Shown here: positions 1 to 64,000 of the stretch, in pieces
Position numbering within the stretch: the first letter of the stretch is position 1
How the letters are laid out: every line of letters starts with the position of its first letter
Assembly: GCA_020523885.1 (NCBI GenBank)
Contig: JAJAPY010000007.1
Location: 1 to 64,000 of the forward strand
Direction of reading: 5' to 3'
Source of the DNA: Candidatus Liberimonas magnetica
Lineage (GTDB): Bacteria; Elusimicrobiota; Endomicrobiia; Endomicrobiales; JAFGIL01
Length of the DNA: 64,000 nt
Notes under the pieces: generated by a model
What the model saw: only the letters and a program-made list of their open reading frames with translations
Told to the model about the DNA's origin: nothing
Database searches by the model: none
Translations under genes and position numbers: made by a program

Positions 1-2
1 CG

Positions 3-84
3 CCAACATCCATTGCGGGAGTGGATGTTGGTGGCAGGACATAGCCGGTAACATTCCCGCATTGTCTTATCCAATGCAGGAATG
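3..84. repeat. Two hairpins in the leader of the first gene
   Basis: A perfect 10-bp inverted repeat, CCAACATCCA at 3-12 with TGGATGTTGG at 22-31, is followed by a second stem at 52-84. The second has two 6-bp blocks, CATTCC/GGAATG and GCATTG/CAATGC, separated by one mismatch, with a 7-base loop. The CATTCC...GGAATG outline resembles the family D elements at 23.9 and 56.2 kb, so this may be a decayed copy. It could equally be the terminator of a gene to the left of the window or a structured leader of the barrel gene. Confidence 0.5.
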
Positions 85-134
85 CTGCTGCACAGAACTG
101 GAGATAGCGGATAAATAATCGGAGGATTTTAAGC

Positions 135-1046
135 ATGTTTAAAAAATTATGTTTATCAATAATGGTTTTAAGTATTTCAGCGGTTTTTAGCTTTTCAGCA
201 AGCAAAGGGACATCCGGAGCACAGTTTTTGAAGATAGTTACGGCGCCGAGGCCGGCGGCGTTGGGTGGGACGTTCGCTGGATTTAGCGGTGATGTAAATT
301 GTATGGCAGTAAACCCTGCGGGATTGAGTACGCTTGATATGAAAGAAGCTTCGTTAAACCAGAATAACTGGATGGAAGGTATAAGCAATCAATATATAGC
401 TTTCGGGATGCCGGTGAACAACGACAGCGCATTAGGTGTAAATGTTACGATGTTAAGCGTTAAAGACATAACAAGAACCGATACAAGCGGCAATACAAAC
501 GGCACGTATGATGCGTCGGATTTAGCGGTAGGGATTGCCTATGCAAGGAAAGTGGCTGAGAGCTTGAGTTTAGGACTAAATGCCAAGATGATAAACTCAA
601 AGATAGAAAATGAGAATGCATCAGCGTACGGGGTAGATATTGGCGGGTTATATAAGGCAAATGAGAAAGTAGATATTGGCCTATGTGTACAGAACCTGGG
701 AACAAAAATGAAGTTCATTGATGAAGCAGATTCCCTGCCGATGATAGTTAAAGCAGGCGGAGCATATAAGATGAATAGTGAGTTAACTTTAGGAGCAGAT
801 ATTAATTATCCAAATGACAGCGATATATATTTGAGCGCCGGTGCAGAGTATTACATAAAAAGCGGAGATAAGCTTGAATTCCCAATACGTGCCGGATACC
901 GCACAGGTATGCAGACAGGCGGATTATCCGGTTTAGGTACGGGGCTTGGAGTGCTGTATAACAAAACCTTAGGTATAAACCTTGCCTGGACCCCGGAAGG
1001 CGACCTCGGCGATTCGGTCAAGTTCGGCTTAGATATAAAGTTTTAG
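135..1046 (+). CDS. PorV/PorQ-like (UPF0164) outer-membrane barrel
   Basis: A 303-residue protein with an N-terminal signal peptide (about residues 1-22, ending near SFSAS). The body is rich in alternating short beta strands with Gly and aromatic residues, as in the UPF0164/PorV family. The family hallmark is near the start: LKIVTAPRPAALGGTFAG, then an AVNPAGL motif around residue 60. In type IX systems PorV shuttles secreted proteins at the outer membrane; many candidate phyla carry these barrels with unknown cargo. A ribosome site GGAGG lies 10 bases before the ATG. No secretion gene is adjacent; a second family member lies at 48.7 kb. Family assignment is good, exact role unknown. Confidence 0.8.
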   Translation: MFKKLCLSIMVLSISAVFSFSASKGTSGAQFLKIVTAPRPAALGGTFAGFSGDVNCMAVNPAGLSTLDMKEASLNQNNWMEGISNQYIAFGMPVNNDSALGVNVTMLSVKDITRTDTSGNTNGTYDASDLAVGIAYARKVAESLSLGLNAKMINSKIENENASAYGVDIGGLYKANEKVDIGLCVQNLGTKMKFIDEADSLPMIVKAGGAYKMNSELTLGADINYPNDSDIYLSAGAEYYIKSGDKLEFPIRAGYRTGMQTGGLSGLGTGLGVLYNKTLGINLAWTPEGDLGDSVKFGLDIKF

Positions 1047-1129
1047 AAGAGATAACTAAATACGATTATGTTCCGCTTCTATATAAAATTTATTCCATGC
1101 ATTTTAAGTTATGAAAAAATATAATATTT

Positions 1130-1138
1130 TGCTATAAT
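1130..1138 (+). promoter_or_regulatory. Extended -10 promoter of the HEPN/MNT pair
   Basis: TGC-TATAAT (1130-1138) matches the extended -10 consensus TGnTATAAT perfectly. Transcription would start about 7 bases later, at or next to the GTG start codon at 1145. No Shine-Dalgarno sequence precedes that codon, so the mRNA is probably leaderless. No good -35 box is seen, as expected for an extended -10 promoter. Confidence 0.6.
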
Positions 1139-1144
1139 TGTTGC

Positions 1145-1534
1145 GTGAATAAAAAAGAACACATCAAATATTGGTTAGAATCAGCAAAGCATGATTTAGC
1201 GGCAGCAAACAGCCTATTTAAAAGCAAACGGTATGATTGGTGCTTGTTTTTATGTCATTTAGTTATAGAGAAAACTTTAAAAGCAATCTGGGTAGAGGAT
1301 AATAAAAATAGTACTCCTCCAAAGGTGCATAATCTATTAAAACTTGCTGAACAGACAAAATTAAATTTAAATAGTGGTCAGAAGTTGTTTTTATTAGACA
1401 TAAATGATTTTAACATAGAAGTGAGGTATCCGGATTATAAATTGAGCTTTTATAAAAAATGCAATAAGGACTTCACTGAAAATAATTATAAGAAAATAAG
1501 GAGTTTTTATTTATGGCTGCTAAGAAGAATGTGA
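1145..1534 (+). CDS. HEPN-domain protein, probable toxin
   Basis: A 129-residue all-helical protein of the HEPN family, the usual partner of a minimal nucleotidyltransferase (MNT). The N-terminus (YWLESAKHDLAAANSLFKSK) is typical of these proteins, and the central helix carries CHLVIEKTLKA, a common HEPN core. The family's catalytic motif is R followed 4-6 residues later by H or Y; here it is RYPDY near residue 94. HEPN toxins of this type act as RNases. The start is GTG without a ribosome site, consistent with a leaderless message. The 3' end overlaps the MNT gene by 22 bases, indicating translational coupling. The gene order is HEPN then MNT, the reverse of the second pair at 50.9 kb. Confidence 0.78.
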   Translation: MNKKEHIKYWLESAKHDLAAANSLFKSKRYDWCLFLCHLVIEKTLKAIWVEDNKNSTPPKVHNLLKLAEQTKLNLNSGQKLFLLDINDFNIEVRYPDYKLSFYKKCNKDFTENNYKKIRSFYLWLLRRM

Positions 1535-1830
1535 TAAAATCTGTAGTGGATTTGTGCAAAGAACTAGAAGAGAACAGAGTTATAGAAATAAAATCGGCAT
1601 ATTTGTTTGGTTCAACACTAATAAGCAAGGCCAATTCATCCAGCGATATAGATTTAGCTATAGTTTCCCAATCATTTTCCGGGTTTAAATTTAACGATAG
1701 AGCTAAAATAAATCCCTATATCTTAAAGATAAATCCTAATATTGAAATTCATCCATTCAAAATAGATGAATTCAACCCCAGCAACCCATTTGCAAAAGAA
1801 ATAATAAAAACGGGTTTAAGAGTATATTAA
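1513..1830 (+). CDS. Minimal nucleotidyltransferase (MNT) antitoxin
   Basis: A 105-residue protein of the DNA polymerase beta-like minimal nucleotidyltransferase family. The signature GS-x10-DxD is present as GSTLISKANSSSDIDLAIV at about residues 33-51. In characterised MNT/HEPN pairs the MNT protein neutralises the HEPN RNase, in some cases by AMPylating it. The ATG lies inside the upstream HEPN frame. Both proteins are about the usual length, so the module looks intact. No operator-like repeat is obvious before this pair, unlike the second copy. Confidence 0.78.
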   Translation: MAAKKNVIKSVVDLCKELEENRVIEIKSAYLFGSTLISKANSSSDIDLAIVSQSFSGFKFNDRAKINPYILKINPNIEIHPFKIDEFNPSNPFAKEIIKTGLRVY

Positions 1831-1949
1831 CCACAATATACTATTCCTACTTCTTTTCTTGAGAAAAACCATAAGAAACAATAGTGTTAAGCTGTAAATT
1901 TGGTTTGGAGAATATTCCTTGCTAACTATGCCACAGGAGGTGGACTGAT

Positions 1950-2123
1950 ATGATCAGAGAACCAGAGCCAATGAGGCAAATACACGAAATAAGGTTAAAA
2001 ATATACAAAGAAGAGAAAAACTTATCTATGTAAGAAAGAATTGCCAAACGTCACAGAAAAGATGAAGAGTTAATAAAAAAGTACGGTTTAAAATTTATTA
2101 CTAAAAAAACTAAAGCTGCCTAA
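1950..2123 (+). pseudogene. Small basic protein split by an in-frame stop
   Basis: A strong ribosome site (AGGAGG) precedes an ATG at 1950. The frame reads MIREPEPMRQIHEIRLKIYK and onward for 27 codons, then hits TAA at 2031-2033. It continues in the same frame for 29 more sense codons (ERIAKRHRKDEELIKKYGLK and so on) to TAA at 2121-2123. The two halves together look like a known type of short protein beginning PEPMREIHxIRxxIYEE and ending HRKAEExxKKYGLK, often found near toxin-antitoxin genes. The simplest reading is one nonsense mutation. A split gene, a readthrough product or a sequencing error remain possible. Confidence 0.6.
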
Positions 2124-2133
2124 ATTTATAAAC

Positions 2134-2167
2134 AAAAAAAGAGCTAAGTAAAACAAGCTCTTTTTTT
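2134..2167. terminator. Bidirectional Rho-independent terminator
   Basis: GAGCT and AGCTC arms at 2141-2145 and 2156-2160 form a stem flanked by an A-tract (2134-2140) and a T-tract (2161-2167). It can therefore terminate in both directions. It serves the small broken gene on the plus strand and the metallo-hydrolase gene on the minus strand, whose stop codon overlaps the T-tract. Confidence 0.75.
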
Positions 2168-2909
2168 ATTTATAGAATCCGATGAATTTTATTTTTATGG
2201 ATTTATTTCCCTTCAAGACTTTCTCATAAAACCTGTTTATATTTCCGGCGCCTTCTTTTTCCCTGAAGTGGTACGGATAAACTACCTTCGGCATGAATTC
2301 AAGGACCGCTGAAGATGCCTGGTCATCGGACATCGTATAAGGAAGGTTCAGGCAAATAAAGGCATAATCAATGTTTTTAAGGGCTCTCATTTCAGGGATA
2401 TCTTCTGTATCTCCTGAAATGTAAACCCTTATACCCGGCCCTGTTTGTCCGGTACTTAGGGTAAGAACATATCCGTTGCCTTCTCCTTTCGGATGGTATT
2501 GGAGACTTTCAGGAGTTGTATTATACGCAGGTATGGCTTCGATACCTATCTTTCCGTAATTCATGGTTTCGCCGTTGTTAAGTAACTGCCCGGAAGCCAG
2601 GCCGTCGATAACGGTTTTTGGCCCGACAATAGCTGTATTCTTATTCTTTAGGGCTGTGACCAGTTTTTTATCAAAATGGTCTTTATGGGTATGAGTTACA
2701 AGGATAATATCCGGTGCCTTAAATTTTGAATACCGCATTTTCTCGCCGACCGGGTCTACGAAAATAGTTGTAGTATCTGCAAGGATAACAAAACTTGCGT
2801 GTTCTATCGCTATAAAGCTGATATTATTTCCTACTTCAACACTAAAGGCTTTTGTGAACGGCATAAGAGCCGCTCCCAGGAAAAAAACTGGCAAAATTAT
2901 ATTTTTCAT
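2166..2909 (-). CDS. Exported metallo-beta-lactamase-fold hydrolase
   Basis: A 247-residue protein with an N-terminal signal peptide (about residues 1-22, ending near TKAFS), so it acts outside the cytoplasm. The metal-binding motif HTHKDHFD is at about residues 91-98. Further family features are ISGDTEDIPEM around residue 163 and YPYHFREK near residue 211. The pattern is that of the UlaG-like/YtnP-like metal-dependent hydrolase branch, not that of antibiotic-hydrolysing beta-lactamases. It is followed (in transcription order it is preceded) by a flavoprotein gene 13 bases away, so the two are probably co-transcribed. The substrate cannot be told from sequence. Confidence 0.75.
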   Translation of the reverse strand: MKNIILPVFFLGAALMPFTKAFSVEVGNNISFIAIEHASFVILADTTTIFVDPVGEKMRYSKFKAPDIILVTHTHKDHFDKKLVTALKNKNTAIVGPKTVIDGLASGQLLNNGETMNYGKIGIEAIPAYNTTPESLQYHPKGEGNGYVLTLSTGQTGPGIRVYISGDTEDIPEMRALKNIDYAFICLNLPYTMSDDQASSAVLEFMPKVVYPYHFREKEGAGNINRFYEKVLKGNKSIKIKFIGFYK

Positions 2910-2922
2910 AAATTCTCCGTAC

Positions 2923-3495
2923 TCAAGATACTTTTTTGCCCAGAGCCACGGCTTTTTTGCGGATCCTTAAGTTTTTTTTAAGCTGGCCTGAAACTCCGGC
3001 ATTCGGAACAAGAAGGGACTCAAAAGGCATGCTTGTATAATCTGCAGTAAGTTTAAAAGGTTTCTCAAGGGAGCCTAAACCGGCATCCTCATAGGCGCTG
3101 GCTATTACAACAAGGGTCTTTCCTTTTAACGGGGTTTTCATGGTGCCTGCGTCGTTGTCCCATTTATAAAGGCAAAACATCCTGTCAAAAACCATTTTTA
3201 TCTGCGCGCTTGCGCCGAAGAAATAAAGCGGTGTTGCCATCACTATTACGTCCGCTTCAAGCATTTTAGCAAGGACCGGTTTTATATCGTCATTGACAGC
3301 GCATTCGTATTTGTCCAGCTTCTGGCATTTTCTGCAGGACAAACACCCGTTCGCTCTGGTTTTAAGGAAAGCGGTTTGTATAACCTCTAATTTGGAACCT
3401 TTTGACCTGGCTCCTTCGCTGAACCATTCTATCAGCGATGCAGTATTGCCGTTTTTCTTTGGGCTGCCTGAAAGTATTAATATCTTTTTTGCCAT
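2923..3495 (-). CDS. NADPH-dependent FMN reductase/iron-sulfur flavoprotein-like
   Basis: A 190-residue flavodoxin-fold protein. The N-terminal FMN-phosphate loop is KKILILSGSPKKNGNTASL. A Cys cluster, GCLSCRKCQKLDKYEC (about residues 48-63), resembles the compact cluster motif of iron-sulfur flavoproteins. A second flavin loop reads ATPLYFFGASAQIK. The frame is open for 77 codons upstream, but the flavodoxin fold begins exactly at this ATG and GGAGG precedes it, so 3495 is chosen. Likely role: electron transfer or quinone/disulfide reduction with FMN. Probably co-transcribed with the downstream metallo-hydrolase. Confidence 0.75.
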   Translation of the reverse strand: MAKKILILSGSPKKNGNTASLIEWFSEGARSKGSKLEVIQTAFLKTRANGCLSCRKCQKLDKYECAVNDDIKPVLAKMLEADVIVMATPLYFFGASAQIKMVFDRMFCLYKWDNDAGTMKTPLKGKTLVVIASAYEDAGLGSLEKPFKLTADYTSMPFESLLVPNAGVSGQLKKNLRIRKKAVALGKKVS

Positions 3496-3581
3496 GTTTT
3501 GGAATTCCTCCAGCAAAGAACGTCCTTTTTGTGTTTCTGTGTAATCAGGGCCGTTGAGGATTTTTTCAACAGGCTCAATGT

Positions 3582-4370
3582 TTACAGGAGGTCGGTTGAT
3601 GTTCTTCCCGGGGGTATTTTGACGCCTTTGACCTCTATGATGCCGGCCACTATAGCTGCTGTAAAATATATTACCCAGAGGTAAGTATAGTATTTGCCGA
3701 AAAAAGCTGCCAGGCCTGAAAAACACAGGGATACTACGAAGATCAATAACCCTACCTCAAGGTATTTCCATTTCAGCGGGAGGTTTACATAAACTTCGCT
3801 GTATTTTGAATTATACCTGCGGTGGCGGACATAGGCTGCCGCGAGCATAAAAAAACCTACAGGCGAGATAAGTTGGGAGATAAGATGTATCAGGACTATC
3901 TCTATATATTTATGGCCTTCGGGAAACCAGACCGCATCATAAATATGATAATTCCCCAGTGTTACGATTATTTTAGAATCTGTAATTGCAAGTTTGTTTG
4001 CAAGAACAAATATTATAGCCGCACAAAGACCCGTGCCGTAGGAGGCAAAATCAGCCGACGCAGGTGGGCCTTTTTCATCAGGCACCCAGTGGAATATACC
4101 TACGAGAATGGAAGGTGCGATTATAGCCATTAAAAAAGACTGCCGTACAGAATTGATGATCATCGGCCACGGGTGAGGCCAAAGCATCTGGAACGGCCTG
4201 CTGAGGAAATAAATGCCGAACATGATAAAAGCCAGGAAGACTTTCTTATAAGCCATTTCACCTACTATCAACATCCTGACTTTGCTGTATTGGTATATTT
4301 GAAAGGCCATAAAAAAATATACACACGCCGTAATTATCGGTAAAACCATATTAAGTATTGCTTCAAACAT
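3582..4370 (-). CDS. Unknown integral membrane protein, about 7 helices
   Basis: I do not recognise this 262-residue protein. It has about seven hydrophobic segments (near residues 8-28, 43-60, 76-95, 110-128, 157-180, 201-222 and 226-246) joined by short loops. A conserved-looking stretch is RPFQMLWPHPWP after helix 2. There is no soluble catalytic domain and no cleavable signal. The topology is reminiscent of seven-helix sensor modules or small transporters, but nothing decides between them. It reads toward the flavoprotein gene, with an 86-base gap. It could be the membrane partner of that flavoprotein; this is inference. Confidence 0.55.
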   Translation of the reverse strand: MFEAILNMVLPIITACVYFFMAFQIYQYSKVRMLIVGEMAYKKVFLAFIMFGIYFLSRPFQMLWPHPWPMIINSVRQSFLMAIIAPSILVGIFHWVPDEKGPPASADFASYGTGLCAAIIFVLANKLAITDSKIIVTLGNYHIYDAVWFPEGHKYIEIVLIHLISQLISPVGFFMLAAAYVRHRRYNSKYSEVYVNLPLKWKYLEVGLLIFVVSLCFSGLAAFFGKYYTYLWVIYFTAAIVAGIIEVKGVKIPPGRTSTDLL

Positions 4371-4474
4371 AAAGGCCCCGTTATCGTTTACTTAAATAAG
4401 CTGTATTTATAAGAATTTTAACATTATTAAAGTCTCAGGTCAAGAATCAGTGAGATAATAAGAGGTTCAGTTTT

Positions 4475-4503
4475 TTGACTAATAAGGCAGAATTATATAA
4501 AAT
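4475..4503 (+). promoter_or_regulatory. Sigma70-type promoter for uppP
   Basis: TTGACT at 4475-4480 and TAAAAT at 4498-4503 are separated by exactly 17 bases, each matching five of six consensus positions. The start codon of uppP is 81 bases downstream. The intervening AT-rich leader shows no clear structure. Confidence 0.6.
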
Positions 4504-4583
4504 AGCTTACTATTTAGAGATAAAAAAACAAACATCCTCTTCTCTAAAAATTATCTTAGCTGTTGGATAAAAGGAATAATATC

Positions 4584-5357
4584 ATGGAAGTAATTCAAGC
4601 AGTAGTGCTCGGCCTTGTGCAGGGGTTTACAGAATTTTTACCTGTGAGCAGTTCCGGGCATTTGATAGTGATACCGTGGATTTTTAAGTGGAACGATCTG
4701 GGAGCGACTTTTGACGTGGCGCTTCATTTGGGGACCCTTATTTCTCTGGTTTTCTATTTCTGGAGAGATTGGATTGAGATAATAAGAAGGTGGAAAGAAC
4801 CTTTTCTTTGGCTCATAGCCGTAGGGTGTGTGCCTGCAGCTGTCTTCGGCTATAAATTCGAAAAAACTTTTGAGACAGTATTCCGTTCTCCTCTTCTTGT
4901 AGCCGTATTTATGATAAGCATGGGCCTTTTGATGTGGCTGGCAGAGCTAAGAGGTAAAAAGAACAAGGATATGGAATCCCTTAACCTCGGGGATACGTTA
5001 TTTATCGGGTTTGCTCAGGTCCTGGCGCTTATGCCGGGCGTATCCCGCTCCGGGATAACGATAACTGCTGGCATTTTCAGCGGGTTTAAGAGAGAAAGCG
5101 CCGCCAGGTTTTCTTTCCTTTTGGCAATGCCGATAACCTTCGGAGCGGGGTTACTCAAATTAAAACATGTGATGGAATTTGGGATACCTAAGGATGAATA
5201 TAGAGTATTTCTAAGCGGGATATTGTTTGCAACGATCTCAGGATTTTTGGCTATCAAATATTTATTGAAGTTCTTGCAGAAACACAGCCTTTACGTCTTT
5301 ATATGGTACAGGATGATAGTTGGTTTAGCGGTACTTTTAATTTATTTCCTGTCTTAA
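4584..5357 (+). CDS. uppP: Undecaprenyl-diphosphatase (BacA/UppP)
   Basis: A 257-residue polytopic inner-membrane enzyme that removes a phosphate from undecaprenyl diphosphate to recycle the lipid carrier for peptidoglycan and O-antigen synthesis. Both family signatures are present: GLVQGFTEFLPVSSSGHL near the N-terminus, with the catalytic Glu and Ser-rich loop, and PGVSRSGITI near residue 157, containing the essential Arg. I chose the ATG at 4584, preceded by AAAAGGAA, over a TTG seven codons upstream because the family begins at MEVIQAVVLG. The length is normal for the family. Its own promoter lies upstream. Confidence 0.95.
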   Translation: MEVIQAVVLGLVQGFTEFLPVSSSGHLIVIPWIFKWNDLGATFDVALHLGTLISLVFYFWRDWIEIIRRWKEPFLWLIAVGCVPAAVFGYKFEKTFETVFRSPLLVAVFMISMGLLMWLAELRGKKNKDMESLNLGDTLFIGFAQVLALMPGVSRSGITITAGIFSGFKRESAARFSFLLAMPITFGAGLLKLKHVMEFGIPKDEYRVFLSGILFATISGFLAIKYLLKFLQKHSLYVFIWYRMIVGLAVLLIYFLS

Positions 5358-5494
5358 GAATTTCCTGCACGTGAAATAGACAGGTTCCCGCTTAATCTAT
5401 GCCTAGGCACTTGACTGGCGTAACCTAAATTTATAGGATATTCCCCTATGGATCAACAGCATAGGATTCAATCACATAAGGAGAAAACAGACTC

Positions 5495-7216
5495 TTGAAA
5501 ACTTTAAAAGGCATATCAGCGGCTCCAGGCATAATCCAGGGCACTGTATGTGTATATGATACCGAGATAGAGGGCGTTGTACCTCATTATAATATTGATG
5601 CTAATCAGGTGAAAAATGAAGTCAAGCGTTTGACGGAAGCATTTGACCAGGCCAAGAAAGAAATGTCGGGTATGATAGAGGATGCCAGGTCTGTGTTTGA
5701 CGAAAAAGCAGCTGAGGTTTTTAACAGCCACCTTGTTATTTTAAAGGACCAGGGGCTTTTCGACAAAATGGCGGACCTTATAAAAGAAAGGATGATAAAT
5801 GCCGAGCATGCTGTAAGCGATATATTTGATTATTATATAAAGAAATATGAAAAGCAAGAAGGCCATTTTAAAGAACTGACCCATGACCTTCTAGATACAA
5901 GGACAAGGATTTTGTCTGCTTTTAACCTCGGTAGCGGGCATTTTATGTGCCCTATAGGCGAGCAAAAAGCCGTAGTCGTAGCCGCAAAGCAGCTTACCCC
6001 TTCAATGATTTTAAATATCCCTAAAGAACACGCTCTTGCCTTCGTCGCAAAAGAAGGAGGGTTTACAAGCCATGCTACCATCCTTGCCCGTTCTTACGGG
6101 GTGCCGATAATCTTTGGCTTAGATATAGAAAAAGAGCTTGAATGCGGAACAGAGGTTATCGTTGACGGTTCTTTAGGTAAGGTTATAATCTGTCCCGACG
6201 ATAATACAAGGCAGTACTACCGGGCAAAGATAGATAAAATTAATCAAAAAAAATTAGTGTGCGATGCTACAAGCACTATCAGCAAAACAAATGCAAGAAA
6301 ACTAAAAGATGTAAAGCTGAAGCTGAATATAAGCGTCCCGGAAGAGATCGATATGGTATCGGAGTTTACGCATGACGGGATAGGTCTTTTAAGGACCGAG
6401 TTTCTTTTTGCAAAGGATGAAAAACCGCCGAGCGAAGAAGAACAATACAGGGAATACAGGCATATTTTAACCGCAGTTAAAGAACCTGTGACTGTAAGGA
6501 TCCTTGACTTGAGCAACGACAAACTGCCGCCGTTTTTGGAGTTCCCGAAAGGCATCTCTCCGGATATGGAAGTAAGAGGGGCTATGGCTGTAGAGCTTTT
6601 CAGAGAGCTTTTTATCACGCAGTTTAAAGCGTTGTTAAGGGCTAACGTAAATAATAACCTGAGGCTGTTATACCCGATGGTGGCCGATCTAAATGACCTG
6701 AACGTATATAAGAGTACGTTGGAAGAAGCAAAAACTATCCTGAAAAAAGAAAAGGCAGGGTTTAATGACAAGAATATAAAAACAGGGGTTATGATAGAAA
6801 CCCCGTCTGCAGCGATGATGATCAGTGAACTGATAAGAGAGGTCGATTTCGTAAACATAGGCTCCAATGACCTTTTTCAGTACACGCTTGCAACTACAAG
6901 AAAAAATTATCTTACGGAAAAAAGATACCACATACTGCACCCTGCTCTTGTAAAATTGATGAGTATTATAGCGAACGAAGGTAAAAAGGCAAAAAAAGAA
7001 GTCTGCCTGTGCGGTGAGATAGCTTCTTTTGAGGAGTTTTATCCTTTATTTCTGGAACTCGGCATAAGGAGCTTTAGCGTGGCTGTGTCAAAATTTATGG
7101 ATTTACAATGCGAATTTCTGCATATTAAAGATATAAAAAACAAGAATATCGCAAAGTCCTATTATAAGACCAGATCTAAAGAGGAAGCAGACAGCTATTT
7201 CGCAAAATTCATTTAA
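5495..7216 (+). CDS. ptsI: PTS enzyme I, phosphoenolpyruvate-protein phosphotransferase
   Basis: A 573-residue cytoplasmic enzyme that transfers phosphate from PEP to HPr. Domains in order: HPr-binding helical region (about 30-140); swivelling phospho-His domain with GGFTSHATILARS (His near residue 195); PEP-binding TIM barrel with GIGLLRTEFLF near 294 and the active-site Cys in VCLCGEIAS near 502. The length is that of a full EI. Translation starts at TTG with AAGGAG 11 bases before it. No ptsH or EII gene is in the window, so this EI may serve a distant or a regulatory PTS. A glutaredoxin gene follows 17 bases later. Confidence 0.95.
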   Translation: MKTLKGISAAPGIIQGTVCVYDTEIEGVVPHYNIDANQVKNEVKRLTEAFDQAKKEMSGMIEDARSVFDEKAAEVFNSHLVILKDQGLFDKMADLIKERMINAEHAVSDIFDYYIKKYEKQEGHFKELTHDLLDTRTRILSAFNLGSGHFMCPIGEQKAVVVAAKQLTPSMILNIPKEHALAFVAKEGGFTSHATILARSYGVPIIFGLDIEKELECGTEVIVDGSLGKVIICPDDNTRQYYRAKIDKINQKKLVCDATSTISKTNARKLKDVKLKLNISVPEEIDMVSEFTHDGIGLLRTEFLFAKDEKPPSEEEQYREYRHILTAVKEPVTVRILDLSNDKLPPFLEFPKGISPDMEVRGAMAVELFRELFITQFKALLRANVNNNLRLLYPMVADLNDLNVYKSTLEEAKTILKKEKAGFNDKNIKTGVMIETPSAAMMISELIREVDFVNIGSNDLFQYTLATTRKNYLTEKRYHILHPALVKLMSIIANEGKKAKKEVCLCGEIASFEEFYPLFLELGIRSFSVAVSKFMDLQCEFLHIKDIKNKNIAKSYYKTRSKEEADSYFAKFI

Positions 7217-7233
7217 GTTGTTAAGAGGCATAC

Positions 7234-7473
7234 ATGAGCAGGGTTATAAAGGTTTATTCAACAAGCACATGCCCGTATTGTGCAACGGTAAAAGAGTTTT
7301 TAAAAAAGAACAACGTACTATTTGAAGATATTAACATAGGCAATGACGCACAAAAAGCGCGGGAAATGATGGATAAGTCAGGACAGCTGGGTGTTCCTGT
7401 GATAGATATTGATGGTAAAATAATAATAGGTTTTGACAAAGAAGAGATCAAAAAGGAACTAAATATAAAATAA
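7234..7473 (+). CDS. Glutaredoxin-like protein, NrdH type
   Basis: A 79-residue thioredoxin-fold protein with the redox-active CPYC motif at about residues 13-16 and the cis-Pro loop GVPVIDI near residue 53. The end of the fold reads IIIGFDKEEI. The length is that of short glutaredoxin/NrdH proteins, which reduce ribonucleotide reductase or other disulfides using thioredoxin reductase or glutathione. No reductase partner is adjacent. It lies 17 bases after ptsI, so it is probably co-transcribed. A family A repeat element begins 5 bases after its stop. Confidence 0.85.
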   Translation: MSRVIKVYSTSTCPYCATVKEFLKKNNVLFEDINIGNDAQKAREMMDKSGQLGVPVIDIDGKIIIGFDKEEIKKELNIK

Positions 7474-7477
7474 AGCC

Positions 7478-7547
7478 TAGAGCGTGTAGTCAAGTCAAAA
7501 TGAGTTGTGATTTTGGTTTTTCCTATACGCTCTACGCTAAACGCTAA
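7478..7547. repeat. Family A heptamer inverted-repeat element, copy 1
   Basis: The left arm TAGAGCGTGTAG (7478-7489) is short. The right arm (7523-7547) is made of degenerate ACGCTNN heptamers (CTATACGCTCTACGCTAAAC, then GCTAA). The inner core, from AAGTCAAAATGAGTTGTGAT to GTTTTTCC, is nearly identical to the core of copy 2 at 8.8 kb. It fills the gap between the glutaredoxin and rubrerythrin genes. Confidence 0.75.
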
Positions 7548-7562
7548 TTGTCGGAGGGAGAA

Positions 7563-8138
7563 ATGAAAAGCATTAAAGGCACAAAAACTGAAAAAAACCT
7601 GCTGGCATCGTTTGCAGGCGAGTCACAGGCAAGGAACAGGTATACTTATTTTGCTTCGGTTGCAAAAAAAGAAGAATATGAACAGATCTCTGCGATATTT
7701 TTAGAAACTGCCGAAAATGAAAAAGAACATGCAAAACGGTTCTTTAAATTATTAGAAGGGGGCATGGTCGAAATAACTGCAAGCTATCCTGCAGGAGTTA
7801 TAGGAAAAACAACTGAAAACCTGAAAGCTGCCGCAGCAGGAGAGAACGAAGAGCATACAAAACTTTATCCAGGGGCAGCGGACATTGCAGACAAGGAAGG
7901 TTTTCCTGAAATAGCAAAGCAATACAGGGCTATAGCTTCGGTAGAAGTCCAGCACGAAAAAAGGTACCTGACCCTGTTAAACAATATCGAGACACATAAG
8001 GTTTTTAAAAGAGATAAGGTCGTGAAATGGAAATGCAGAAACTGCGGCTATATCCATGAAGGGATAGATGCTCCTGAAATTTGCCCTGCCTGTGCTCACC
8101 CCAAAGCATACTACGAACTCTTCTGCCAGAGTTATTAA
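7563..8138 (+). CDS. rbr: Rubrerythrin
   Basis: A 191-residue peroxide-reducing diiron protein of anaerobes. The N-terminal ferritin-like domain (about 1-145) carries the metal-binding helices FAGESQARNRYTYFA, ETAENEKEHAKRF, GENEEHTKLYPG and SVEVQHEKRY. The C-terminal rubredoxin-like domain has CRNCGY and CPACAHPKAYYEL, giving the paired CxxC iron site. The ATG at 7563 follows GGAGGGAG; an in-frame TTG 15 bases upstream is less likely. It reduces H2O2 with electrons from NADH via rubredoxin or other donors. It is separated from the gene before it by a repeat element, so it may be transcribed separately. Confidence 0.93.
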   Translation: MKSIKGTKTEKNLLASFAGESQARNRYTYFASVAKKEEYEQISAIFLETAENEKEHAKRFFKLLEGGMVEITASYPAGVIGKTTENLKAAAAGENEEHTKLYPGAADIADKEGFPEIAKQYRAIASVEVQHEKRYLTLLNNIETHKVFKRDKVVKWKCRNCGYIHEGIDAPEICPACAHPKAYYELFCQSY

Positions 8139-8212
8139 CAATTTAGGGGACAATTTGGGACTTTCACCGGAACGCTCACTTAGGGTAAAGTATGCTGTGC
8201 GTAAAGCTTATC

Positions 8213-8806
8213 CTATTCTGTTAATATGAAGATTGAGGTGTAAAGGTACCAGAAACCTACCAGGATAGATGCTGTCTGGGCCAGAAGCTTTACCGGTTTG
8301 AACCTTGAAACCTGGCCTGCAAAAATTAGTATAGCCACCCAAACGCTTGAGCCAAAATAAAAACCCAAAAAAAAGATTATCGAACCGGCCACACTTCCCA
8401 TCTCCAGTATCTTGTTAAGACCCAGTAAGAACGGCGGGCAGATGTTTAAGCCCATAACAATTCCTGCAAGCAACGGAAAATTTTCGCCAGGGATAAGCTT
8501 ATTGGCTGTACGGCATACGGACAGGTTAAGGTTTATTCTGCCGAAGGCAAAGCCTATAAGCCAGAGAGAAAGTATGAGGGTCAGGACAGAGAAAAATCTG
8601 GGGTTTATCCTCCCATCAAAATAAAGGCCTAGGGAACCGAAAAAGGCTGCAAAGAAAAGATATGCGATTAACCTGCCTGTCAAAAACTTTAATACCGGGA
8701 ATACGGAGCTTCTGGTTTCACTTAAGAGGAACGGAAGAAGTACCGGAGAGCAGACTGCAAAGCAGCCTAAGTTGTTGGAAAGCCCTAATAAGAATCCTTC
8801 AATCAT
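8213..8806 (-). CDS. CcdA/DsbD-like thiol-electron transporter
   Basis: A 197-residue membrane protein with six hydrophobic segments. It resembles the CcdA/DsbD transmembrane domain: an N-terminal GCFAVCSPVLLPFLL motif (Cys and Pro in helix 1) and a matching NICPPFLLGL motif in helix 4. In that family the two helix-embedded Cys residues pass reducing equivalents from the cytoplasm to the periplasm. The SafE/UreH-like branch is an alternative. It lies downstream of, and may be co-transcribed with, the MEMO/AMMECR1 fusion and nfnAB, although a family A element sits in the 114-base gap. Confidence 0.7.
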   Translation of the reverse strand: MIEGFLLGLSNNLGCFAVCSPVLLPFLLSETRSSVFPVLKFLTGRLIAYLFFAAFFGSLGLYFDGRINPRFFSVLTLILSLWLIGFAFGRINLNLSVCRTANKLIPGENFPLLAGIVMGLNICPPFLLGLNKILEMGSVAGSIIFFLGFYFGSSVWVAILIFAGQVSRFKPVKLLAQTASILVGFWYLYTSIFILTE

Positions 8807-8826
8807 ATTTATTCCGAGCGTATTTT

Positions 8827-8909
8827 GGATAGCGTTTACCGTATAATTAAGTCAAAATAAATTGTGATTTTGTTTTTCCTATCCGCTAAACGCTCTACGC
8901 TGTACGCTA
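8827..8909. repeat. Family A heptamer inverted-repeat element, copy 2
   Basis: The left arm (8827-8845) contains GGATAGCGTTTACCGTATA. The right arm (8878-8909) reads CCTATCCGCTAAACGCTCTA and continues CGCTGTACGCTA. The core AAGTCAAAATAAATTGTGAT, then TTTGTTTTTCC, matches copy 1 with few differences. It fills the gap between the CcdA-like and MEMO/AMMECR1 genes. Confidence 0.75.
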
Positions 8910-8920
8910 AAAATTATACG

Positions 8921-10435
8921 TTATTTTGGTTCTTCAAAAGCAACGACCGTAAATACATAGAGTTCTGTGGAAGGATTCTTCCATGCGTCGCGGGAAAGGC
9001 CTGCTTTCTGGGAGCACAGCTCGCTCATAAAATCCTCTTTATCCGGGAGTTGTTCCCAGACCTGAGGAAGGAAAAGGCCGCTCCTTCCAAAGCCTTTCTT
9101 TACGACTACTCCGTGAATCTTCGGTTTTATCTCATCCGCGTTTTTTATCCGCCTCATGGGAGAAAGAATGGATATTTCAAAATGAAGGTTCTTTAGCTCT
9201 GCGGAAGTCACGGGAGAGAAACGAGGGTCTTCTGTTGCCGCAGCTGTGGCCATTTGTGTTACGGCAGCGTATAAAGGCGCCCGGGGTTCGGTTGTGCCGA
9301 TACAGCCCCTTAACCCGCCGTGTTCCGTAAGCGTTACAAATACAGCCGCTGGTTCTATCAGTTCAGGGTCAGAGGTCTTGTATTTATAAACATTGTTATT
9401 TTTCAAATAATACTCTACCGACTGCCTCGCTAGCAAAAGAAGTTCTTTTTGATGTTTTTCGCTGATCTTGAATTCGTCCACAGATCCCTCCTTAGGCGCA
9501 TTATTTTGGGATTTATTAGCTGATGCGATAAATGCCACTGATCCGTACCCCACTACCCTTGAACGGTCCCCGGTCAAGTCTCCGGAATTTGAATAATTGA
9601 GTATTTTTACCGTGTCTGCCCCGAGCGCTTTGGCTGCGAACATCGTTGTATAAATGGCTTCTTCGGCACATACGGTGCAGGCTTCATTCGGGACGTTTAA
9701 AGCCATAAGTTCGTCAACCGTTTTCTTAAGGCTGTAAGGGTCGAATTTTTCCATAGATTTTAATGATTTTGAATCTATCATATTGGCATTTGCCCAGGTC
9801 GGATAATGAGACATGTCGCTTGAAGCAAGGATCAAGACTTCGTCTGAAACCCCGAGTTCATTGACTGAACTTACGATCGCCTCAGCTATTTCCTTGCAGT
9901 TTTCCATGGACTGGTATGAGCTTAAAAGTATAGGTACGATAGAAAATTCTTTTAGGGTATGCTCAAGGAACGGAAGTTGGACTTCAAGGGAATGCTCTTT
10001 TTTGTGAGGATAAATGTTCTCTTCAAGGAGAGGTGTCTTGGCAAGGATGTTTCTTGCAAGCTTCTCGTTTACAGGTACTTTGCCGATAGGTGTTTCAAAA
10101 TTGCCGCTGGCGTATACGGCGCCTTTACTTAAAAGGTTCTGGTGGCTGTTCCCGAATAAAATTACGGTTTTTATGTTTCCGCCCGATAAAGCTTTGTAGC
10201 TGTACGCTGCAGTGGGGGCTGAATAAACATACCCTGCGTGCGGGCATAGAACAGCTATAACTTTGCCTTCTATATCGAGTTTGGGTACTGAATTCAAATA
10301 ACCGTCAACTGTTTTATTTAACTCCTGGGGGTTTGAAGGATAGAAGCTTCCTGCTACTGCGGGCGGCCTGTCATTTGCATAGGTACAACCAAAAAAAGAC
10401 AAAACCAAAAGTATGAATACTGATTTTTTTAACAT
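8921..10435 (-). CDS. Exported MEMO1-AMMECR1 fusion (AmmeMemoRadiSam B+A)
   Basis: A 504-residue protein. Residues 1-21 form a signal peptide with a possible lipobox (SFFGC), so the protein is probably anchored or released outside the inner membrane. Residues about 23-300 are a MEMO1-family domain (RPPAVAGSFYPSNPQEL; CPHAGYVYSAPTAAYSY). This domain resembles class III extradiol dioxygenases. Residues about 325-500 are an AMMECR1 domain with the invariant LRGCIG motif. These two domains often occur with a radical SAM protein in a triad of unknown function; no radical SAM gene is in this window. The gene starts 18 bases after nfnB, so co-transcription is likely. Confidence 0.85.
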   Translation of the reverse strand: MLKKSVFILLVLSFFGCTYANDRPPAVAGSFYPSNPQELNKTVDGYLNSVPKLDIEGKVIAVLCPHAGYVYSAPTAAYSYKALSGGNIKTVILFGNSHQNLLSKGAVYASGNFETPIGKVPVNEKLARNILAKTPLLEENIYPHKKEHSLEVQLPFLEHTLKEFSIVPILLSSYQSMENCKEIAEAIVSSVNELGVSDEVLILASSDMSHYPTWANANMIDSKSLKSMEKFDPYSLKKTVDELMALNVPNEACTVCAEEAIYTTMFAAKALGADTVKILNYSNSGDLTGDRSRVVGYGSVAFIASANKSQNNAPKEGSVDEFKISEKHQKELLLLARQSVEYYLKNNNVYKYKTSDPELIEPAAVFVTLTEHGGLRGCIGTTEPRAPLYAAVTQMATAAATEDPRFSPVTSAELKNLHFEISILSPMRRIKNADEIKPKIHGVVVKKGFGRSGLFLPQVWEQLPDKEDFMSELCSQKAGLSRDAWKNPSTELYVFTVVAFEEPK

Positions 10436-10453
10436 TTGAGTTTGCCCCCTGTC

Positions 10454-11839
10454 TTAGGCAGGTACGAGGTTGGTTAGATATTTTTCTATTGCCCGGGCAG
10501 CCCGTTTTCCCATGCCCATTGCCTCAATGACGGTTTCGCCGCCTACGATATCTCCGCCTGCAAAGACACCCGGCATTGTGGTCATGAAATTGTCGTCTAT
10601 TATAAGCTCTCCCCATTTATTGGTTGTAAGGCCTTTGGTTAAAGAAGGTATAAGAGGATTGGGGGAAAGGCCGACAGCTATTACTACCATATCTATAGGC
10701 ATGGTAAAATTTGAGTTTGGAATAACTTTCGGGCTTCTTCTTCCAGACTCATCCGGGGCACCAAGTTCCATCTTCTGGCATTCTATTTCTTTTACAAACC
10801 CGTTTTCATCTCCTGTGTACTTTACCGGGTTTGTAAGGAGCATGAATTTTATTCCTTCTTCAAGCGCATGGTTAGCTTCCTCAAGGCGTGCCGGCATCTC
10901 TTCTTTCGAACGGCGGTAGATAAGCGTAACCTCGCTTGCCCCAAGGCGAAGAGCTGTCCTTGCCGAGTCCATGGCTGTGTTGCCGCCGCCTATGACCGCA
11001 ACCCTTTTGCCTACGTATACAGGCGTGTCATGTTCAGGAAAGGTATAAGCATTCATAAGGTTGACCCTTACAAGGAATTCGTTTGCAGAATATATATTGT
11101 TAAGGTTTTCTCCCGGGATATTCATAAAATTAGGAAGCCCTGCACCCACCGCAAGAAATATCGCTTTAAAACCTTCTTTAAAAAGGTCGTCTAAGCTTTT
11201 TGTGCGGCCGATAAGCGAATTCCTTATTATTTTTACACCCATTTTTTCAAGGTTTGCAAGTTCAAAGTCAAGTATATCGTTCGGGAGCCTGAACTCCGGT
11301 ATCCCGTACCTTAAGACCCCGCCGGGTTTATGGAGGGATTCAAATATGGTAACGTCAAAACCCGCCTTTGCAAGGTCTCCTGCGCAGGTCAGGCCTGCGG
11401 GGCCTGAACCTACAACTGCGATTTTGATTTCTGAATTATTTCCTCTAACAGGGCCGGTTGTGAAGTTGTTTTCTCTTTCCCAGTCAGCGGTAAAACGTTC
11501 CAGATAGCCTATACCGACTGGTTCGCCTTTTTTGCCGAGAATACACTTTAACTCGCACTGCTCTTCCTGCGGGCAGACCCTTCCGCAGACTGCCGGGAGG
11601 TTATTCTTATCTTTTAATATTCTTACAGCCTCAGGCATGTTATCCTGGGCTATGGCTTTGATAAACCCCGGTATATTTATTTCAACGGGACAGCCTTCTA
11701 TGCACAATGGTTTTTTACACTGGATGCACCTTTTGGCTTCTTCTACCGCCTGCTCTTTCCTGTAGCCAAGGTTTACCTCTTTGAAATCTTTACTGCGTTC
11801 AACGGAAGGGCGCTCGTTCATCTTTACTTTTTTTGACAT
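10454..11839 (-). CDS. nfnB: NfnB / glutamate synthase small-subunit-like oxidoreductase
   Basis: A 461-residue flavoprotein with an N-terminal Cys-rich region binding two 4Fe-4S clusters (RCIQCKKPLCIEGCPVEINI near residue 38; CGRVCPQEEQCELKC near 85). An FAD Rossmann motif VVGSGPAGLTCAGDLAKAG lies near residue 142 and an NADPH Rossmann motif VIGGGNTAMDSA near 286. Paired with NfnA it forms the NADH-dependent ferredoxin:NADP+ oxidoreductase, which bifurcates electrons between ferredoxin, NADH and NADPH. The ATG at 11839 is chosen because GGAG stands 5 bases before it; a GTG two codons upstream overlaps that site. The start overlaps nfnA by 16 bases. A homotetrameric glutamate synthase alone is less likely given that pairing. 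Confidence 0.88.
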   Translation of the reverse strand: MSKKVKMNERPSVERSKDFKEVNLGYRKEQAVEEAKRCIQCKKPLCIEGCPVEINIPGFIKAIAQDNMPEAVRILKDKNNLPAVCGRVCPQEEQCELKCILGKKGEPVGIGYLERFTADWERENNFTTGPVRGNNSEIKIAVVGSGPAGLTCAGDLAKAGFDVTIFESLHKPGGVLRYGIPEFRLPNDILDFELANLEKMGVKIIRNSLIGRTKSLDDLFKEGFKAIFLAVGAGLPNFMNIPGENLNNIYSANEFLVRVNLMNAYTFPEHDTPVYVGKRVAVIGGGNTAMDSARTALRLGASEVTLIYRRSKEEMPARLEEANHALEEGIKFMLLTNPVKYTGDENGFVKEIECQKMELGAPDESGRRSPKVIPNSNFTMPIDMVVIAVGLSPNPLIPSLTKGLTTNKWGELIIDDNFMTTMPGVFAGGDIVGGETVIEAMGMGKRAARAIEKYLTNLVPA

Positions 11840-12666
11840 AGGCACTCCGCATTATATTTTTCAAAAGAGACTTTTTCTTTATCTTTGAACAAGCTTAAGC
11901 GTTTGATAAGCTCATCCCAGTTGACTTCATGCCCGTTAAATTCAGGGCCTTCGACACAGGCAAACTTAGTCTTTCCTCCTACAGATACCCTGCATGCACC
12001 GCACATCCCTGTGCCGTCAACCATTATAGGGTTTAAAGATACAATTGTATGTATATTATAAGGTTTTGTAAGGTTTGATATTACTTTCATCATAGGCACA
12101 GGACCTATGGCATAGACAAGGCCTATCCCTTCTCCTTTTTCTATCAAACCCTGCAAAACATTCGATACAAAACCTTTCTGGCCGTAAGATCCGTCGTCGG
12201 TAGTAACAAATAATTGATCGCAGGCTTGTTTCATTTCTGCTTCAAGGATCACAAGGTCTTTGTTCCTTGCCCCGATTATGCCTATTACCTTATTGCCGGC
12301 TTCTTTATAAGCCTTTGCGACCGGCAGTATCTCCGCCACGCCTACTCCTCCGCCTATGGCCGCAACAGTCCCAATTTTCTTTATTTCTGTAGGGTGGCCG
12401 AGAGGGCCGAGGATATCGGGTATATTATCCCCTGGTTCAAGCCTGCCAAGCGAGGCTGTTGTTTTTCCTATCTCCTGAAAAATAAAAGTAATGGTCCCTT
12501 TATCTATATTTTTTCCTGCTATGGTCAGAGGTATCCTTTCTCCTTTTTCGGATACCCTTAACATGACGAACTGGCCTGCCAGGGCTTTCTTTGCTATCTG
12601 GGGTGCCTGGACTTCAATTTGTTTGACATTGTTGGCCAGATTTATTTTGGAGATGATATTATACAT
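11824..12666 (-). CDS. nfnA: NfnA, ferredoxin-NADP+ reductase-like subunit
   Basis: A 280-residue protein of the ferredoxin-NADP reductase family. The FAD-binding beta barrel (about 1-95) includes AGQFVMLRV and RIPLTIA. The NAD(H) domain has AAIGGGVGVAEILPVAKA near residue 103. The C-terminal 2Fe-2S site is GMCGACRVSVGGKTKFAC near residue 220. It is the subunit that binds NADH and passes electrons to NfnB. The ATG at 12666 is preferred over one seven codons upstream, because an AAGG box precedes it and the family begins YNIISK. Overlap with nfnB implies coupled translation. Confidence 0.88.
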   Translation of the reverse strand: MYNIISKINLANNVKQIEVQAPQIAKKALAGQFVMLRVSEKGERIPLTIAGKNIDKGTITFIFQEIGKTTASLGRLEPGDNIPDILGPLGHPTEIKKIGTVAAIGGGVGVAEILPVAKAYKEAGNKVIGIIGARNKDLVILEAEMKQACDQLFVTTDDGSYGQKGFVSNVLQGLIEKGEGIGLVYAIGPVPMMKVISNLTKPYNIHTIVSLNPIMVDGTGMCGACRVSVGGKTKFACVEGPEFNGHEVNWDELIKRLSLFKDKEKVSFEKYNAECLCQKK

Positions 12667-12686
12667 GATCTGCCTTTTTAAAAACA

Positions 12687-12722
12687 ATCCAGCCTTGTCC
12701 CTGATAAGATCGAAAGCTGGAT
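12687..12722. repeat. Hairpin between HNH gene and nfnA
   Basis: A 7-bp inverted repeat, ATCCAGC at 12687-12693 and GCTGGAT at 12716-12722, spans most of the 71-base gap between the HNH gene and nfnA, both on the minus strand. Neither side has a long T-tract, so it is more likely an mRNA-stabilising or attenuating hairpin than a strong terminator. Confidence 0.4.
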
Positions 12723-12737
12723 ATTGAAAATTTAAGC

Positions 12738-13340
12738 CTATTCCTCGTCTAACTCGCCGTTCCAGTAAATCGTATCAATAAACCTCTGCCATGAAGCCCT
12801 GACTCTTATAGGGGAACGGAAAACAAGGGGTATACTGCCGTGCCATTTTGGTTTTGCCGGTTTTACCAGAAGCTTCATGCCGGCCTCTTGAGGGGTTTTA
12901 TTGCTTTTTCTTAAATTACATGGGATACAGGCAGTAACGATATTTGACCAGGAAGTTTTGCCGCCCCGGCTTTTAGGGACTACATGGTCAAGGTTTAATT
13001 CCTGGGTTGAAAGTTTCTGACCGCAGTAACAGCATTTATAGTTATAATATTCATAAATATTTCTTCTTGTGAATTTTACGTCCGTAGAGGGGAGCCTGTC
13101 ATATAGCTTTAATGCAATAACTTCAGGTATGGCGATCTTGAAACTGGGAGTATGAACGAAACCGGCAGGGTGTTCCTGTATCATATTAGATATTTCCCGC
13201 CAGTCTTCGAAGGAATAGGTGCGGTATTCCTGGTCAACTACGCAGGCATGGTCTGCGAACACCAGGGACAACGCCCTCTGCCAGGATGTAATCTGAATTG
13301 CATAAAAACTCTTGTTTAGTACAAGCACATCTGTGGACAT
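12738..13340 (-). CDS. HNH endonuclease family protein
   Basis: A 200-residue protein with a central-to-C-terminal HNH domain. Zinc-binding pairs are CCYCGQ near residue 102 and CIPC near 138. The catalytic stretch is LNLDHVVPKSRGGKTSWSN, containing the DH dyad. The N-terminal 90 residues (LVLNKSFYAIQITSWQRAL) are typical of a widespread bacterial HNH subfamily often found as a lone chromosomal gene. These are predicted DNA nucleases of unknown physiological role. The gene stands alone between two hairpin regions and is probably its own transcription unit. Confidence 0.8.
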   Translation of the reverse strand: MSTDVLVLNKSFYAIQITSWQRALSLVFADHACVVDQEYRTYSFEDWREISNMIQEHPAGFVHTPSFKIAIPEVIALKLYDRLPSTDVKFTRRNIYEYYNYKCCYCGQKLSTQELNLDHVVPKSRGGKTSWSNIVTACIPCNLRKSNKTPQEAGMKLLVKPAKPKWHGSIPLVFRSPIRVRASWQRFIDTIYWNGELDEE

Positions 13341-13356
13341 AAGTGAATATCCTTCG

Positions 13357-13377
13357 ATAGGAGACAGAGTCTCCTAT
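13357..13377. repeat. Perfect 9-bp dyad upstream of the HNH gene
   Basis: ATAGGAGAC at 13357-13365 and GTCTCCTAT at 13369-13377 are perfectly complementary around a 3-base centre. The dyad lies 17-37 bases before the HNH start codon on the minus strand. It could be an operator or a leader hairpin that covers the region just before translation start; the sequence does not decide. Confidence 0.5.
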
Positions 13378-13388
13378 AAATAACACGA

Positions 13389-13450
13389 CATCCCGCCACC
13401 ATTAAGGTTGATCTCCCGATAAAAGTCGGGACTTTAATTGCGGCGGGATG
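13389..13450. repeat. 62-bp nested inverted repeat
   Basis: Outer arms CATCCCGCC (13389-13397) and GGCGGGATG (13442-13450) are perfect. An inner hairpin TCCCGA/TCGGGA sits at 13413-13430, and CATTAA/TTAATG-like stretches pair imperfectly between them. It lies between the receiver genes and the HNH gene, both on the minus strand. No T-tract follows directly, so a small non-autonomous mobile or REP-like element is as likely as a terminator. Confidence 0.5.
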
Positions 13451-13508
13451 AATTAGATTATAATTTTTTTGGCGGTTTTTGTCAACATAGAAATAGGGCT
13501 GGATATTT

Positions 13509-13919
13509 TTAGGGAAGTTGTTTTTTTGTTTCTAAATCGTTTTTTGTGGAAGAGATAGATAAAGAATCATTTATGCGTTCTAAAAGCTCGGTCAATTCAA
13601 AGGGTTTTAATATGCAAAAGTATGCTTTAGAGCGCGAAATACTCCTTGTGATTTCAGATGAAAAATTTCCGGTAACAAAAATTATAGGTATATCCTTGGT
13701 TATATCTGAAACTCCGAGATCTTTCGAGATATGGTCGCCGTCGGTTCCCGGCATGACAAAATCCAAAATTATTATATCCGGTTTTTCCGATTTTGCCAGT
13801 TCAACCGCTTTAAGCGCATCGGAAGTACTGACCACGCAATAACCGTTCATTTCAAGCCCGGTCCTGATATATTCTATCATTTCTTCCTGATCGTCTATCA
13901 CCATGACTTTTTTTTGCAT
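13509..13919 (-). CDS. Single-domain response regulator
   Basis: A 136-residue stand-alone receiver domain of a two-component or phosphorelay system. Acid pocket DDQ at about residues 8-10, phospho-acceptor Asp in IILDFVMPG near residue 53, switch Thr in IFVTGN and Lys in ILKPFE near residue 107. There is no output domain, so it must act through protein contacts or as a phosphate shuttle. It is the paralogue of the gene 27 bases upstream (same KDIPIIF and KPF patterns). No kinase lies next to it; the nearest sensors are the PAS-GGDEF protein at 15.4 kb and the kinase at 19.9 kb. Confidence 0.85.
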   Translation of the reverse strand: MQKKVMVIDDQEEMIEYIRTGLEMNGYCVVSTSDALKAVELAKSEKPDIIILDFVMPGTDGDHISKDLGVSDITKDIPIIFVTGNFSSEITRSISRSKAYFCILKPFELTELLERINDSLSISSTKNDLETKKQLP

Positions 13920-13946
13920 TTTAGTGAACCCTGTAATAAGATATGT

Positions 13947-14333
13947 CTATTTTTTCAGTGCAGGTTTTAAACCTAAAGCACTATTTATCTTTTCGATCAG
14001 CTCGGTTATATCGAACGGTTTTTTTAGGTAGCAATAAGCATTCGTCTCCCGTATTTTATCGGCGACTTCAGGCACCATATGGCCTGTAATAAAAATAATA
14101 GGGATATCTTTGGTCTTATCGGATATGCTGAGCCCCCTGTAAATGCTGTACCCGTCTATACCGGGCATCATAAAATCAAGTATTATAATGTCCGGGTTTA
14201 TAGTATTTGCAAATTCTATGGCATGTAAAGCATTTGAAACCGCAGTCACTTCAAATCCGCACATCTCAAGGCCGAACTTGATATATTCAAGCTGTTCGTA
14301 TTCATCATCTACCACCATAACCTTTATCGTCAT
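13947..14333 (-). CDS. Single-domain response regulator
   Basis: A 128-residue stand-alone receiver domain. Acid pocket VVDDEY at about residues 6-11, phospho-acceptor in IILDFMMPGIDG near 54, Thr in IFITGH and Lys in LKKPFD near 109. It is a close paralogue of the next gene on the same strand and the two are probably co-transcribed, which suggests a tandem duplication. GGAG precedes the start codon. The target is unknown. Confidence 0.85.
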   Translation of the reverse strand: MTIKVMVVDDEYEQLEYIKFGLEMCGFEVTAVSNALHAIEFANTINPDIIILDFMMPGIDGYSIYRGLSISDKTKDIPIIFITGHMVPEVADKIRETNAYCYLKKPFDITELIEKINSALGLKPALKK

Positions 14334-14610
14334 AGGTATTCTCCGTTAAGCGGCTTTTCTTATATTAAAAAAATGAACCGTTTTGCCGATTTATAATGTT
14401 TTGATAATTATTTTAGCACTATGAAAGTTTTATGTCAATTAAAAGTAATACATCACTAATACATCGGTTGAAACAAGAGGCGCAGGTTTTTTGTTAGGTG
14501 GGAAAAATACGAGGATTCAGCCACGCTGCAAAATAAGTCCCGCCATGGCGGGGTGTCACTGATTCAATGGAGTCTATGGCTCCTGCAGAAGGGGTTTCAT
14601 TTTTTAAGGC
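14334..14610. other. Intergenic stretch with a perfect palindrome
   Basis: This gap between the receiver genes and cspA holds no convincing gene. It contains a perfect 14-bp palindrome CCCGCCATGGCGGG at 14539-14552, which echoes the GGCGGGA arms of the element at 13.4 kb. A TATAAT-like stretch near 14390 is in an AT-rich run and is not a reliable promoter call. Confidence 0.5.
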
Positions 14611-14650
14611 AAAAGAAAAACTCCCCCGCCTATATAATAGCCGGGGGAGT
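14611..14650 (-). terminator. Strong Rho-independent terminator of cspA
   Basis: Read on the minus strand, ACTCCCCCGGCTAT and ATAGGCGGGGGAGT-type arms (14620-14650) form a long GC-rich stem followed by TTTTTCTTTT. It begins 18 bases after the cspA stop codon, the textbook arrangement for an abundant single-gene transcript. Confidence 0.9.
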
Positions 14651-14667
14651 CTTTGTTAAAAAAAGTA

Positions 14668-14871
14668 TTACACTTTTTTTATGTTTGATGCTTTGGGCCC
14701 TTTTTCAGAACTTTCAACGTCAAATTCTACGACGTCACCTTCTGCCAAAGACTTAAATCCTTCTGAAGCTATTGCTGAAAAATGTGCGAACACATCTCCG
14801 CTGCCGTCGTCATTGGAAATAAAGCCGAAACCTTTTGCATCATTGAACCACTTCACTTTACCGCGTGCCAT
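14668..14871 (-). CDS. csp: Cold-shock protein, CspA family
   Basis: A 67-residue single-domain OB-fold RNA/DNA-binding protein. Both nucleic-acid motifs are intact: RNP1 KGFGFI near residue 13 and RNP2 DVFAHF near residue 26. The length is standard. It acts as an RNA chaperone that melts structured mRNA. It has its own promoter, a 70-base leader with a small hairpin (14896-14910) and a strong terminator, so it is a monocistronic transcript. Whether cold induces this copy cannot be read from the sequence. Confidence 0.95.
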
Positions 14872-14948
14872 CCTAAATCACCTACTTTTTTCTTGTCCCA
14901 CTAAGCGGGATTGTTATTTAAGCCTTACTATGTAAAACTTAGGGTTAT

Positions 14949-14957
14949 AGTATAGCA
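14949..14957 (-). promoter_or_regulatory. Extended -10 promoter of cspA
   Basis: On the minus strand the sequence TGC-TATACT (14957-14949) fits an extended -10 element. The upstream -35 region is poor. The transcript would carry a leader of about 70 bases with a TCCCGC/GTGGGA hairpin (14896-14910), before the start codon at 14871. Confidence 0.5.
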
Positions 14958-15016
14958 TACTTTTATGATTTTGCAGCATTTAATTTAAAAATAAAATGAA
15001 ACATAAAAATGGAGCT

Positions 15017-15226
15017 TCATTTTTTACCCAGCGGTCTGTTGCATTTCGGGCATTTTAGCGCAGAAATCCTGAAACCCGGCTTCGGCGGAACAGGTATATT
15101 GCATTTCGGGCAGACCGGATAATGTTCCATGTTCTTCATTTGCATGTTTGCCGAGCTATTGAATTTATTCCCATCGTGCTCATAGGTCTTAGTGCTTCTT
15201 ATCGGGTTTTGTCCGTTCCTTTGCAT
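15017..15226 (-). CDS. Small zinc-ribbon protein
   Basis: A 69-residue protein whose second half forms a zinc ribbon: CPKCNIPVPPKPGFRI and CPKCNRPLGKK give two CPKC knuckles about 18 residues apart. The first 35 residues are polar and probably disordered. AAGGAG stands 8 bases before the start codon, supporting real translation. No partner or function is evident; such proteins may bind nucleic acid or act as small structural zinc proteins. Confidence 0.65.
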   Translation of the reverse strand: MQRNGQNPIRSTKTYEHDGNKFNSSANMQMKNMEHYPVCPKCNIPVPPKPGFRISALKCPKCNRPLGKK

Positions 15227-15277
15227 GGAGGGTTCTCCTTTAAGTGAAATTTAATTTATAGTATAGATTCCTATACT

Positions 15278-15366
15278 TGATTACGGTGATTATTAACTAC
15301 GATTACAACGATTAAAAGCTTAACATCCGGTGAAATCACCGTAATCTTTGTTTTATCGCTGTAATC
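15278..15366. repeat. Family B inverted-repeat element, copy 1
   Basis: Four variants of GATTAC-RRYGATTA occur. GATTACGGTGAT (15279-15290) and its perfect complement ATCACCGTAATC (15335-15346) form one pair. GATTACAACGATTAAAA (15301-15317) and TTTTATCGCTGTAATC (15351-15366) form the other. The element fills the gap between the zinc-ribbon gene and the GGDEF/HD-GYP gene. Confidence 0.75.
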
Positions 15367-15367
15367 A

Positions 15368-15397
15368 GTTAGTCCCCGAAAGGGGCTAACTTTTTTT
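15368..15397 (+). terminator. Hairpin with plus-strand T-tract at the end of the GGDEF gene
   Basis: GTTAG-CCCC and GGGG-CTAAC arms (15368-15390, one mismatch) close on a GAAA tetraloop and are followed on the plus strand by TTTTTTT. On the minus strand it overlaps the stop codon of the GGDEF/HD-GYP gene but lacks a T-tract, so it would act there mainly as a 3'-end stabilising hairpin. GNRA-capped, GC-rich stems of this kind are typical 3' ends. Confidence 0.55.
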
Positions 15398-17368
15398 GAC
15401 AACTTCAAGGAATGCGTCAACTACCTGCGGGTCGAATTTAGTACCTGAGTTATCTATTATGGTCTGGATAGCCTTTTTTTTCGAAAAGGCTTTTCTGTAA
15501 GGCCTGTTTGAGATCAAAGCCTGGAACGTATCTGCAAGGCAAATAACCCTTGCGCCCAGCGGGATTTTTTCTCCTTTAAGCCTCTGAGGATAGCCTTTGC
15601 CGTCCCATCGTTCATGATGGTGCATAATGTACGGAAGGATATAATGCAGAAGATGGATAGGCCTTATAATGTCGGCGCCTATCAAAGGGTGCTCCATTAT
15701 TTCTTCAAATTCTTTGCCTGTAAGTTTTGCTTTTTTTAATAGTATCTTTTCGCTTATGCCTACCTTGCCGAGGTCATGAAGTATGGCAGCCTGCCTTATA
15801 TGCATAACTTCTTCCTTAGGCATTCCGAGGCTCCTTGCTATTTCTGCAGCAAAATGAGCTGTGCGTTCAACATGCTCGCCTGTATAATGGTCTTTAAGTT
15901 CAATTGCTTTTGCAAAAGCAAAAACCGCTTCAATAAGCCCCTGGTTAGCCCTCTTGTGCAGGCGTTCTATCCTTGCTTTTAAGTAATTTACCCCGGTTTT
16001 TGTCCGGTTCCCAAGATGGATATTCTCTTCAGGGTTTTCCAGTTTCAGGTCCTCCGATGAAAATACCCTGTTGCCGCCGTACGCTTTTGCCTTATTCAGT
16101 ATTTTATCGCTGAGCTCCAGCATAGCCGAAGAATTTGCTATGTTGTCCTGAGGGTACGTAGAGACCGCGATGCTGAGCCTGAGTTTGATCAGGCTTTTTT
16201 TAGAACCGAAATATTCAAGGTTTATTAAATTTCTGACCCGCTGGGCCAGTGTTTTGGCAGATTTACACTCTGTATTAGGTAAAATAACGACAAATTCTTC
16301 TCCGCCGTATCGTATGACGGTGTCATATTTACGCACCAGTTTCTTCAGTTTTTGCGCAAATTGCCTGAGTACCATATCTCCGAAGCGATGGCCGTACAAG
16401 TCATTGATGCTTTTAAAATAATCCAGGTCGATCAGTAACATGGAAATAGGCATCTTTTTATGTTTCGCACGCGAAAATTCGGTTTCAAGGATTTTCCCAA
16501 GGAACCTGTGGTTATAGAGCCCTGTATGGGAATCTAAAACTACAAGGCGTTCAAGTTTTTTATTGGATTTTAATAAGGCCTTGTTCAAAGATATCAATTT
16601 CTTCTCATCTGCCTTGGCCCGGGTGATATCCCGTATCGCAGTTACTATTTTTTCCACCTTGCCGTGTACCGTTATGGGCACTTTTCTTGTTTCTGTATAT
16701 ATTTCCCGGTTGCGCAGGGTAACAATTTCTTCAGTGGTAAGCGTTTTGCCGGATCTAAATACTTTTTCATATTCTTCTGTTATTTTTTTTATGGGGAGAA
16801 ACGGGAATGCCTGAAATATAGTTTTTCCTACTATATCGGGGCTTATCCCTAACTCTGAATTCATTTTTTTAAATGCAGTATTTACCAGCAGTATCCGGCA
16901 TTTACGGTCAACTACATGTATCAGTTCCGGAAGGGAATCGATAGTTGTAATATAGTTCTGCTTTGAATCAATAAGTTCATTTTCGATCTGTTTTTGATAG
17001 CTTATGTTCGTGATGACGCCGAGTATGGCTGTTTCGTTATTGATTTTGATAAGTTTTGTGGTAATAATAGCGGAAATTATCTTTCCTGATTTTGTTTTTA
17101 GTTTATACTCATACGGTTCCACTTCTTTGCCTTTTAAATGTTCGGCATAAGCCTGTTTGGTCTTTCCGGTGAATTCCGGAGTGGTCAGTTTCAGAAAATC
17201 AAAAGATTTTGAATAAAATTCACGGCGTGTGTAGCCCATTATTTCTTCGCATTTTTTGTTGGCATAGACCACTTTGCCGCTGAAATTGATGAATATCATG
17301 TTAGGGGATTCTTCTGCAAGGACTTTAAAAAATTCTATATCTTTCTGAAAAGCAAAGTTAACAGTCAA
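15386..17368 (-). CDS. PAS-PAS-GGDEF-HD-GYP cyclic-di-GMP enzyme
   Basis: A 660-residue soluble signalling protein. Two PAS sensor domains (about 10-125 and 135-250) are followed by a diguanylate cyclase domain (about 280-435) and an HD-GYP phosphodiesterase (about 475-660). The cyclase site reads YGGEEFVVIL, and the RxxD product-inhibition site (RKYD) stands five residues before it, so it should be active and feedback-inhibited. The HD-GYP domain has HDLGKVG and HHERWDGKGYP intact. One protein may therefore make and destroy c-di-GMP. No transmembrane segment is seen, so the signal is probably cytoplasmic. Confidence 0.92.
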   Translation of the reverse strand: MTVNFAFQKDIEFFKVLAEESPNMIFINFSGKVVYANKKCEEIMGYTRREFYSKSFDFLKLTTPEFTGKTKQAYAEHLKGKEVEPYEYKLKTKSGKIISAIITTKLIKINNETAILGVITNISYQKQIENELIDSKQNYITTIDSLPELIHVVDRKCRILLVNTAFKKMNSELGISPDIVGKTIFQAFPFLPIKKITEEYEKVFRSGKTLTTEEIVTLRNREIYTETRKVPITVHGKVEKIVTAIRDITRAKADEKKLISLNKALLKSNKKLERLVVLDSHTGLYNHRFLGKILETEFSRAKHKKMPISMLLIDLDYFKSINDLYGHRFGDMVLRQFAQKLKKLVRKYDTVIRYGGEEFVVILPNTECKSAKTLAQRVRNLINLEYFGSKKSLIKLRLSIAVSTYPQDNIANSSAMLELSDKILNKAKAYGGNRVFSSEDLKLENPEENIHLGNRTKTGVNYLKARIERLHKRANQGLIEAVFAFAKAIELKDHYTGEHVERTAHFAAEIARSLGMPKEEVMHIRQAAILHDLGKVGISEKILLKKAKLTGKEFEEIMEHPLIGADIIRPIHLLHYILPYIMHHHERWDGKGYPQRLKGEKIPLGARVICLADTFQALISNRPYRKAFSKKKAIQTIIDNSGTKFDPQVVDAFLEVVKKS

Positions 17369-17543
17369 TTTATAATCCCTCCGAATTAAGATGTGATTAT
17401 GAAACAGAAACCGAAATGGTATGACCGCCCTATTATATCATCCTAAAATAAAATGGTCAAGGATTTTTATCAAAAATGTTGTTGAAAAAACCTTTCATGG
17501 CCATGATTAAAAGATTAGTTAATGGTGTTTCAATTATCCAAAA

Positions 17544-17591
17544 TTGACTATAAACTATTTTTTTGCTAAATTAGAACATCTGAAAGATGTT
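17544..17591 (+). promoter_or_regulatory. Promoter and dyad upstream of aspS
   Basis: TTGACT (17544-17549) and TAAATT (17567-17572), with TGC just before the -10, are 17 bases apart. A 7-bp dyad AACATCT-GAA-AGATGTT (17575-17591) covers the expected start site. It may be an operator or a 5' stabilising hairpin. A family B element separates it from the gene. Confidence 0.45.
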
Positions 17592-17592
17592 T

Positions 17593-17663
17593 GATCACAA
17601 TGATTCCAAAAACAGATTACAGTGATTACAAGGCTAATACAGAATAATCATTGCAATCAATTA
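17593..17663. repeat. Family B inverted-repeat element, copy 2
   Basis: GATCACAATGATTCC (17593-17607) and GATTACAGTGATTAC (17615-17629) form the left side. ATAATCATTGCAATCAATTA forms the right side (17644-17663). This copy is more degenerate than the other two. It lies in the aspS leader, just before the ribosome site. Confidence 0.6.
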
Positions 17664-17681
17664 TATAAAGGTGTGAATCTT

Positions 17682-19454
17682 ATGAAAAGAACTAATTATT
17701 GCGGCAGCTTAAGGCAGGGCGATATAGGGAAGGAAGTAACCCTTTGCGGCTGGGTACATTCAAGGCGCGACCATGGGGGAGTAATATTCATTGACCTGAG
17801 GGACAGGGAAGGCCTGGCGCAGATAGTTTTCCAGCCTGAAGAAAAAGAGATATTTGCTGCGGCAGAGAAAATAAGAAACGAATTTGTGCTTGCCGTAACA
17901 GGGCTTGTGCGCCAGCGGCCGGCAGGGACTGAAAACCCCAACATGCAGACAGGTCAGGTCGAAGTAGTTGTTGATGAGCTAGAAGTAATAAATAAAGCTC
18001 CTGCACTTCCGTTCGAGATATCGGATTATACAGAAACGTCGGAAGAAATGAGGCTTAAATACAGGTATTTGGATCTGAGGCGGCCTAATGTAGCTAAAAA
18101 CTTTATTTTGAGGCATAAGATACTTCAGGAAGTCCACCAGTATCTTTCAAAAGAGGGTTTCCTTGAAGTAGAAACACCGTTCTTGACAAAATCCACCCCT
18201 GAAGGCGCAAGGGACTTTCTTGTGCCTTCACGTTTAAACCCGGACCATTTTTTTGCCCTGCCCCAGTCACCCCAGCTTTTTAAACAGATACTTATGGTAG
18301 CGGGTTTTGACAAATATTTTCAGGTTGTGCGCTGTTTCAGGGATGAAGACTTAAGAGCCGACCGGCAGCCTGAGTTTACTCAGATAGATCTTGAGATGTC
18401 GTTTGTAGACGAAGAAGATGTGATGTCTGTAATCGAAGGGCTGGTTGCCGACATCTTTAAGAACGCATTGAATATCGAATTAAAAGTACCGTTCAGGCGC
18501 TTACCGTACTCCGAGGCGATGATGAGGTTCGGCTCTGACAAACCTGACCTCCGTTTCGGCATGGAGATAGCAGACCTTACTCAGGAACTAAAAGCCTGCG
18601 GATTCAAAGTTTTTTCAGGCGCCATAGAAAAAGGCGGAGTGGCCCGCGGTATTTGTGTTCCAGGAGGAGATAAGTTTTCCCGCTCTGAAATAGATGAACT
18701 TACAAAATTCGCAGCTATCTATGGGGCAAAAGGGCTTGCCTGGATGAAAGTTACGGACAAAGGCCCGGAGTCCAACATAGTCAAATTCTTTTCAGCCCCT
18801 GAACTTGAAGCTATACAGAAAAAACTGGGGGCAAAAGCCGGAGACCTGCTTTTATTCCTTGCTGATAATGAAAAAATCGTCGCAACCGGGCTCGGAGCCT
18901 TGAGGCTAAAACTCGGGAATACCCTGAAACTTATACCAAAAGAAGAGTTCAATTTTCTCTGGGTAGTGGATTTTCCGCTTTTTGAATGGGATAGTGAAGA
19001 AAAACGCTGGAATGCTATGCACCACCCGTTTACTTCGCCGAAAGAAGAGGATATCCATCTTTTAAGCGAACAGTCAAAGGCAGGGGCCATGCGGGCAAGG
19101 GCTTACGACATCGTTTTAAACGGTGTAGAGCTGGGCGGCGGTTCGATAAGGATACATAAAGAAGAAGTCCAGGAAAAACTCTTTAGTATGTTAAATATAA
19201 GCCAGGAAGAAGCAAAGGAAAAATTCGGTTTTCTTCTTGAAGCTCTTTCTTTCGGCGCGCCCCCGCACGGAGGCATAGCCCTCGGTTTTGACCGTTTATG
19301 CGCTCTGCTCCTGGGAGAAGAATCTATCCGTGAAGTCATAGCTTTTCCGAAAACCCAGAAAGGCATCTGCCCGCTTTCCGAAGCTCCTGGAGTAGTCGCA
19401 GAAAAACAACTAAAAGAACTTAACATCAAAAGCACTGTAATCAAACCTGCCTAA
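17682..19454 (+). CDS. aspS: Aspartyl-tRNA synthetase, probably non-discriminating
   Basis: A 590-residue bacterial-type AspRS. It has an N-terminal OB-fold anticodon domain (about 1-105), a class II catalytic core with motif 2 (FRDEDLRADRQPEFTQID near residue 217) and motif 3 (GIALGFDRL near 530), and the GAD insertion (about 290-410). The anticodon loop region reads RRDHGG with His31. I recall His31 from non-discriminating enzymes, where discriminating ones have Leu. With GatCAB encoded at 38-42 kb, the enzyme probably charges both tRNA-Asp and tRNA-Asn. The ATG at 17682 follows AAAGGTG; the open frame upstream has no family similarity. Confidence 0.95.
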   Translation: MKRTNYCGSLRQGDIGKEVTLCGWVHSRRDHGGVIFIDLRDREGLAQIVFQPEEKEIFAAAEKIRNEFVLAVTGLVRQRPAGTENPNMQTGQVEVVVDELEVINKAPALPFEISDYTETSEEMRLKYRYLDLRRPNVAKNFILRHKILQEVHQYLSKEGFLEVETPFLTKSTPEGARDFLVPSRLNPDHFFALPQSPQLFKQILMVAGFDKYFQVVRCFRDEDLRADRQPEFTQIDLEMSFVDEEDVMSVIEGLVADIFKNALNIELKVPFRRLPYSEAMMRFGSDKPDLRFGMEIADLTQELKACGFKVFSGAIEKGGVARGICVPGGDKFSRSEIDELTKFAAIYGAKGLAWMKVTDKGPESNIVKFFSAPELEAIQKKLGAKAGDLLLFLADNEKIVATGLGALRLKLGNTLKLIPKEEFNFLWVVDFPLFEWDSEEKRWNAMHHPFTSPKEEDIHLLSEQSKAGAMRARAYDIVLNGVELGGGSIRIHKEEVQEKLFSMLNISQEEAKEKFGFLLEALSFGAPPHGGIALGFDRLCALLLGEESIREVIAFPKTQKGICPLSEAPGVVAEKQLKELNIKSTVIKPA

Positions 19455-19499
19455 AATATATTTGATTTTTCCAGTAATTTAAAAGGAGGAAAGAAATTT

Positions 19500-19895
19500 A
19501 TGAAAAAAGTATATATCGTAGATGACGATAGGGACATTGTTGATTCAATTTCGATAGTGCTGAAAAGTTCGGGTTATGAAGTCAAGGCTCAGTATGATGA
19601 AGAAAACCTGATAAAAAATGTTGAATCGTTCGGGCCTGATCTTATTATATTGGATGTCATATTCCCTGAAAGCGACAGCGCAGGGTTTGATATGGCAAGG
19701 CAGTTAAAAGACAGTAAGTCAACAAAAAATATCCCGATACTGATGCTTTCTGCGATAAATGAAAAAGGCAATTACGGCTTCACTTTTTCAAATAGAGACA
19801 GGGATAATTCCTACCTCCCCGTAGAAGAATTTATTGAAAAACCTATAATGCCGGGCGACCTTATAAAAAAGGTAAAAGAACTCATAAAAAAATAA
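19500..19895 (+). CDS. Response regulator, partner of the Rossmann kinase
   Basis: A 131-residue single-domain receiver. Acid pocket DDD at about residues 7-9, phospho-acceptor Asp in LIILDVIFPESDSAG near 53, switch residue in LMLSAINE and Lys in FIEKPIMP near 115. The insert FSNRDRDNSYLPVEEF is unlike ordinary CheY proteins; I recall similar inserts in receivers next to hydrogenase-type genes of anaerobes. A strong ribosome site AAGGAGG precedes it. The histidine kinase gene follows after 26 bases, so the two are a cognate pair. Confidence 0.85.
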   Translation: MKKVYIVDDDRDIVDSISIVLKSSGYEVKAQYDEENLIKNVESFGPDLIILDVIFPESDSAGFDMARQLKDSKSTKNIPILMLSAINEKGNYGFTFSNRDRDNSYLPVEEFIEKPIMPGDLIKKVKELIKK

Positions 19896-19921
19896 TCTTT
19901 CAAAAACCATAAAAGAAAAAC

Positions 19922-21115
19922 ATGAATAAGTCGATAGCAAGCATTTCTTTAGTAGGTGCCGGCAAAGGCGGCAAAGCTTTGCTGATGGATCTGGTAAAGA
20001 TTCCAGGAATCAGGATCAAATATGTTTATGATGTCGCTTCCGATGCGGAAGGGATGGTCTTTGCAAGAAAGCAGAAAATAAAGACATTTACAGGCAGGAA
20101 CTTGAATAAGATACTTTCAGACCCGGAGCTTGACCTGATCCTTGAGGTAACAGGCAAACAGGATGTCTACAATTATTTAATCAAGAACAAGCTCCCTTCT
20201 GTGAACATATTGAGTTCTTCGGCAAGTAAAATAATATTTTACTTTATCGACGCTCAGCAGCATATTACAAACGAGCTCGAAGACTATAAATTGACCCTCG
20301 AGCACAGGATCCTAGAAAGAACGGAAGAGATAAAACGTGCCAACCTGGAACTTGAAAAAAAGGTTTATGAGTTCGAGAAACTGAACGAAAAACTCCAGCA
20401 GATCAACGATGCAAAAACAAAGTACCTCCTTCAGGCGACACATCAGCTTAAAGCACCGTTTGCGGCAATACAGAGTTATATTGAAGTGCTTTTAAACGGA
20501 TATGCAGGCAATATACCAGAGATGGCTTTAAGCATCCTCAACAAGGTAAAGGTAAGGTGCGATCTGCTGTCAACATCTATCAAGAATATGCTTGAATTGG
20601 CAAACCTTAATTCATGCGTGATCGAAAATGTTAAGATGAAGACCGTCAAGCTTGATAAAATAGTGTCGGTTGTTGTGGAATCTTTTGCCGCTATGGCAGG
20701 GCAGAAAAAAGTAGCTATAGAAATAAAAAATGAAACAAAGTATGATTCCGTCCTTGGGAACCAGGAGCAGATAAAAATAATGGTAGCTAATATTATTGAA
20801 AATGCGATAGTCTATTCTTTTGAAAATACCGTAATTAATGTGGCTCTGCAGGATTATAAGAATAATAAGGTAGCCCTGATAATAGCGGATCACGGGATAG
20901 GTATCCCGGAAGAGAATGTAGACAAGATCTTTTTAGAGTATTTCAGGTCGAACAATGCGGTAAAAAACCATGAGAACGGAACGGGCCTGGGCCTTTCAAT
21001 AGTTAAACGTATCGCGGACATACATGATGCGGAAATAGAGGTTAAAAGCACGGTCGGTTCGGGCACGGAAATAAAAGTTATTTTCAATAGATTAAAAAAA
21101 GGCAGCGGCAGGTAA
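19922..21115 (+). CDS. Histidine kinase with N-terminal Rossmann domain
   Basis: A 397-residue soluble sensor kinase. Residues about 5-110 look like a dinucleotide-binding fold: strand, then GAGKGG at 12-17, then VKIPGIRIKYVYDVASDAEG and a PELDLILEVTG strand, as in oxidoreductases of the GFO/IDH/MocA or homoserine dehydrogenase type. A coiled coil (about 115-165) leads to the H-box ATHQLKAPFAAIQ with His174. N, G1 and G2 boxes are complete (NIIENAIVYS; DHGIGIPEENV; GTGLGLSIVKR). There is no transmembrane segment. The layout suggests a kinase that senses NAD(P)(H) state or a nucleotide-linked ligand; this is inference. Confidence 0.82.
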   Translation: MNKSIASISLVGAGKGGKALLMDLVKIPGIRIKYVYDVASDAEGMVFARKQKIKTFTGRNLNKILSDPELDLILEVTGKQDVYNYLIKNKLPSVNILSSSASKIIFYFIDAQQHITNELEDYKLTLEHRILERTEEIKRANLELEKKVYEFEKLNEKLQQINDAKTKYLLQATHQLKAPFAAIQSYIEVLLNGYAGNIPEMALSILNKVKVRCDLLSTSIKNMLELANLNSCVIENVKMKTVKLDKIVSVVVESFAAMAGQKKVAIEIKNETKYDSVLGNQEQIKIMVANIIENAIVYSFENTVINVALQDYKNNKVALIIADHGIGIPEENVDKIFLEYFRSNNAVKNHENGTGLGLSIVKRIADIHDAEIEVKSTVGSGTEIKVIFNRLKKGSGR

Positions 21116-21136
21116 CATGCCTCCGGAGAATTGAGA

Positions 21137-23053
21137 ATGGATAATTTTGTAAGAGCATCATCGCTTATGCAGCCTAATGATGAATATCTTTTTAAGGAAG
21201 GAAGCCATTTCAGGCTTTATAATATACTCGGCGCGCACTTAATTGAAGTTGACGGAATGAAAGGCGTGCAATTTGCAGTCTGGGCCCCGAATGCGGAAAA
21301 GATCACAGTTATCGGAGATTTTAACTTCTGGGATAAGGAAGCCCATCCTTTAAAAGCGCGCTGGGATGGTTCGGGGATATGGGAAGGTTTTATACCTGGC
21401 CTGGCGCAGGGCAGTATCTATAAATATTTTATAACTTCCCGTTTTAATAACTACAAGGTTGAAAAAGCCGATCCTCTGGCGTTCCATTACGAAACACCGC
21501 AGAAAACCGGCTCTATCGTATGGGGCCTGGATTATAAGTGGAATGATGCTGAATGGATGAAAGACAGGTTTAAAAAAAATAAATTTGCTTCTCCTTATGC
21601 TGTTTATGAAGTGCACCTTGGCTCATGGCGCAGGGTTCCGGAACAGGGGAACAGGCCGCTCAATTACAGGGAGACTGCCCACGAGCTTGCAGACTACTGT
21701 AAAGACATAGGTTTTACTCATGTGGAGTTCTTGCCTGTTATGGAGCATCCTTTTTACGGGTCCTGGGGTTATCAGACACTCGGGTACTTTGCCCCGACAA
21801 GCAGGTTCGGGACACCGCAGGACTTTATGTATTTAGTCGACTATATGCATCAAAACGGGATAGGCGTTATACTTGACTGGGTGCCCTCCCACTTTCCTTG
21901 CGACCAGTACGGGCTTTCATTTTTTGACGGGACGAACCTCTACGAGCATGAAGATATGAGAAAGGGTTTTCATCCTGACTGGAAAAGCAGCATATTTAAT
22001 TATGACAGGAATGAAGTAAAAAATTTTCTTTTGTCAAGCGCGTTGTTCTGGCTGGATAAATACCATGTTGACGGTATAAGGGTCGATGCTGTAGCTTCCA
22101 TGCTTTATCTTGATTATTCAAGGAAAGAAGGGGAATGGATGCCGAATAAGTATGGAGGCAGGGAAAATATAGAGGCCATAGAGTTTTTAAAACGCTTTAA
22201 CCATGTCGTTTTTGAAAATTACCCGGATGTGCAGACGATAGCCGAAGAGTCAACTGCCTGGCCCATGGTTTCAAAGCCTACCTATATGGGGGGCCTGGGT
22301 TTCGGCATGAAGTGGAATATGGGCTGGATGAACGATATGCTTAAATATTTTTCGGTTGACCCGCTGTTCAGGAAATATCATCAGGGGCAGATAACTTTCA
22401 GTTTTCTTTATGCTTTCGCGGAAAATTTCGTGCTGCCGTTCTCTCACGATGAAGTCTGCCAGGGAAAAGGCTCCCTGGTAGGCAAGATGCCGGGCGATGA
22501 ATGGCAGAGGTTTGCGAACTTAAGGGCCTTATTAGGGTACATGTACGGCCATCCTGGCAAGAAGCTTCTTTTTATGGGGTGTGAGTTCGGCCAGGTAAGG
22601 GAGTGGAACCATGACGAAAGTCTTGAGTGGCATGTACTTGGCTTTCATTTTCATAAAGGCATTCAGGATTGGGTTAGGGACTTGAACAAAATGTATAACT
22701 CAGAACCTGCGCTTTATGAGTTCGATTCTTCGTGGGAAGGTTTTGAATGGGTAGATTTCAGTGACAATGACCAAAGCATAATAAGCTTCATAAGAAAATC
22801 AAAAGACAGTAAAAGTATTGTGCTCTGCGTATATAACTTTACACCTGTATTAAGACAAAACTATCGTGTAGGCGTTCCCAGGGGAGGTTTCTGGAAAGAA
22901 ATGCTTAACAGCGACGCTTATAAATATTGCGGCGAACAAAGAGGTAACCTGGGCGGTTTTTATGCAGACTGGTGGCATGCACACGGCAGGCAGTTTTCTT
23001 TAAACCTTACTATTCCGCCCCTCGGCGCAGTGTTCATGAAGAGCGAAATTTAA
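21137..23053 (+). CDS. glgB: 1,4-alpha-glucan branching enzyme
   Basis: A 638-residue family GH13 enzyme that makes alpha-1,6 branches in glycogen. The N-terminal CBM48 beta sandwich (about 20-125) has FAVWAPNAEKITVIGDFN. The catalytic barrel contains DWVPSHFP, the nucleophile region GIRVDAVASML, the acid/base region TIAEEST and FSHDEV with the transition-state Asp. A C-terminal beta domain follows. The ATG at 21137 follows GGAG; a TTG two codons earlier is less likely. It lies 21 bases after the kinase gene, so transcription may be shared. The length is a little shorter than E. coli GlgB, which has an extra N-terminal domain. Confidence 0.95.
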   Translation: MDNFVRASSLMQPNDEYLFKEGSHFRLYNILGAHLIEVDGMKGVQFAVWAPNAEKITVIGDFNFWDKEAHPLKARWDGSGIWEGFIPGLAQGSIYKYFITSRFNNYKVEKADPLAFHYETPQKTGSIVWGLDYKWNDAEWMKDRFKKNKFASPYAVYEVHLGSWRRVPEQGNRPLNYRETAHELADYCKDIGFTHVEFLPVMEHPFYGSWGYQTLGYFAPTSRFGTPQDFMYLVDYMHQNGIGVILDWVPSHFPCDQYGLSFFDGTNLYEHEDMRKGFHPDWKSSIFNYDRNEVKNFLLSSALFWLDKYHVDGIRVDAVASMLYLDYSRKEGEWMPNKYGGRENIEAIEFLKRFNHVVFENYPDVQTIAEESTAWPMVSKPTYMGGLGFGMKWNMGWMNDMLKYFSVDPLFRKYHQGQITFSFLYAFAENFVLPFSHDEVCQGKGSLVGKMPGDEWQRFANLRALLGYMYGHPGKKLLFMGCEFGQVREWNHDESLEWHVLGFHFHKGIQDWVRDLNKMYNSEPALYEFDSSWEGFEWVDFSDNDQSIISFIRKSKDSKSIVLCVYNFTPVLRQNYRVGVPRGGFWKEMLNSDAYKYCGEQRGNLGGFYADWWHAHGRQFSLNLTIPPLGAVFMKSEI

Positions 23054-23069
23054 GGGCTGTCAGCTGGAC

Positions 23070-23111
23070 ATCTACGTAAATCTTGACAAGGTTTTGTCAA
23101 ATATGTAGATT
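23070..23111 (+). promoter_or_regulatory. Promoter inside a nested inverted repeat
   Basis: TTGACA (23083-23088) and TAGATT (23106-23111) are 17 bases apart. The -35 box lies in the left arm of TTGACAA-GGTT-TTGTCAA (23083-23100). An outer pair ATCTAC/GTAGAT (23070-23075 and 23105-23110) overlaps the -10. A protein binding this dyad would block the promoter, so it is a good operator candidate for the CsgG-like gene. Confidence 0.5.
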
Positions 23112-23165
23112 ATTATCGTTAATAAGACGTTGTCTCTAAATAAAAAACTTAAGGAGGAGGTTCGT

Positions 23166-23795
23166 ATGCTCAAAAAAATCTTTATTCTGGCGATGGTTGC
23201 GGGTTGTTTGGCTGTTGATTCATATTCTAAGGATATCCCCTTTGAGGAAAGGACTATAGCGGCTGTAATGCCTTTTTCGTATCACGTGGATGAGTACCCT
23301 CAATATGAAAAAAGCGTCAGCGGGATCGCAGATGCCCTGGCTGTCGACCTTTTGAAAACGAATAAGGTCAGGCTTCTTGAACGCACGCGCATAGACGACG
23401 TTTTAAAAGAGGTAGCGTTAGGACAGTCAGGAGTTATAGACAACGCAAAGGCGATTCAGGCCGGGAAGCAGCTCGGCGCCCAGCAGGTTATCCTCGGCTC
23501 GATAATTGCCCTTTCGATCAGGGAAGAAGGCCGCAGCGTCAAGATAGCGGAAAAAACAACAAGATGGGTAGAGATCCAGGCAGAGGTGCGCCTCGTAGAT
23601 GTTGAAACCGGGGAACTGCTCGCGACAGGAAAAGCCACCAACAAAGTATCGAGCGCCGAGAAACACGCTTTCGGCGGAAAGATCGGGAAACTTGCGACCC
23701 CGGAATCCCTTGTTCAACAGGCCTTAGAGGGGCTGGGTGAAAAACTTGCAAAAGACCTGGCAAAAAGCATAAGGCCTGTCACTAAGAAAAAATAA
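23166..23795 (+). CDS. CsgG-family exported protein
   Basis: A 209-residue protein with an N-terminal signal (about 1-22; the Cys in VAGCLAVD may be a lipobox). The mature part matches the CsgG/LpoB-like fold: RTIAAVMPFSYH, GIADALAVDLLKT, RLLERTRIDDVLKE, AGKQLGAQQVILGSI and LVDVETGELLATG. CsgG proper forms an outer-membrane curli secretion pore, but shorter relatives are periplasmic lipoproteins of unknown role. The ATG at 23166 follows AAGGAGGAGG. It has its own promoter with a dyad upstream and a terminator downstream, so it is monocistronic. Confidence 0.82.
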   Translation: MLKKIFILAMVAGCLAVDSYSKDIPFEERTIAAVMPFSYHVDEYPQYEKSVSGIADALAVDLLKTNKVRLLERTRIDDVLKEVALGQSGVIDNAKAIQAGKQLGAQQVILGSIIALSIREEGRSVKIAEKTTRWVEIQAEVRLVDVETGELLATGKATNKVSSAEKHAFGGKIGKLATPESLVQQALEGLGEKLAKDLAKSIRPVTKKK

Positions 23796-23832
23796 TAAAT
23801 ACAAAAAAGAAATTAAAAAATATATTTTAAAA

Positions 23833-23859
23833 AGCCACATTCAAAAAATGTGGTTTTTT
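23833..23859 (+). terminator. Rho-independent terminator of the CsgG-like gene
   Basis: CCACATT (23835-23841) and AATGTGG (23847-23853) form a 7-bp stem followed by TTTTTTA. It lies 40 bases after the stop codon. Confidence 0.85.
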
Positions 23860-23863
23860 ATTT

Positions 23864-23986
23864 ATGAGTCCGGTCTAAAAGGTGCCATTCCCAGGAAAAT
23901 GGGAATCCAGTAAGGCAGTGTCCTGCGAATGATTAGATTCCTGCTTTCGCAGGAATGACAAAATCAGGTTTTTAAAGTGGGCTCAT
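23864..23986. repeat. Family D composite hairpin element, copy 1
   Basis: Two hairpins stand side by side: CATTCCC/GGGAAT (23886-23906) and GATTCCTGC-TTTC-GCAGGAATG (23936-23957). The flanks ATGAGTCC (23864-23871) and GGGCTCAT (23979-23986) are inverted with one mismatch. It shares the second hairpin and the following GACAAAA and GGTTTTT with copy 2 at 56.2 kb. The CATTCC/GGAATG hairpin type is common as REP-like dispersed repeats in many genomes. Confidence 0.7.
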
Positions 23987-24091
23987 TTAAGTATTAAGTA
24001 GCAATAATTTGAAAATAATAACAAAATTTAGTATATTACACTTCAACATTTAAGACATATCGTCTAATTTATGTAACAAGGGAGAAAGTAT

Positions 24092-25771
24092 ATGCAAAAA
24101 AAGCAGATATCCGAACTTCAAAAAGAAAGGGCAAAATTCAAGCCCATACTCCCGTCAATATATAAAAACGGGCCGTCAAATGTTTTGGGCAAATTAGGAA
24201 AACCGACTAAAAGCATATCCAATGAAGAGACAGTGCAAAAGCTGTTCCCGCACACCTATGGATTGCCTATAGTAAGTTTTGTAAAGGGAAAGAACACTGC
24301 CCTGGCAAAGAAGGCAATAAAAGTAGCCGTAGTCCTTTCAGGAGGCCAGGCGCCCGGGGGGCATAACGTGATCGCAGGTATTTTTGACGGGATCAAAAAA
24401 GCCAACCCAAAAAATAAACTTATCGGTTTTTTAGGAGGGCCTTCAGGGATAGTAGAGAATAAATGGAAAGAAATAACCGCGCCGCTAATGGATGAATACA
24501 GGAACACGGGCGGGTTTGACATAATTCAGTCCGGGCGTACGAAGATAGAATCTCCGGAACAGTTTGAGAAAACCAAACAGACTATCCTGGACAATAAGAT
24601 AGATGCCCTGGTAGTCATAGGCGGAGATGATTCAAATACTAACGCCGGCCTTATTGCTGAATATTTTAAAAAAGAAGGAATGGAGATAAGTGTTATAGGC
24701 GTACCCAAGACAATTGACGGGGACCTGAAAAATGACCAGATCGAAACATCTTTCGGGTTCGATACGGCAACCAAGGTCTATTCCGAGCTTGTCGGAAACA
24801 CCTGCAGGGACGTGAATTCCGGGCAAAAATACTGGCACTTTATCCGTCTTATGGGAAGGAGCGCATCGCATATCACGCTTGAGGTCGGGTTTAAGACTCA
24901 GCCTAACATAGTCCTTATCGGAGAAGAAGTTCTCGCAAAACAGATGACGCTTGCCCAGGTCGTTGATCAGATAGTTGAGGTCGTTATTAAACGGGCGCAA
25001 TTAAATAAGAATTTCGGGGTAGCCCTGATCCCCGAGGGGTTGATAGAGTTCATACCTGAAATGAAAGAACTTATCACGGCTCTAAATGATGCTTTGGCCG
25101 GTAATGAAGAAAAGATAAATTCTCCGGCCAGCCCGGAAAATAAGAAGGATTTCATCTATACTCAATTGCCGGTCCACCTTGCGAACCTGATGAGGTCATT
25201 GCCGGGCAATATAGCCTCCCAGCTCATGCTTGAGCGTGACCCTCACGGGAATGTCCAGGTATCTTTGATTGAGACTGAGAAACTACTAATTGATATGGTA
25301 AAGATGAAACTTGCAGAATATAAGAAAACAAATAATTATACATGTAAATTTTCTGCGGTTACGCATTTTTTTGGCTATGAAGGCCGGAGCGGTGCCCCGT
25401 CTAATTTTGATGCAGCATATACTTATGCACTGGGTTATAATGCAGCCGTGCTTGTGTTGAACGGTTTTACCGGCTATTTATCTTCGGTAAAGAACCTTAT
25501 AAAACCGTCAAAAGACTGGGAGTGCGGCGGTGTGCCTCTTACGATGATGATGAACATAGAAAGAAGAAAAGGCAAGGAAAAGCCCGTTATACAAAAAGCT
25601 TTAGTAAAACTTGACGGGGCACCTTTTAAAGAACTGGTAAGAAACAGGGAAGCCTGGGCAATGACCGAGAGCTACTTGTTTCCGGGCCCTATCCAGTATT
25701 TCGGGCCTTCCAGTGTAACGGATCTGACGACAAAAACGCTTGTTTATGAACATATGAAGAAAAAGCGGTAA
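24092..25771 (+). CDS. pfp: PPi-dependent 6-phosphofructokinase, long type
   Basis: A 559-residue enzyme that interconverts fructose-6-phosphate and fructose-1,6-bisphosphate with pyrophosphate as phosphoryl donor. The donor-specificity site reads GGDDS (177-181), where ATP enzymes have GGDGS, and PKTIDGDL (205-212) carries the Lys typical of PPi enzymes. LMGRSASHITLE (around 255) binds the sugar phosphate. The length is that of the long form known from plants (beta subunit), spirochaetes and Chlamydiae. Use of PPi makes glycolysis reversible and saves ATP, as expected in an anaerobe. GGGAGAAAG precedes the ATG. It stands alone, between a repeat and the vapBC promoter. Confidence 0.93.
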   Translation: MQKKQISELQKERAKFKPILPSIYKNGPSNVLGKLGKPTKSISNEETVQKLFPHTYGLPIVSFVKGKNTALAKKAIKVAVVLSGGQAPGGHNVIAGIFDGIKKANPKNKLIGFLGGPSGIVENKWKEITAPLMDEYRNTGGFDIIQSGRTKIESPEQFEKTKQTILDNKIDALVVIGGDDSNTNAGLIAEYFKKEGMEISVIGVPKTIDGDLKNDQIETSFGFDTATKVYSELVGNTCRDVNSGQKYWHFIRLMGRSASHITLEVGFKTQPNIVLIGEEVLAKQMTLAQVVDQIVEVVIKRAQLNKNFGVALIPEGLIEFIPEMKELITALNDALAGNEEKINSPASPENKKDFIYTQLPVHLANLMRSLPGNIASQLMLERDPHGNVQVSLIETEKLLIDMVKMKLAEYKKTNNYTCKFSAVTHFFGYEGRSGAPSNFDAAYTYALGYNAAVLVLNGFTGYLSSVKNLIKPSKDWECGGVPLTMMMNIERRKGKEKPVIQKALVKLDGAPFKELVRNREAWAMTESYLFPGPIQYFGPSSVTDLTTKTLVYEHMKKKR

Positions 25772-25952
25772 TACCGGCAGAAGAAACACAATATTAAATA
25801 TAGAACAAGAAGTTACCTCCGTACAGAAAGTCCAGAACTTTTCTTCTCGTGATAACGAAAGCCACTTTCGATGCGTGTTTGAAAATGGCTTACCTAATCC
25901 AGCGATAAAATCAAATAAATACTACACCTAACAATAGGTAGTACATATAATA

Positions 25953-26001
25953 ATAGTAATACTATAAAATACTTGACATACAATATGTAATATGTTATAC
26001 T
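25953..26001 (+). promoter_or_regulatory. vapBC promoter with operator-like dyads
   Basis: TTGACA (25973-25978) and TATACT (25996-26001) are exactly 17 bases apart. Two dyads flank it: ATAGTA-A-TACTAT (25953-25965), just upstream, and ACATA-CAA-TATGT (25976-25988), between the boxes. They are natural binding sites for the AbrB-type antitoxin, which normally represses its own operon. AAGGAGG precedes the first start codon. Confidence 0.7.
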
Positions 26002-26025
26002 TTTATTGAAAAGGAGGATATTACT

Positions 26026-26268
26026 ATGATGACCACGATAATGACAACCAAAGGACAGATAGTTATCCCGTCAAGAATTCGCAGGCATATGAACATCAAG
26101 AAAGGCTCAAAGCTTTATATTGAAGAAGAGGGAGACAAGATAGTTATAAAACCCATGAATACCGAGTACTTTAACAATCTTGCCGGAGTTTTGCAGACAA
26201 AGGGCAAATTAACCAAGACTTTGATCGAAGAAAGGGTTAAAGAAAGAGAAAAAGAGGGGCATAAATGA
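26026..26268 (+). CDS. vapB: AbrB/MazE-type antitoxin
   Basis: An 80-residue protein with an N-terminal SpoVT/AbrB swapped-hairpin domain: TTKGQIVIPSRIRRHMNIKK and LYIEEEGDKIVIKP. The C-terminal 35 residues are charged and helical and should bind and inhibit the VapC toxin. It overlaps vapC by 4 bases (ATGA), so translation is coupled. Such antitoxins bind DNA and repress their operon, which fits the dyads in the promoter. Confidence 0.88.
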   Translation: MMTTIMTTKGQIVIPSRIRRHMNIKKGSKLYIEEEGDKIVIKPMNTEYFNNLAGVLQTKGKLTKTLIEERVKEREKEGHK

Positions 26269-26663
26269 TAAAAGTATTAGACTCCCATGCATTAATGGTA
26301 TTCTTGGAAAAAGAACCAGGATACGAAAAAATGCAACAGATTTTTGTGCAAGCGGCCGAGAAAGACAACCATTTATTAATGACTAGCGTTAATTTCGGAG
26401 AAATTTATTACATTGTACTCCGCGAGTGCGGAAAAGAAAAAACCGAAGAGGTGGAAAAGGTAATCGCTTCTTTGCCTATCCATATTGTTGATGTAAATAT
26501 TGAGTTGGCCAAAGAGGCCGGGAAGTTAAAAGCTATAAATAAAATGTCTTATGCCGATTGTTTCGCGGCAGCATTGGCAAAAGTCAATAAAGGCGAGCTT
26601 ATAACCGGCGATAAAGAATTTAAACAAGTAGAAAGCGTGTTGAAAATTCATTGGCTTGAATAA
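26265..26663 (+). CDS. vapC: VapC toxin, PIN-domain RNase
   Basis: A 132-residue PIN-domain protein. The acidic active-site residues are visible: Asp6 in KVLDSHAL, a Glu in NFGEIYY near residue 45, Asp in MSYADCFAAALA near 97 and Asp in ITGDKEF near 115. VapC toxins cut specific RNAs such as initiator tRNA or 23S rRNA loops. It is full length and looks active. The gene overlaps the antitoxin gene and ends 17 bases before a truncated gene. Confidence 0.9.
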   Translation: MIKVLDSHALMVFLEKEPGYEKMQQIFVQAAEKDNHLLMTSVNFGEIYYIVLRECGKEKTEEVEKVIASLPIHIVDVNIELAKEAGKLKAINKMSYADCFAAALAKVNKGELITGDKEFKQVESVLKIHWLE

Positions 26664-26680
26664 AACCATAAGAGAATTCT

Positions 26681-27022
26681 ATGAAAGAATTATGCCTTAA
26701 ACTAGCACAAGCAGTTTCTGAAGATGAAATAGAGCAGATAATAAATAATGATTGTATCTTAAGAAATAATGAAAATTGGAGACGTTACGGTTCTATTAAC
26801 AATATTGGAACAGTTACCGGGCAATCTCCACAAGCAGTTCCTTCCTTAGTGGAAAAGATTACCAATTATATAGATGCTTTATTAATCAAAGCTTGTAAAG
26901 ATCACGGGGATAATCCCGAAAGTCCAATAAGCCCTAAATCAATGATTGTATTTAATACTAAACTGTTCACTGAACGCCTCTGTTTTAATCGCTTTTTATA
27001 TGAACTAATAACTCCGAACTAA
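26681..27022 (+). pseudogene. Truncated N-terminus of a GHKL-ATPase-like protein
   Basis: A 113-residue frame. The part NNENWRRYGSINNIGTVTGQ, then AVPSLVEKITNYIDALLIK and SPKSM, recalls the first about 100 residues of large (800 residues or more) uncharacterised bacterial proteins that begin with a GHKL/HATPase-like fold. In these, LVEKxTNSIDA is the N-box helix. After SPKSM the frame leaves this pattern and ends within 25 residues. It therefore looks like a remnant cut by deletion. The large relatives are often in accessory or defence regions, which fits the neighbouring vapBC. The family link is from memory and tentative. Confidence 0.5.
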
Positions 27023-27125
27023 TAACCTAAGAACTCATTTCTCTTGATACTACTCCCTCCGGTTTAGTCTTGCTTTTCCTGTCATTTTTTAGTTTAATAT
27101 TATATAAATTATATGTAATATCATA

Positions 27126-27159
27126 ATAGCACAAAGCATGATTGTTTGGTGCTATTTTT
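27126..27159 (+). terminator. Rho-independent terminator before phoH
   Basis: ATAGCAC (27126-27132) and GTGCTAT (27149-27155) form a 7-bp stem with a 16-base loop and a following T-tract. It ends the vapBC-remnant transcript. Confidence 0.8.
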
Positions 27160-27176
27160 CATTGGTAGTATTAGAA

Positions 27177-27239
27177 GGAATTTTGCAATTTTCAATTTGA
27201 AATTTGAAATTAAATTAGCGAACAAAGTGAGCCTAACTT
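27177..27239. repeat. Family C repeat, copy 1
   Basis: AATTTTGCAATTTTCAATTT runs into TGAAATTTGAAATTAAATTA and then GCGAACAAAGTGAGCCTAAC. The end CCTAACTTG is shared with copy 2 at 34.3 kb, which stands at the same distance before glyS. It forms the leader of phoH. Confidence 0.65.
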
Positions 27240-27242
27240 GAT

Positions 27243-28223
27243 ATGGTTACAAAAAAGATATTTTTAAAAAGTTCAGATGAAGTCTTGCATCTTTTAGGCC
27301 AGCAGGACGAGAACTTAAGAAGGCTTGAAAGGGATTACGGAGTACAGATCTTCGTGCGCCAGGGCGGCAGTACGGGCGATTTCTCTCTGGTAGTGCGCGG
27401 CGGCAGCGGGAAAGTCGACAAGGTATTGTCCCAGCTTGAATGTATGAGGGAGAAAAGGAACGATTTTCCTTCTCTTGAAAAAGAAAAAAAGCCGCTCCAC
27501 GTAGTACAGCCGGTCCAAGCCGGGTCAGGCGTGATCTACGTTACGTATCAAGGAAAAAACATAAAGCCGCGTTCAGAACACCAGAAAAAGTACGTAGAGT
27601 ACATAAACAAATATGACATAGTAATGGCTGTAGGCCCTGCAGGAACCGGGAAAACGTTCCTTGCGGTTGCCTGTGCCCTTGATTTTTTACAGTCCGGAAA
27701 AGTAGGTCGCATTGTCTTAACCAGGCCTGTGGTTGAGGCTGGGGAGAAGCTCGGGTTCCTGCCGGGCGACCTTTACGAAAAGATAAACCCGTACCTAAAG
27801 CCTCTTTATGACGCATTTTTTGCCATGCTCGGGCATGAGAAGTTCAGATTCCTTAAAGAAGACGACGCTATCGAGATAGTCCCTCTTGCCTATATGAGAG
27901 GCAGGACCCTCGACGATGCATTTATTATACTTGATGAAGCCCAAAACACCACTACGGAGCAAATGAAGATGCTCCTTACAAGGATGGGAGCCGGCAGCAA
28001 GGTAGTTGTTACGGGAGATGTCACCCAGATCGACCTTGAAGCAAAAAAACAGTCCGGGCTTGTTATGGCCCGGAAGGTTTTAGACCTTGTTGAAGGTATA
28101 CGGTTCGTAAATTTTTCTGAAGAAGATGTAGTGCGGCATGAACTTGTAAAAAAAGTTATCAAAGCTTATGAGAAATGGGAAACAGGAGAAAATCAACAAG
28201 TTTCCGAAGGGAAATATGTTTAA
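27243..28223 (+). CDS. phoH: PhoH-family ATPase
   Basis: A 326-residue cytoplasmic protein. The N-terminal about 90 residues form a KH-like region (QDENLRRLERDYGVQIFVR). The P-loop is GPAGTGKTFLAVACALD near residue 129 and the Walker B region is IILDEAQNTT near 228, followed by GDVTQIDL. PhoH proteins are RNA-linked ATPases, often encoded with ybeY and presumed to help rRNA processing. The ribosome site is poor; a family C repeat occupies the leader. It overlaps the next gene by 8 bases and starts the conserved phoH-pgpH-ybeY run. Confidence 0.92.
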   Translation: MVTKKIFLKSSDEVLHLLGQQDENLRRLERDYGVQIFVRQGGSTGDFSLVVRGGSGKVDKVLSQLECMREKRNDFPSLEKEKKPLHVVQPVQAGSGVIYVTYQGKNIKPRSEHQKKYVEYINKYDIVMAVGPAGTGKTFLAVACALDFLQSGKVGRIVLTRPVVEAGEKLGFLPGDLYEKINPYLKPLYDAFFAMLGHEKFRFLKEDDAIEIVPLAYMRGRTLDDAFIILDEAQNTTTEQMKMLLTRMGAGSKVVVTGDVTQIDLEAKKQSGLVMARKVLDLVEGIRFVNFSEEDVVRHELVKKVIKAYEKWETGENQQVSEGKYV

Positions 28224-29724
28224 AAATTCTTTTATTTCATCATTCAGAAAAGTTCTTCTCGGTCTGCTTAAGTGGACAGAAAAAGTCCAGGACGTCCAGT
28301 CCGTGGTAAGAGGCAAACAGAATTTATGGCAGAAAGAAATAGTTTTGCCTAAACTTCTGATTTCAACGGTAAGTTTTATAATCGTCACCGGGATCCTTGT
28401 CCTGGGAATAACTTTCTCGCCTTTAAAAATAATAGGGCTTATATTCCTTCTTTTAATGTGCTTTATATTTTTGAGCTTGTACCTGCAAAAGGACAGGGCG
28501 TATCTTTTGGAAGACAGCGAAGCGCTGATGCTTTTGGCGATAGTTTTTATCATAGCTGTGTTCTCCATGCTGATCTTTAAAGTCTGGAACCTGTTTGAAA
28601 GGCCGATGATAATGGCTACTCCTATGGCGGCTTTTGCCGTGATCATAGGCATCTTACTCTCTAAAAGGCTTGCGGTCGTTGTTTCTATCATATTATGCGT
28701 TATTTTATCTGCTATAAATGATTTTAATTTAAGGTTTTTCTTTGTTCATTTTTTCGGTTCTTTGGCCGGCATATATTCTATCCCGATGATCCGTAACAGG
28801 GGCGATCTGACGAAAGTCGGGGTAAGGATTTCCCTTGTCAATGTTATGGGTATAGTCACCGTATGGCTTTTTTACAATAATGATGTTATTAATTTGAAAA
28901 ATTTTTCTACGGATATTTCCTATGGGATCGCAAGCGGTATACTTTCAGTAGTTATTATCCTTGCCACTCTTCCTTACCTTGAAGTTTTTTTCTCGCGCAC
29001 AACGAACATCAAACTGCTTGAACTTGCAGATTTTAACAGGCCGCTTTTAAAACGTCTTATGCTGGAAGCTCCGGGAACATACCACCATTCATTGATAGTA
29101 GCTTCCCTGGCCGAACAGGCGGCGGAAGCGATAGGGGCGAACTCGCTCCTTGCCAGGATAGGAGCCTATTATCATGACATAGGAAAGCTCGTTAAACCGG
29201 AATATTTCATAGAAAACCAGCAGACTATGGGAAATCCGCACGACCCTTTGGCTCCCAGCATGTCAAGCCTTGTTGTGATATCTCATGTCAAGGAAGGAGT
29301 TGCTTTAGCCCGTGCAGCCGACCTTGATAAAGTCATAATAGGCTGTATAGAACAACACCAGGGCACATCGCTGATACATTATTTTTATCACAGGGCGCTT
29401 GAGAAAAATGCCGATATAAATGCGGAGAATTTCCGCTATCCCGGGCCAAAACCAAAAAGCAAGGAAACAGCGATATTAATGCTAGCTGATTCAGCCGAGG
29501 CTGCCAGCCGTGCGCTCGACGACCCGTCGCCGTCCAGGCTAAGGGATATGGTGGAAAAGATAATTAACAACAAATTTACGGACGGCCAGTTTTCCGAATG
29601 CCCTATAACCCTTCATGACTTGAGCAATATAGCGGAGAGCCTTGTGCTGACTTTAAACGGTATATTTCATGCACGCATAGAATATCAAGAGTCAAACGGA
29701 TCGGATGAGAAGAAAAAAGAATAA
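28216..29724 (+). CDS. pgpH: PgpH-like 7TM-HD c-di-AMP phosphodiesterase, short form
   Basis: A 502-residue membrane protein. About eight hydrophobic segments (roughly residues 47-275) are followed by a cytoplasmic HD domain with GTYHHSLIVASL, YYHDIGK and a later GCIEQHQG. The order matches PgpH/YqfF, which hydrolyses c-di-AMP. The large extracytoplasmic region normally inserted between the first helix and the seven-helix block (about 250 residues) is absent; only a few residues join helices 1 and 2. The ATG at 28216 follows GAAGGGAAAT and overlaps phoH. An upstream in-frame start at 28168 is less likely. Confidence 0.85.
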   Translation: MFKNSFISSFRKVLLGLLKWTEKVQDVQSVVRGKQNLWQKEIVLPKLLISTVSFIIVTGILVLGITFSPLKIIGLIFLLLMCFIFLSLYLQKDRAYLLEDSEALMLLAIVFIIAVFSMLIFKVWNLFERPMIMATPMAAFAVIIGILLSKRLAVVVSIILCVILSAINDFNLRFFFVHFFGSLAGIYSIPMIRNRGDLTKVGVRISLVNVMGIVTVWLFYNNDVINLKNFSTDISYGIASGILSVVIILATLPYLEVFFSRTTNIKLLELADFNRPLLKRLMLEAPGTYHHSLIVASLAEQAAEAIGANSLLARIGAYYHDIGKLVKPEYFIENQQTMGNPHDPLAPSMSSLVVISHVKEGVALARAADLDKVIIGCIEQHQGTSLIHYFYHRALEKNADINAENFRYPGPKPKSKETAILMLADSAEAASRALDDPSPSRLRDMVEKIINNKFTDGQFSECPITLHDLSNIAESLVLTLNGIFHARIEYQESNGSDEKKKE

Positions 29725-29751
29725 AAAACTTAGCAGGAACCCTCTATAAAA

Positions 29752-30198
29752 ATGCATCTGCCGAATAATTATAAAAAAATCAAGATAAAAAGAGGCATAA
29801 ATTTATTCAATTTCAATGAAAAATCAAGGCCCGGCCTTGCTAAAGCCGCAAAAAGGACACTGCTTGAGAAAAAATACCTGAAGCTCGGCGTGGTCAATGT
29901 AGTGCTGGTGGGCGATAAGGAGATAAAAAGATTAAATAAAAAATACAGGAAAGTTAACAGGGTAACTGATGTTATATCTTTTTTAGAGAACCAAAAACCG
30001 TTGTTCGGCGATATCTATATAGCAAAAGAAAGATCTAAAAGACAGGCGCTGCAGTACGGCCATACCTGGCAGGAAGAATTAATGTACCTTGTTATACACG
30101 GTATTTTGCATCTTTTCGGGAACAGGGACTATCTGCCGGCCCAGCGGAAAAAGATGTTTTCAAAGCAAGATAAGATATTTAAAGTGCTAGTAAATTAA
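29752..30198 (+). CDS. ybeY: Endoribonuclease YbeY, variant zinc site
   Basis: A 148-residue protein of the UPF0054/YbeY family, a metal-dependent RNase for 16S rRNA 3'-end maturation and ribosome quality control. TDVISF (72-77), LFGDIYI (84-90) and HGILHLFG (116-123) are in place. The metal site is normally H-x3-H-x5-H; here it is His116, His120 and Asp126 (NRDY where most have YDH). Asp is a known third zinc ligand in some other metallohydrolases, so activity is plausible. It lies between pgpH and the CNNM genes, as in many genomes; 2 bases separate it from the next gene. Confidence 0.88.
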   Translation: MHLPNNYKKIKIKRGINLFNFNEKSRPGLAKAAKRTLLEKKYLKLGVVNVVLVGDKEIKRLNKKYRKVNRVTDVISFLENQKPLFGDIYIAKERSKRQALQYGHTWQEELMYLVIHGILHLFGNRDYLPAQRKKMFSKQDKIFKVLVN

Positions 30199-30199
30199 A

Positions 30200-31264
30200 A
30201 TGCTTATATTCTCAGGTTCTGTAGTAATAATCCTTCTTTTTCTTTTGTCTGCGTTCTGGTCTGGCTCTGAGATAGCCCTGACGAGCCTTTCAAAATACAG
30301 GATAAAAAAAATAATCGCATTAAAGAAGTCTCTGTCCGGGCCTCTCAAGCAGTGGCTCAAGTCGCCGTACTATCTGTTGACGACTATCCTTGTAGGAAAT
30401 ACCATAACGAACCTTACTCTTAGTTTTTTTGCTACCGTGCTTGTACTGCATGCCTTTTTACCTTCAGATACTTCTTCGAATAAGCTTGGGATATTCGGCT
30501 TTATAACTAACCGCGAGTTCCTGGAGTTCGTTGTGTGGATAAGCATAACGTTTTTGCTGCTTATTTTCGGAGAAGTTACTCCAAAGATATACTGCCGTTC
30601 CAACCCTGAAAAAATCACTTTTTTTGCCCTGCCGGTATTATCGCGCATAGCAAATATATTCATACCTTTGATCTGGCCTGTAAAACAGGCCATAAGGCTG
30701 ATTTTCCCTAAGGCCGAGTTGTTCCCTGTAGGAAAGATGACCGCCCTAAGCATGGACGAGACAAAGGAACTGATAAGGGAAGCGGGCCAGTCCGGGATGC
30801 TCGCAGGCGAAACAAGCCAGATGCTTGAGCGGGTGTTGAAACTCGGCGACTTTAGTATAGATAAGATAATGACAACGCTTGATAAAGTCGAAGCAGTAAA
30901 TATAGATCAAAGCCAGGAGAGATTCCTTGACCTGATAGTTGAAACCGGACGCAGCCGCGTACCTGTTTACCATACTTCCGTTAACAGGATTGCGGGTTTT
31001 ATTCATACAAAAGACCTGCTTGAACTCTGGCAGGGCGTCAGCGAGATAGAGATAGACGATCTGATACGGCCTCCTTATTTCGTGTCAAAGAACAAAAAGA
31101 TATATGACCTGATGAAAGAGCTGCAGTCCGGCAGGACCCACATGGCTTTTGTTACGGACGAAATGGAAAATCTTGTAGGCGTAGTTACCCTGGAAGATAT
31201 CCTTGAAGAGATAGTAGGCGAAATACTCGACGAATATGACCTAAAGGAAAAAAACGAGCAATGA
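30200..31264 (+). CDS. CNNM/CorC-family membrane protein without C-terminal domain
   Basis: A 354-residue protein: a DUF21/CNNM transmembrane domain (about 1-185; FWSGSEIALTSLS near the start, LIFGEVTPKIYCR near 125) and a CBS pair (about 205-345; RSRVPVYHTSVNRIAGFIHT; VTLEDILEEIVGEILDEYD). CNNM proteins are Mg2+ or other cation exporters or sensors. The CorC/HlyC C-terminal domain that usually follows the CBS pair is missing, although the next gene has it. The 3' end overlaps that gene by 4 bases. The two may form a heteromer; this is inference. Confidence 0.87.
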   Translation: MLIFSGSVVIILLFLLSAFWSGSEIALTSLSKYRIKKIIALKKSLSGPLKQWLKSPYYLLTTILVGNTITNLTLSFFATVLVLHAFLPSDTSSNKLGIFGFITNREFLEFVVWISITFLLLIFGEVTPKIYCRSNPEKITFFALPVLSRIANIFIPLIWPVKQAIRLIFPKAELFPVGKMTALSMDETKELIREAGQSGMLAGETSQMLERVLKLGDFSIDKIMTTLDKVEAVNIDQSQERFLDLIVETGRSRVPVYHTSVNRIAGFIHTKDLLELWQGVSEIEIDDLIRPPYFVSKNKKIYDLMKELQSGRTHMAFVTDEMENLVGVVTLEDILEEIVGEILDEYDLKEKNEQ

Positions 31265-32520
31265 ACGTTTTGATAGTTAAATTATCCCTGTTCTGTATAT
31301 TCTTGCTGCTTGTAGCGTTCTTTTCTGCCATTGAAACCGCCCTGACAAGCCTGTCTCCGCTCAATTTAAAAAACCTTAAAGCAAAATATCCTTTGATCGA
31401 GAGGCAGTTCCTGTTCTGGGAAACAAGGCCGAACGAACTGCTTGTAACGATACTTATCGGTATAAACATGGCTATTATCGGTTCGGGTGTCCTGTCCACG
31501 TCCATAGCCATTGACCTGTCGGAAAAATATTCTTCTTTCCGTCATACTATTTTAGCCGCTGTCCCAATAATCTCGACCATCCTGATATTGGTCTGGTGTG
31601 AGATAATACCTAAAATATTCAGCCGTTACAGGTCGGAAACAGTCGCGAGTTTCGGCATCACATACCTGGCGCTGTTTAAAAAGATATTTACTCCGGTCTC
31701 AGACCTTTTGCTTGAGATAGCAAAAAGGATAATAACGTACCTTACAGGGCAGCAATCAAGAGAGATACCTTTCTTAAGGCCTGAGGAACTGAAGATACTC
31801 CTTTCTTTAGACGATACGCCACTGTCGAGCCCTGCAAGGAAGATCATGAACAATATCCTTGATTTTGGAAAGACCAGGATCAGCCGTGTAATGATACCCA
31901 GGGAACATATCCAGGCTGTGAACCTGGAAGGTGATGTAAATACGGTAATAAAACAGATCATTGAAAAAGGGTATTCCCGCGTTCCTGTGTACAGGAAAGA
32001 CCTTGACAATATTGTCGGAATTATTTATAGTAAAGACTTGAATTTATCACTCAGGAGCGGGTCTTTATTCCTTCTGGAAGACTTGATAAGGCCGGTTTAT
32101 TTTGTGCCAGAATCGGCAAGGATAGACAAAGTTTTAAGGGAGTTCAAAACAGGCCATCAGCATCTTGCCGTAGTCGTAAACGAGTTCGGCACTATGGTAG
32201 GGCTTGCCACTATCGAAGACCTTGTGGAAGAGATAGTGGGCGATATCTGGGATGAATACGATATACAGGAAAAAACGATATTTCCTCTGCCCGACGGGTT
32301 TTATATTTTAAGGGCTAATGAGTTGCTTGAAAAGGTAAATGACGAATTGAAACTCAGCCTTCCTTCCAGGGAATTTACTACTGTAAGCGGCTGGGTGCTT
32401 GACCTCTTCGGAAGGATCCCTAAAGTAGGCGAGACGATAACCTGGGGCGACGTAAAACTTGAGATCGCAGATGCAACAAAGAAAAAGATCACGAAGGTTA
32501 AGATTAAAAAACTAAGCTAA
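31261..32520 (+). CDS. CNNM/CorC-family membrane protein, full length
   Basis: A 419-residue paralogue of the preceding gene. It has the DUF21 membrane domain (about 1-180; FFSAIETALTSLS; VWCEIIPKIFSR), the CBS pair (about 200-335; YSRVPVYRKDLDNIVGIIYS; IEDLVEEIVGDIWDEYD) and the C-terminal CorC/HlyC domain (about 345-415; LPDGFYILRANELLEKVN; VSGWVLDLFGRIPKVGE). It is probably involved in divalent cation efflux. ATGA overlap with the first paralogue shows coupled translation. recO follows after 23 bases. Confidence 0.9.
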   Translation: MNVLIVKLSLFCIFLLLVAFFSAIETALTSLSPLNLKNLKAKYPLIERQFLFWETRPNELLVTILIGINMAIIGSGVLSTSIAIDLSEKYSSFRHTILAAVPIISTILILVWCEIIPKIFSRYRSETVASFGITYLALFKKIFTPVSDLLLEIAKRIITYLTGQQSREIPFLRPEELKILLSLDDTPLSSPARKIMNNILDFGKTRISRVMIPREHIQAVNLEGDVNTVIKQIIEKGYSRVPVYRKDLDNIVGIIYSKDLNLSLRSGSLFLLEDLIRPVYFVPESARIDKVLREFKTGHQHLAVVVNEFGTMVGLATIEDLVEEIVGDIWDEYDIQEKTIFPLPDGFYILRANELLEKVNDELKLSLPSREFTTVSGWVLDLFGRIPKVGETITWGDVKLEIADATKKKITKVKIKKLS

Positions 32521-32543
32521 AGCTTAGCTTCAATTTAAAAAAT

Positions 32544-33209
32544 ATGTACCAAAACTCATTCGGTCTTATTTTAAAAGCAAGCGTCTTGAACGAAGCCGAT
32601 AAACTTCTGACCATATACACCCGTCAATGGGGGAAGATCTTTGCGGTTGCGCCGGGTGCAAAAAAGATAAAGGCAAAATATATCGGTGCGACTGAGCCGA
32701 TCATAGAAACTGATTTTATGTTCTATTTTACTTCCAGTACTTCAAGGCCGAAAGTAACAGGCGCAAAAATATTGAACAGTTTTCCCTGTCTTACGAAAAA
32801 CTGGAGGCGCCATTTCATAGCCCAGTACTGTGCTGAAATATGCGATAAGCTTACGCCTCTGCAGTCACAAAACCTGTCTAAGTACGACCTGCTCCACCGC
32901 AGCTGGAAATTGCTTGAAACCGCGGATAACCCGTGGCGTATCTATATAGCCTATGCGCTGCGGTTTTTAAAACTCTCAGGGTATGATTTCTCGGAATATA
33001 TAAAAAAAGAAGATTCTTATATGACCAAAGATGAAACGGAAGTTATCAGGCATCTTTCTATTTTCTCAGGAGATGATATAGATAAAAATCTGTCCATAGA
33101 ACAGGAAATGGAAGAAACTTTGATGAAAAAAATAGATAATTTCATAGCCTATTACCTTCACCATAACCTGTCAACAAAAAAACAATGGCAGAAACTAATT
33201 TACGCATAG
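32544..33209 (+). CDS. recO: DNA repair protein RecO
   Basis: A 221-residue protein with an N-terminal OB-fold (SFGLILKASVLNEADKLLTI; GKIFAVAPGAKKIKAK) and a helical C-terminal domain. RecO anneals single strands and loads RecA with RecR. The Cys-rich zinc motif found in many RecO proteins is absent. The position before glyQ is conserved in several phyla. Its TAG stop codon (33207-33209) is part of the first TAGCG heptamer of family A element copy 3, so the C-terminus may have been altered by the element. Confidence 0.87.
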   Translation: MYQNSFGLILKASVLNEADKLLTIYTRQWGKIFAVAPGAKKIKAKYIGATEPIIETDFMFYFTSSTSRPKVTGAKILNSFPCLTKNWRRHFIAQYCAEICDKLTPLQSQNLSKYDLLHRSWKLLETADNPWRIYIAYALRFLKLSGYDFSEYIKKEDSYMTKDETEVIRHLSIFSGDDIDKNLSIEQEMEETLMKKIDNFIAYYLHHNLSTKKQWQKLIYA

Positions 33210-33298
33210 CGTTTAGCGGGTAGCGTATAGCGGATAGTAACTGCAAAGTCTTTGTTTTTGGTTTTTCTATACGCTAAACGCTATACGCTCTACGCTAA
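33206..33298. repeat. Family A heptamer inverted-repeat element, copy 3
   Basis: The left arm (33206-33238) is a run of ATAGCGT, TTAGCGG, GTAGCGT and ATAGCGG heptamers. The right arm (33267-33298) is the inverted run CTATACGCTAAACGCTATAC, then GCTCTACGCTAA. The centre contains AAAGTCTTTGTTTTTGG. This is the most complete copy. It begins at the recO stop codon and ends 16 bases before glyQ. Confidence 0.85.
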
Positions 33299-33314
33299 TA
33301 TTTGAGGTGTTACG

Positions 33315-34172
33315 ATGACTTTTCAGGAAATAATAATGACGCTTGAAAGATTTTGGGCAAAACAGGGATGCCTGATCTGGCAGCCTTACGACCTGGAAAA
33401 AGGAGCAGGTACGTTCAACCCTGCGACTTTCCTCCGGTGCCTGGGCCCCGAGCCTTGGTCGGTCGCTTATGTTGAGCCGTCAAGAAGGCCGGCAGATGGC
33501 AGGTACGGCGAAAACCCGAACCGGCTCCAGCATTACTACCAGTATCAGGTGCTGTTAAAACCTGCGCCTTCGGACATTCAAGCTATGTATCTAGACAGCC
33601 TTAATGTTATAGGACTAAACCCTAAAAAACACGATATACGTTTTGTGGAGGATGACTGGGAATCTCCTACTCTGGGAGCCTGGGGGCTTGGCTGGGAAGT
33701 ATGGCTGGACGGCATGGAAATAACCCAGTTCACTTATTTTCAGCAGGTGGGGAGCATCGATTTAAACCCCATTTCCGTAGAAATAACTTACGGGCTTGAA
33801 CGGCTCTGCATGTATTCTCAAAAAAAGGACAATGTGTATGACATTATGTGGACACCAGAAGTTACATACGGCAAGGTACACCTCGAAGACGAAAAACAGT
33901 GGTCAAAATATAATTTTGAAGAGGCGAACGTTGAGCTGTTAAGGAAGCATTTCACGGAATGGGAAGAAGAGGCAAAGAAACTCCTTGATAAGGACCTTGT
34001 CCTGCCTGCCTATGATGCAGTAATGAAATGCTCCCACTTATTTAACCTGCTTGAAGCGCGGGGCTCCATTTCCGTTACGGATAGAACGGCGTTCATAGCA
34101 AAGGTAAGGAACCTGGCACGAGGGGTCGCGGAGAAATATATAGCTCAAAATTCAATGCAAAATGCAAAATGA
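33315..34172 (+). CDS. glyQ: Glycyl-tRNA synthetase alpha subunit
   Basis: A 285-residue class II catalytic subunit of the heterotetrameric bacterial GlyRS. Characteristic stretches are [39 protein letters not shown] and [20 protein letters not shown]. The ribosome site GAGGTG precedes the ATG. The last eight residues (QNSMQNAK) are encoded by a family C repeat, and the stop codon lies inside it, so the native C-terminus was probably replaced when the repeat arrived. glyS follows after a 144-base gap filled by the rest of that repeat. Confidence 0.96.
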
Positions 34173-34305
34173 AAAATTCAAAATTAAGGTATCATCTTTG
34201 GCGGTTTATTTAGATAATCACGCTCTGGCGGGATACAATAATTCTGCATTTTTCAATTTTCATTTTGCAGTTAAGTTAAGTCGCTTTTGCGATCCTAACT
34301 TGAAA
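34145..34305. repeat. Family C repeat, copy 2 (both arms)
   Basis: The left arm AATGCAAAATGCAAAATGAA (within 34145-34187) and the right arm TTTTTCAATTTTCATTTTGC (within 34242-34274) are inverted copies. They are followed by AAGTTAAGTCGCTTTTGCG and CCTAACTTG, as in copy 1. The left arm encodes the end of GlyQ. The right end stands just before the glyS ribosome site. Confidence 0.75.
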
Positions 34306-34316
34306 GGGTATTAATC

Positions 34317-36401
34317 ATGACAAAAGATGCGCTTTTAGAGATAGGTACTGAAGAAATACCGGCATCGTACATAGAACCTGCCATGGAACAGTTAGGTGAA
34401 ACAATAAAAAAATCCCTTGAACTCCACCAGCTGCCCTACCAGGAAATTAGGTCCTATGCGACGCCGAGAAGGCTTTGTGTTGTAATTAAAAAGCTCAATG
34501 AAAAAACCCAGGACAGGCTGGAAGAATATTCAGGCCCCATGTTAACCATAGCGAAGGATCAAAACGGGGCTTACACCCAGGCTGCCAGAGGCTTCGCGTC
34601 AAAATACAATGTAAGTGTAGAAAAACTTATTATAAAGAAAAAAGAAAAAGGCGAATATGTCTGCATAGAGAAAAAAATACCGGGCAGAAAAGCAGAGGAT
34701 CTGCTTAAGGAGGTCTTCCCTGACGCGATAAAAAAACTTTCTTTTCCTAAAAGCATGGTCTGGGAAGAATCGGGTTTCAGGTTTGCCCGGCCTATAAGGA
34801 CAGTTATTGCGCTTTTTGCAAATAAAGTAATAAAGTTTTCTGTTGCAGGAGTAAAATCGAATAATTATACCTTCGGCCTCCACACCATATCAAGAAAAAA
34901 AATAACCATCTCTACGCCTGAACGCTATGAAACGGAGCTCCGCAATAATTGTGTCCTGATGGACCAGAAAAAAAGAAGGGCGGAGCTTGAACGGGTAATG
35001 GAAAATGCGACAAAGCATATGAAGGGAGATGTGGTTGTTGACCAGGACCTGCTTAGAGAAGTAAATTACCTGGTGGAACACCCCGTCGCTATAGTGGGCA
35101 CATTTGACGAGAAATACCTGAAGCTTCCGCAGGAAGTCCTTATCAACTGCATGAGGAAAAAACAAAAATTCTTTCCTGTAATAAATAAAAAAGAATTAAC
35201 AAATCATTTCATAGGTATCCGCAACGGCATATCCGAGAACCAGAATGTAGTAAAAGAAGGGTACGAACGGGTGTTGTCTGCAAGGCTCTCGGATGCGGAG
35301 TTCTTCTTTCACCAGGATACTAAAAGGCCTTTGGCCGAGAAAGCAGAAAAACTCAAAGGCGTAGTATTCCACGACAAACTTTTAGGCGATAGGACGATGT
35401 TCGGCAAAATAAACAGGGTAAAGAAGATAGCTTCTTTCCTGAACGATAGGCTTAACGATAATGTGAAAGTTGACGGTTCAAGAATCGAAAGGGCGTGCAT
35501 GCTGTTAAAAGCAGACCTTGTAACAGAAATGGTCTTTGAATTCCCCGAGATGCAGGGTGTTATAGGCCGCATATATGCGGAACACGACAATGAGGATAAA
35601 GATGTCTCACAGGCTGTGGAAGAGCATTACTGGCCCCTTGTAAACGACGGGAAACTGCCTAAAACCGGTCTCGGCACTATCCTGGCGTTGAGCGATAAGC
35701 TGGACACGCTTACCGGCTATTTCTCCGTAGGCATACAGCCGAGCGGCTCAGCAGACCCTTACGGCCTGCGCAGGCTCGCTGCCGGGATATTAAGGATACT
35801 TATTGAGAAACAGTTTCCTGTAAGGATAAAAGAACTCATTGATATCCTAAAAAGCAGCGGCTGGCAGATCAGTCAGGAAGTTGAAAAAAGCATAAAAGAT
35901 TTTTTAAAACTTAGGATAGAGAATATCTTTGAAACAAAAGGTTATAAATTCGACGAAGTCCGCTCTGTACTTGCTACGGAAGACGACGACCTTCTTGATA
36001 TACAGAACCGCCTGGAAGCGTTAAAAAAGATACGCAAGCTGCCTGATTTTGAGCCGCTGGCCACAGCTTTCAAGCGTACGGCAAATATCTTAAAACAGGC
36101 AAAAAAGAATAACTTTGAAATCCCGGGCACCGTAGATGAGAACCTGTTCAAAGAGGAAGCGGAAAAGAAACTATTTTTAAGTATATACAATTTAGAAAAC
36201 AATCTCAAAGTTTCTCTGGATAACAAGGACTATATGGCCGTGTTAAAACAGATGGTAACCATAAAACCCGACGTTGATGAGTTTTTTGTCAAAGTAATGG
36301 TAATGGCAGAAGATATAAGCCTCAGGGCAAACCGCCTTGCTGTTTTAAAGTATATTGAGAATTTATTCTTTAAAGTGCTTGATTTTTCTCAATTACAATA
36401 A
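34317..36401 (+). CDS. glyS: Glycyl-tRNA synthetase beta subunit
   Basis: A 694-residue tRNA-binding subunit of GlyRS. It shows the family N-terminus LLEIGTEEIPASYIEPAMEQ, the conserved YATPRRLCVVI and the HD-like middle domain region with VGIQPSGSADPYGLRRLAAG near residue 475. The C-terminal helical domain has the DALRI-like anticodon-binding pattern (VDEFFVKVMVMAED). The ribosome site GAAAGGG precedes the ATG. It ends the conserved run that starts at phoH. Confidence 0.96.
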   Translation: MTKDALLEIGTEEIPASYIEPAMEQLGETIKKSLELHQLPYQEIRSYATPRRLCVVIKKLNEKTQDRLEEYSGPMLTIAKDQNGAYTQAARGFASKYNVSVEKLIIKKKEKGEYVCIEKKIPGRKAEDLLKEVFPDAIKKLSFPKSMVWEESGFRFARPIRTVIALFANKVIKFSVAGVKSNNYTFGLHTISRKKITISTPERYETELRNNCVLMDQKKRRAELERVMENATKHMKGDVVVDQDLLREVNYLVEHPVAIVGTFDEKYLKLPQEVLINCMRKKQKFFPVINKKELTNHFIGIRNGISENQNVVKEGYERVLSARLSDAEFFFHQDTKRPLAEKAEKLKGVVFHDKLLGDRTMFGKINRVKKIASFLNDRLNDNVKVDGSRIERACMLLKADLVTEMVFEFPEMQGVIGRIYAEHDNEDKDVSQAVEEHYWPLVNDGKLPKTGLGTILALSDKLDTLTGYFSVGIQPSGSADPYGLRRLAAGILRILIEKQFPVRIKELIDILKSSGWQISQEVEKSIKDFLKLRIENIFETKGYKFDEVRSVLATEDDDLLDIQNRLEALKKIRKLPDFEPLATAFKRTANILKQAKKNNFEIPGTVDENLFKEEAEKKLFLSIYNLENNLKVSLDNKDYMAVLKQMVTIKPDVDEFFVKVMVMAEDISLRANRLAVLKYIENLFFKVLDFSQLQ

Positions 36402-36405
36402 ATAT

Positions 36406-36436
36406 TAGCGTATAGCGTTTAGCGTGGAGTGTATAG
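36406..36436. repeat. Family A half element, copy 5 (left arm only)
   Basis: TAGCGTATAGCGTTTAGCGT (from 36406), followed by GGAGTGTATAG, matches the left arm of complete copies. No right arm follows; the nucleotidyltransferase gene begins at once. Either the second arm was lost or the inserted genes replaced it. Confidence 0.7.
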
Positions 36437-36441
36437 AAGAA

Positions 36442-36963
36442 ATGAAAAGAAACGGCAATACCTTAATCAAAGATGATTTTAGGGATTTTATAAATTTATT
36501 GAATAAACACAAAGTTGATTATTGTATCACCGGAGCTTATGCCGTGTCTTTTCACTCTGAACCGCGGGCCACAAGAGATATTGATTTTTATATAGCACAT
36601 ACAAAAGATAATTCTAAAAGGGCGGCGCTTGCCATAAAGGAATTTGCCGGCGCTGAAGTTGACAAGAACTATTTCAATACAGATGAGGTCGTTATTTTGC
36701 GTATCGGAATCGAGCCAAACCAAATAGAATTAGCAAACGGATTAACCGGCTTAAAAGATGATGAAATAATTAAGCATCGTGTAAAAGGAAAATATAGTGA
36801 TGTAACCGCATATTATATAGGCATGGATGAGCTTATAAAGAACAAAGCTATTGTAAAAAATATGCCTCATAGAGGGAGAAAAAAAGGGACAGATTCAACA
36901 GACTATGAGACATTGAGACTAATTAAAAAAAAGCTTATAAAAATGGGCACAGTTAATGAATAA
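36442..36963 (+). CDS. Nucleotidyltransferase of a two-gene module (DUF6036/AbiEii-like)
   Basis: A 173-residue protein with a nucleotidyltransferase-fold signature: YCITGAYAVSFHSEPRATRDIDFYI (about residues 26-50, given here in part as ITGAYAVSFH and PRATRDIDFYI). The DID pair is the metal site. The C-terminal half has YIGMDELIKNKA and a Lys/Arg-rich end. The ATG at 36442 is taken, as the upstream GTG falls in the repeat arm. It is followed by a 63-residue small protein, a pairing common in toxin-antitoxin-like modules. The activity of this family is uncertain; a tRNA- or protein-modifying NMP transferase is possible. Confidence 0.65.
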   Translation: MKRNGNTLIKDDFRDFINLLNKHKVDYCITGAYAVSFHSEPRATRDIDFYIAHTKDNSKRAALAIKEFAGAEVDKNYFNTDEVVILRIGIEPNQIELANGLTGLKDDEIIKHRVKGKYSDVTAYYIGMDELIKNKAIVKNMPHRGRKKGTDSTDYETLRLIKKKLIKMGTVNE

Positions 36964-36964
36964 A

Positions 36965-37147
36965 ATGCAAATTAAGTTTTATCATTCATACAAAGAAGCA
37001 GACGCTGATATGCTTAAAGATTCCTTGTTAATGAAACCTGAAGAACGAGTTGCAGCCATGAATGCAATCAGAAAAAGAGTTTATGCGTTGAAAGGGATAA
37101 AGGCTGACAATGAGGTTATTAAAACCATTTCTTACGGAAAAAGGTAA
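36965..37147 (+). CDS. Small partner protein of the nucleotidyltransferase
   Basis: A 60-residue basic protein (MQIKFYHSYKEADADMLKDS to ISYGKR). The centre MKPEERVAAMNAIRKRVYAL and the ending ISYGKR are typical of a small family that accompanies nucleotidyltransferases. An ATG three codons earlier (36956) overlaps the upstream stop; either start is possible. Translational coupling is likely. The function is probably antitoxin or regulatory, by analogy with position. Confidence 0.6.
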   Translation: MQIKFYHSYKEADADMLKDSLLMKPEERVAAMNAIRKRVYALKGIKADNEVIKTISYGKR

Positions 37148-37216
37148 CTGACATTAGGAAATCCGCAACACAGGGACTAAAACAGCATAACCGGATTTAT
37201 TAAGATTTTAAAAAGC

Positions 37217-37653
37217 ATGAAATATTCAGTAATTTTATCAATAGTAACTGCGCTATCAGCAATTATGGGTGGGGTATTTGGAGCTTATTTCCAATCTCGT
37301 TTTCAACATAAAAAGGAAGTTGAGGAAGATATTCATCAGTTGAAACGAAAAAGGTATGGTTCAATTTTAATCCAGATGCTTACAATTCTTAATCCTGATA
37401 GTTTGCAGAAGCACAGCAATTTCGAGATGATCTTAAAAACATAGAAAATTTTAAGGAAGAAGTAAAAGCAGAAATGCTTCACAGTATCCTGTTTGCTGAT
37501 GATGCCGTAATAAAAGCAATGGCAGAATTTGTTAAAAAACCCTCTCACACTTCATATATCAAAACTGTCTCTGCAATGAGAAAAGATTTGTGGGGTAAGA
37601 AAACGGAGATAGACGAGGATATTTTGAAAGAATTTTCTGCTAAAAAGAATTGA
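37217..37653 (+). pseudogene. Frameshifted single-helix membrane protein
   Basis: The frame starts with a transmembrane helix (YSVILSIVTALSAIMGGVFG), then a charged region HKKEVEEDIHQLKRKRYGSI. It stops at 37444. From about 37420 the coding pattern continues one frame over (QFRDDLKNIENFKEEVKAEM, later SYIKTVSAMRKDLWGKK) to TGA at 37651-37653. The whole span is 437 bases, one short of a multiple of three, so a single-base deletion near 37420 explains it. The protein would be about 145 residues, with one helix and a soluble tail of unknown role. A sequencing error is the other explanation. Confidence 0.65.
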
Positions 37654-37721
37654 TGAAATTTATTTTATGTGAAACAGCAGGACGCCTGAGTCAATTTTGT
37701 AGTTTATAGGAGTATTTTTAA

Positions 37722-38015
37722 GTGAAAATAACAATAAAAGAAGTTGAACATGTAGCTAAACTGGCAAGGCTTGAACTTTCTCCGGAAGAAAAAGAGAAGT
37801 ATGCCGGCCAGCTTGAAAAGATATTGGAGTATGTAGACCTGTTGAATAAACTGGATACCAAAGATATTGAACCGACAAGCCATGCTCTTGAATTAGAAAA
37901 TGTCTTTAGGGAAGATAAGCTTGAGCCTTGTTCAACGGAAGCCCGCGACAGGCTCCTGGCAAATGCTCCTGAGCGGGAAGGCGATTATTTCAAGGTAAAA
38001 AAGGTAATTGAATAA
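37722..38015 (+). CDS. gatC: Asp-tRNA(Asn)/Glu-tRNA(Gln) amidotransferase subunit C
   Basis: A 97-residue scaffold subunit that clamps GatA and GatB together. Family pattern: [20 protein letters not shown] near the start, [12 protein letters not shown] in the middle and REDKLEP, with the ending [16 protein letters not shown]. The start is GTG, with AGGAG 10 bases upstream. It is followed by gatA one base after the stop. Confidence 0.93.
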
Positions 38016-38016
38016 A

Positions 38017-39480
38017 ATGGAAAACAATATAACGAACCTTTCTGCAAAAGAATTGAGCGAGAAAATAAAAGCCCGCGAGCTCTCAAGCTCTGAAGTTACA
38101 CGGGCCTATCTTGACAGGATAAAAGCCGTAGATCCTAAGATAAAATCTTTTGTCACGGTCTTTGAAGAAGAGGCTTTAGAACAAGCCGAAACAATCGATA
38201 AAAAAGCCGCAGGCAAAGAAGAACTCGGGCCGCTTTGCGGGGTCCCTATAGCGATAAAAGATAACATGATGATCACTGGCACTCCGACAACCTGTTCTTC
38301 AAAGATATTAAAGAATTATCTGGCGACGTATGACTCTACTGTAATAACAAAATTAAAAACCGCTGATGCGGTTTTCCTTGGGAAAACGAATATGGACGAG
38401 TTTGCCATGGGTTCTTCTACCGAGAACTCGGCTTTTTTTACTACCAAAAACCCGTGGGATACAAGCCGTATACCCGGAGGTTCATCAGGAGGGAGCGCAG
38501 CGTGTGTTTCAAGCCTCATGGCTGCGGTATCTCTTGGTTCGGATACAGGAGGGTCTATAAGACAGCCTGCAAGCTGCTGCGGAGTTATCGGTTTAAAACC
38601 GACCTACGGCAGAGTGAGCAGGTACGGCCTGGTAGCTTTTGCTTCCTCTCTTGACCAGATAGGCCCTTTTTCAAGGACTGTTGAAGATACCGCACTGCTT
38701 CTTAAAACGATCTCAGGTTATGACCCGAAAGATTCTACTTCTGTTGATATGGAAGTCCCTGATTATGAGGAGTTAATGAAAAAGGATATAAAAGGTTTGC
38801 GCATTGGCCTTCCAAAAGAGTATTTTATTGCCGGCCTTGATAAAGAGGTTGATACGGCGGTAAAAGAAGCTATAAAAGTTCTTGAAAACCTGGGCGCAAA
38901 AGTTGAAGAAATCTCCCTTCCTCACACGGAATATGCCGTGGCAGTATATTATATTATCGCGCCCAGCGAAGCATCCGCAAACCTTGCCAGGTATGACGGT
39001 GTAAAATACGGCTTCAGGGCGGACTGCGATAACCTTATTCAGGAATATGAAAAAACAAGGGGCCAGGGGTTCGGCCCTGAGGTCAAAAGGCGTATCATGC
39101 TTGGGACTTATGCCCTCTCTTCCGGTTATTATGACGCTTATTATGCAAAGGCTCAGAAGGTTCGGACACTGATAAAAAAAGATTTTGAAGAAACGTTTAA
39201 AAAGGTAGATGTTATAATAACACCCACTTCTCCTACGGTTGCTTTTAAAGCCGGGGAAAGAACGGACAACCCCTTAGAGATGTATTTGTCTGATATCTTT
39301 ACCATATCGTGCAACCTGGCAGGCATACCGGGGGTATCGGTACCCTGCGGTTTCTCAAAGGACGGCCTTCCAATAGGGCTCCAGCTGTTAGGCGATTATT
39401 TTAAGGAAGAAGAACTGTTAAGAACGGCATACAATTATGAAAAAAATACATATTGGCATACTAAACATCCTGAAGTTTAG
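38017..39480 (+). CDS. gatA: Asp-tRNA(Asn)/Glu-tRNA(Gln) amidotransferase subunit A
   Basis: A 487-residue amidase-signature enzyme that frees ammonia from glutamine for transfer to the misacylated tRNA. The catalytic Ser-cisSer-Lys set is present: Lys in VPIAIKDNM near residue 76, Ser in [12 protein letters not shown] near 151 and Ser in [11 protein letters not shown] near 175. The following [18 protein letters not shown] is the usual signature tail. The ATG at 38017 lies one base after the gatC stop; the upstream TTG is unlikely. gatB is not next: a beta-lactamase-fold gene and a repeat stand between. Confidence 0.95.
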
Positions 39481-39496
39481 TTATTATAACTTCGAG

Positions 39497-40426
39497 ATGC
39501 TTATAAGGAACATTTTCTTCCCTCACACGGCTGTGAAGAAAGCTTTTTCTATAATTAATTATATAATTATCGTGGTTTTTTTTGCAGGTATCGGCGCAGG
39601 CTTATATTCTTACATACCTTTTTATGTTTTTTTTGAGCAGCGCTGCGAAGATTACCGTTGTATGATGAAAGACCTGAATAAAAGAAGCCAGCATTTTCGC
39701 GGAGATGTTGCTATTCTGGTCAAAGACCTATTGACCAATGAGACAGTTAAAATAAATTCGGATAAACTATACCCGAGCGCAAGCCTTGTAAAAATCCCTA
39801 TCATGGCCGCTGTATTTGAAGCTCAAAGGGAGGGCAAGCTTAACCTTTCGGATAAGCTTGTTTTAAAAGGCAGCCAGAAAGTATATTCTCGTAAAGGTTT
39901 ATATAGAAAAAGAGCCGGGAAGAAATTTACTATCAGGGAGCTTGTGGAAAGGATGATAATAACAAGCGATAATACCGCAACGAATGTGCTTGTTGATGCG
40001 CTTGGTTTCGGGTATATAAACCAAAAGTTTACAGAGTTCGGGCTGAAAGATACGGACTTAAGGCGCGGCATAATGGAGTTGAAGTGGCGCAAGCTGGGCA
40101 TAGAGAATTATACTACAGCAGAGGATATGACATACCTGCTTGAACAAATATACCATAGCAAGATAGTGGACGAAGAATCCTGCAAAGAGATGCTTGATAT
40201 CTTAAAAAGGCAGAAGATAAACGACAGGATACCGTACCTTCTTCCTACGACCCTTGATATAGCGCACAAAACAGGCACCCTTGACGATACTATAAGCGAT
40301 GTCGGCATAATATTTACCCCAAAAGGCGATTTTATAGTCTGTGTCCTTACACAGAACATAAGAAGTTTAAGAATGGCAAAAAAATTGATAAGGAACGTTG
40401 CTGCTGACGCATACAGCTACTACTAG
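39497..40426 (+). CDS. Membrane-anchored class A beta-lactamase-fold serine hydrolase
   Basis: A 309-residue protein with an N-terminal transmembrane anchor (about 18-42). The periplasmic domain has the serine-enzyme motifs SLVK (SxxK) near residue 97, SDN near 158 and HKTGT (KTG box) near 258. The spacing fits class A beta-lactamases. The general-base Glu of the omega loop (ExxLN) is not evident, so it may be a peptidase or a divergent enzyme instead of an antibiotic hydrolase. The start is uncertain: the ATG at 39497 lies 17 bases after gatA, and another at 39437 lies inside gatA. The stop codon TAG (40424-40426) is the first triplet of a family A element. Confidence 0.75.
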   Translation: MLIRNIFFPHTAVKKAFSIINYIIIVVFFAGIGAGLYSYIPFYVFFEQRCEDYRCMMKDLNKRSQHFRGDVAILVKDLLTNETVKINSDKLYPSASLVKIPIMAAVFEAQREGKLNLSDKLVLKGSQKVYSRKGLYRKRAGKKFTIRELVERMIITSDNTATNVLVDALGFGYINQKFTEFGLKDTDLRRGIMELKWRKLGIENYTTAEDMTYLLEQIYHSKIVDEESCKEMLDILKRQKINDRIPYLLPTTLDIAHKTGTLDDTISDVGIIFTPKGDFIVCVLTQNIRSLRMAKKLIRNVAADAYSYY

Positions 40427-40515
40427 CGTAGAGCGTGGAGCGGATAGCGTATAGGAACGTCAGAGTCTCTAAGGTTTTGTTTTTCTATACGCTCTACGCT
40501 ATCCGCTATACGCTA
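40424..40515. repeat. Family A heptamer inverted-repeat element, copy 4
   Basis: The left arm TAGCGTAGAGCGTGGAGCGG continues to ATAGCGTATAG (40424-40454). The right arm CTATACGCTCTACGCTATCC ends with GCTATACGCTA (40485-40515). The centre has CAGAGTCTCTAAGGTTTTG. It begins exactly at the stop codon of the beta-lactamase-fold gene and ends 13 bases before gatB. Confidence 0.85.
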
Positions 40516-40528
40516 GATATGAGAGAAC

Positions 40529-41992
40529 ATGTATCAAAAATACGAAACCGTCATCGGGCTTGAAGTACATTCCCAGCTTAAAACACTGAGCAAAGTATTC
40601 TGCGGGTGTTCTACGGAATTCGGGGTAAAGCCCAATTCGAATATCTGCCCGGTTTGCACTGGCCAGCCGGGCGTGCTTCCGGTACTGAACAGAAAAGCCG
40701 TAGAGTTGTTGGTAAAAACAGGGCTTTCTCTTAATTGCAGGATAAACAAACACTCGGTCTTTGCAAGAAAACAGTATTTTTATCCGGACCTCCCGAAAAA
40801 TTTTCAGATATCCCAGTACGAACTTCCAATAGCAGAAGGCGGTTTTTTGGAAATTGAAGTTGAAGGCAAGCTAAAACGGATCGGAATAACAAGGATCCAT
40901 CTTGAAGAAGATGCCGGGAAACTTCTCCATGCTATAGGGAACAGGGAACTTGATTATTCGCTCGTCGACCTGAACAGGACAGGCGTACCTTTAATGGAAA
41001 TAGTCTCCGAACCGGAGCTCAGCTCTCCGGAAGAAGCCTGCCAATACCTTTCAAAACTCAAAAGCGTAATTGAATACCTGGAAGTTTCGGATTGCAATAT
41101 GGAAGAAGGCAAATTCCGTTGTGACGCCAACATAAGTATCAGGCCTGCCGGGCAAAAAGAACTCGGTACTAAAGCGGAACTTAAGAATATGAATTCCCTA
41201 AAAGGCGTAAAAGATGCCCTTAGCTACGAAATAAGCCGGCAGATAGATGTGGTCTCAAGCGGCGGAAAGATAATACAGGAAACAAGGTTATGGAATTCCG
41301 GGAGTTCAAGAACAGAGCCCATGCGCACAAAAGAAGAAGCCCATGATTACAGGTATTTTCCGGAGCCTGACCTTGTGCCTCTTAATTTAGACGAGGGTTT
41401 TACGAATAAGATAAAGGAAGGAATACCCGAACTGAGGAACGAAAGGCAGGAAAGGCTGATAAAAGAGTTCGGGCTCTCTCAATATGACGCAGGCGTGTTA
41501 ACAGCGGATAAAGCCCTGGCGGAATACTACGAGAAAACGCTTGAGTCCGCTTCAAAAACAAAGAATACTGCAGATATAGCAAAACCCGTTGCAAATTGGG
41601 TCACAACCGAGCTTTTGGGAAGATTAAATGCTTTGAATAAAACTATTTTGGAATCGCCTGTATCTCCGCAGAATATGGCAAACTTGGTTTTGCTGGTACA
41701 GGACGGCACGATATCCGGCAAAACAGCCAAAACTGTTTTTGATGAGATGTTCAACAGCGGGAAAAATGCCGATGATATCGTAAAAGAAAAAGGGCTTGTA
41801 CAGATAAGCGATGAAACAGCTCTTGAAAAAATGTGTGATGAAGCGATTTCTGAAAACGCTAAAGCAGTAAGCCAGTATAAGGCCGGTAAAAAAGAGGCCC
41901 TTGGCGCGATAGTAGGAAGTATAATGAAGAAATCAAAAGGAAAAGCCAATCCCCAGATGGTGAATAAGATCCTATCTAAAAAACTTTCTTAA
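40529..41992 (+). CDS. gatB: Asp-tRNA(Asn)/Glu-tRNA(Gln) amidotransferase subunit B
   Basis: A 487-residue subunit that binds and activates the misacylated tRNA and performs the amidation. Family features are YETVIGLEVHSQL at the start, the zinc-binding FCGCS and CPVCTGQPGVLPVLN, and the kinase-like core with HLEEDAGKLLH and DLNRTGVPLMEIVSEPE. The C-terminal GatB/YqeY helical domain ends with KKSKGKANPQMVN. The length is normal. Together with gatC and gatA the enzyme is complete, supporting indirect Asn-tRNA and/or Gln-tRNA synthesis. Confidence 0.95.
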   Translation: MYQKYETVIGLEVHSQLKTLSKVFCGCSTEFGVKPNSNICPVCTGQPGVLPVLNRKAVELLVKTGLSLNCRINKHSVFARKQYFYPDLPKNFQISQYELPIAEGGFLEIEVEGKLKRIGITRIHLEEDAGKLLHAIGNRELDYSLVDLNRTGVPLMEIVSEPELSSPEEACQYLSKLKSVIEYLEVSDCNMEEGKFRCDANISIRPAGQKELGTKAELKNMNSLKGVKDALSYEISRQIDVVSSGGKIIQETRLWNSGSSRTEPMRTKEEAHDYRYFPEPDLVPLNLDEGFTNKIKEGIPELRNERQERLIKEFGLSQYDAGVLTADKALAEYYEKTLESASKTKNTADIAKPVANWVTTELLGRLNALNKTILESPVSPQNMANLVLLVQDGTISGKTAKTVFDEMFNSGKNADDIVKEKGLVQISDETALEKMCDEAISENAKAVSQYKAGKKEALGAIVGSIMKKSKGKANPQMVNKILSKKLS

Positions 41993-41999
41993 AGCCTTT

Positions 42000-42503
42000 A
42001 TGGATACAGCAAACAAAATAATAAAAACACTGAAACTTAAACCCCATCCTAAAGAAGGCGGGTATTTCAGGGAAATCTACAGGTCAGCCGAATCTCTAAA
42101 GCCCGGTGCGCTTCCAAAAAGGTATAAAAAAGGGAAGTCCCTGGCTACCGCGATCTATTATCTTTTGACTCCGGGAACATTTTCTTCCGTTCATAAGCTT
42201 TCAAGCGATGAGATATTCCATTTTTATTTCGGAGACCCGGTCGAGATGCTTCTTCTTTTCCCCGACGGGTCGGGTAAAGCGGTTACCCTCGGCGGTAATG
42301 TGCTTAAAGGGATGTTCCCTCAGGTTATTGTAAAAAAGAATACCTGGCAGGGTTCAAGGCTTGTAAAAGGCGGCAAGTTCGCTCTTTTAGGGACTACTAT
42401 GTCGCCGGGTTTTGATTACGAAGATTACGAAGACGGCAAAAAAGAAGCTTTAATAAAAAAATATCCAAAATTCAAGAAAATGATAAGCGCTTTAATGCGC
42501 TGA
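42000..42503 (+). CDS. Cupin-fold protein, DUF985
   Basis: A 167-residue single-domain cupin of the DUF985 family. Typical stretches are LKPHPKEGGYFREIYRS near residue 13, LATAIYYLLTPGTFSSVHKL, SDEIFHFYFGDPVEMLLLFP and the end WQGSRLVKGGKFALLGTTMSPGF (in part). Residues of the cupin pocket include His and Glu in VHKLSSDEIFHF. Function is unknown; some relatives bind sugar nucleotides or metal. It starts 7 bases after gatB. Confidence 0.85.
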   Translation: MDTANKIIKTLKLKPHPKEGGYFREIYRSAESLKPGALPKRYKKGKSLATAIYYLLTPGTFSSVHKLSSDEIFHFYFGDPVEMLLLFPDGSGKAVTLGGNVLKGMFPQVIVKKNTWQGSRLVKGGKFALLGTTMSPGFDYEDYEDGKKEALIKKYPKFKKMISALMR

Positions 42504-42519
42504 TCAAAGGAGAAAGTCT

Positions 42520-43041
42520 ATGCCGACAAAACTTAACATGCTTAAATTTGCCCACGAATTTGAATTAAAAGGACTTAATTTTTATTTGAGGTATGCGTTT
42601 AAGACAAAAAACATGCTTGCCAAGGAATTATTTTATAACCTGGCAAAAAAAGAAATAGAGCATGCCCAGAAGATAGACGGATTGTACGCCGAAGCCCAAA
42701 AAATCAGCTCAACTAAGATCGATCTGAGAATGGGGCCATCAGATATAGAAAAAGACTTAAAGGATTTTTTTAAGAACCAGGTGAAAAAGGAATTAAAAAA
42801 AGGTGCTCTTGACATTGCCGGTTATAAGACAGCGCTAAATATGGAAAAAAAGAGCATTGACATATACATCAAGATGAAAGAACAGGCCGAAACGCCGGCA
42901 AAAAAGAAGTTCTTTGAACTCCTGGCAAATGAAGAGGAAGACCATTATAACGCCCTTGATAACGTGTTAAGGTATCTGACCGGGACCGGAGACTGGCTGC
43001 AGGAAGACGAAAGCAAAACCTGGAACTGGATGAACATTTAA
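42520..43041 (+). CDS. Ferritin-like diiron protein (rubrerythrin-class)
   Basis: A 173-residue four-helix bundle protein. Iron ligands fit the rubrerythrin-like pattern: FAHEFELKGLNFYLR near residue 9, KKEIEHAQKI near 44, MEKKSIDIYIKM near 108 and NEEEDHYNALDNV near 137. Unlike the rubrerythrin at 7.6 kb it has no rubredoxin domain. It may handle peroxide or iron. GGAG precedes the start codon. The C-terminal tail is rich in Trp (WLQEDESKTWNWMNI). Confidence 0.82.
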   Translation: MPTKLNMLKFAHEFELKGLNFYLRYAFKTKNMLAKELFYNLAKKEIEHAQKIDGLYAEAQKISSTKIDLRMGPSDIEKDLKDFFKNQVKKELKKGALDIAGYKTALNMEKKSIDIYIKMKEQAETPAKKKFFELLANEEEDHYNALDNVLRYLTGTGDWLQEDESKTWNWMNI

Positions 43042-43043
43042 CA

Positions 43044-43080
43044 AAGCAATGCAAATTGCAAAATGAAAAATGCAAAATGA
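43044..43080. repeat. Family C repeat, copy 3 (single arm)
   Basis: AGCAATGCAAATTGCAAAAT continues GAAAAATGCAAAATGA, matching the left arm of copy 2. It starts 2 bases after the stop of the ferritin-like gene. The start codon of the next gene (43070) lies inside it. Confidence 0.7.
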
Positions 43081-43879
43081 AATCGATTTAAGGACACTTT
43101 TGGACAAAGAAATAGAAAAAAGAAAAATAGTTGCTGTAGCTGCGGCAAAGAAAGCCGGCAGGATATTACTGTCTCATTTCGGCAGAAAAATAAGCATTAA
43201 AACGAAGGGCGACAGGGATTATGCCACTGAAATGGACCTGCGGTCAGAAAAGCTTATAACAACCATGATAAGAAAATATTTTCCGGGCGATAATATTCTG
43301 GCTGAAGAAAATAAATATTCAAGTTCTGATTCAAGTTATAAATGGATAATCGATCCCCTAGACGGCACTCATAACTATATGTACGGTATCAGGGATTTTG
43401 GTATTTCAATAGCGCTTGCAAAAAATAATGAAATCATTCTTGGTGTGATATATATGCCCTTAAACAACGAAGCTTTTTCTGCAATAAAAGGGAACGGAGC
43501 ATATTTGAACGCCAGAAAGATAAGTGTTTCAAAAAGGCCTTTGAGAAGGTCAACGATGGTCTATGACAGCAGAATAAGGCTGCATAAGAAAACGATGATG
43601 AGGAACCTCGGTCTCTTAAGCGAGAAGGTTTTTAATATAAGGATGTACGGTTCATCAGTAAGAGGGCTCACGTACCTTGCCCAGGGCAAAGTTGATGTGG
43701 TCCTGGAATATGACGAAAAAATATGGGACTGTGCCGCAGGCCTTATTATAGTCGAAGAAGCAGGCGGGATAATAACAGACCTGAAAGGCAATAAATGGGG
43801 TATAAATACGAGGCAGTACGTAGCTGCAAATCCCGTAATTCACAAAGATATATTAAAAATAGTCAAAAAACCAAAATAA
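43070..43879 (+). CDS. Inositol monophosphatase family protein
   Basis: A 269-residue Mg2+-dependent phosphatase. Motif 1 is WIIDPLDGTHNY (about residues 92-103), with the metal-binding Asp residues. Motif 2 is WDCAAGLIIVEEAGG (about 217-231). Glu in ILAEENKY near 80 is the third metal site. The family includes inositol phosphatases, CysQ and archaeal-type FBPases, and the substrate here is open. The ATG is within a family C repeat and there is no Shine-Dalgarno sequence, so translation start is uncertain by a few codons. The next small gene begins directly after the stop. Confidence 0.87.
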   Translation: MQNEIDLRTLLDKEIEKRKIVAVAAAKKAGRILLSHFGRKISIKTKGDRDYATEMDLRSEKLITTMIRKYFPGDNILAEENKYSSSDSSYKWIIDPLDGTHNYMYGIRDFGISIALAKNNEIILGVIYMPLNNEAFSAIKGNGAYLNARKISVSKRPLRRSTMVYDSRIRLHKKTMMRNLGLLSEKVFNIRMYGSSVRGLTYLAQGKVDVVLEYDEKIWDCAAGLIIVEEAGGIITDLKGNKWGINTRQYVAANPVIHKDILKIVKKPK

Positions 43880-44116
43880 ATGAAAAGTAAACCGGTTTCT
43901 TGTATTAAAGCCAGCCGAGGAAAACTTTATATCAAGGTCGATTTAAAATTACTTGAAAAAAAATTCAAATCCAAAAACCTCATACACGAAAAAAGCTCCG
44001 CAAAAAAAAGCAAAAAATCCAAAGAATCCGATAAATACACTGAATTTGATTTGTTAAGAAATTTAAGAAATAAGAAATGTAAAAACTGTTGTTTATGCGG
44101 CAGCTGCGGCAGATAA
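43880..44116 (+). CDS. Small basic protein with Cys-rich end
   Basis: A 78-residue protein I do not recognise. The middle is very Lys/Ser-rich (EKSSAKKSKKSKESDKY) and probably disordered. The end CKNCCLCGSCGR has five Cys within twelve residues and may bind a metal. It starts at the base after the phosphatase stop codon. No relative comes to mind; it could be a metal-carrying or RNA-binding peptide, or a non-functional frame. Confidence 0.4.
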   Translation: MKSKPVSCIKASRGKLYIKVDLKLLEKKFKSKNLIHEKSSAKKSKKSKESDKYTEFDLLRNLRNKKCKNCCLCGSCGR

Positions 44117-44164
44117 TCAGCCAGCAATTAGTTTGTTAAGCAAAACTGATTCCTTGAAGAATCA

Positions 44165-44225
44165 CAGACTCCTATTGGGGGGAGTAGCCGAAGCATCTAC
44201 AACGGGTGATTTTCGGCTATTTTGT
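44165..44225 (+). other. Structured element: terminator-like or riboswitch-like
   Basis: ACTCC-TATTGGGG-GGAGT (44168-44184) makes one short stem. TAGCCGAA (44185-44192) and TTCGGCTA (44212-44219) make a second with a 19-base loop and a T-rich tail. The simplest role is a terminator for the phosphatase transcript. GGGGAGTAGCC resembles the first conserved loop of yybP-ykoY (Mn2+) riboswitches, but the rest of that motif is not seen and no Mn transporter follows. The gap from here to 44330 is otherwise empty. Confidence 0.45.
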
Positions 44226-44330
44226 TGTTGGGGACTTGAAGCTTTGGGTAAGAATTTTAAAAAACTTTAAGAAAATATTTTTTATTTGGATGCAGAGTTG
44301 TAAAAAATGATACGTCTAATGAGGTAGAGC

Positions 44331-44918
44331 ATGAGGGATGTACGGAGTAAGGAAGATGACATTATTCATGATGTCCAAAACGGTAATATTGAAGCTTTCG
44401 ATGAGTTGGTAAAGTTATACTCAACTAAGATATTTTCGTTATGTTATTATTTTACATGTAATATTGCAGAAGCAGAAGACCTTTCGCAGGCTGTTTTCAT
44501 TCATGCACTAAAAGGTATTGGAGGTTTTAAGTTTAAATCAGCTTTTTCAACCTGGCTTCACCAAATAGCTGTAAATCTTTGGTATGATGCCTTGAGAAAA
44601 AACAAAAAAATAACGTATGTCTCTTATGATATTAATACAGGTAAAGATGAAGAAAGAACTCTGAAAGATGAAATAATTGATAGTATTGTCATTCCGGAAA
44701 TAAAAATGGAAAAAAAAGAGTTAGAAGAGCAAATAAAAAAAGCACTTAATGTAATTACTCCGGATCAACGTATCGCAATAGTGCTTAAATATATTGAAGG
44801 CAAATCTCTTGAAGAAATAAGTAATATTTGTAACTGCCCGATAGGTACGATAAGCGCAAGGCTTACAAGAGGAATAAAGGAAATAAGAAAACATCTTAAA
44901 CCTTATATAAACAAATAA
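44331..44918 (+). CDS. ECF-type RNA polymerase sigma factor
   Basis: A 195-residue group IV sigma factor. Region 2 (about 25-90) has FDELVKLYSTKIFSLCYYF and FSTWLHQIAVNLWYDALRK. Region 4 (about 135-190) has TPDQRIAIVLKYIEGKSLEE and the helix-turn-helix CNCPIGTISARLTRGIKEIR. The next gene encodes its likely anti-sigma factor, 11 bases away. The two genes after that encode exported proteins, so the sigma factor probably controls a cell-envelope regulon that includes its own operon. Confidence 0.9.
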   Translation: MRDVRSKEDDIIHDVQNGNIEAFDELVKLYSTKIFSLCYYFTCNIAEAEDLSQAVFIHALKGIGGFKFKSAFSTWLHQIAVNLWYDALRKNKKITYVSYDINTGKDEERTLKDEIIDSIVIPEIKMEKKELEEQIKKALNVITPDQRIAIVLKYIEGKSLEEISNICNCPIGTISARLTRGIKEIRKHLKPYINK

Positions 44919-44929
44919 GAGGAAAGAAA

Positions 44930-45811
44930 ATGAACTGTGAAAATATCCAGGACCTGCTTCAACTCTATATCGATAACAAACTTGATGCCGAGACAAAAAT
45001 GAAAATAGCAGAACACATTAAGCAGTGTAAAGAATGCTCTCAATTCTTAAATGAATTCAATGACACAATAGAAACACTGGGAAAATTGAAAGAAGTTAAA
45101 TTGCCGGCAGATTATTATTCCAAATTGAGTTTAAAACTTGCTGATGTCAGGAAAGAACCAATAAACAAGCAAAACCGGCTGTTTAAACCAACGATATATA
45201 TTCCTGCTTTATGTGTTTTTACCCTAATAATCTGTTTGGGATATTTTGTAAACAGCTCTAAGAAAAATGTACCGGAATCAAAAGTTGAATTAAAGGGAAA
45301 ATTGGTTTTAAGCAAACAAAAAAATGAAAAACTTGTATTTGCCAAAATTAGGGAAAATAAGATTAACGATGCAGCCGAACCTCAAAGTATTGCGATAAAA
45401 AGGACTGTTGAAATTGCAAAAATCCCTGAAGAAAATAATAAACAATTTATTCTAAGAGGTGCAGGAGCTAAATATACAGATAAAAAAATAATACAGGAGT
45501 GGCAGGGAATAAACAGCGGAATGAAGGATAAAAAGACGATTCTTATAAACGACAATACCCAATGGCTGAGATTAATGAAAGAGAGCCAGGTTGAGCCGGT
45601 ACTTCCAGAAATGGATTTTACAAAATACATGGTAATTGCTACATCCCTTGGCGAACAGAAGACAGGCGGGTACAGCATTCATATATCCAAAATCCGGGAA
45701 ACCGAAGAAAAACTTTACATTGATATGGTTGAAACTCATCCAAAACAAGGTACAGCAGCCACACAACAACTAACCCGGCCGTATCATATTGTTGTAATAG
45801 ATAAGGATTAA
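44930..45811 (+). CDS. Anti-sigma factor with periplasmic PrcB-like domain
   Basis: A 293-residue single-pass membrane protein. The cytoplasmic N-terminus is a zinc-finger anti-sigma domain (Cys3, His29, Cys33 and Cys36 in HIKQCKECS). A transmembrane helix spans about residues 88-107. The periplasmic part ends in a domain resembling PrcB_C (MDFTKYMVIATSLGEQKTGG; IDMVETHPKQGTAATQQLTR), known from treponemal protease complexes. It could sense a secreted or proteolytic state and release the sigma factor. The ribosome site GAGGAAAG precedes the ATG. Confidence 0.8.
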   Translation: MNCENIQDLLQLYIDNKLDAETKMKIAEHIKQCKECSQFLNEFNDTIETLGKLKEVKLPADYYSKLSLKLADVRKEPINKQNRLFKPTIYIPALCVFTLIICLGYFVNSSKKNVPESKVELKGKLVLSKQKNEKLVFAKIRENKINDAAEPQSIAIKRTVEIAKIPEENNKQFILRGAGAKYTDKKIIQEWQGINSGMKDKKTILINDNTQWLRLMKESQVEPVLPEMDFTKYMVIATSLGEQKTGGYSIHISKIRETEEKLYIDMVETHPKQGTAATQQLTRPYHIVVIDKD

Positions 45812-45848
45812 TATAAATTCATCCTAAAAAGGAACTTTTAATGGTTTT

Positions 45849-48683
45849 ATGAACTACAGAACTTTGTTGCTATCATTTTCAGTGTTATTTTTGCCAATTA
45901 TAGCCATAGCCAGCATTGTTACATTTGAACCGTACCCATGGGACGATCCGACGCATAAAGTTGACATACTTAACGGGGCGATCGTGACGCAGGGCGATAC
46001 AAGCCTTCCTGTGATGAAATTCAGGTTAAAAACAGATACATCAGAAGCTGCCTGGTCAAAGATAAGGGTTGAGCGTATCGGGCAGGGTGCGGCCGGTCAG
46101 AATTCAGGCGGCAGTAATAGCGATATCGCTCATGTGAAAATCTTTAAAGATTCAAACGGAGATGAAAAATTTAATGCAGGAGACACACTTATTTCTTCAG
46201 GCATTGATAAATTTCCGCTTGATGTAGTGGGTCCGGCCTGCGATATTACTTTGGCACAGGTTCAGACCCTAGGTACTGTACCTCAAGTTTATTTCGTTGT
46301 CTATGATATAGCTACAACAGCTTATTCAGGCAATAGTATAGGCGTAAAAATAAAAGACTACTCAAGCCTTACAGTTGATGCCCCTAGCAGTGTTGCAGTA
46401 TTTTCTACGTCTGCGCCATTTCAAGCTGGAGGGTGGTTCCAGAGTTCATATGCTACTATACTTCCTATAAGAGTGAAGGTAGAATGCCAGAATTTGGCGC
46501 CCGAAGTTAAGCTGCCGGGGGATAAAAATATTCCTATCCTGAAAGCTAAATTTGCTTCAGAATCAAATACTGTAATTTTATCTTCCATAACTGTTTATCA
46601 GACTGGCGATATAAGCCGGCCCCAAAGCGACCGGGATTGGTATTTGGGTGTAGGCGACGGGGATTTCTCTGCCATTAAACTCTGGAGAGATGATAGTGAC
46701 GGGGTTTTTGACGAAACAAAAGATACACAAATTGATAGTATCCCGAGCAAGGAGTCGCTAATAGATGCCGCAGTTATACTTAGGACTGATGCTGCTCCCA
46801 TCCGCTGTTTCTCAGGTGGCCTGGCCACTTTGTATTGCGGAGACCTCATTAATCAAAAAGGACAGAATTATTTTATTACCGCTGATATAGGTACAACTGA
46901 CCTTGGAGGAAAGCCTGTATTCCAGCATTTAGCAGGACTTGAGATATCATCTTACTCTGATATTAGTATAGTGCCTCACACATCAGTGTCAAGCGCAAGT
47001 AACGCCTTTCCGTATATATCGAGCAGTTTACGTTTAGGTGATGTGATTATATTAAATGTGAACATAAGGCCGGACAAATCAGGGGTGCATACCGAAGCCT
47101 GGTGGAACTCTACCACAAAAGTAAGCGTAAAATGGGATATAATCAAAGTGGCGCAAGCTCAAATAGTATCGTACATGACAGCTATAGGGAGCAATCCGGA
47201 TCTGGAAGATATGACAATAGGCATGGGACAGAACGGATGGTTATCTACTGGCCCTCAATCAATTGATATAAGCGAGCTTGCTTTGAGCGAGCCTATGGTG
47301 ACATTCCTGGCAGCTGATTTGTCTGCAACACAAGGTAATGGAACAAATATTCAGGTTTACCTGCCTGCAGGCCATCCAAGGATAAATACAAGTGCTACGT
47401 CTGGTTTTGACTCTGCCGGGTCTATTGTAATAGGAAAGGAGATAATAGGTTATACAGATACAAGCGCTGATTCATTTAGGAATATAACACGAGGCCTGCA
47501 TGGAACAAGTATAGAAGCTCATAGTAAGTCTGATCAGGTAACAAATCATGCTTACTTCGTTAAGGTTAAAGCTGTTTCAAGCCTGGCAGGCATAACACCT
47601 CAAGCATGGGGAGTAATAAAAATAGACATGTCGCCTCCTTCCAGCCCTACAAATGTATTACCTAGTTACGTAGTATCAGGGGTTCCTGCTGCGGGCGGAA
47701 AATATGAAGTTAAATGGGTCACTGCAAAGGATTTTGAATCAGGTGTAGAACAATACGAAATTCAGGAATATTCGGATACAAACTTTATATGGAAAACTAT
47801 TGACGCTGTTACAGGCGACAAGAATAGCATAAATGTTGGTGACGGAATTGCTTCTGATATTGATGGTACGGCAATAGAGGATAACCCGAGAAACGCGAAC
47901 CACTTGTATTGGTACCGCGTGCGTGCAAAAAACTATGCAGGCAGCTGGGGTCCGTGGTCAGCGCAATCTAGTAATCTTGACTCAGCAAATAATAATCATA
48001 TAATTAATGATAATGGAATAAAAATCGATATCCCAACAGGTACACTAACTACATCAGCAAGCATTGAAATAAGCACGCCCAGTGTTTCAAGCCTTCCGGC
48101 ACTATCTAATGATTCAAAACTGAAAGGCAGTTCCAAAGCTGTAGAAATAAAACTTAGTGACGGGACTACAAGTTTAGCTAAAGAAATAACTCTGACTATT
48201 CTATATACGGCAGAGGATGTTGGCGGATTAAATGAAAATAATTTAAAACTGTTTTATTTTGACACTGCTAAATCCATGTGGGTTTTAATACCTAATTCTA
48301 CGGTGGATACTTCAAGGAAAGTTGTTACTGCAAATGTCAACCATCTGACTATATTCAGGATCATGGAATATGCGGCTATAACCAATGCAATTGAAGACTT
48401 GAGCAATTATCCTAACCCGTTTAAAGCCGGGGTTGGCTCCACAAAGATAAGGTATACATTAAAACAAGACAGCGACGTTAAGATAACTATTTATGACCTG
48501 ATAGGTGGTTTGGTACTCGAAAAAAGCATCCCGAGAGGGGTACCGGGTTCTTCTGTCCAGGGGCCGAATGAAGTATCATGGGACGGGAGAAATGGCAGCG
48601 GAAAGATCGTAGATATAGGCGCATACATCTGTGTTGTTGAATGTGACGGAACGAACATGAAAACAAAAATCGGTGTCAAGTAG
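45849..48683 (+). CDS. Giant secreted protein with FlgD/type IX-like C-terminus
   Basis: A 944-residue exported protein with a signal peptide (about 1-22). Residues about 30-440 hold repeats of beta-rich modules with Asp-rich loops (FKDSNGDEKFNAGDTLI; WRDDSDGVFDETKDT), resembling Ca2+-binding loops of cell-surface proteins. A fibronectin III-like module lies near 590-715 (WVTAKDFESGVEQYEIQEYS). The C-terminal 85 residues form a FlgD-Ig/T9SS sorting-like domain: YPNPFKAGVGSTKIRYTLKQ and VSWDGRNGSGKIVDIGAYI. It is encoded between the anti-sigma factor and a PorV-type protein, suggesting surface export. The ligand is unknown. Confidence 0.78.
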   Translation: MNYRTLLLSFSVLFLPIIAIASIVTFEPYPWDDPTHKVDILNGAIVTQGDTSLPVMKFRLKTDTSEAAWSKIRVERIGQGAAGQNSGGSNSDIAHVKIFKDSNGDEKFNAGDTLISSGIDKFPLDVVGPACDITLAQVQTLGTVPQVYFVVYDIATTAYSGNSIGVKIKDYSSLTVDAPSSVAVFSTSAPFQAGGWFQSSYATILPIRVKVECQNLAPEVKLPGDKNIPILKAKFASESNTVILSSITVYQTGDISRPQSDRDWYLGVGDGDFSAIKLWRDDSDGVFDETKDTQIDSIPSKESLIDAAVILRTDAAPIRCFSGGLATLYCGDLINQKGQNYFITADIGTTDLGGKPVFQHLAGLEISSYSDISIVPHTSVSSASNAFPYISSSLRLGDVIILNVNIRPDKSGVHTEAWWNSTTKVSVKWDIIKVAQAQIVSYMTAIGSNPDLEDMTIGMGQNGWLSTGPQSIDISELALSEPMVTFLAADLSATQGNGTNIQVYLPAGHPRINTSATSGFDSAGSIVIGKEIIGYTDTSADSFRNITRGLHGTSIEAHSKSDQVTNHAYFVKVKAVSSLAGITPQAWGVIKIDMSPPSSPTNVLPSYVVSGVPAAGGKYEVKWVTAKDFESGVEQYEIQEYSDTNFIWKTIDAVTGDKNSINVGDGIASDIDGTAIEDNPRNANHLYWYRVRAKNYAGSWGPWSAQSSNLDSANNNHIINDNGIKIDIPTGTLTTSASIEISTPSVSSLPALSNDSKLKGSSKAVEIKLSDGTTSLAKEITLTILYTAEDVGGLNENNLKLFYFDTAKSMWVLIPNSTVDTSRKVVTANVNHLTIFRIMEYAAITNAIEDLSNYPNPFKAGVGSTKIRYTLKQDSDVKITIYDLIGGLVLEKSIPRGVPGSSVQGPNEVSWDGRNGSGKIVDIGAYICVVECDGTNMKTKIGVK

Positions 48684-48687
48684 CTTT

Positions 48688-50715
48688 ATGAAAAAGATAT
48701 CAAGCATATTACTATTATTGGGATGTTTACTGTTGTTTAGTAACCACTCTTTCTCAAAAGATGCCGATGGGGGGTTGCCCGGGTATTTTCTTGACCTTGG
48801 GATAGGAGCAAGAGCTTTGTCTATGGGGCGCAGCTTTGTGGCTGTTAGTAATGATGAATCTTCGATATATTGGAATCCGGCAGGATTGGTAAATATAAAA
48901 AGCAGTGAAGTGTCCGCAACATATATTTCGTTGTTTGAAAATACCAGCTATAATTCTATAGGATTTGCCTGCCCGGCAAAACACGGATTAGCATTCGGCG
49001 CCGGTTTTATACAACTGGGTAGTGACGGAATAATCAGGCGCGATGAAAACAATAACCCGATGGGAGAAATACGGGACAGGAGCACAGCTTACTTATTTTC
49101 AAGCGGGTACTCAATAAACGAAAAAGCTTCTATCGGTAGTTCCCTTAAATATGTTAATAAGCAGTTTGATGATATTGATAAAAACTGGGCCGGGCTTGAT
49201 ATATCTGCGTTATATTCTCCTATAGATAAGCTGAGTGTGGGTATAAATTTACATAATATTGCTACCAGGGGCACTGAATGGACAGATGGCAGGAGCTACG
49301 ATGTACCGATCGAAACAGATTTCGGGATAGCATACAAGCTGTTTTGTGATAGATTAACCATTGCTGCTGATTTTGACTCGAAATCCAGTCAAATATTAGA
49401 GTTACATACAGGCATAGAATGGAGCATAAACAAATTGCTAACGTTCAGGGGCGGTTATGACGAAAGGGATATAACTACTGGCATTGGGATTTCTCTGAAA
49501 AGCTATCGATTGGATTACGCACTGCTGAACCACCCGCTTGGAATGAGCCAGAGAGCGACATTCTCTTATCGTTTCGGAGAAAAAGCAGGAAAAAATAACA
49601 TCAGAAATAAGCCTGGCATAGTTGTGAAAAAAGGAAAAGAATATGATACAGCGATAAATACAATGAAAGAGATACCGATGGCGATATATCATATCTTCCA
49701 TGACAAAGATATATCTGTCATTAATGTCCGGATCAAAAATAATCTCACAAATGAAACAAAGTTCAGGATAAATTACAGGATAGGACTGAAAAATCCAAGT
49801 GAAGTAAAAGAGGTCAATGTACCCTGTAATGAAACTGTAGATGTTCAGATCATTCCATCATTTACCCAGGAAGATATACGGCAAATCGCGGTTGTCCCTA
49901 CTCCTACGACGATTTTTATAGATGTGGAAAGCATCAGCAGGAAAGGAAAACCTCATAAGCTGTCAAATGAATCGTTTCCTATAATCCTTTTGCCTTATGA
50001 CCAATTTACTCCTCAAATAATCGATGCGAGAGGTAAAACGATCGACTTGCTTGACACGCTTGTTAATTGGATCACGTATAATGACCGTAATTTAGGCGCT
50101 ATAATCAACAAGGCAAGCGAAAGAGGGGCGAATTTGAATCCGCCGGTTAAAATTGTGGGATTTCAATCGCCTACGGCATTTACAAAAAAGCCGGATGATA
50201 ACAGGACTCTGGAACAACGATATAGCGATTATCTTTCACAGGTAAAGTTGATATATGATACCTTGAAAGACGATTATAAAATTACTTATATCAACCAACC
50301 TGTTGCCTACGGTAATTCACAAAGAATAAAGCTTCCTTTCGAAACACTAAAAAATAAGGGAAATTGTATCGAGCTTTCTGTGTTGTTTGCCAGCCTTTTG
50401 GAAAGTATTGAAATGGAACCTATTCTTGTAATATTTAAAGAGGACAGGCACGCTGCTATAGCCTGGAAAGTTTCCGGTGAAGGTAAGGCAAGGTACAGCA
50501 TGCTTGAAACAAACGTATTCGGCGAGGAATTTAGGAAAGTGGTTGAAAAAGGTGATAAACTCGTTAAAGATAATGACCTGACATCGGAATTTTTAAGCGG
50601 TAATGATATAACTTTTGATGAAAATGGTGTTTATAAAAAGAATTCAAATGTTATATTATTTAACATAAGTAAAATCAGGAAGCGTTTACCTCCCAGCCCA
50701 TATATACCACAATAA
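48688..50715 (+). CDS. PorV-type barrel fused to a transglutaminase-like domain
   Basis: A 675-residue exported protein with a signal peptide (about 1-23). Residues about 28-310 are a UPF0164/PorV barrel (DLGIGARALSMGRSFVAV; SIYWNPAGLVN; RGGYDERDITTGIGI). Residues about 330-430 look like a beta sandwich. Residues about 440-640 carry a transglutaminase/papain-like core: Cys560 in KGNCIELSVLFASLLES, His588 in EDRHAAIAW and Glu607 in MLETNVF. The ATG at 48688 lies 4 bases after the preceding stop. The family usually lacks such an extension. It may process or crosslink the secreted protein encoded upstream; this is inference. Confidence 0.78.
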   Translation: MKKISSILLLLGCLLLFSNHSFSKDADGGLPGYFLDLGIGARALSMGRSFVAVSNDESSIYWNPAGLVNIKSSEVSATYISLFENTSYNSIGFACPAKHGLAFGAGFIQLGSDGIIRRDENNNPMGEIRDRSTAYLFSSGYSINEKASIGSSLKYVNKQFDDIDKNWAGLDISALYSPIDKLSVGINLHNIATRGTEWTDGRSYDVPIETDFGIAYKLFCDRLTIAADFDSKSSQILELHTGIEWSINKLLTFRGGYDERDITTGIGISLKSYRLDYALLNHPLGMSQRATFSYRFGEKAGKNNIRNKPGIVVKKGKEYDTAINTMKEIPMAIYHIFHDKDISVINVRIKNNLTNETKFRINYRIGLKNPSEVKEVNVPCNETVDVQIIPSFTQEDIRQIAVVPTPTTIFIDVESISRKGKPHKLSNESFPIILLPYDQFTPQIIDARGKTIDLLDTLVNWITYNDRNLGAIINKASERGANLNPPVKIVGFQSPTAFTKKPDDNRTLEQRYSDYLSQVKLIYDTLKDDYKITYINQPVAYGNSQRIKLPFETLKNKGNCIELSVLFASLLESIEMEPILVIFKEDRHAAIAWKVSGEGKARYSMLETNVFGEEFRKVVEKGDKLVKDNDLTSEFLSGNDITFDENGVYKKNSNVILFNISKIRKRLPPSPYIPQ

Positions 50716-50805
50716 ATCCTAATAACAAGAGAGTTGAATAGGGAAATTAGCATGAGACAGTACTATGTCTTAGTAATATAGAGATAATAAACGAATAATT
50801 TTCGC

Positions 50806-50886
50806 TTGACATTGGCAATATAATCTATTATAATAGATACGAATCTAATATAAAAGACACATGTCTAATATAATAGACATGTGTCT
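50806..50886 (+). promoter_or_regulatory. Consensus promoter with three phased operator dyads
   Basis: TTGACA (50806-50811), 17 bases, then TATAAT (50829-50834): a perfect sigma70 promoter. The -10 box lies in a perfect 16-bp palindrome ATCTATTATAATAGAT (50823-50838). Three 12-bp dyads follow at exact 20-bp steps: AGATACGAATCT (50835-50846), AGACACATGTCT (50855-50866) and AGACATGTGTCT (50875-50886). The last two are also inverted copies of each other. They lie between the promoter and the MNT start codon at 50903, typical of an autoregulated module. Confidence 0.85.
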
Positions 50887-50902
50887 AAAATGAGAGGTTG
50901 CT

Positions 50903-51442
50903 ATGTTGGGTTTAGAAAAAGTACTATTTTTTACAAACCATCAAAAGATTCTTAAATTTCTTTTGGATAATCCTGAACAAAAATATTATGATCGCGAGAT
51001 TGCCAATATTACGGGAGTTAGCCGCGCAGGTGCAAATTTTGCCTTGCGCGACCTGGCAAAAATCGGTATAATTGATAAAGAGAAAAAAGGAAAAATGAAC
51101 TTTTATCATGTTTCCCTTGTTACAGCAATAGTCAAAGAACTTAAAACTCTTTTAAATATTCTGACAATCAGTGAATTAATCGATACAGCCAGCGAATATT
51201 CTAGTAAAATAGTTCTTTTCGGAAGCGCCTTAAAAGGCGAAAATACTCAAGAAAGCGATTTGGATATACTTTTTATAACAGATGATAAAGAGAAAGTCCA
51301 TTCAATTATACTAAAAGATAAAAACAGGGAAAAAATACAACCTGTTATTGCCACTCAAAACGATTTTATAAAGATGAAAAAAGAAAACCCAGTTTTTTAT
51401 AACGAAATTAACAACGGGAAAATATTGTGGATAAAAAAGTAA
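50903..51442 (+). CDS. Winged-helix/MNT nucleotidyltransferase antitoxin
   Basis: A 179-residue two-domain protein. Residues 1-75 form a winged-helix DNA-binding domain (YYDREIANITGVSRAGANFA is the helix-turn-helix; IGIIDKEKKGKMNFYHV is the wing). Residues about 95-179 form a minimal nucleotidyltransferase with LFGSALKGENTQESDLDILF (the GS-x10-DxD site). The usual MNT antitoxin lacks the DNA-binding part, so this version probably represses its own operon through the dyads upstream. The ribosome site GAGAGG is close before the ATG. It overlaps the HEPN gene by 16 bases. Confidence 0.83.
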   Translation: MLGLEKVLFFTNHQKILKFLLDNPEQKYYDREIANITGVSRAGANFALRDLAKIGIIDKEKKGKMNFYHVSLVTAIVKELKTLLNILTISELIDTASEYSSKIVLFGSALKGENTQESDLDILFITDDKEKVHSIILKDKNREKIQPVIATQNDFIKMKKENPVFYNEINNGKILWIKK

Positions 51443-51870
51443 ATATAGAGTTTCAAAAAGGATTGGAAAAGAAACGGATTGTTCATTTTGCTGAAGCTAT
51501 GAATTCTGTTGATATTGAAATACAATCCGCCAAGGACGATTTATCCGAAGCTTCGGACAGATTTAGCAACAAAAAGTATAAATATGCAACTATAACGGCA
51601 TATTATTCAATGTTTCATTCCTCTAGAGCTTTGGTATATTCCAAAGGGTATAGGGAAAAGAGTCACTATTATTTGCTGGTAGCTATTAAAGCACTGTTTG
51701 TTGAAAAGGGTGAAATTCCGGAAAACCTGTTAAACGAATTTCACGAAGCTATGGTTTTAAGAGAAAATGCTGATTATAGTGCGCAATTCTCAAAAGAGGG
51801 TGCCGAAGCAGCAATTTCAACTGCAAAGGATTTTCTTCATTTATCAGCAAAAATACTCGGAAAGAAATAA
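51427..51870 (+). CDS. HEPN-domain protein, probable toxin (second copy)
   Basis: A 147-residue helical HEPN protein. The core helix reads YKYATITAYYSMFHSSRALVY and the putative active-site motif is RENADY near residue 117 (R-x4-Y form). The start is GTG inside the upstream MNT gene, so expression depends on the antitoxin gene. In this pair the antitoxin comes first, the reverse of the pair at 1.1 kb, and the two HEPN proteins are not close relatives. The role is presumably RNA cleavage. Confidence 0.8.
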   Translation: MDKKVNIEFQKGLEKKRIVHFAEAMNSVDIEIQSAKDDLSEASDRFSNKKYKYATITAYYSMFHSSRALVYSKGYREKSHYYLLVAIKALFVEKGEIPENLLNEFHEAMVLRENADYSAQFSKEGAEAAISTAKDFLHLSAKILGKK

Positions 51871-51905
51871 ACTTAAGAATTGCTGTTTTTGCGGCAGGTA
51901 ATGAA

Positions 51906-52154
51906 CTATTCTGTATATATTGTAACCCTATCTGGATGGACTTCTAACAACCCACCTGAAATCGCAAACTGTACCCCTGCACCTTTTGCGTCCTTGATCT
52001 CAACATTTGAAGCTTTAAGGCCTGCGATCATATCTGCGTGGCCGGCAAGGACACCGAGCTTTCCTTTTTCCGAGGTGCAGACAAGGGAAATGATCTCCTG
52101 GTCGAATATGACGCTTTGCGGTGAAATGATTTTTAACGGTACTGTTCTTGCCAT
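51906..52154 (-). CDS. atpC: ATP synthase epsilon subunit, short form
   Basis: An 82-residue protein (start taken at ATG 52154). It contains only the N-terminal beta-sandwich domain of epsilon: VPLKIISPQSVIFDQEIISL, GKLGVLAGHADMIAGLK and QFAISGGLLEVHPDRVTIYT. Typical epsilon has about 135 residues with a two-helix C-terminal domain that can inhibit ATP hydrolysis; here this part is missing. A GTG seven codons upstream is an alternative start. Last gene of the ATP synthase operon. Confidence 0.9.
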   Translation of the reverse strand: MARTVPLKIISPQSVIFDQEIISLVCTSEKGKLGVLAGHADMIAGLKASNVEIKDAKGAGVQFAISGGLLEVHPDRVTIYTE

Positions 52155-52169
52155 GATTTTAAAACAGCG

Positions 52170-52188
52170 TTCCACCTACGCGGTGGAA
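52170..52188. repeat. Hairpin between atpD and atpC
   Basis: TTCCACC and GGTGGAA form a perfect 7-bp stem with a 5-base loop. It lies in the 50-base gap between atpD and atpC and could tune relative expression or mRNA stability. Confidence 0.5.
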
Positions 52189-52204
52189 TGTGATTATTTT
52201 GAGG

Positions 52205-53712
<1,508 letters not shown>

Positions 53713-53716
53713 TGTT

Positions 53717-54589
53717 CTATAAAATATTTGCCGTAAGTTCCGATATTTCTGATGTAATCTTTTCCTGGCGCAGTTTATTAAGCTGTAAGGACAACTCGCA
53801 TATAAGCTCATCGGAATTTGTTATAGCCGTATCCATGGCAAAGATCCTTGCTGCGTGTTCCGCCAAATTAGAGTCAAGGAGTATCTTGTAGAACTCGGAT
53901 TTTATGTACATCGGCACTGAATGTGAAAATAACCTTTCCGGCTCAGGCTCGCAAATAGGGTCTGCCGGTACGGCCAGCCCGGTATTAAAGGCATCAAGGG
54001 ATAACGGGAGGAACTGTTCGACCACGACTGACTGGGCTATCCCTGATTTAAATTTTGCATGGGCTATATGAAGGCCTGTAAACCCTTCTTTGATGTAAAT
54101 ATCCAGTAGTTCGTCAATAACTGCCTTTGCGTCACTGTAGTTTAAGCTGGAAAGATTTGCAAATTCTTTTAAGAGAGGGATATTCTTGATCAGGGCATTC
54201 CTGCTTTTTTTGCCTATTGTAATTACCTTAAGGTCTTTGGATAAGTTTTTATTTATAAAATCAAGCGATGCCCTCGTGATATTGGAGTTAAAACTGCCGC
54301 ACAACCCCTTATCGCTTGTTATGACGACAAGGCAGAGATTCTCTTTTTTATCCGGAAAAATAAAAGGTTTAAGGTTTTTTGGGAAATCCGCAACCGTTAA
54401 CCTGTTTTTTGCCAGGAGGAACAAGCCCGCGATCACTTTCTTTAAATCCAGACAGTAGGCCTTGGCAAATTCAAAGGTATTTTTCGTACGCTTAAGCCGT
54501 ACGGAAGATATCATTTTCATGGCATTGAATATTTGCTGTATGGATTTAACCGATTTAATTTTTCTTCTTAAGGTTCTCAGAGAAATCAT
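53717..54589 (-). CDS. atpG: ATP synthase gamma subunit
   Basis: A 290-residue central-stalk subunit. The N-terminal helix [20 protein letters not shown] continues [11 protein letters not shown]. The Rossmann-like middle has [20 protein letters not shown] near residue 88. The C-terminal helix reads [20 protein letters not shown], and the RQ..IT.E pattern near the end is conserved. It rotates inside the alpha/beta ring. The start overlaps the end of atpA by 35 bases. Confidence 0.95.
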
Positions 54590-56087
54590 CTTTAAACTCT
54601 TTTATTGCAGCCATTAACTTGGTTTGCGTGCCGGGCTGTATTTCCTTGGTTTGCAGTATCTCTGTTTGAATATCTTTATACTTTCTCTCTATAAAGGAGA
54701 GCAGGCTTTTTTCAAAAGCAGTGACGGAATTAACCGGGACGTCATCTAAATATCCGTTAACGCCGGCAAATATTATGATTATCTGGTTTTCTACCCGCAT
54801 GGGCTGGTGCTGGTCCTGTTTTAAGAGCTCTATCATCCTCTCGCCGCGGTCCAGCTGAGCCTTTGTATTCTTATCCAGGTCGCTTGAGAACTGGGCAAAG
54901 GCCGCAAGTTCCCTGTACTGGGCAAGGTCGATCCTGACCCTGCCGGCAACTTTTTTCATGGCTTTTATCTGAGCTGCGCCGCCTACCCGGGATACGGAAA
55001 GCCCTACATTGATTGCAGGCCTGATACCCGAAAAGAACAGGGCTGATTCCAGGTATATCTGCCCGTCAGTGATAGAGATGACGTTGGTAGGAATATAAGC
55101 CGAGACGTCGCCTGCCTGCGTTTCGATTATAGGAAGCGCGGTCAAAGAACCGCCGCCGTTTTTTTGGCTTAATTTACATGCGCGCTCTAAGAGCCTTGAA
55201 TGAAGATAGAAAACGTCTCCAGGATAAGCTTCTCTTCCCGGAGGCCTTCTGAGTAAGAGAGACAGCTGTCTGTAGGACTGTGCGTGTTTGCTTAAGTCAT
55301 CATATATCACAAGAACGTCTTTTCCCTGACACATGAAGTGTTCTCCCATGGCACACCCGGCATACGGAGCAATGTACTGCAGGGGAGCGACATCAGAGGC
55401 TGTGGCATTTACTACAATTGTATAGCTCATCGCATCGTTATCTTTGAGTGTTTTTACTAGCTGCGCAACAACGGACTGTTTTTGTCCTATAGCTACATAT
55501 ATGCAAATTGGCCTTTTTTGTTCGTTTTTCTGGTTTATTATGGTGTCAATGGCAAGGACAGTTTTTCCTATCTGCCTGTCGCCTATTATTAATTCTCTTT
55601 GTCCCCGTCCTATGGGGATCATCGAATCCACAGCTTTCCACCCGGTCTGAAGAGGCTCGTGAACAGGCATCCTCTCTACAATGAGCGGTGCGATGATTTC
55701 AATAGGCATCGAATGAGAAGTCTTTATAGCGCCTTTGCCGTCAATAGGCTGGCCGAGAGGATTGACCACGCGGCCAAGGAGCTCTTCGCCGACAGGCACT
55801 TCCATAACCCGGGCGGTACGCTTTACCTGGTCTCCTTCATGGATCAGCTTGTCGTCGCCGAACAATACGCAGCTCACGGTCTCCCGTTCCAGGTTCATTA
55901 CCAGGCCATAAAGCCCTTTGGGGAACTCGAGAAGCTCTCCCATAAGGACATTCTCAAGGCCGTGAAGCAGCGCCACGCCGTCGCCTACCTGAAGCACGTA
56001 GCCTGTCTCTTCCAGGGATATCTTTGATTCGTACTTTTTCAGCTGTTCTTCTATCAAACTTACGATTTCGTTCCTTTCAATAGTCAT
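54555..56087 (-). CDS. atpA: ATP synthase alpha subunit
   Basis: A 510-residue non-catalytic F1 subunit. The P-loop is [18 protein letters not shown] near residue 170; the conserved arginine-finger region is [20 protein letters not shown] near 360. The start follows AAAGGAT. The protein is complete and canonical. The 214-base gap upstream, before atpH in genomic order, is filled by family C and D repeats. Confidence 0.97.
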
Positions 56088-56111
56088 AACTTATCCTTTA
56101 TTGACAAAATA

Positions 56112-56150
56112 GCTGTTGAAATTTGCATTTTGCACTTTACAATTTTTAAT
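56112..56150. repeat. Family C repeat, copy 4
   Basis: AGCTGTTGAAATTTGCATTT, then TGCACTTTACAATTTTTAA, matches the right-arm type of copy 2. It adjoins the left end of the family D element inside the atpA-atpH gap, and a related CTCAATTTGCAATAATCAGT stands on the other side. Confidence 0.55.
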
Positions 56151-56287
56151 TTGAGATAATTGAAAAACCCCCTATATATTCACTTCCTGTCATTCCCGAA
56201 GGTCTTTATCGGGAATTCAGTTCGACGGAAACTGTAGATTCCTGCTTTCGCAGGAATGACAAAAAATGGGTTTTTCAATTAACTCAA
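56151..56287. mobile_element. Family D MITE-like element with 20-bp terminal inverted repeats
   Basis: The ends TTGAGATAATTGAAAAACCC (56151-56170) and GGGTTTTTCAATTAACTCAA (56268-56287) are inverted repeats with a single mismatch. Inside lie two hairpins: TCATTCCCGA/TCGGGAAT (56190-56215) and GATTCCTGC-TTTC-GCAGGAATG (56237-56258). The second is shared exactly with copy 1 at 23.9 kb. At 137 bp and without an open frame, it looks like a non-autonomous transposable element. It sits inside the ATP synthase operon. Confidence 0.7.
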
Positions 56288-56301
56288 TTTGCAATAATCA
56301 G

Positions 56302-56835
56302 TTAATTTGTAGAAAGCCTCTCTCTTATTGTTTTTAATTGCCTTTTAATACTGCCGTCAAGCAGGTTATCTCCGTACTCTATCGTAAATCCGGCGATAAG
56401 GCCGGGGTCGACGTCAAATTTACAGGCCGTGTCTTTGTTTAATGTTTTATCAAGCCTCTTTTTTATAGCGGTTTGCTTTTCTTCTTCCAGTATAGATGCA
56501 GAAGTGACTTTTACCTGTTCAATATTATGGGAAATATCCATGAGCTCTTTATATTTTATCGTTATTCCCTTGATTAATCCCAAAGCCTTGTTTTTCATCA
56601 ATACAAAAATAAAATGTAATGCTAGGGGGTCTATTCTGAAGGCTTTTTTAAGCAGCTCTTCTTTATCGTTAAAAGAAACTGAAGGGTTGTAGAAAAATGT
56701 TTCGAAGCGCCGGCCGGATCCGAACACCTTTAATGCTGTTGTTAAGTCTTTATATATGCCCTCTTCGATCTTCCTGTCGTATGCAAGTGAAAATAAAGCA
56801 AGGGCATAATTATATGTCCTTTCGTTGTTTTTCAT
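56302..56835 (-). CDS. atpH: ATP synthase delta subunit
   Basis: A 177-residue peripheral-stalk subunit. N-terminal helical bundle (NNERTYNYALALFSLAYDRK; FFYNPSVSFNDKEELLKKAF) and C-terminal region with ASILEEEKQTAIKKRLDKTL and DPGLIAGFTIEYGDNLLDGS, the latter being the family signature. It links F1 to the b subunits. The start overlaps the atpF stop by 4 bases. Confidence 0.93.
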   Translation of the reverse strand: MKNNERTYNYALALFSLAYDRKIEEGIYKDLTTALKVFGSGRRFETFFYNPSVSFNDKEELLKKAFRIDPLALHFIFVLMKNKALGLIKGITIKYKELMDISHNIEQVKVTSASILEEEKQTAIKKRLDKTLNKDTACKFDVDPGLIAGFTIEYGDNLLDGSIKRQLKTIRERLSTN

Positions 56836-57335
56836 TGAAGGTTTTCCTTGTCGTTTTCTCCTACTTTGCCTAGGATATCCTCAAAAACCCTGTCCTGTGT
56901 TGTTTTATCGATGCTTTTTAATATAAGTTTTTCAGATATCTCAACGGCGAGTTTGGTGACGTCGTTCTGCAGTTCTTTCTTAAGCCGTTCTTTTTCATTT
57001 TCAAGTTCGCGTTTGGCGTTTAATATGATATTCTTTGACTCGTCATGGGCATACTCGATTATCTTGTTCCTCTGGGCATTGCCTTCTTCGATAGAATCGC
57101 TTATGATCTTTCTTGTTTCAAGCTTGGACTGCTTTATCTGGTTTTCGTACGATTTTCTCAATTCTTCCGCGGCAAGCCTTTCCTGCTGGGCTGTTTCGAT
57201 GTCGGCCTTTATATCGCCGGACCTTTTTTCCATCATTCTGGTAAGCGGGCCCCAGGCTATCTTCCAAACGATGAATAAAGCTACAAGAAAAGTGACGATC
57301 TGGACTAATAATAAACTAAAATTAATATCTATCAT
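56832..57335 (-). CDS. atpF: ATP synthase b subunit
   Basis: A 167-residue peripheral-stalk subunit. One N-terminal transmembrane helix (INFSLLLVQIVTFLVALFIV), the short GPLTRMMEKRSGDIKADIE segment, then a long charged coiled coil to the C-terminus (LAVEISEKLILKSID). Only one b-type gene is present, so a homodimer is expected. It is encoded between c and delta, as usual. Confidence 0.95.
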   Translation of the reverse strand: MIDINFSLLLVQIVTFLVALFIVWKIAWGPLTRMMEKRSGDIKADIETAQQERLAAEELRKSYENQIKQSKLETRKIISDSIEEGNAQRNKIIEYAHDESKNIILNAKRELENEKERLKKELQNDVTKLAVEISEKLILKSIDKTTQDRVFEDILGKVGENDKENLQ

Positions 57336-57339
57336 ATAT

Positions 57340-57702
57340 TTATTGCAAATATTTTATGAACGGGTTTGCGAACAGGAGTATTATGCAGACGAACAGCGTA
57401 AAAAGAGCGAGCGATTCTATGAAAGCAAGCCCCAAGAGCATGCTCATCTGTATCTTATCGCTTGCTTCAGGCTGGCGCGCTATGCCTTCAAGCCCGCCGC
57501 GGATAGCGTTTCCCTGTCCAAGGCCGCAAAGCCCGGTACAAATGGAAAAACCTAGTGCGATGGCAAGCGATGTAAAAACAAAATACTCGCTGGAACCTGC
57601 ACTTAACTTAGACGACTCTTTTGCAGCTTCTTCAGCCCAAAGCGGGACTGAACTTAAAAGAGGAAACGCTGCTCCTAACAAATAACTTAATCTTTTCTTC
57701 AT
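57340..57702 (-). CDS. atpE: ATP synthase c subunit with N-terminal extension
   Basis: A 120-residue rotor subunit, about 35-40 residues longer than usual. Residues 1-23 look like a signal peptide ([17 protein letters not shown]), as in some c subunits with cleaved leaders. The two ring helices follow: [20 protein letters not shown] with Gln63, the loop ARQPEA, and [19 protein letters not shown] with ion-binding Glu96. Gln63, Glu96 and Ser97 correspond to Na+ ligands in Na+-driven rings, but the Thr and Tyr of the full Na+ motif are Leu98 and Phe101. Coupling ion is therefore open. Confidence 0.93.
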
Positions 57703-57717
57703 ATTGCCTCCGATTTA

Positions 57718-57788
57718 TAGCGTAGAGCGTACAGCGTTTAGCGTATAGAAGTCTTTCCTATCCGCTCTACGCTCTACGCTATCCGCTA
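57718..57788. repeat. Family A heptamer inverted-repeat element, copy 6
   Basis: The left arm TAGCGTAGAGCGTACAGCGT runs on with TTAGCGTATAG (57718-57748). The right arm CCTATCCGCTCTACGCTCTA ends CGCTATCCGCTA (57757-57788). The centre is only AAGTCTTT. It is the most compact copy and fills the gap between atpB and atpE. Confidence 0.85.
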
Positions 57789-57793
57789 ATTTT

Positions 57794-58522
57794 TTAATGG
57801 CTTTCGTTTACAGCCATGGCTACATATACTATGGCAAGGATCGTAAAAACGAACGCCTGTACGATGCTTACCAAAACACCCAAAAGAAGTATAAAAGGCC
57901 TTAAAATAAATACTGCGCCGGACAGTAATTTGCTAAAAAATCCGGGGCCGACAAGGAAAGTCAGGAACAAACTTGCAAGTATGCCTAAAAGGAGTTCCTT
58001 TGAGAAAATGTTTATAAAGAGACGCAAAGATAAAGATATGATTCTGGCAAAGTGGCTTATAATCTCGATTATTAAAATCATTATATTTATTGGAATAAGG
58101 TACCAGGGCAATTTCGGCCCTAAAAAATGCCTGATATAGCCAAAACCGTGTTCTTTTATGCCCTGGAACTGATAGAATAGGAAAGTAATTATCGCAAGGC
58201 CCAGGGTAATACTTAAATTTGCGGTAGGCGATGAAAACCCGGGTATTAAACCAAGGAGGTTGCCGGTAAGGACAAAAAGAAAAATACCGAGGAAAAGCGG
58301 GTAAAAGTTCTTTGCTTTTTCTCCTATCGCCGAATCTGCCATGCCGTAAATATAGTTGAACAGCAGTTCAAATGCCGTATTGATGCCTCTTGGCACGGGC
58401 CTTAAGTTCATACGGATGACAAGCGCAGAAATAATGATTATCGCCCATGTCACGATAAGCATTAAGGCTATACTGGGTATTCCTGGTATATGGTATTCTA
58501 CTGCTTCCGGGAAAATTGCCAT
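57794..58522 (-). CDS. atpB: ATP synthase a subunit
   Basis: A 242-residue membrane stator subunit that forms the ion half-channels. About six hydrophobic segments. The key helix reads ISLSLRLFINIFSKELLLGI, with the essential Arg; the usual Gly after LRLF is Ile here. The C-terminal helix IVQAFVFTILAIVYVAMAV contains the conserved Gln. The start overlaps the end of atpI by 25 bases. A family A element stands between it and atpE. Confidence 0.95.
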   Translation of the reverse strand: MAIFPEAVEYHIPGIPSIALMLIVTWAIIIISALVIRMNLRPVPRGINTAFELLFNYIYGMADSAIGEKAKNFYPLFLGIFLFVLTGNLLGLIPGFSSPTANLSITLGLAIITFLFYQFQGIKEHGFGYIRHFLGPKLPWYLIPINIMILIIEIISHFARIISLSLRLFINIFSKELLLGILASLFLTFLVGPGFFSKLLSGAVFILRPFILLLGVLVSIVQAFVFTILAIVYVAMAVNESH

Positions 58523-58887
58523 AAGTCTTTCCTTAAGATATTCATCATATATACAAAAGTTGAAGCAATAAGTCCAATAAGAAGCCCGAACCAGTTTATA
58601 TTTAGGAATTTAACGAAGAGTATCAAAAGTAAGGCAAGAAAAAGCATCTTTAAGAAAAACCTTATAATATATAAAAAAGTTTTTTTAAATATGTCGCTTG
58701 AAGAAGTGCCGTTTGCGTCAAATACGTCCCTGATTGATACATGCAAGAGCACAAAATTTAGAAAACCTGTCATATAACCAAGGCAAAACCCAGGTACTAG
58801 GCTGCTTTTTTTTAAAAGGAACAGAAAAACAGCAAATAAGGCCAGCGTAAAAAGATTGATGTATATTAGTTTAGATATCCTGGCCAT
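58498..58887 (-). CDS. atpI: ATP synthase protein I-like
   Basis: A 129-residue protein with four hydrophobic segments and polar short loops (LFTLALFAVFLFLL; GYMTGFLNFVLLHVSI; FFLKMLFLALLLILFV; NWFGLLIGLIASTFVYMMN). The size, topology and place between atpZ and atpB fit ATP synthase subunit I, which helps assemble the c-ring. Sequence conservation in this family is low, so the call rests mainly on context. Confidence 0.8.
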   Translation of the reverse strand: MARISKLIYINLFTLALFAVFLFLLKKSSLVPGFCLGYMTGFLNFVLLHVSIRDVFDANGTSSSDIFKKTFLYIIRFFLKMLFLALLLILFVKFLNINWFGLLIGLIASTFVYMMNILRKDLWQFSRKQ

Positions 58888-59089
58888 GGTTCAGTTTTTT
58901 AACTTCTTTTATTATGCTCCAAAAACCCGAGACTATGCCGAGCAGAAACATCCCGAGAGTGAAGTATGGAGAGGTATTAAGGAATTTATCCAGAAAAAAC
59001 CCGATAGTAAAACCTATCACAGTGGCTGAAACAAGCATTATGCCCAGGGAACTTACAACCAGCCAGTTAAGTTTTTTGTTTTTTTCCAT
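58871..59089 (-). CDS. atpZ: AtpZ-like small membrane protein
   Basis: A 72-residue protein with two transmembrane helices (NWLVVSSLGIMLVSATVIGF; YFTLGMFLLGIVSGFWSII). It has the typical AtpZ pattern GxxxDKxLNTSPxFTLxGxxLGxxxG. AtpZ with AtpI has been reported to form a Ca2+/Mg2+ transporter beside the ATP synthase. It opens the operon. The ATG at 59089 is preferred over a TTG three codons upstream. Confidence 0.85.
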   Translation of the reverse strand: MEKNKKLNWLVVSSLGIMLVSATVIGFTIGFFLDKFLNTSPYFTLGMFLLGIVSGFWSIIKEVKKLNHGQDI

Positions 59090-59135
59090 AAGTTTCAAAG
59101 AAGCTGATATATTTTTTATTAATTCACGATTTTGT

Positions 59136-60440
59136 TTAGGGTTTTATACCTATTACATTTAGGAAAAGGTCAATGCTCCTAATTTTCTCTACGTTCCTTA
59201 CTTCTTTGAGTTTCTTGGGAAAATAAAAGCTTACCACAAACCTTAAAACAGAGGATATCAAAAATAAAGTCAAAATACCAGTGCCGAATATCGGCGGTAG
59301 CCACTTGAGCATAATGCCTCCAAGGAGCGCGCCAAAGCATATAGCTATCCCGTTCAAAAAATTAAAATAGGAGATGCACCTTGTCCTTTTTGCCGGTGAT
59401 ACGGCGTCGTACATAAAATTAGATGTCGTAAGGTTAAAACCTGCCCATACAAAACCGCTCAATATCTGGGCAAAGATAAGAAAGACCGTATTCCTGTTTA
59501 TTATCCACAAAACAGGCACGAAACTTATAAAAAAAGATGTAATTCTGATTACCTTAAGGTTGCCTGCGGTATCTGCGAACCTGCCCCATCTTTGCATGGT
59601 AACGTACATGGGGAGTGTGGCGCTCAAGACTACGATGGTATAGGTAATGTAGCTGAAGGAAAGGTTTTCAAGCATTAGGACCGCAAAAAACGGGGCCGAT
59701 AAATAGACCGAAAAGTTGAACAGGGAAACAAGTATCACGAATTTTGCAAAATTGCTTTGTTTTAAACGTGAAATAAATTCATAAAAGGTAAAATGATCGT
59801 CTTTTGTTTCTGTCGTGCAAACGTCGTGCATTTTTGAGAGCAGATTCCATGATATAACCCTAAAGATAGAAGCAATGAAGAATATCGTTACAAAACCGTA
59901 CAATAAATTTATGCCCTTAAAGACCTGCAATAGAAATCCGGCTATAAATGACATGCCTACCAGGGTAAGCCCCACGACCTTGTTCCTCAAGCCGAAGAAC
60001 AGCCCGCGTTTGTCATCAGCAACAAGGTCGGAAATAAGGCTTGACCAGGCAGGGGCGGCAAACCCGCCTAAAGAAGCGATCAAGACTATCAGTATGATGA
60101 ATGTAAATGGGCTTAGTAATTTAAAAAGGATCGACACGGTCAAAACGATCAGCATAAATATCTGAAGGAGCACAAATATGCTGATGGTCCTTTTTCTTGA
60201 TTTTAAATGGTTAGTATAATCGGCTGATTTGAACTGAAAAAGAGAAGTGAACAGGTTAGGGACAGCCGTAAGCATGCCGACATGAGCGGCAGTCCCTCCA
60301 AGGAATAGGAGGCACGGGGTAAGGTAATCCTGGGTGAACCCGAGCATGCCTGCCGCAGCAACGCCTTCAAACATCGATATCTTAAGACTGGATTTCACTT
60401 CTTTGGTGTCTTGTTTCGCACACTGGTTGATAGTAGACAT
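59136..60440 (-). CDS. Major facilitator superfamily transporter
   Basis: A 434-residue protein with about twelve transmembrane segments. MFS hallmarks: after helix 2 a basic loop (YTNHLKSRKRTISIF), the ALxxG-like LGGFAAPAWSSLISDLVADD with the following KRGLFFGLRNKVVG, and a repeat of the pattern in the second half (RWGRFADTAGNLKVIRITSF; SPAKRTRCISYFNFLNGIA). The substrate is unknown; this branch is often annotated only as MFS. It is 46 bases upstream of atpZ on the same strand. Confidence 0.87.
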   Translation of the reverse strand: MSTINQCAKQDTKEVKSSLKISMFEGVAAAGMLGFTQDYLTPCLLFLGGTAAHVGMLTAVPNLFTSLFQFKSADYTNHLKSRKRTISIFVLLQIFMLIVLTVSILFKLLSPFTFIILIVLIASLGGFAAPAWSSLISDLVADDKRGLFFGLRNKVVGLTLVGMSFIAGFLLQVFKGINLLYGFVTIFFIASIFRVISWNLLSKMHDVCTTETKDDHFTFYEFISRLKQSNFAKFVILVSLFNFSVYLSAPFFAVLMLENLSFSYITYTIVVLSATLPMYVTMQRWGRFADTAGNLKVIRITSFFISFVPVLWIINRNTVFLIFAQILSGFVWAGFNLTTSNFMYDAVSPAKRTRCISYFNFLNGIAICFGALLGGIMLKWLPPIFGTGILTLFLISSVLRFVVSFYFPKKLKEVRNVEKIRSIDLFLNVIGIKP

Positions 60441-60458
60441 GTTATATTGAACAGCTTA

Positions 60459-60498
60459 TTGCAAAATGTAAATTGAAAAATGAAAATTTTAAATTATA
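60459..60498. repeat. Family C repeat, copy 5
   Basis: TTGCAAAATGTAAATTGAAA followed by AATGAAAATTTTAAATTA matches the left-arm type of the family. It lies 19 bases before the MFS start codon on the minus strand, in its leader. Confidence 0.6.
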
Positions 60499-60541
60499 AA
60501 GACAAAAAAATCAGGTTTTTTAGAATAGCAGTTAATTTGTC

Positions 60542-60871
60542 TTACCATTTCTTGAAAATAACAAAAACCGCGACAACTATCAGAGAAAACCCTGCCAGGT
60601 AATTCCATTTAAAACTTTCTTTAAGGTATAAAACCGAAAAAACCGCAAACACCGCTAAGGTTATGACTTCTTGTATGGTTTTTAATTCTGCCCCGTTGAA
60701 CTGGCCGTAACCTATCCTATTAGCAGGCACCTGAAAACAATATTCCACAGAGGCGATAAGCCAGCTTATGATAATCGCTTTCCAGATAGGAGAATTCCTG
60801 AATTTCAGATGGCCGTACCAGGCAAATGTCATAAAAACATTGGATATAGTCAAGAAAATAATAGTTCTCAT
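60542..60871 (-). CDS. DUF486/DMT-family small membrane protein
   Basis: A 109-residue protein with four transmembrane helices. Family DUF486 signature: SNVFMTFAWYGHLKF near the start, ASVEYCFQVPANRIGYGQFN in the middle and TLAVFAVFSVLYLKE near the end. It belongs to the drug/metabolite transporter clan and is full length for this small class. The substrate is unknown. It overlaps marC by 4 bases. Confidence 0.88.
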   Translation of the reverse strand: MRTIIFLTISNVFMTFAWYGHLKFRNSPIWKAIIISWLIASVEYCFQVPANRIGYGQFNGAELKTIQEVITLAVFAVFSVLYLKESFKWNYLAGFSLIVVAVFVIFKKW

Positions 60872-61458
60872 AATCTGGTATTGATAATTAGTTGAATCAG
60901 GCCTTTTCTTATCATCATAACCGCTATGGCGGCAAGAAGGAGGCTTGCGACCTTTGAAAGTGCTTTTGAGCCCGCATCTCCGAAAAATTTTATTAAGATC
61001 TCTGAGAACGAAAATATCAAGCCTGCCAGCAAGACATTTACAAAAACAGATATTAAAGTAGCGATAGTACCGTACTCGCCGATAATGATCAAGGAAGTCG
61101 TAAGTACAGCAGGCCCCACTATCAAAGGTGTTCCAAGAGGTACTGAGCCGAGTTCTTTCATGGTATATTTTCGTTTTTGCCCGGGATAGAGTATGTCCAT
61201 TAAAGCTATACAGAAAAGTATAAGGCCCCCTGCTACCATGAAGTCGCCTATAGTTATATTTAGAAACCTGAAAACAGCTTTTCCAAGGAATATAAAACCT
61301 AGGGCAAGAGCCAGAGCCGTAGACATTGACTGAAAAATTACGGATTTCCGTTCTTTTTTGTTCAACCCCTGGGTTATAGAAACAAAGATAGGCAATACGC
61401 CGATGGCATCAACAGCTACAAAGATGGGAATGAAAGCTAATAGGATATTCTTAATCAT
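60868..61458 (-). CDS. MarC-family membrane protein
   Basis: A 196-residue protein with six transmembrane helices. MarC/UPF0056 signature: FIPIFVAVDAIGVLPIFVSI at the start, then the LGSVPLGTPLIVGPAVLTTS segment near residue 104. The family was once linked with multiple antibiotic resistance, but that has not held up; the function is unknown. GAGGT precedes the ATG. It is co-transcribed with the DUF486 gene. Confidence 0.88.
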   Translation of the reverse strand: MIKNILLAFIPIFVAVDAIGVLPIFVSITQGLNKKERKSVIFQSMSTALALALGFIFLGKAVFRFLNITIGDFMVAGGLILFCIALMDILYPGQKRKYTMKELGSVPLGTPLIVGPAVLTTSLIIIGEYGTIATLISVFVNVLLAGLIFSFSEILIKFFGDAGSKALSKVASLLLAAIAVMMIRKGLIQLIINTRL

Positions 61459-61492
61459 TTTTACCTCACATATACAAACATATTTTATCTAT

Positions 61493-63001
61493 TTAATAGC
61501 TATTTTTCAAGTAATGCGCTTTTTCTTGAGGTATCCCAAACCCGGTATTTTCTAAAATGGATATGCCGTTTTTGGCGTCTATATTGCCTGGATCAATATT
61601 TAGTGCTTTCTCATATTCTCTTATCGCTTCTTCCTGACGGCCCAGCAGGATAAGCATTTTAGCGGTAAGACAATGAATATGCGGGTCATCCGGCTTTAAC
61701 TCTGCCGCTTTATAATAATATTGTAACGCCTTATCATATTTTGTCAGCTGTTCATAGGTAGCGCCCAGGTTATTATTGACCAGGAAGGAATGAGGTGAAG
61801 TCCTCGCTGCATTTTGCCAAAAATATTCACTGTCGGAAAAGAACCCTGTAAAATTTAAACTTATAACAGACAATAGTATTCCTGCTAATACAATAATTGA
61901 TGCCGCGGTATTTCTGTATTTTAATATCATATTATCCCACAGGGGGCCGCGTATTTCTCCCATTATCAAAAACACCCCCGCAAGAGGAACATACGAGCGC
62001 TGTATAAAATATATCCCTTCTTTATTAATGATGAGCGTAGGAAGAAGAAAGAATATAGCCCATATTGTGCCAAACCATACTTTTCTCATCTGCCTGCCCT
62101 TGGAAAGATATAATAACAGCGACAAACCGCACACGACACATATCCCGGCAAAAGCATTGATATCTTCGGCAAAAGGAGCTACGGACAAATTAAAAGGAAA
62201 GAAAATATTCCCGAAATACCACAACAGTATTCTCGGGGTATGCCATGAATAAGGGAACAGATACTGATACGGGATATTATCGTAACGAATGGCAAATAAG
62301 TTTGCGGCAAAATAGGCGGCCGCTGTTATCCCCCAGCCTGTAAGAAGTGCTTTCCGATCTGCAGTTGAGGCCCTTTCTCTCATTAAAATAAGAAAAGCAA
62401 CAGCAACGGGGAAAACGGCGACAGCCGTTTCTTTTATAAGCAAGGATACAGCTGTAAAAAGGATATGAAGATAAAAATCACGCGTCCGATGCCGTTCCAG
62501 GTAATCGATCAAGAAAATAAACGATGCAAGGACCCCTATACCCAATAATGAATCATTCCTGCCGGGGACCCACGCTACAGAAGGAAGTACAAGAGGGTGA
62601 ACGGCAAAAAATACTGCAAACACAAAAGAACGGAGACCCCCTACGTTCAACTTCTTGAAGAAAATATAGATGAGCCAGGAAGCGATGATGTGAAACAAAA
62701 TATTCGATATATGATAACCGAAAGAGTTCAACCCGCTTATATGAGCGTCTATCATTAACGACAGCATATAGAGCGGGCGGTAGAAATGGCTGAAGTCAGC
62801 ATGAATCCCATGCAAAAACACAGCGTAGATACTCCCCGGGTCCTTTAGAAAACTTTGATTCTTCACGATCAGGGAGGATTCATCATAGTTAAGAAAATCA
62901 AACCCGGTTGTTTTGCTGTAGATTAAAAGTACTATCAGCGCTATCCAGATGAATGGATAGCACCCGAAAAGAAGAAAATAGCATTTATTATTTGGCTTCA
63001 T
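61493..63001 (-). CDS. TMTC-like membrane glycosyltransferase with TPR tail
   Basis: A 502-residue protein. The first about 390 residues hold some ten transmembrane segments and the features of the PMT/TMTC group: FDFLNYDESSLIVKNQSFL near residue 34 (acidic DDE-like loop), FYRPLYMLSLMIDAHISGLN and FGYHISNILFHIIASWLIY. From about 405 come TPR repeats (HSFLVNNNLGATYEQLTKYD; YYKAAELKPDDPHIHCLTAK; YEKALNIDPGNIDAKNGIS). Such proteins transfer sugars from polyprenyl donors to proteins. Target unknown. GAGAGGT precedes the ATG. Confidence 0.8.
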   Translation of the reverse strand: MKPNNKCYFLLFGCYPFIWIALIVLLIYSKTTGFDFLNYDESSLIVKNQSFLKDPGSIYAVFLHGIHADFSHFYRPLYMLSLMIDAHISGLNSFGYHISNILFHIIASWLIYIFFKKLNVGGLRSFVFAVFFAVHPLVLPSVAWVPGRNDSLLGIGVLASFIFLIDYLERHRTRDFYLHILFTAVSLLIKETAVAVFPVAVAFLILMRERASTADRKALLTGWGITAAAYFAANLFAIRYDNIPYQYLFPYSWHTPRILLWYFGNIFFPFNLSVAPFAEDINAFAGICVVCGLSLLLYLSKGRQMRKVWFGTIWAIFFLLPTLIINKEGIYFIQRSYVPLAGVFLIMGEIRGPLWDNMILKYRNTAASIIVLAGILLSVISLNFTGFFSDSEYFWQNAARTSPHSFLVNNNLGATYEQLTKYDKALQYYYKAAELKPDDPHIHCLTAKMLILLGRQEEAIREYEKALNIDPGNIDAKNGISILENTGFGIPQEKAHYLKNSY

Positions 63002-63013
63002 AGCATAAACCTC

Positions 63014-64000
63014 TCATGTTCTTCTTTTATACAAGAGTATCGGATAAGAAGTGGGGTCTCTGTAATACTGTTTAGACAGTGAAAGGCAAGAAAATTTATT
63101 TATATCGAAGTAATTCAGGATTCCGGCATCTACAGCTTTTTTTGTTTCACCCGGTCCCCAAAAATACAGCGTACTTTTAGAAACGAATACTAAACTGTCC
63201 AAAAAATAGTCTTTTTTTAATATCTCAGGCAAACGTTCGTAAAAATATGACTCTGTCTGATATATGAAAAAGTTGGATTTAATAAAATAAAAAATAATTA
63301 TGAATTTTGGCTGATTAACAAGGATGTCCCGTTCCAGTTCCTTGTGGTAATCCGTAACTTTATCAGGGTCGATAAAAACATACTGGTTTGTCAGCCTTGT
63401 ACAGCTTCTTCTTTTTGCATAAAACAGTATCTGAGGTTCTGTCCCTAATATAAATAAGGTATCTTTTTCATTCGTGTTATTTTTAATGTAATCGGCGATT
63501 TGCAGTGATTCATAAAAAGGGTTATTCCCGTAGTTTAACCTTGACACTTCCTCCTTATTAGCATTGTAGTAATTCAGGTAGGGGGCCACGGACAGGATGA
63601 TCACAATAACCGTAAAAGGAAAAATCAATAATCTATGGTTAAATCTTTTCAGCAAAGTTTCATATACTGCGAAAAGGCCAAAACCCGCTATTAATGATTG
63701 AGATAAATAGATTTGCTGGAAATAATGCCCGGAAAACGTAAAAAGAGGGAAGATCGCTGATGCCGCTCCCAAAAACCATGAAATTAAAAAACAAAAAATT
63801 ATTACCCTTTTTTGTTTAAACAGAGAAATCAACCCCAATATACCGGCAAACCAGTAAAGCCAGTCGCTTTTAGCCATTACAGACAGCACTCCGCTTAAAC
63901 GGCTAACGGCCTGCTCCATTGAAACGGTATTTAGAGGCCTGACGACAAAAAGATATTTGATCGTAAAATATAGATATTCATTAATTAAATGGTGGTACCA
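63014..64000 (-). CDS. Membrane glycosyltransferase-like protein, cut by the window edge
   Basis: The reading frame stays open to the right edge of the window; the ATG at 63919 is internal or at best one option, since 27 sense codons precede it (NTVSMEQ is embedded in continuous sequence). What is visible is the C-terminal part of a PMT/GT39-like protein: several transmembrane helices, then a soluble periplasmic domain (YGNNPFYESLQIADYIKNNT; ILGTEPQILFYAKRRSCTRL; PKFIIIFYF) typical of ArnT/PMT-2 C-terminal halves. It ends 12 bases before the TMTC-like gene, so the two are co-transcribed and probably modify envelope glycans or proteins. Confidence 0.72.
   Translation of the reverse strand, partial: WYHHLINEYLYFTIKYLFVVRPLNTVSMEQAVSRLSGVLSVMAKSDWLYWFAGILGLISLFKQKRVIIFCFLISWFLGAASAIFPLFTFSGHYFQQIYLSQSLIAGFGLFAVYETLLKRFNHRLLIFPFTVIVIILSVAPYLNYYNANKEEVSRLNYGNNPFYESLQIADYIKNNTNEKDTLFILGTEPQILFYAKRRSCTRLTNQYVFIDPDKVTDYHKELERDILVNQPKFIIIFYFIKSNFFIYQTESYFYERLPEILKKDYFLDSLVFVSKSTLYFWGPGETKKAVDAGILNYFDINKFSCLSLSKQYYRDPTSYPILLYKRRT

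Follow-up and report, generated by a model that had tools for sequence, protein, structure and literature searches.

A PorV-transglutaminase-like fusion encoded with an ECF sigma factor, its anti-sigma factor and a secreted cargo: a candidate surface-to-cytoplasm signalling circuit in Elusimicrobiota

In the FecA-FecR-FecI system, an outer-membrane barrel and a periplasmic module relay the state of the cell surface to an inner-membrane anti-sigma factor and an ECF sigma factor (PMC9249621), an arrangement that the locus described here resembles. Unlike FecA, the barrel encoded here is of the PorV/FadL type, carries a C-terminal Ig-like and transglutaminase-like (Ig-TG) portion, and has no Pfam match to a TonB plug or an N-terminal signalling domain; unlike FecR, the anti-sigma factor combines zf-HC2 with a PrcB_C or DUF1318-like domain. 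The locus further differs from the Fec system in having a candidate protease active site and a sigma promoter that its sequence motif predicts to be autoregulated. LapG is a protease of the transglutaminase type. Acting in the periplasm (PMC4694147), it is analogous to the transglutaminase-type cysteine protease that we propose acts on an envelope protein here, with the difference that the TG domain of our locus is fused to an outer-membrane barrel and has an anti-sigma factor as its proposed target; Pfam scans gave no match to the LapG family. Regulated periplasmic cutting of a membrane anti-sigma factor, as proposed here, is known from DegS-RseA (PMC8103513), where the serine protease DegS makes the cut; the candidate enzyme here is a cysteine protease carried by an outer-membrane barrel. 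In P. gingivalis, a PorV-using protein with a type IX C-terminal sorting domain (CTD) provides input to a sigma pathway (PMC7712824): in PorA-PorXY-SigP, as in our proposal, a PorV-using CTD surface protein affects an ECF sigma factor, there that of the type IX genes, but through a two-component relay, whereas the present operon has a direct anti-sigma factor and no sensor kinase. Our literature search found no work joining PorV, transglutaminase and anti-sigma, and none joining cell-surface signaling, type IX secretion and a sigma factor; titles and the opening parts of abstracts gave no link between PrcB and anti-sigma.

The locus lies on contig C7 of the 3.39-Mb genome (G000) of an uncultured Elusimicrobia bacterium, in the 64,000-nucleotide stretch analysed here (the window; Table 1). 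A sequence-only reading had placed at these positions a four-gene operon that appeared to form a self-contained, closed circuit. Coordinates and domain families confirm the operon as real: four near-contiguous genes share one strand, with 11 bases between sigma and anti-sigma, 37 bases between anti-sigma and cargo, and an 11-base overlap of cargo and fusion. The order is more than chance, because sigma, anti-sigma, cargo and PorV-Ig-TG recur in this sequence at G000:C8 and in other Elusimicrobiota genomes. This conserved order, together with a promoter-like motif that is unique in the genome at up to two mismatches, also supports the notion of a self-contained circuit. Scans for sigma70-like promoters and terminators stayed at chance level. 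By eye, an inverted repeat (TAGCCGAA/TTCGGCTA) followed by a T-rich stretch is visible upstream of the promoter motif (window 44185-44219), a possible terminator of the preceding operon. Directly downstream of the operon and outside it, window 50903-51870 encodes a nucleotidyltransferase (with HTH) and a HEPN protein, resembling an MNT-HEPN toxin-antitoxin pair.

Table 1. Positions of the operon's genes, domains and candidate sites in the window.
Feature	Position	Strand	Basis or remark
Candidate autoregulatory ECF promoter, TGCAGAGTT-N13-CGTCTAAT	44291..44320	+	Conserved upstream of the family's sigma genes
ECF sigma factor, 195 aa	44331..44918	+	Pfam Sigma70_r2 and r4_2; NCBIfam sigma70-ECF
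Anti-sigma factor	44930..45811	+	zf-HC2, predicted TM helix, PrcB_C
R176-G177-A178-G179 motif in linker ahead of the anti-sigma C-terminal domain; candidate TG cleavage or docking site	45455..45466	+	Alignments; linker pLDDT
Secreted cargo, 944 aa	45849..48683	+	Open reading frame, Pfam scan
FlgD/type IX-A-like CTD of cargo, residues 854-932	48408..48644	+	FlgD_ig; own-genome CTD profile
PorV-Ig-TG fusion, 680 aa	48673..50715	+	675 aa if ATG at 48688 is used
PorV-type beta-barrel, residues 37-301	48781..49575	+	NF033709; Foldseek
Ig-like domain, residues 318-440, predicted periplasmic	49624..49992	+	AlphaFold2 strands; kept with TG in all homologues
TG domain, residues 456-671	50038..50685	+	AlphaFold2, profiles, triad
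TG triad codons C565, H593, E612	50365-50367, 50449-50451, 50506-50508	+	

The sigma factor is a plain ECF protein by Pfam and NCBIfam (Sigma70_r2/r4, sigma70-ECF). Its neighbour comprises zf-HC2 (residues 3-36), a single membrane-spanning helix predicted at about 94-108 and, on the periplasmic side, PrcB_C (234-290 in Pfam; 196-291 as NCBIfam PrcB). With sigma2/sigma4, an adjacent zf-HC2 anti-sigma factor and a promoter motif all present, sequence features place the pair in the ECF sigma/membrane anti-sigma class. Aligning the regions ahead of the family's own sigma genes yielded the motif TGCAGRGTT-N13-CGTCTAAT, which in the window positions CGTC 18 bases before the sigma start. The 3.39-Mb genome contains a single match at 0 mismatches and no other at up to two, while matches at three mismatches equal those of the reversed control. 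Exact matches also occur in two genomes that were not used for the derivation (controls 0): in G334 ahead of sigma, ahead of the cargo with one mismatch, and also upstream of another CTD-cargo/PorV pair; in G340 ahead of the cargo. The operon at G000:C8 has a diverged version, TGTCTAAA, and the C7 and C8 operons may therefore have separate promoters.

The cargo's CTD, read from sequence as FlgD/type IX-like, is supported by its match to FlgD_ig (E=7.4e-6; 26.3 bits, just below the 27-bit Pfam cut-off) and to a CTD profile built from its own genome (E 2e-20); Por_Secre_tail matched weakly. Two other frames of this genome stand out. One, of 7312 aa and ending near 21900 on G000:C10 (L022), putatively encodes a giant cargo that bears a CTD, and its many repeats are related to the N-terminal region of the window cargo; the other (L053:6200-9238, on C6) encodes a 1013-aa protein with eight FlgD/CTD-like domains in tandem.

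The fetched loci L021-L054 and the window together hold 33 PorV-family and 39 CTD genes. Type A-like CTDs adjoin PorV-type barrels: 26 of the 33 PorV genes directly follow a CTD gene, 2 precede one, 4 are without one and 1 lies at an edge, a count rather than a random sample because the regions were picked by PorV or CTD matches. Cargo genes likewise adjoin their own shuttle barrels in the F. johnsoniae type B CTD/PorP-SprF pairs (PMC12618676, PMC9143113), which differ in both CTD and barrel type. About 30 other PorV genes of G000 lack a TG domain, and besides the window only the C8 copy among the PorV-CTD pairs has one. The large PorV expansion suggests cargo-specific shuttles outside Bacteroidota. 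Of the remaining type IX components, the SprA/Sov translocon may be represented by a 1809-aa SprA-like protein (163.7 bits, E 3.6e-48, against a cut-off of 200); a search for the GldL/PorL motor found no match in the genome, and its positive controls gave no match either. No gingipain/PorU-type peptidase C25 (PF01364) was found in the whole genome, as the sequence-only reading had noted for PorU-like genes in this region, and the same search was positive in two Bacteroidota.

A PorV-type barrel in the fusion was upheld on two counts. Residues 39-301 match the PorV_fam model NF033709 with 122.5 bits (NCBIfam cut-off 90), which assigns them to the PorV/PorQ family, and the top Foldseek matches are the F. 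johnsoniae PorV structures 8gl6_F and 6h3i_F. The AlphaFold2 model (pLDDT 78) shows a 14-strand barrel (78-301), then the Ig-like part, then the TG part, in which a helix begins at Cys565 and subsequent strands carry His593 and Glu612, an order typical of TG domains. These residues are the Cys560-His588-Glu607 triad proposed from sequence, there numbered from the ATG at 48688, so the structure prediction agrees with the proposed triad. This and the anti-sigma model are of single chains, built on 12-row and 4-row alignments, respectively. PF01841 matched the window TG domain below cut-off (E 0.0066-0.016) and 8 of 11 Ig-TG family members weakly (best E 2.7e-4), the best 50 Foldseek matches for the fusion covered the barrel alone with no TG fold among them, and a search of solved structures with the Ig-TG profile reached no better than E 0.91, for a transglutaminase-like protein. 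The TG fold is thus a predicted assignment, drawn from weak profiles, the triad motif and the element order. The anti-phage ProA model NF058533 matched the TG region of all 11 Ig-TG members (in the window, model positions 88-233), but the rest of this 1903-position model's architecture is absent from them.

Some PorV relatives carry OmpA, LysM, CsgG or TPR modules C-terminal to the barrel, which supports a periplasmic C-terminus; the sequences look as if these modules anchored the barrels or coupled them to the periplasm. Because paralogues bear OmpA and LysM modules at the barrel end occupied here by Ig-TG, the TG domain is predicted to be periplasmic. Examples among PorV or PorP-like barrels are L027:8723-10474 (OmpA and TPR), L043:5542-7536 (LysM) and L033:7976-9937 (CsgG-like).

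Across the phylum, 13 of 341 genomes, all metagenome assemblies, have Ig-TG matches, three of them weak and partial. The full order of sigma, anti-sigma, CTD cargo and PorV-Ig-TG is found at G000:C8, in G299 and G297, and in G334 once its region is extended. In G339 and G340 the cargo and PorV-Ig-TG genes lie at contig edges, and a different contig of G339 carries its sigma and anti-sigma genes together with the beginning of a large open frame; in G338 the same two genes follow an unrelated, VWA-like gene (by eye). The modules also occur in other combinations. G211, G172 and G210 encode sigma, anti-sigma and a beta-propeller-Ig-TG protein without PorV or cargo, and G297:C205 encodes sigma, anti-sigma, a small-barrel-Ig-TG protein and cargo, the small barrel (by eye from sequence) standing in PorV's place. 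From the propeller and small-barrel loci it follows that sigma, anti-sigma and Ig-TG are the constant set, with barrel and cargo variable. Ig-TG travels with the sigma/anti-sigma pair and not with the cargo, and the cargo is not always the input. Between G339 and G340, of the same genus, the TG domains are 62% identical and the barrels 25%, and the distances among sigma, anti-sigma and TG sequences correlate (Mantel p <0.001). A contig scan with a two-sequence Ig-TG profile gave zero matches; an 11-sequence profile recovered Elusimicrobia loci and, elsewhere, remote TG relatives only, whose listed neighbours included no sigma factor and weak anti-sigma profile matches at L113 and L114 only. 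G340 also has three operons of sigma, anti-sigma, CTD cargo and PorV without TG (L183, L184, L185), in which the anti-sigma C-terminal region differs; pairs of cargo and PorV may more widely be under the control of ECF sigma factors.

The C-terminal domains of TG-linked anti-sigma factors vary (PrcB_C or DUF1318-like), yet directly before them, in a flexible linker, stands the motif RG(A/S/T)(G/K), which reads RGTK in place of RGAG at G000:C8. The motif is present in 10 of 10 TG-linked anti-sigma factors and in 0 of 14 controls from the same phylum (12 combine zf-HC2 with PrcB_C), both small, related samples, the controls gathered by similarity rather than random draw; since the pattern was derived from the positives first, the contrast is a description and not a blind test. 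Shuffled sequences contain it at about 0.4% per protein, and by eye it is absent from three further G340 anti-sigma factors. AlphaFold gives residues 166-179 of the window's anti-sigma factor a pLDDT <50, and the predicted disorder of the linker fits either a cut site or a docking site.

Among 13 Ig-TG copies compared for the triad, only two have another residue in place of Cys, a degenerate tandem copy of G297 and the copy of G338, and G338 alone has lost His. The acidic position holds Glu or Asp in all but G338 (Ala) and G172 (Gly). Beside RGxG anti-sigma factors the triad is intact, with the exception of the Glu to Gly change in G172. In G338 the triad is dead (C to S, H to T, E to A) with cargo and PorV retained, and this one genome, 86% complete, yielded no cognate sigma, no RGxG anti-sigma and no promoter match at 0-1 mismatches. 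G340 is an exception to the pairing of TG with sigma: although TG is intact and the promoter motif stands ahead of the cargo, the 91%-complete assembly yielded neither a cognate sigma nor a cognate anti-sigma. Its sigma-like matches spanning most of the length share about 34% identity with the sigma of G339, and hence the cognate sigma is missing or unassembled.

The sequences themselves show the architecture, a conserved order of genes, swapped modules, the association of the motif with TG, a joint loss in one genome and a promoter-like motif unique to this operon; CTD-barrel docking, proteolysis, its site and its trigger are our inference. The ECF sigma factor would transcribe its own operon, and the anti-sigma factor would keep it at the inner membrane with the RGAG linker exposed in the periplasm. 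The cargo, a surface protein, would leave the cell by type IX-like export and dock through its CTD onto its own PorV barrel, at the loops that face outwards. In F. johnsoniae PorV the CTD-binding loops are extracellular (PMC10994853). Ig-TG would form the barrel's periplasmic tail and be a cysteine protease of transglutaminase fold. How it reaches the anti-sigma factor would depend on the sensor part: the state of the cargo or a ligand on PorV here, a small barrel or beta-propeller fused directly to Ig-TG in other genomes. Once active, TG would cleave the anti-sigma factor at or near RG(A/S/T)G, freeing sigma to produce more cargo and receptor. We favour this self-contained surface-to-cytoplasm circuit, with the anti-sigma factor as the substrate that TG cuts, at moderate confidence.

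The sequence-only reading had given TG a different task, cleaving the CTD or attaching the cargo at the surface in place of PorU. The overlap of the cargo and PorV-TG genes and the lack of a PF01364 peptidase would suit such processing, but TG is expected on the periplasmic side, Ig-TG occurs without cargo or PorV at three loci, all PorV-CTD pairs of G000 other than the window's and the C8 copy do without TG, and in G338 the triad has died beside a retained cargo-PorV pair. These findings rule out a PorU substitute as the main reading, and we consider it very unlikely; support extends to the circuit, the barrel, the CTD of the cargo and the TG fold and triad, but not to the PorU job. Some transglutaminase folds are cross-linking enzymes, and ECF operons frequently carry their target genes, both of which would accord with TG as a mere output gene of the sigma regulon, serving envelope maintenance or cross-linking, and RGxG as a general site-1 protease site. 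This is improbable given that RGxG is absent from the 14 control anti-sigma factors, among them PrcB_C proteins that would likewise need a general site-1 protease.

Ig-TG might instead dock on the RGxG linker without cutting it, as a binding switch like the FecA signalling domain with FecR, or shield the linker from another protease. The association of motif and TG suits binding as well as cutting, the G172 TG lacks its Glu, and PupB/PupR-type protection offers a precedent (PMC9249621). Against this, only G338 departs from an otherwise invariant His, and only G338 and the degenerate copy of G297 from an otherwise invariant Cys, and we regard docking or shielding as unlikely, though less so than either reading above. 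A broader view, which we hold tentatively and at somewhat less than even confidence, is that cargo-loaded PorV, small barrels and beta-propellers are interchangeable sensors on one Ig-TG protease that cuts its cognate RG(A/S/T)G linker, together a modular class of outer-envelope signalling in Elusimicrobiota. The secretion shuttle would then double as a receptor that reports the state of its cargo to its own sigma factor.

Four testable elements follow from the circuit reading: the protease, the motif in its substrate, the region where it cuts and the promoter. If it is correct, these bacteria would possess a surface-to-sigma route whose outer-membrane part bears its own candidate protease, and type IX-like secretion would be tied directly to an ECF switch. 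Attention is also drawn to an enlarged repertoire of cargo-PorV pairs beyond Bacteroidota.
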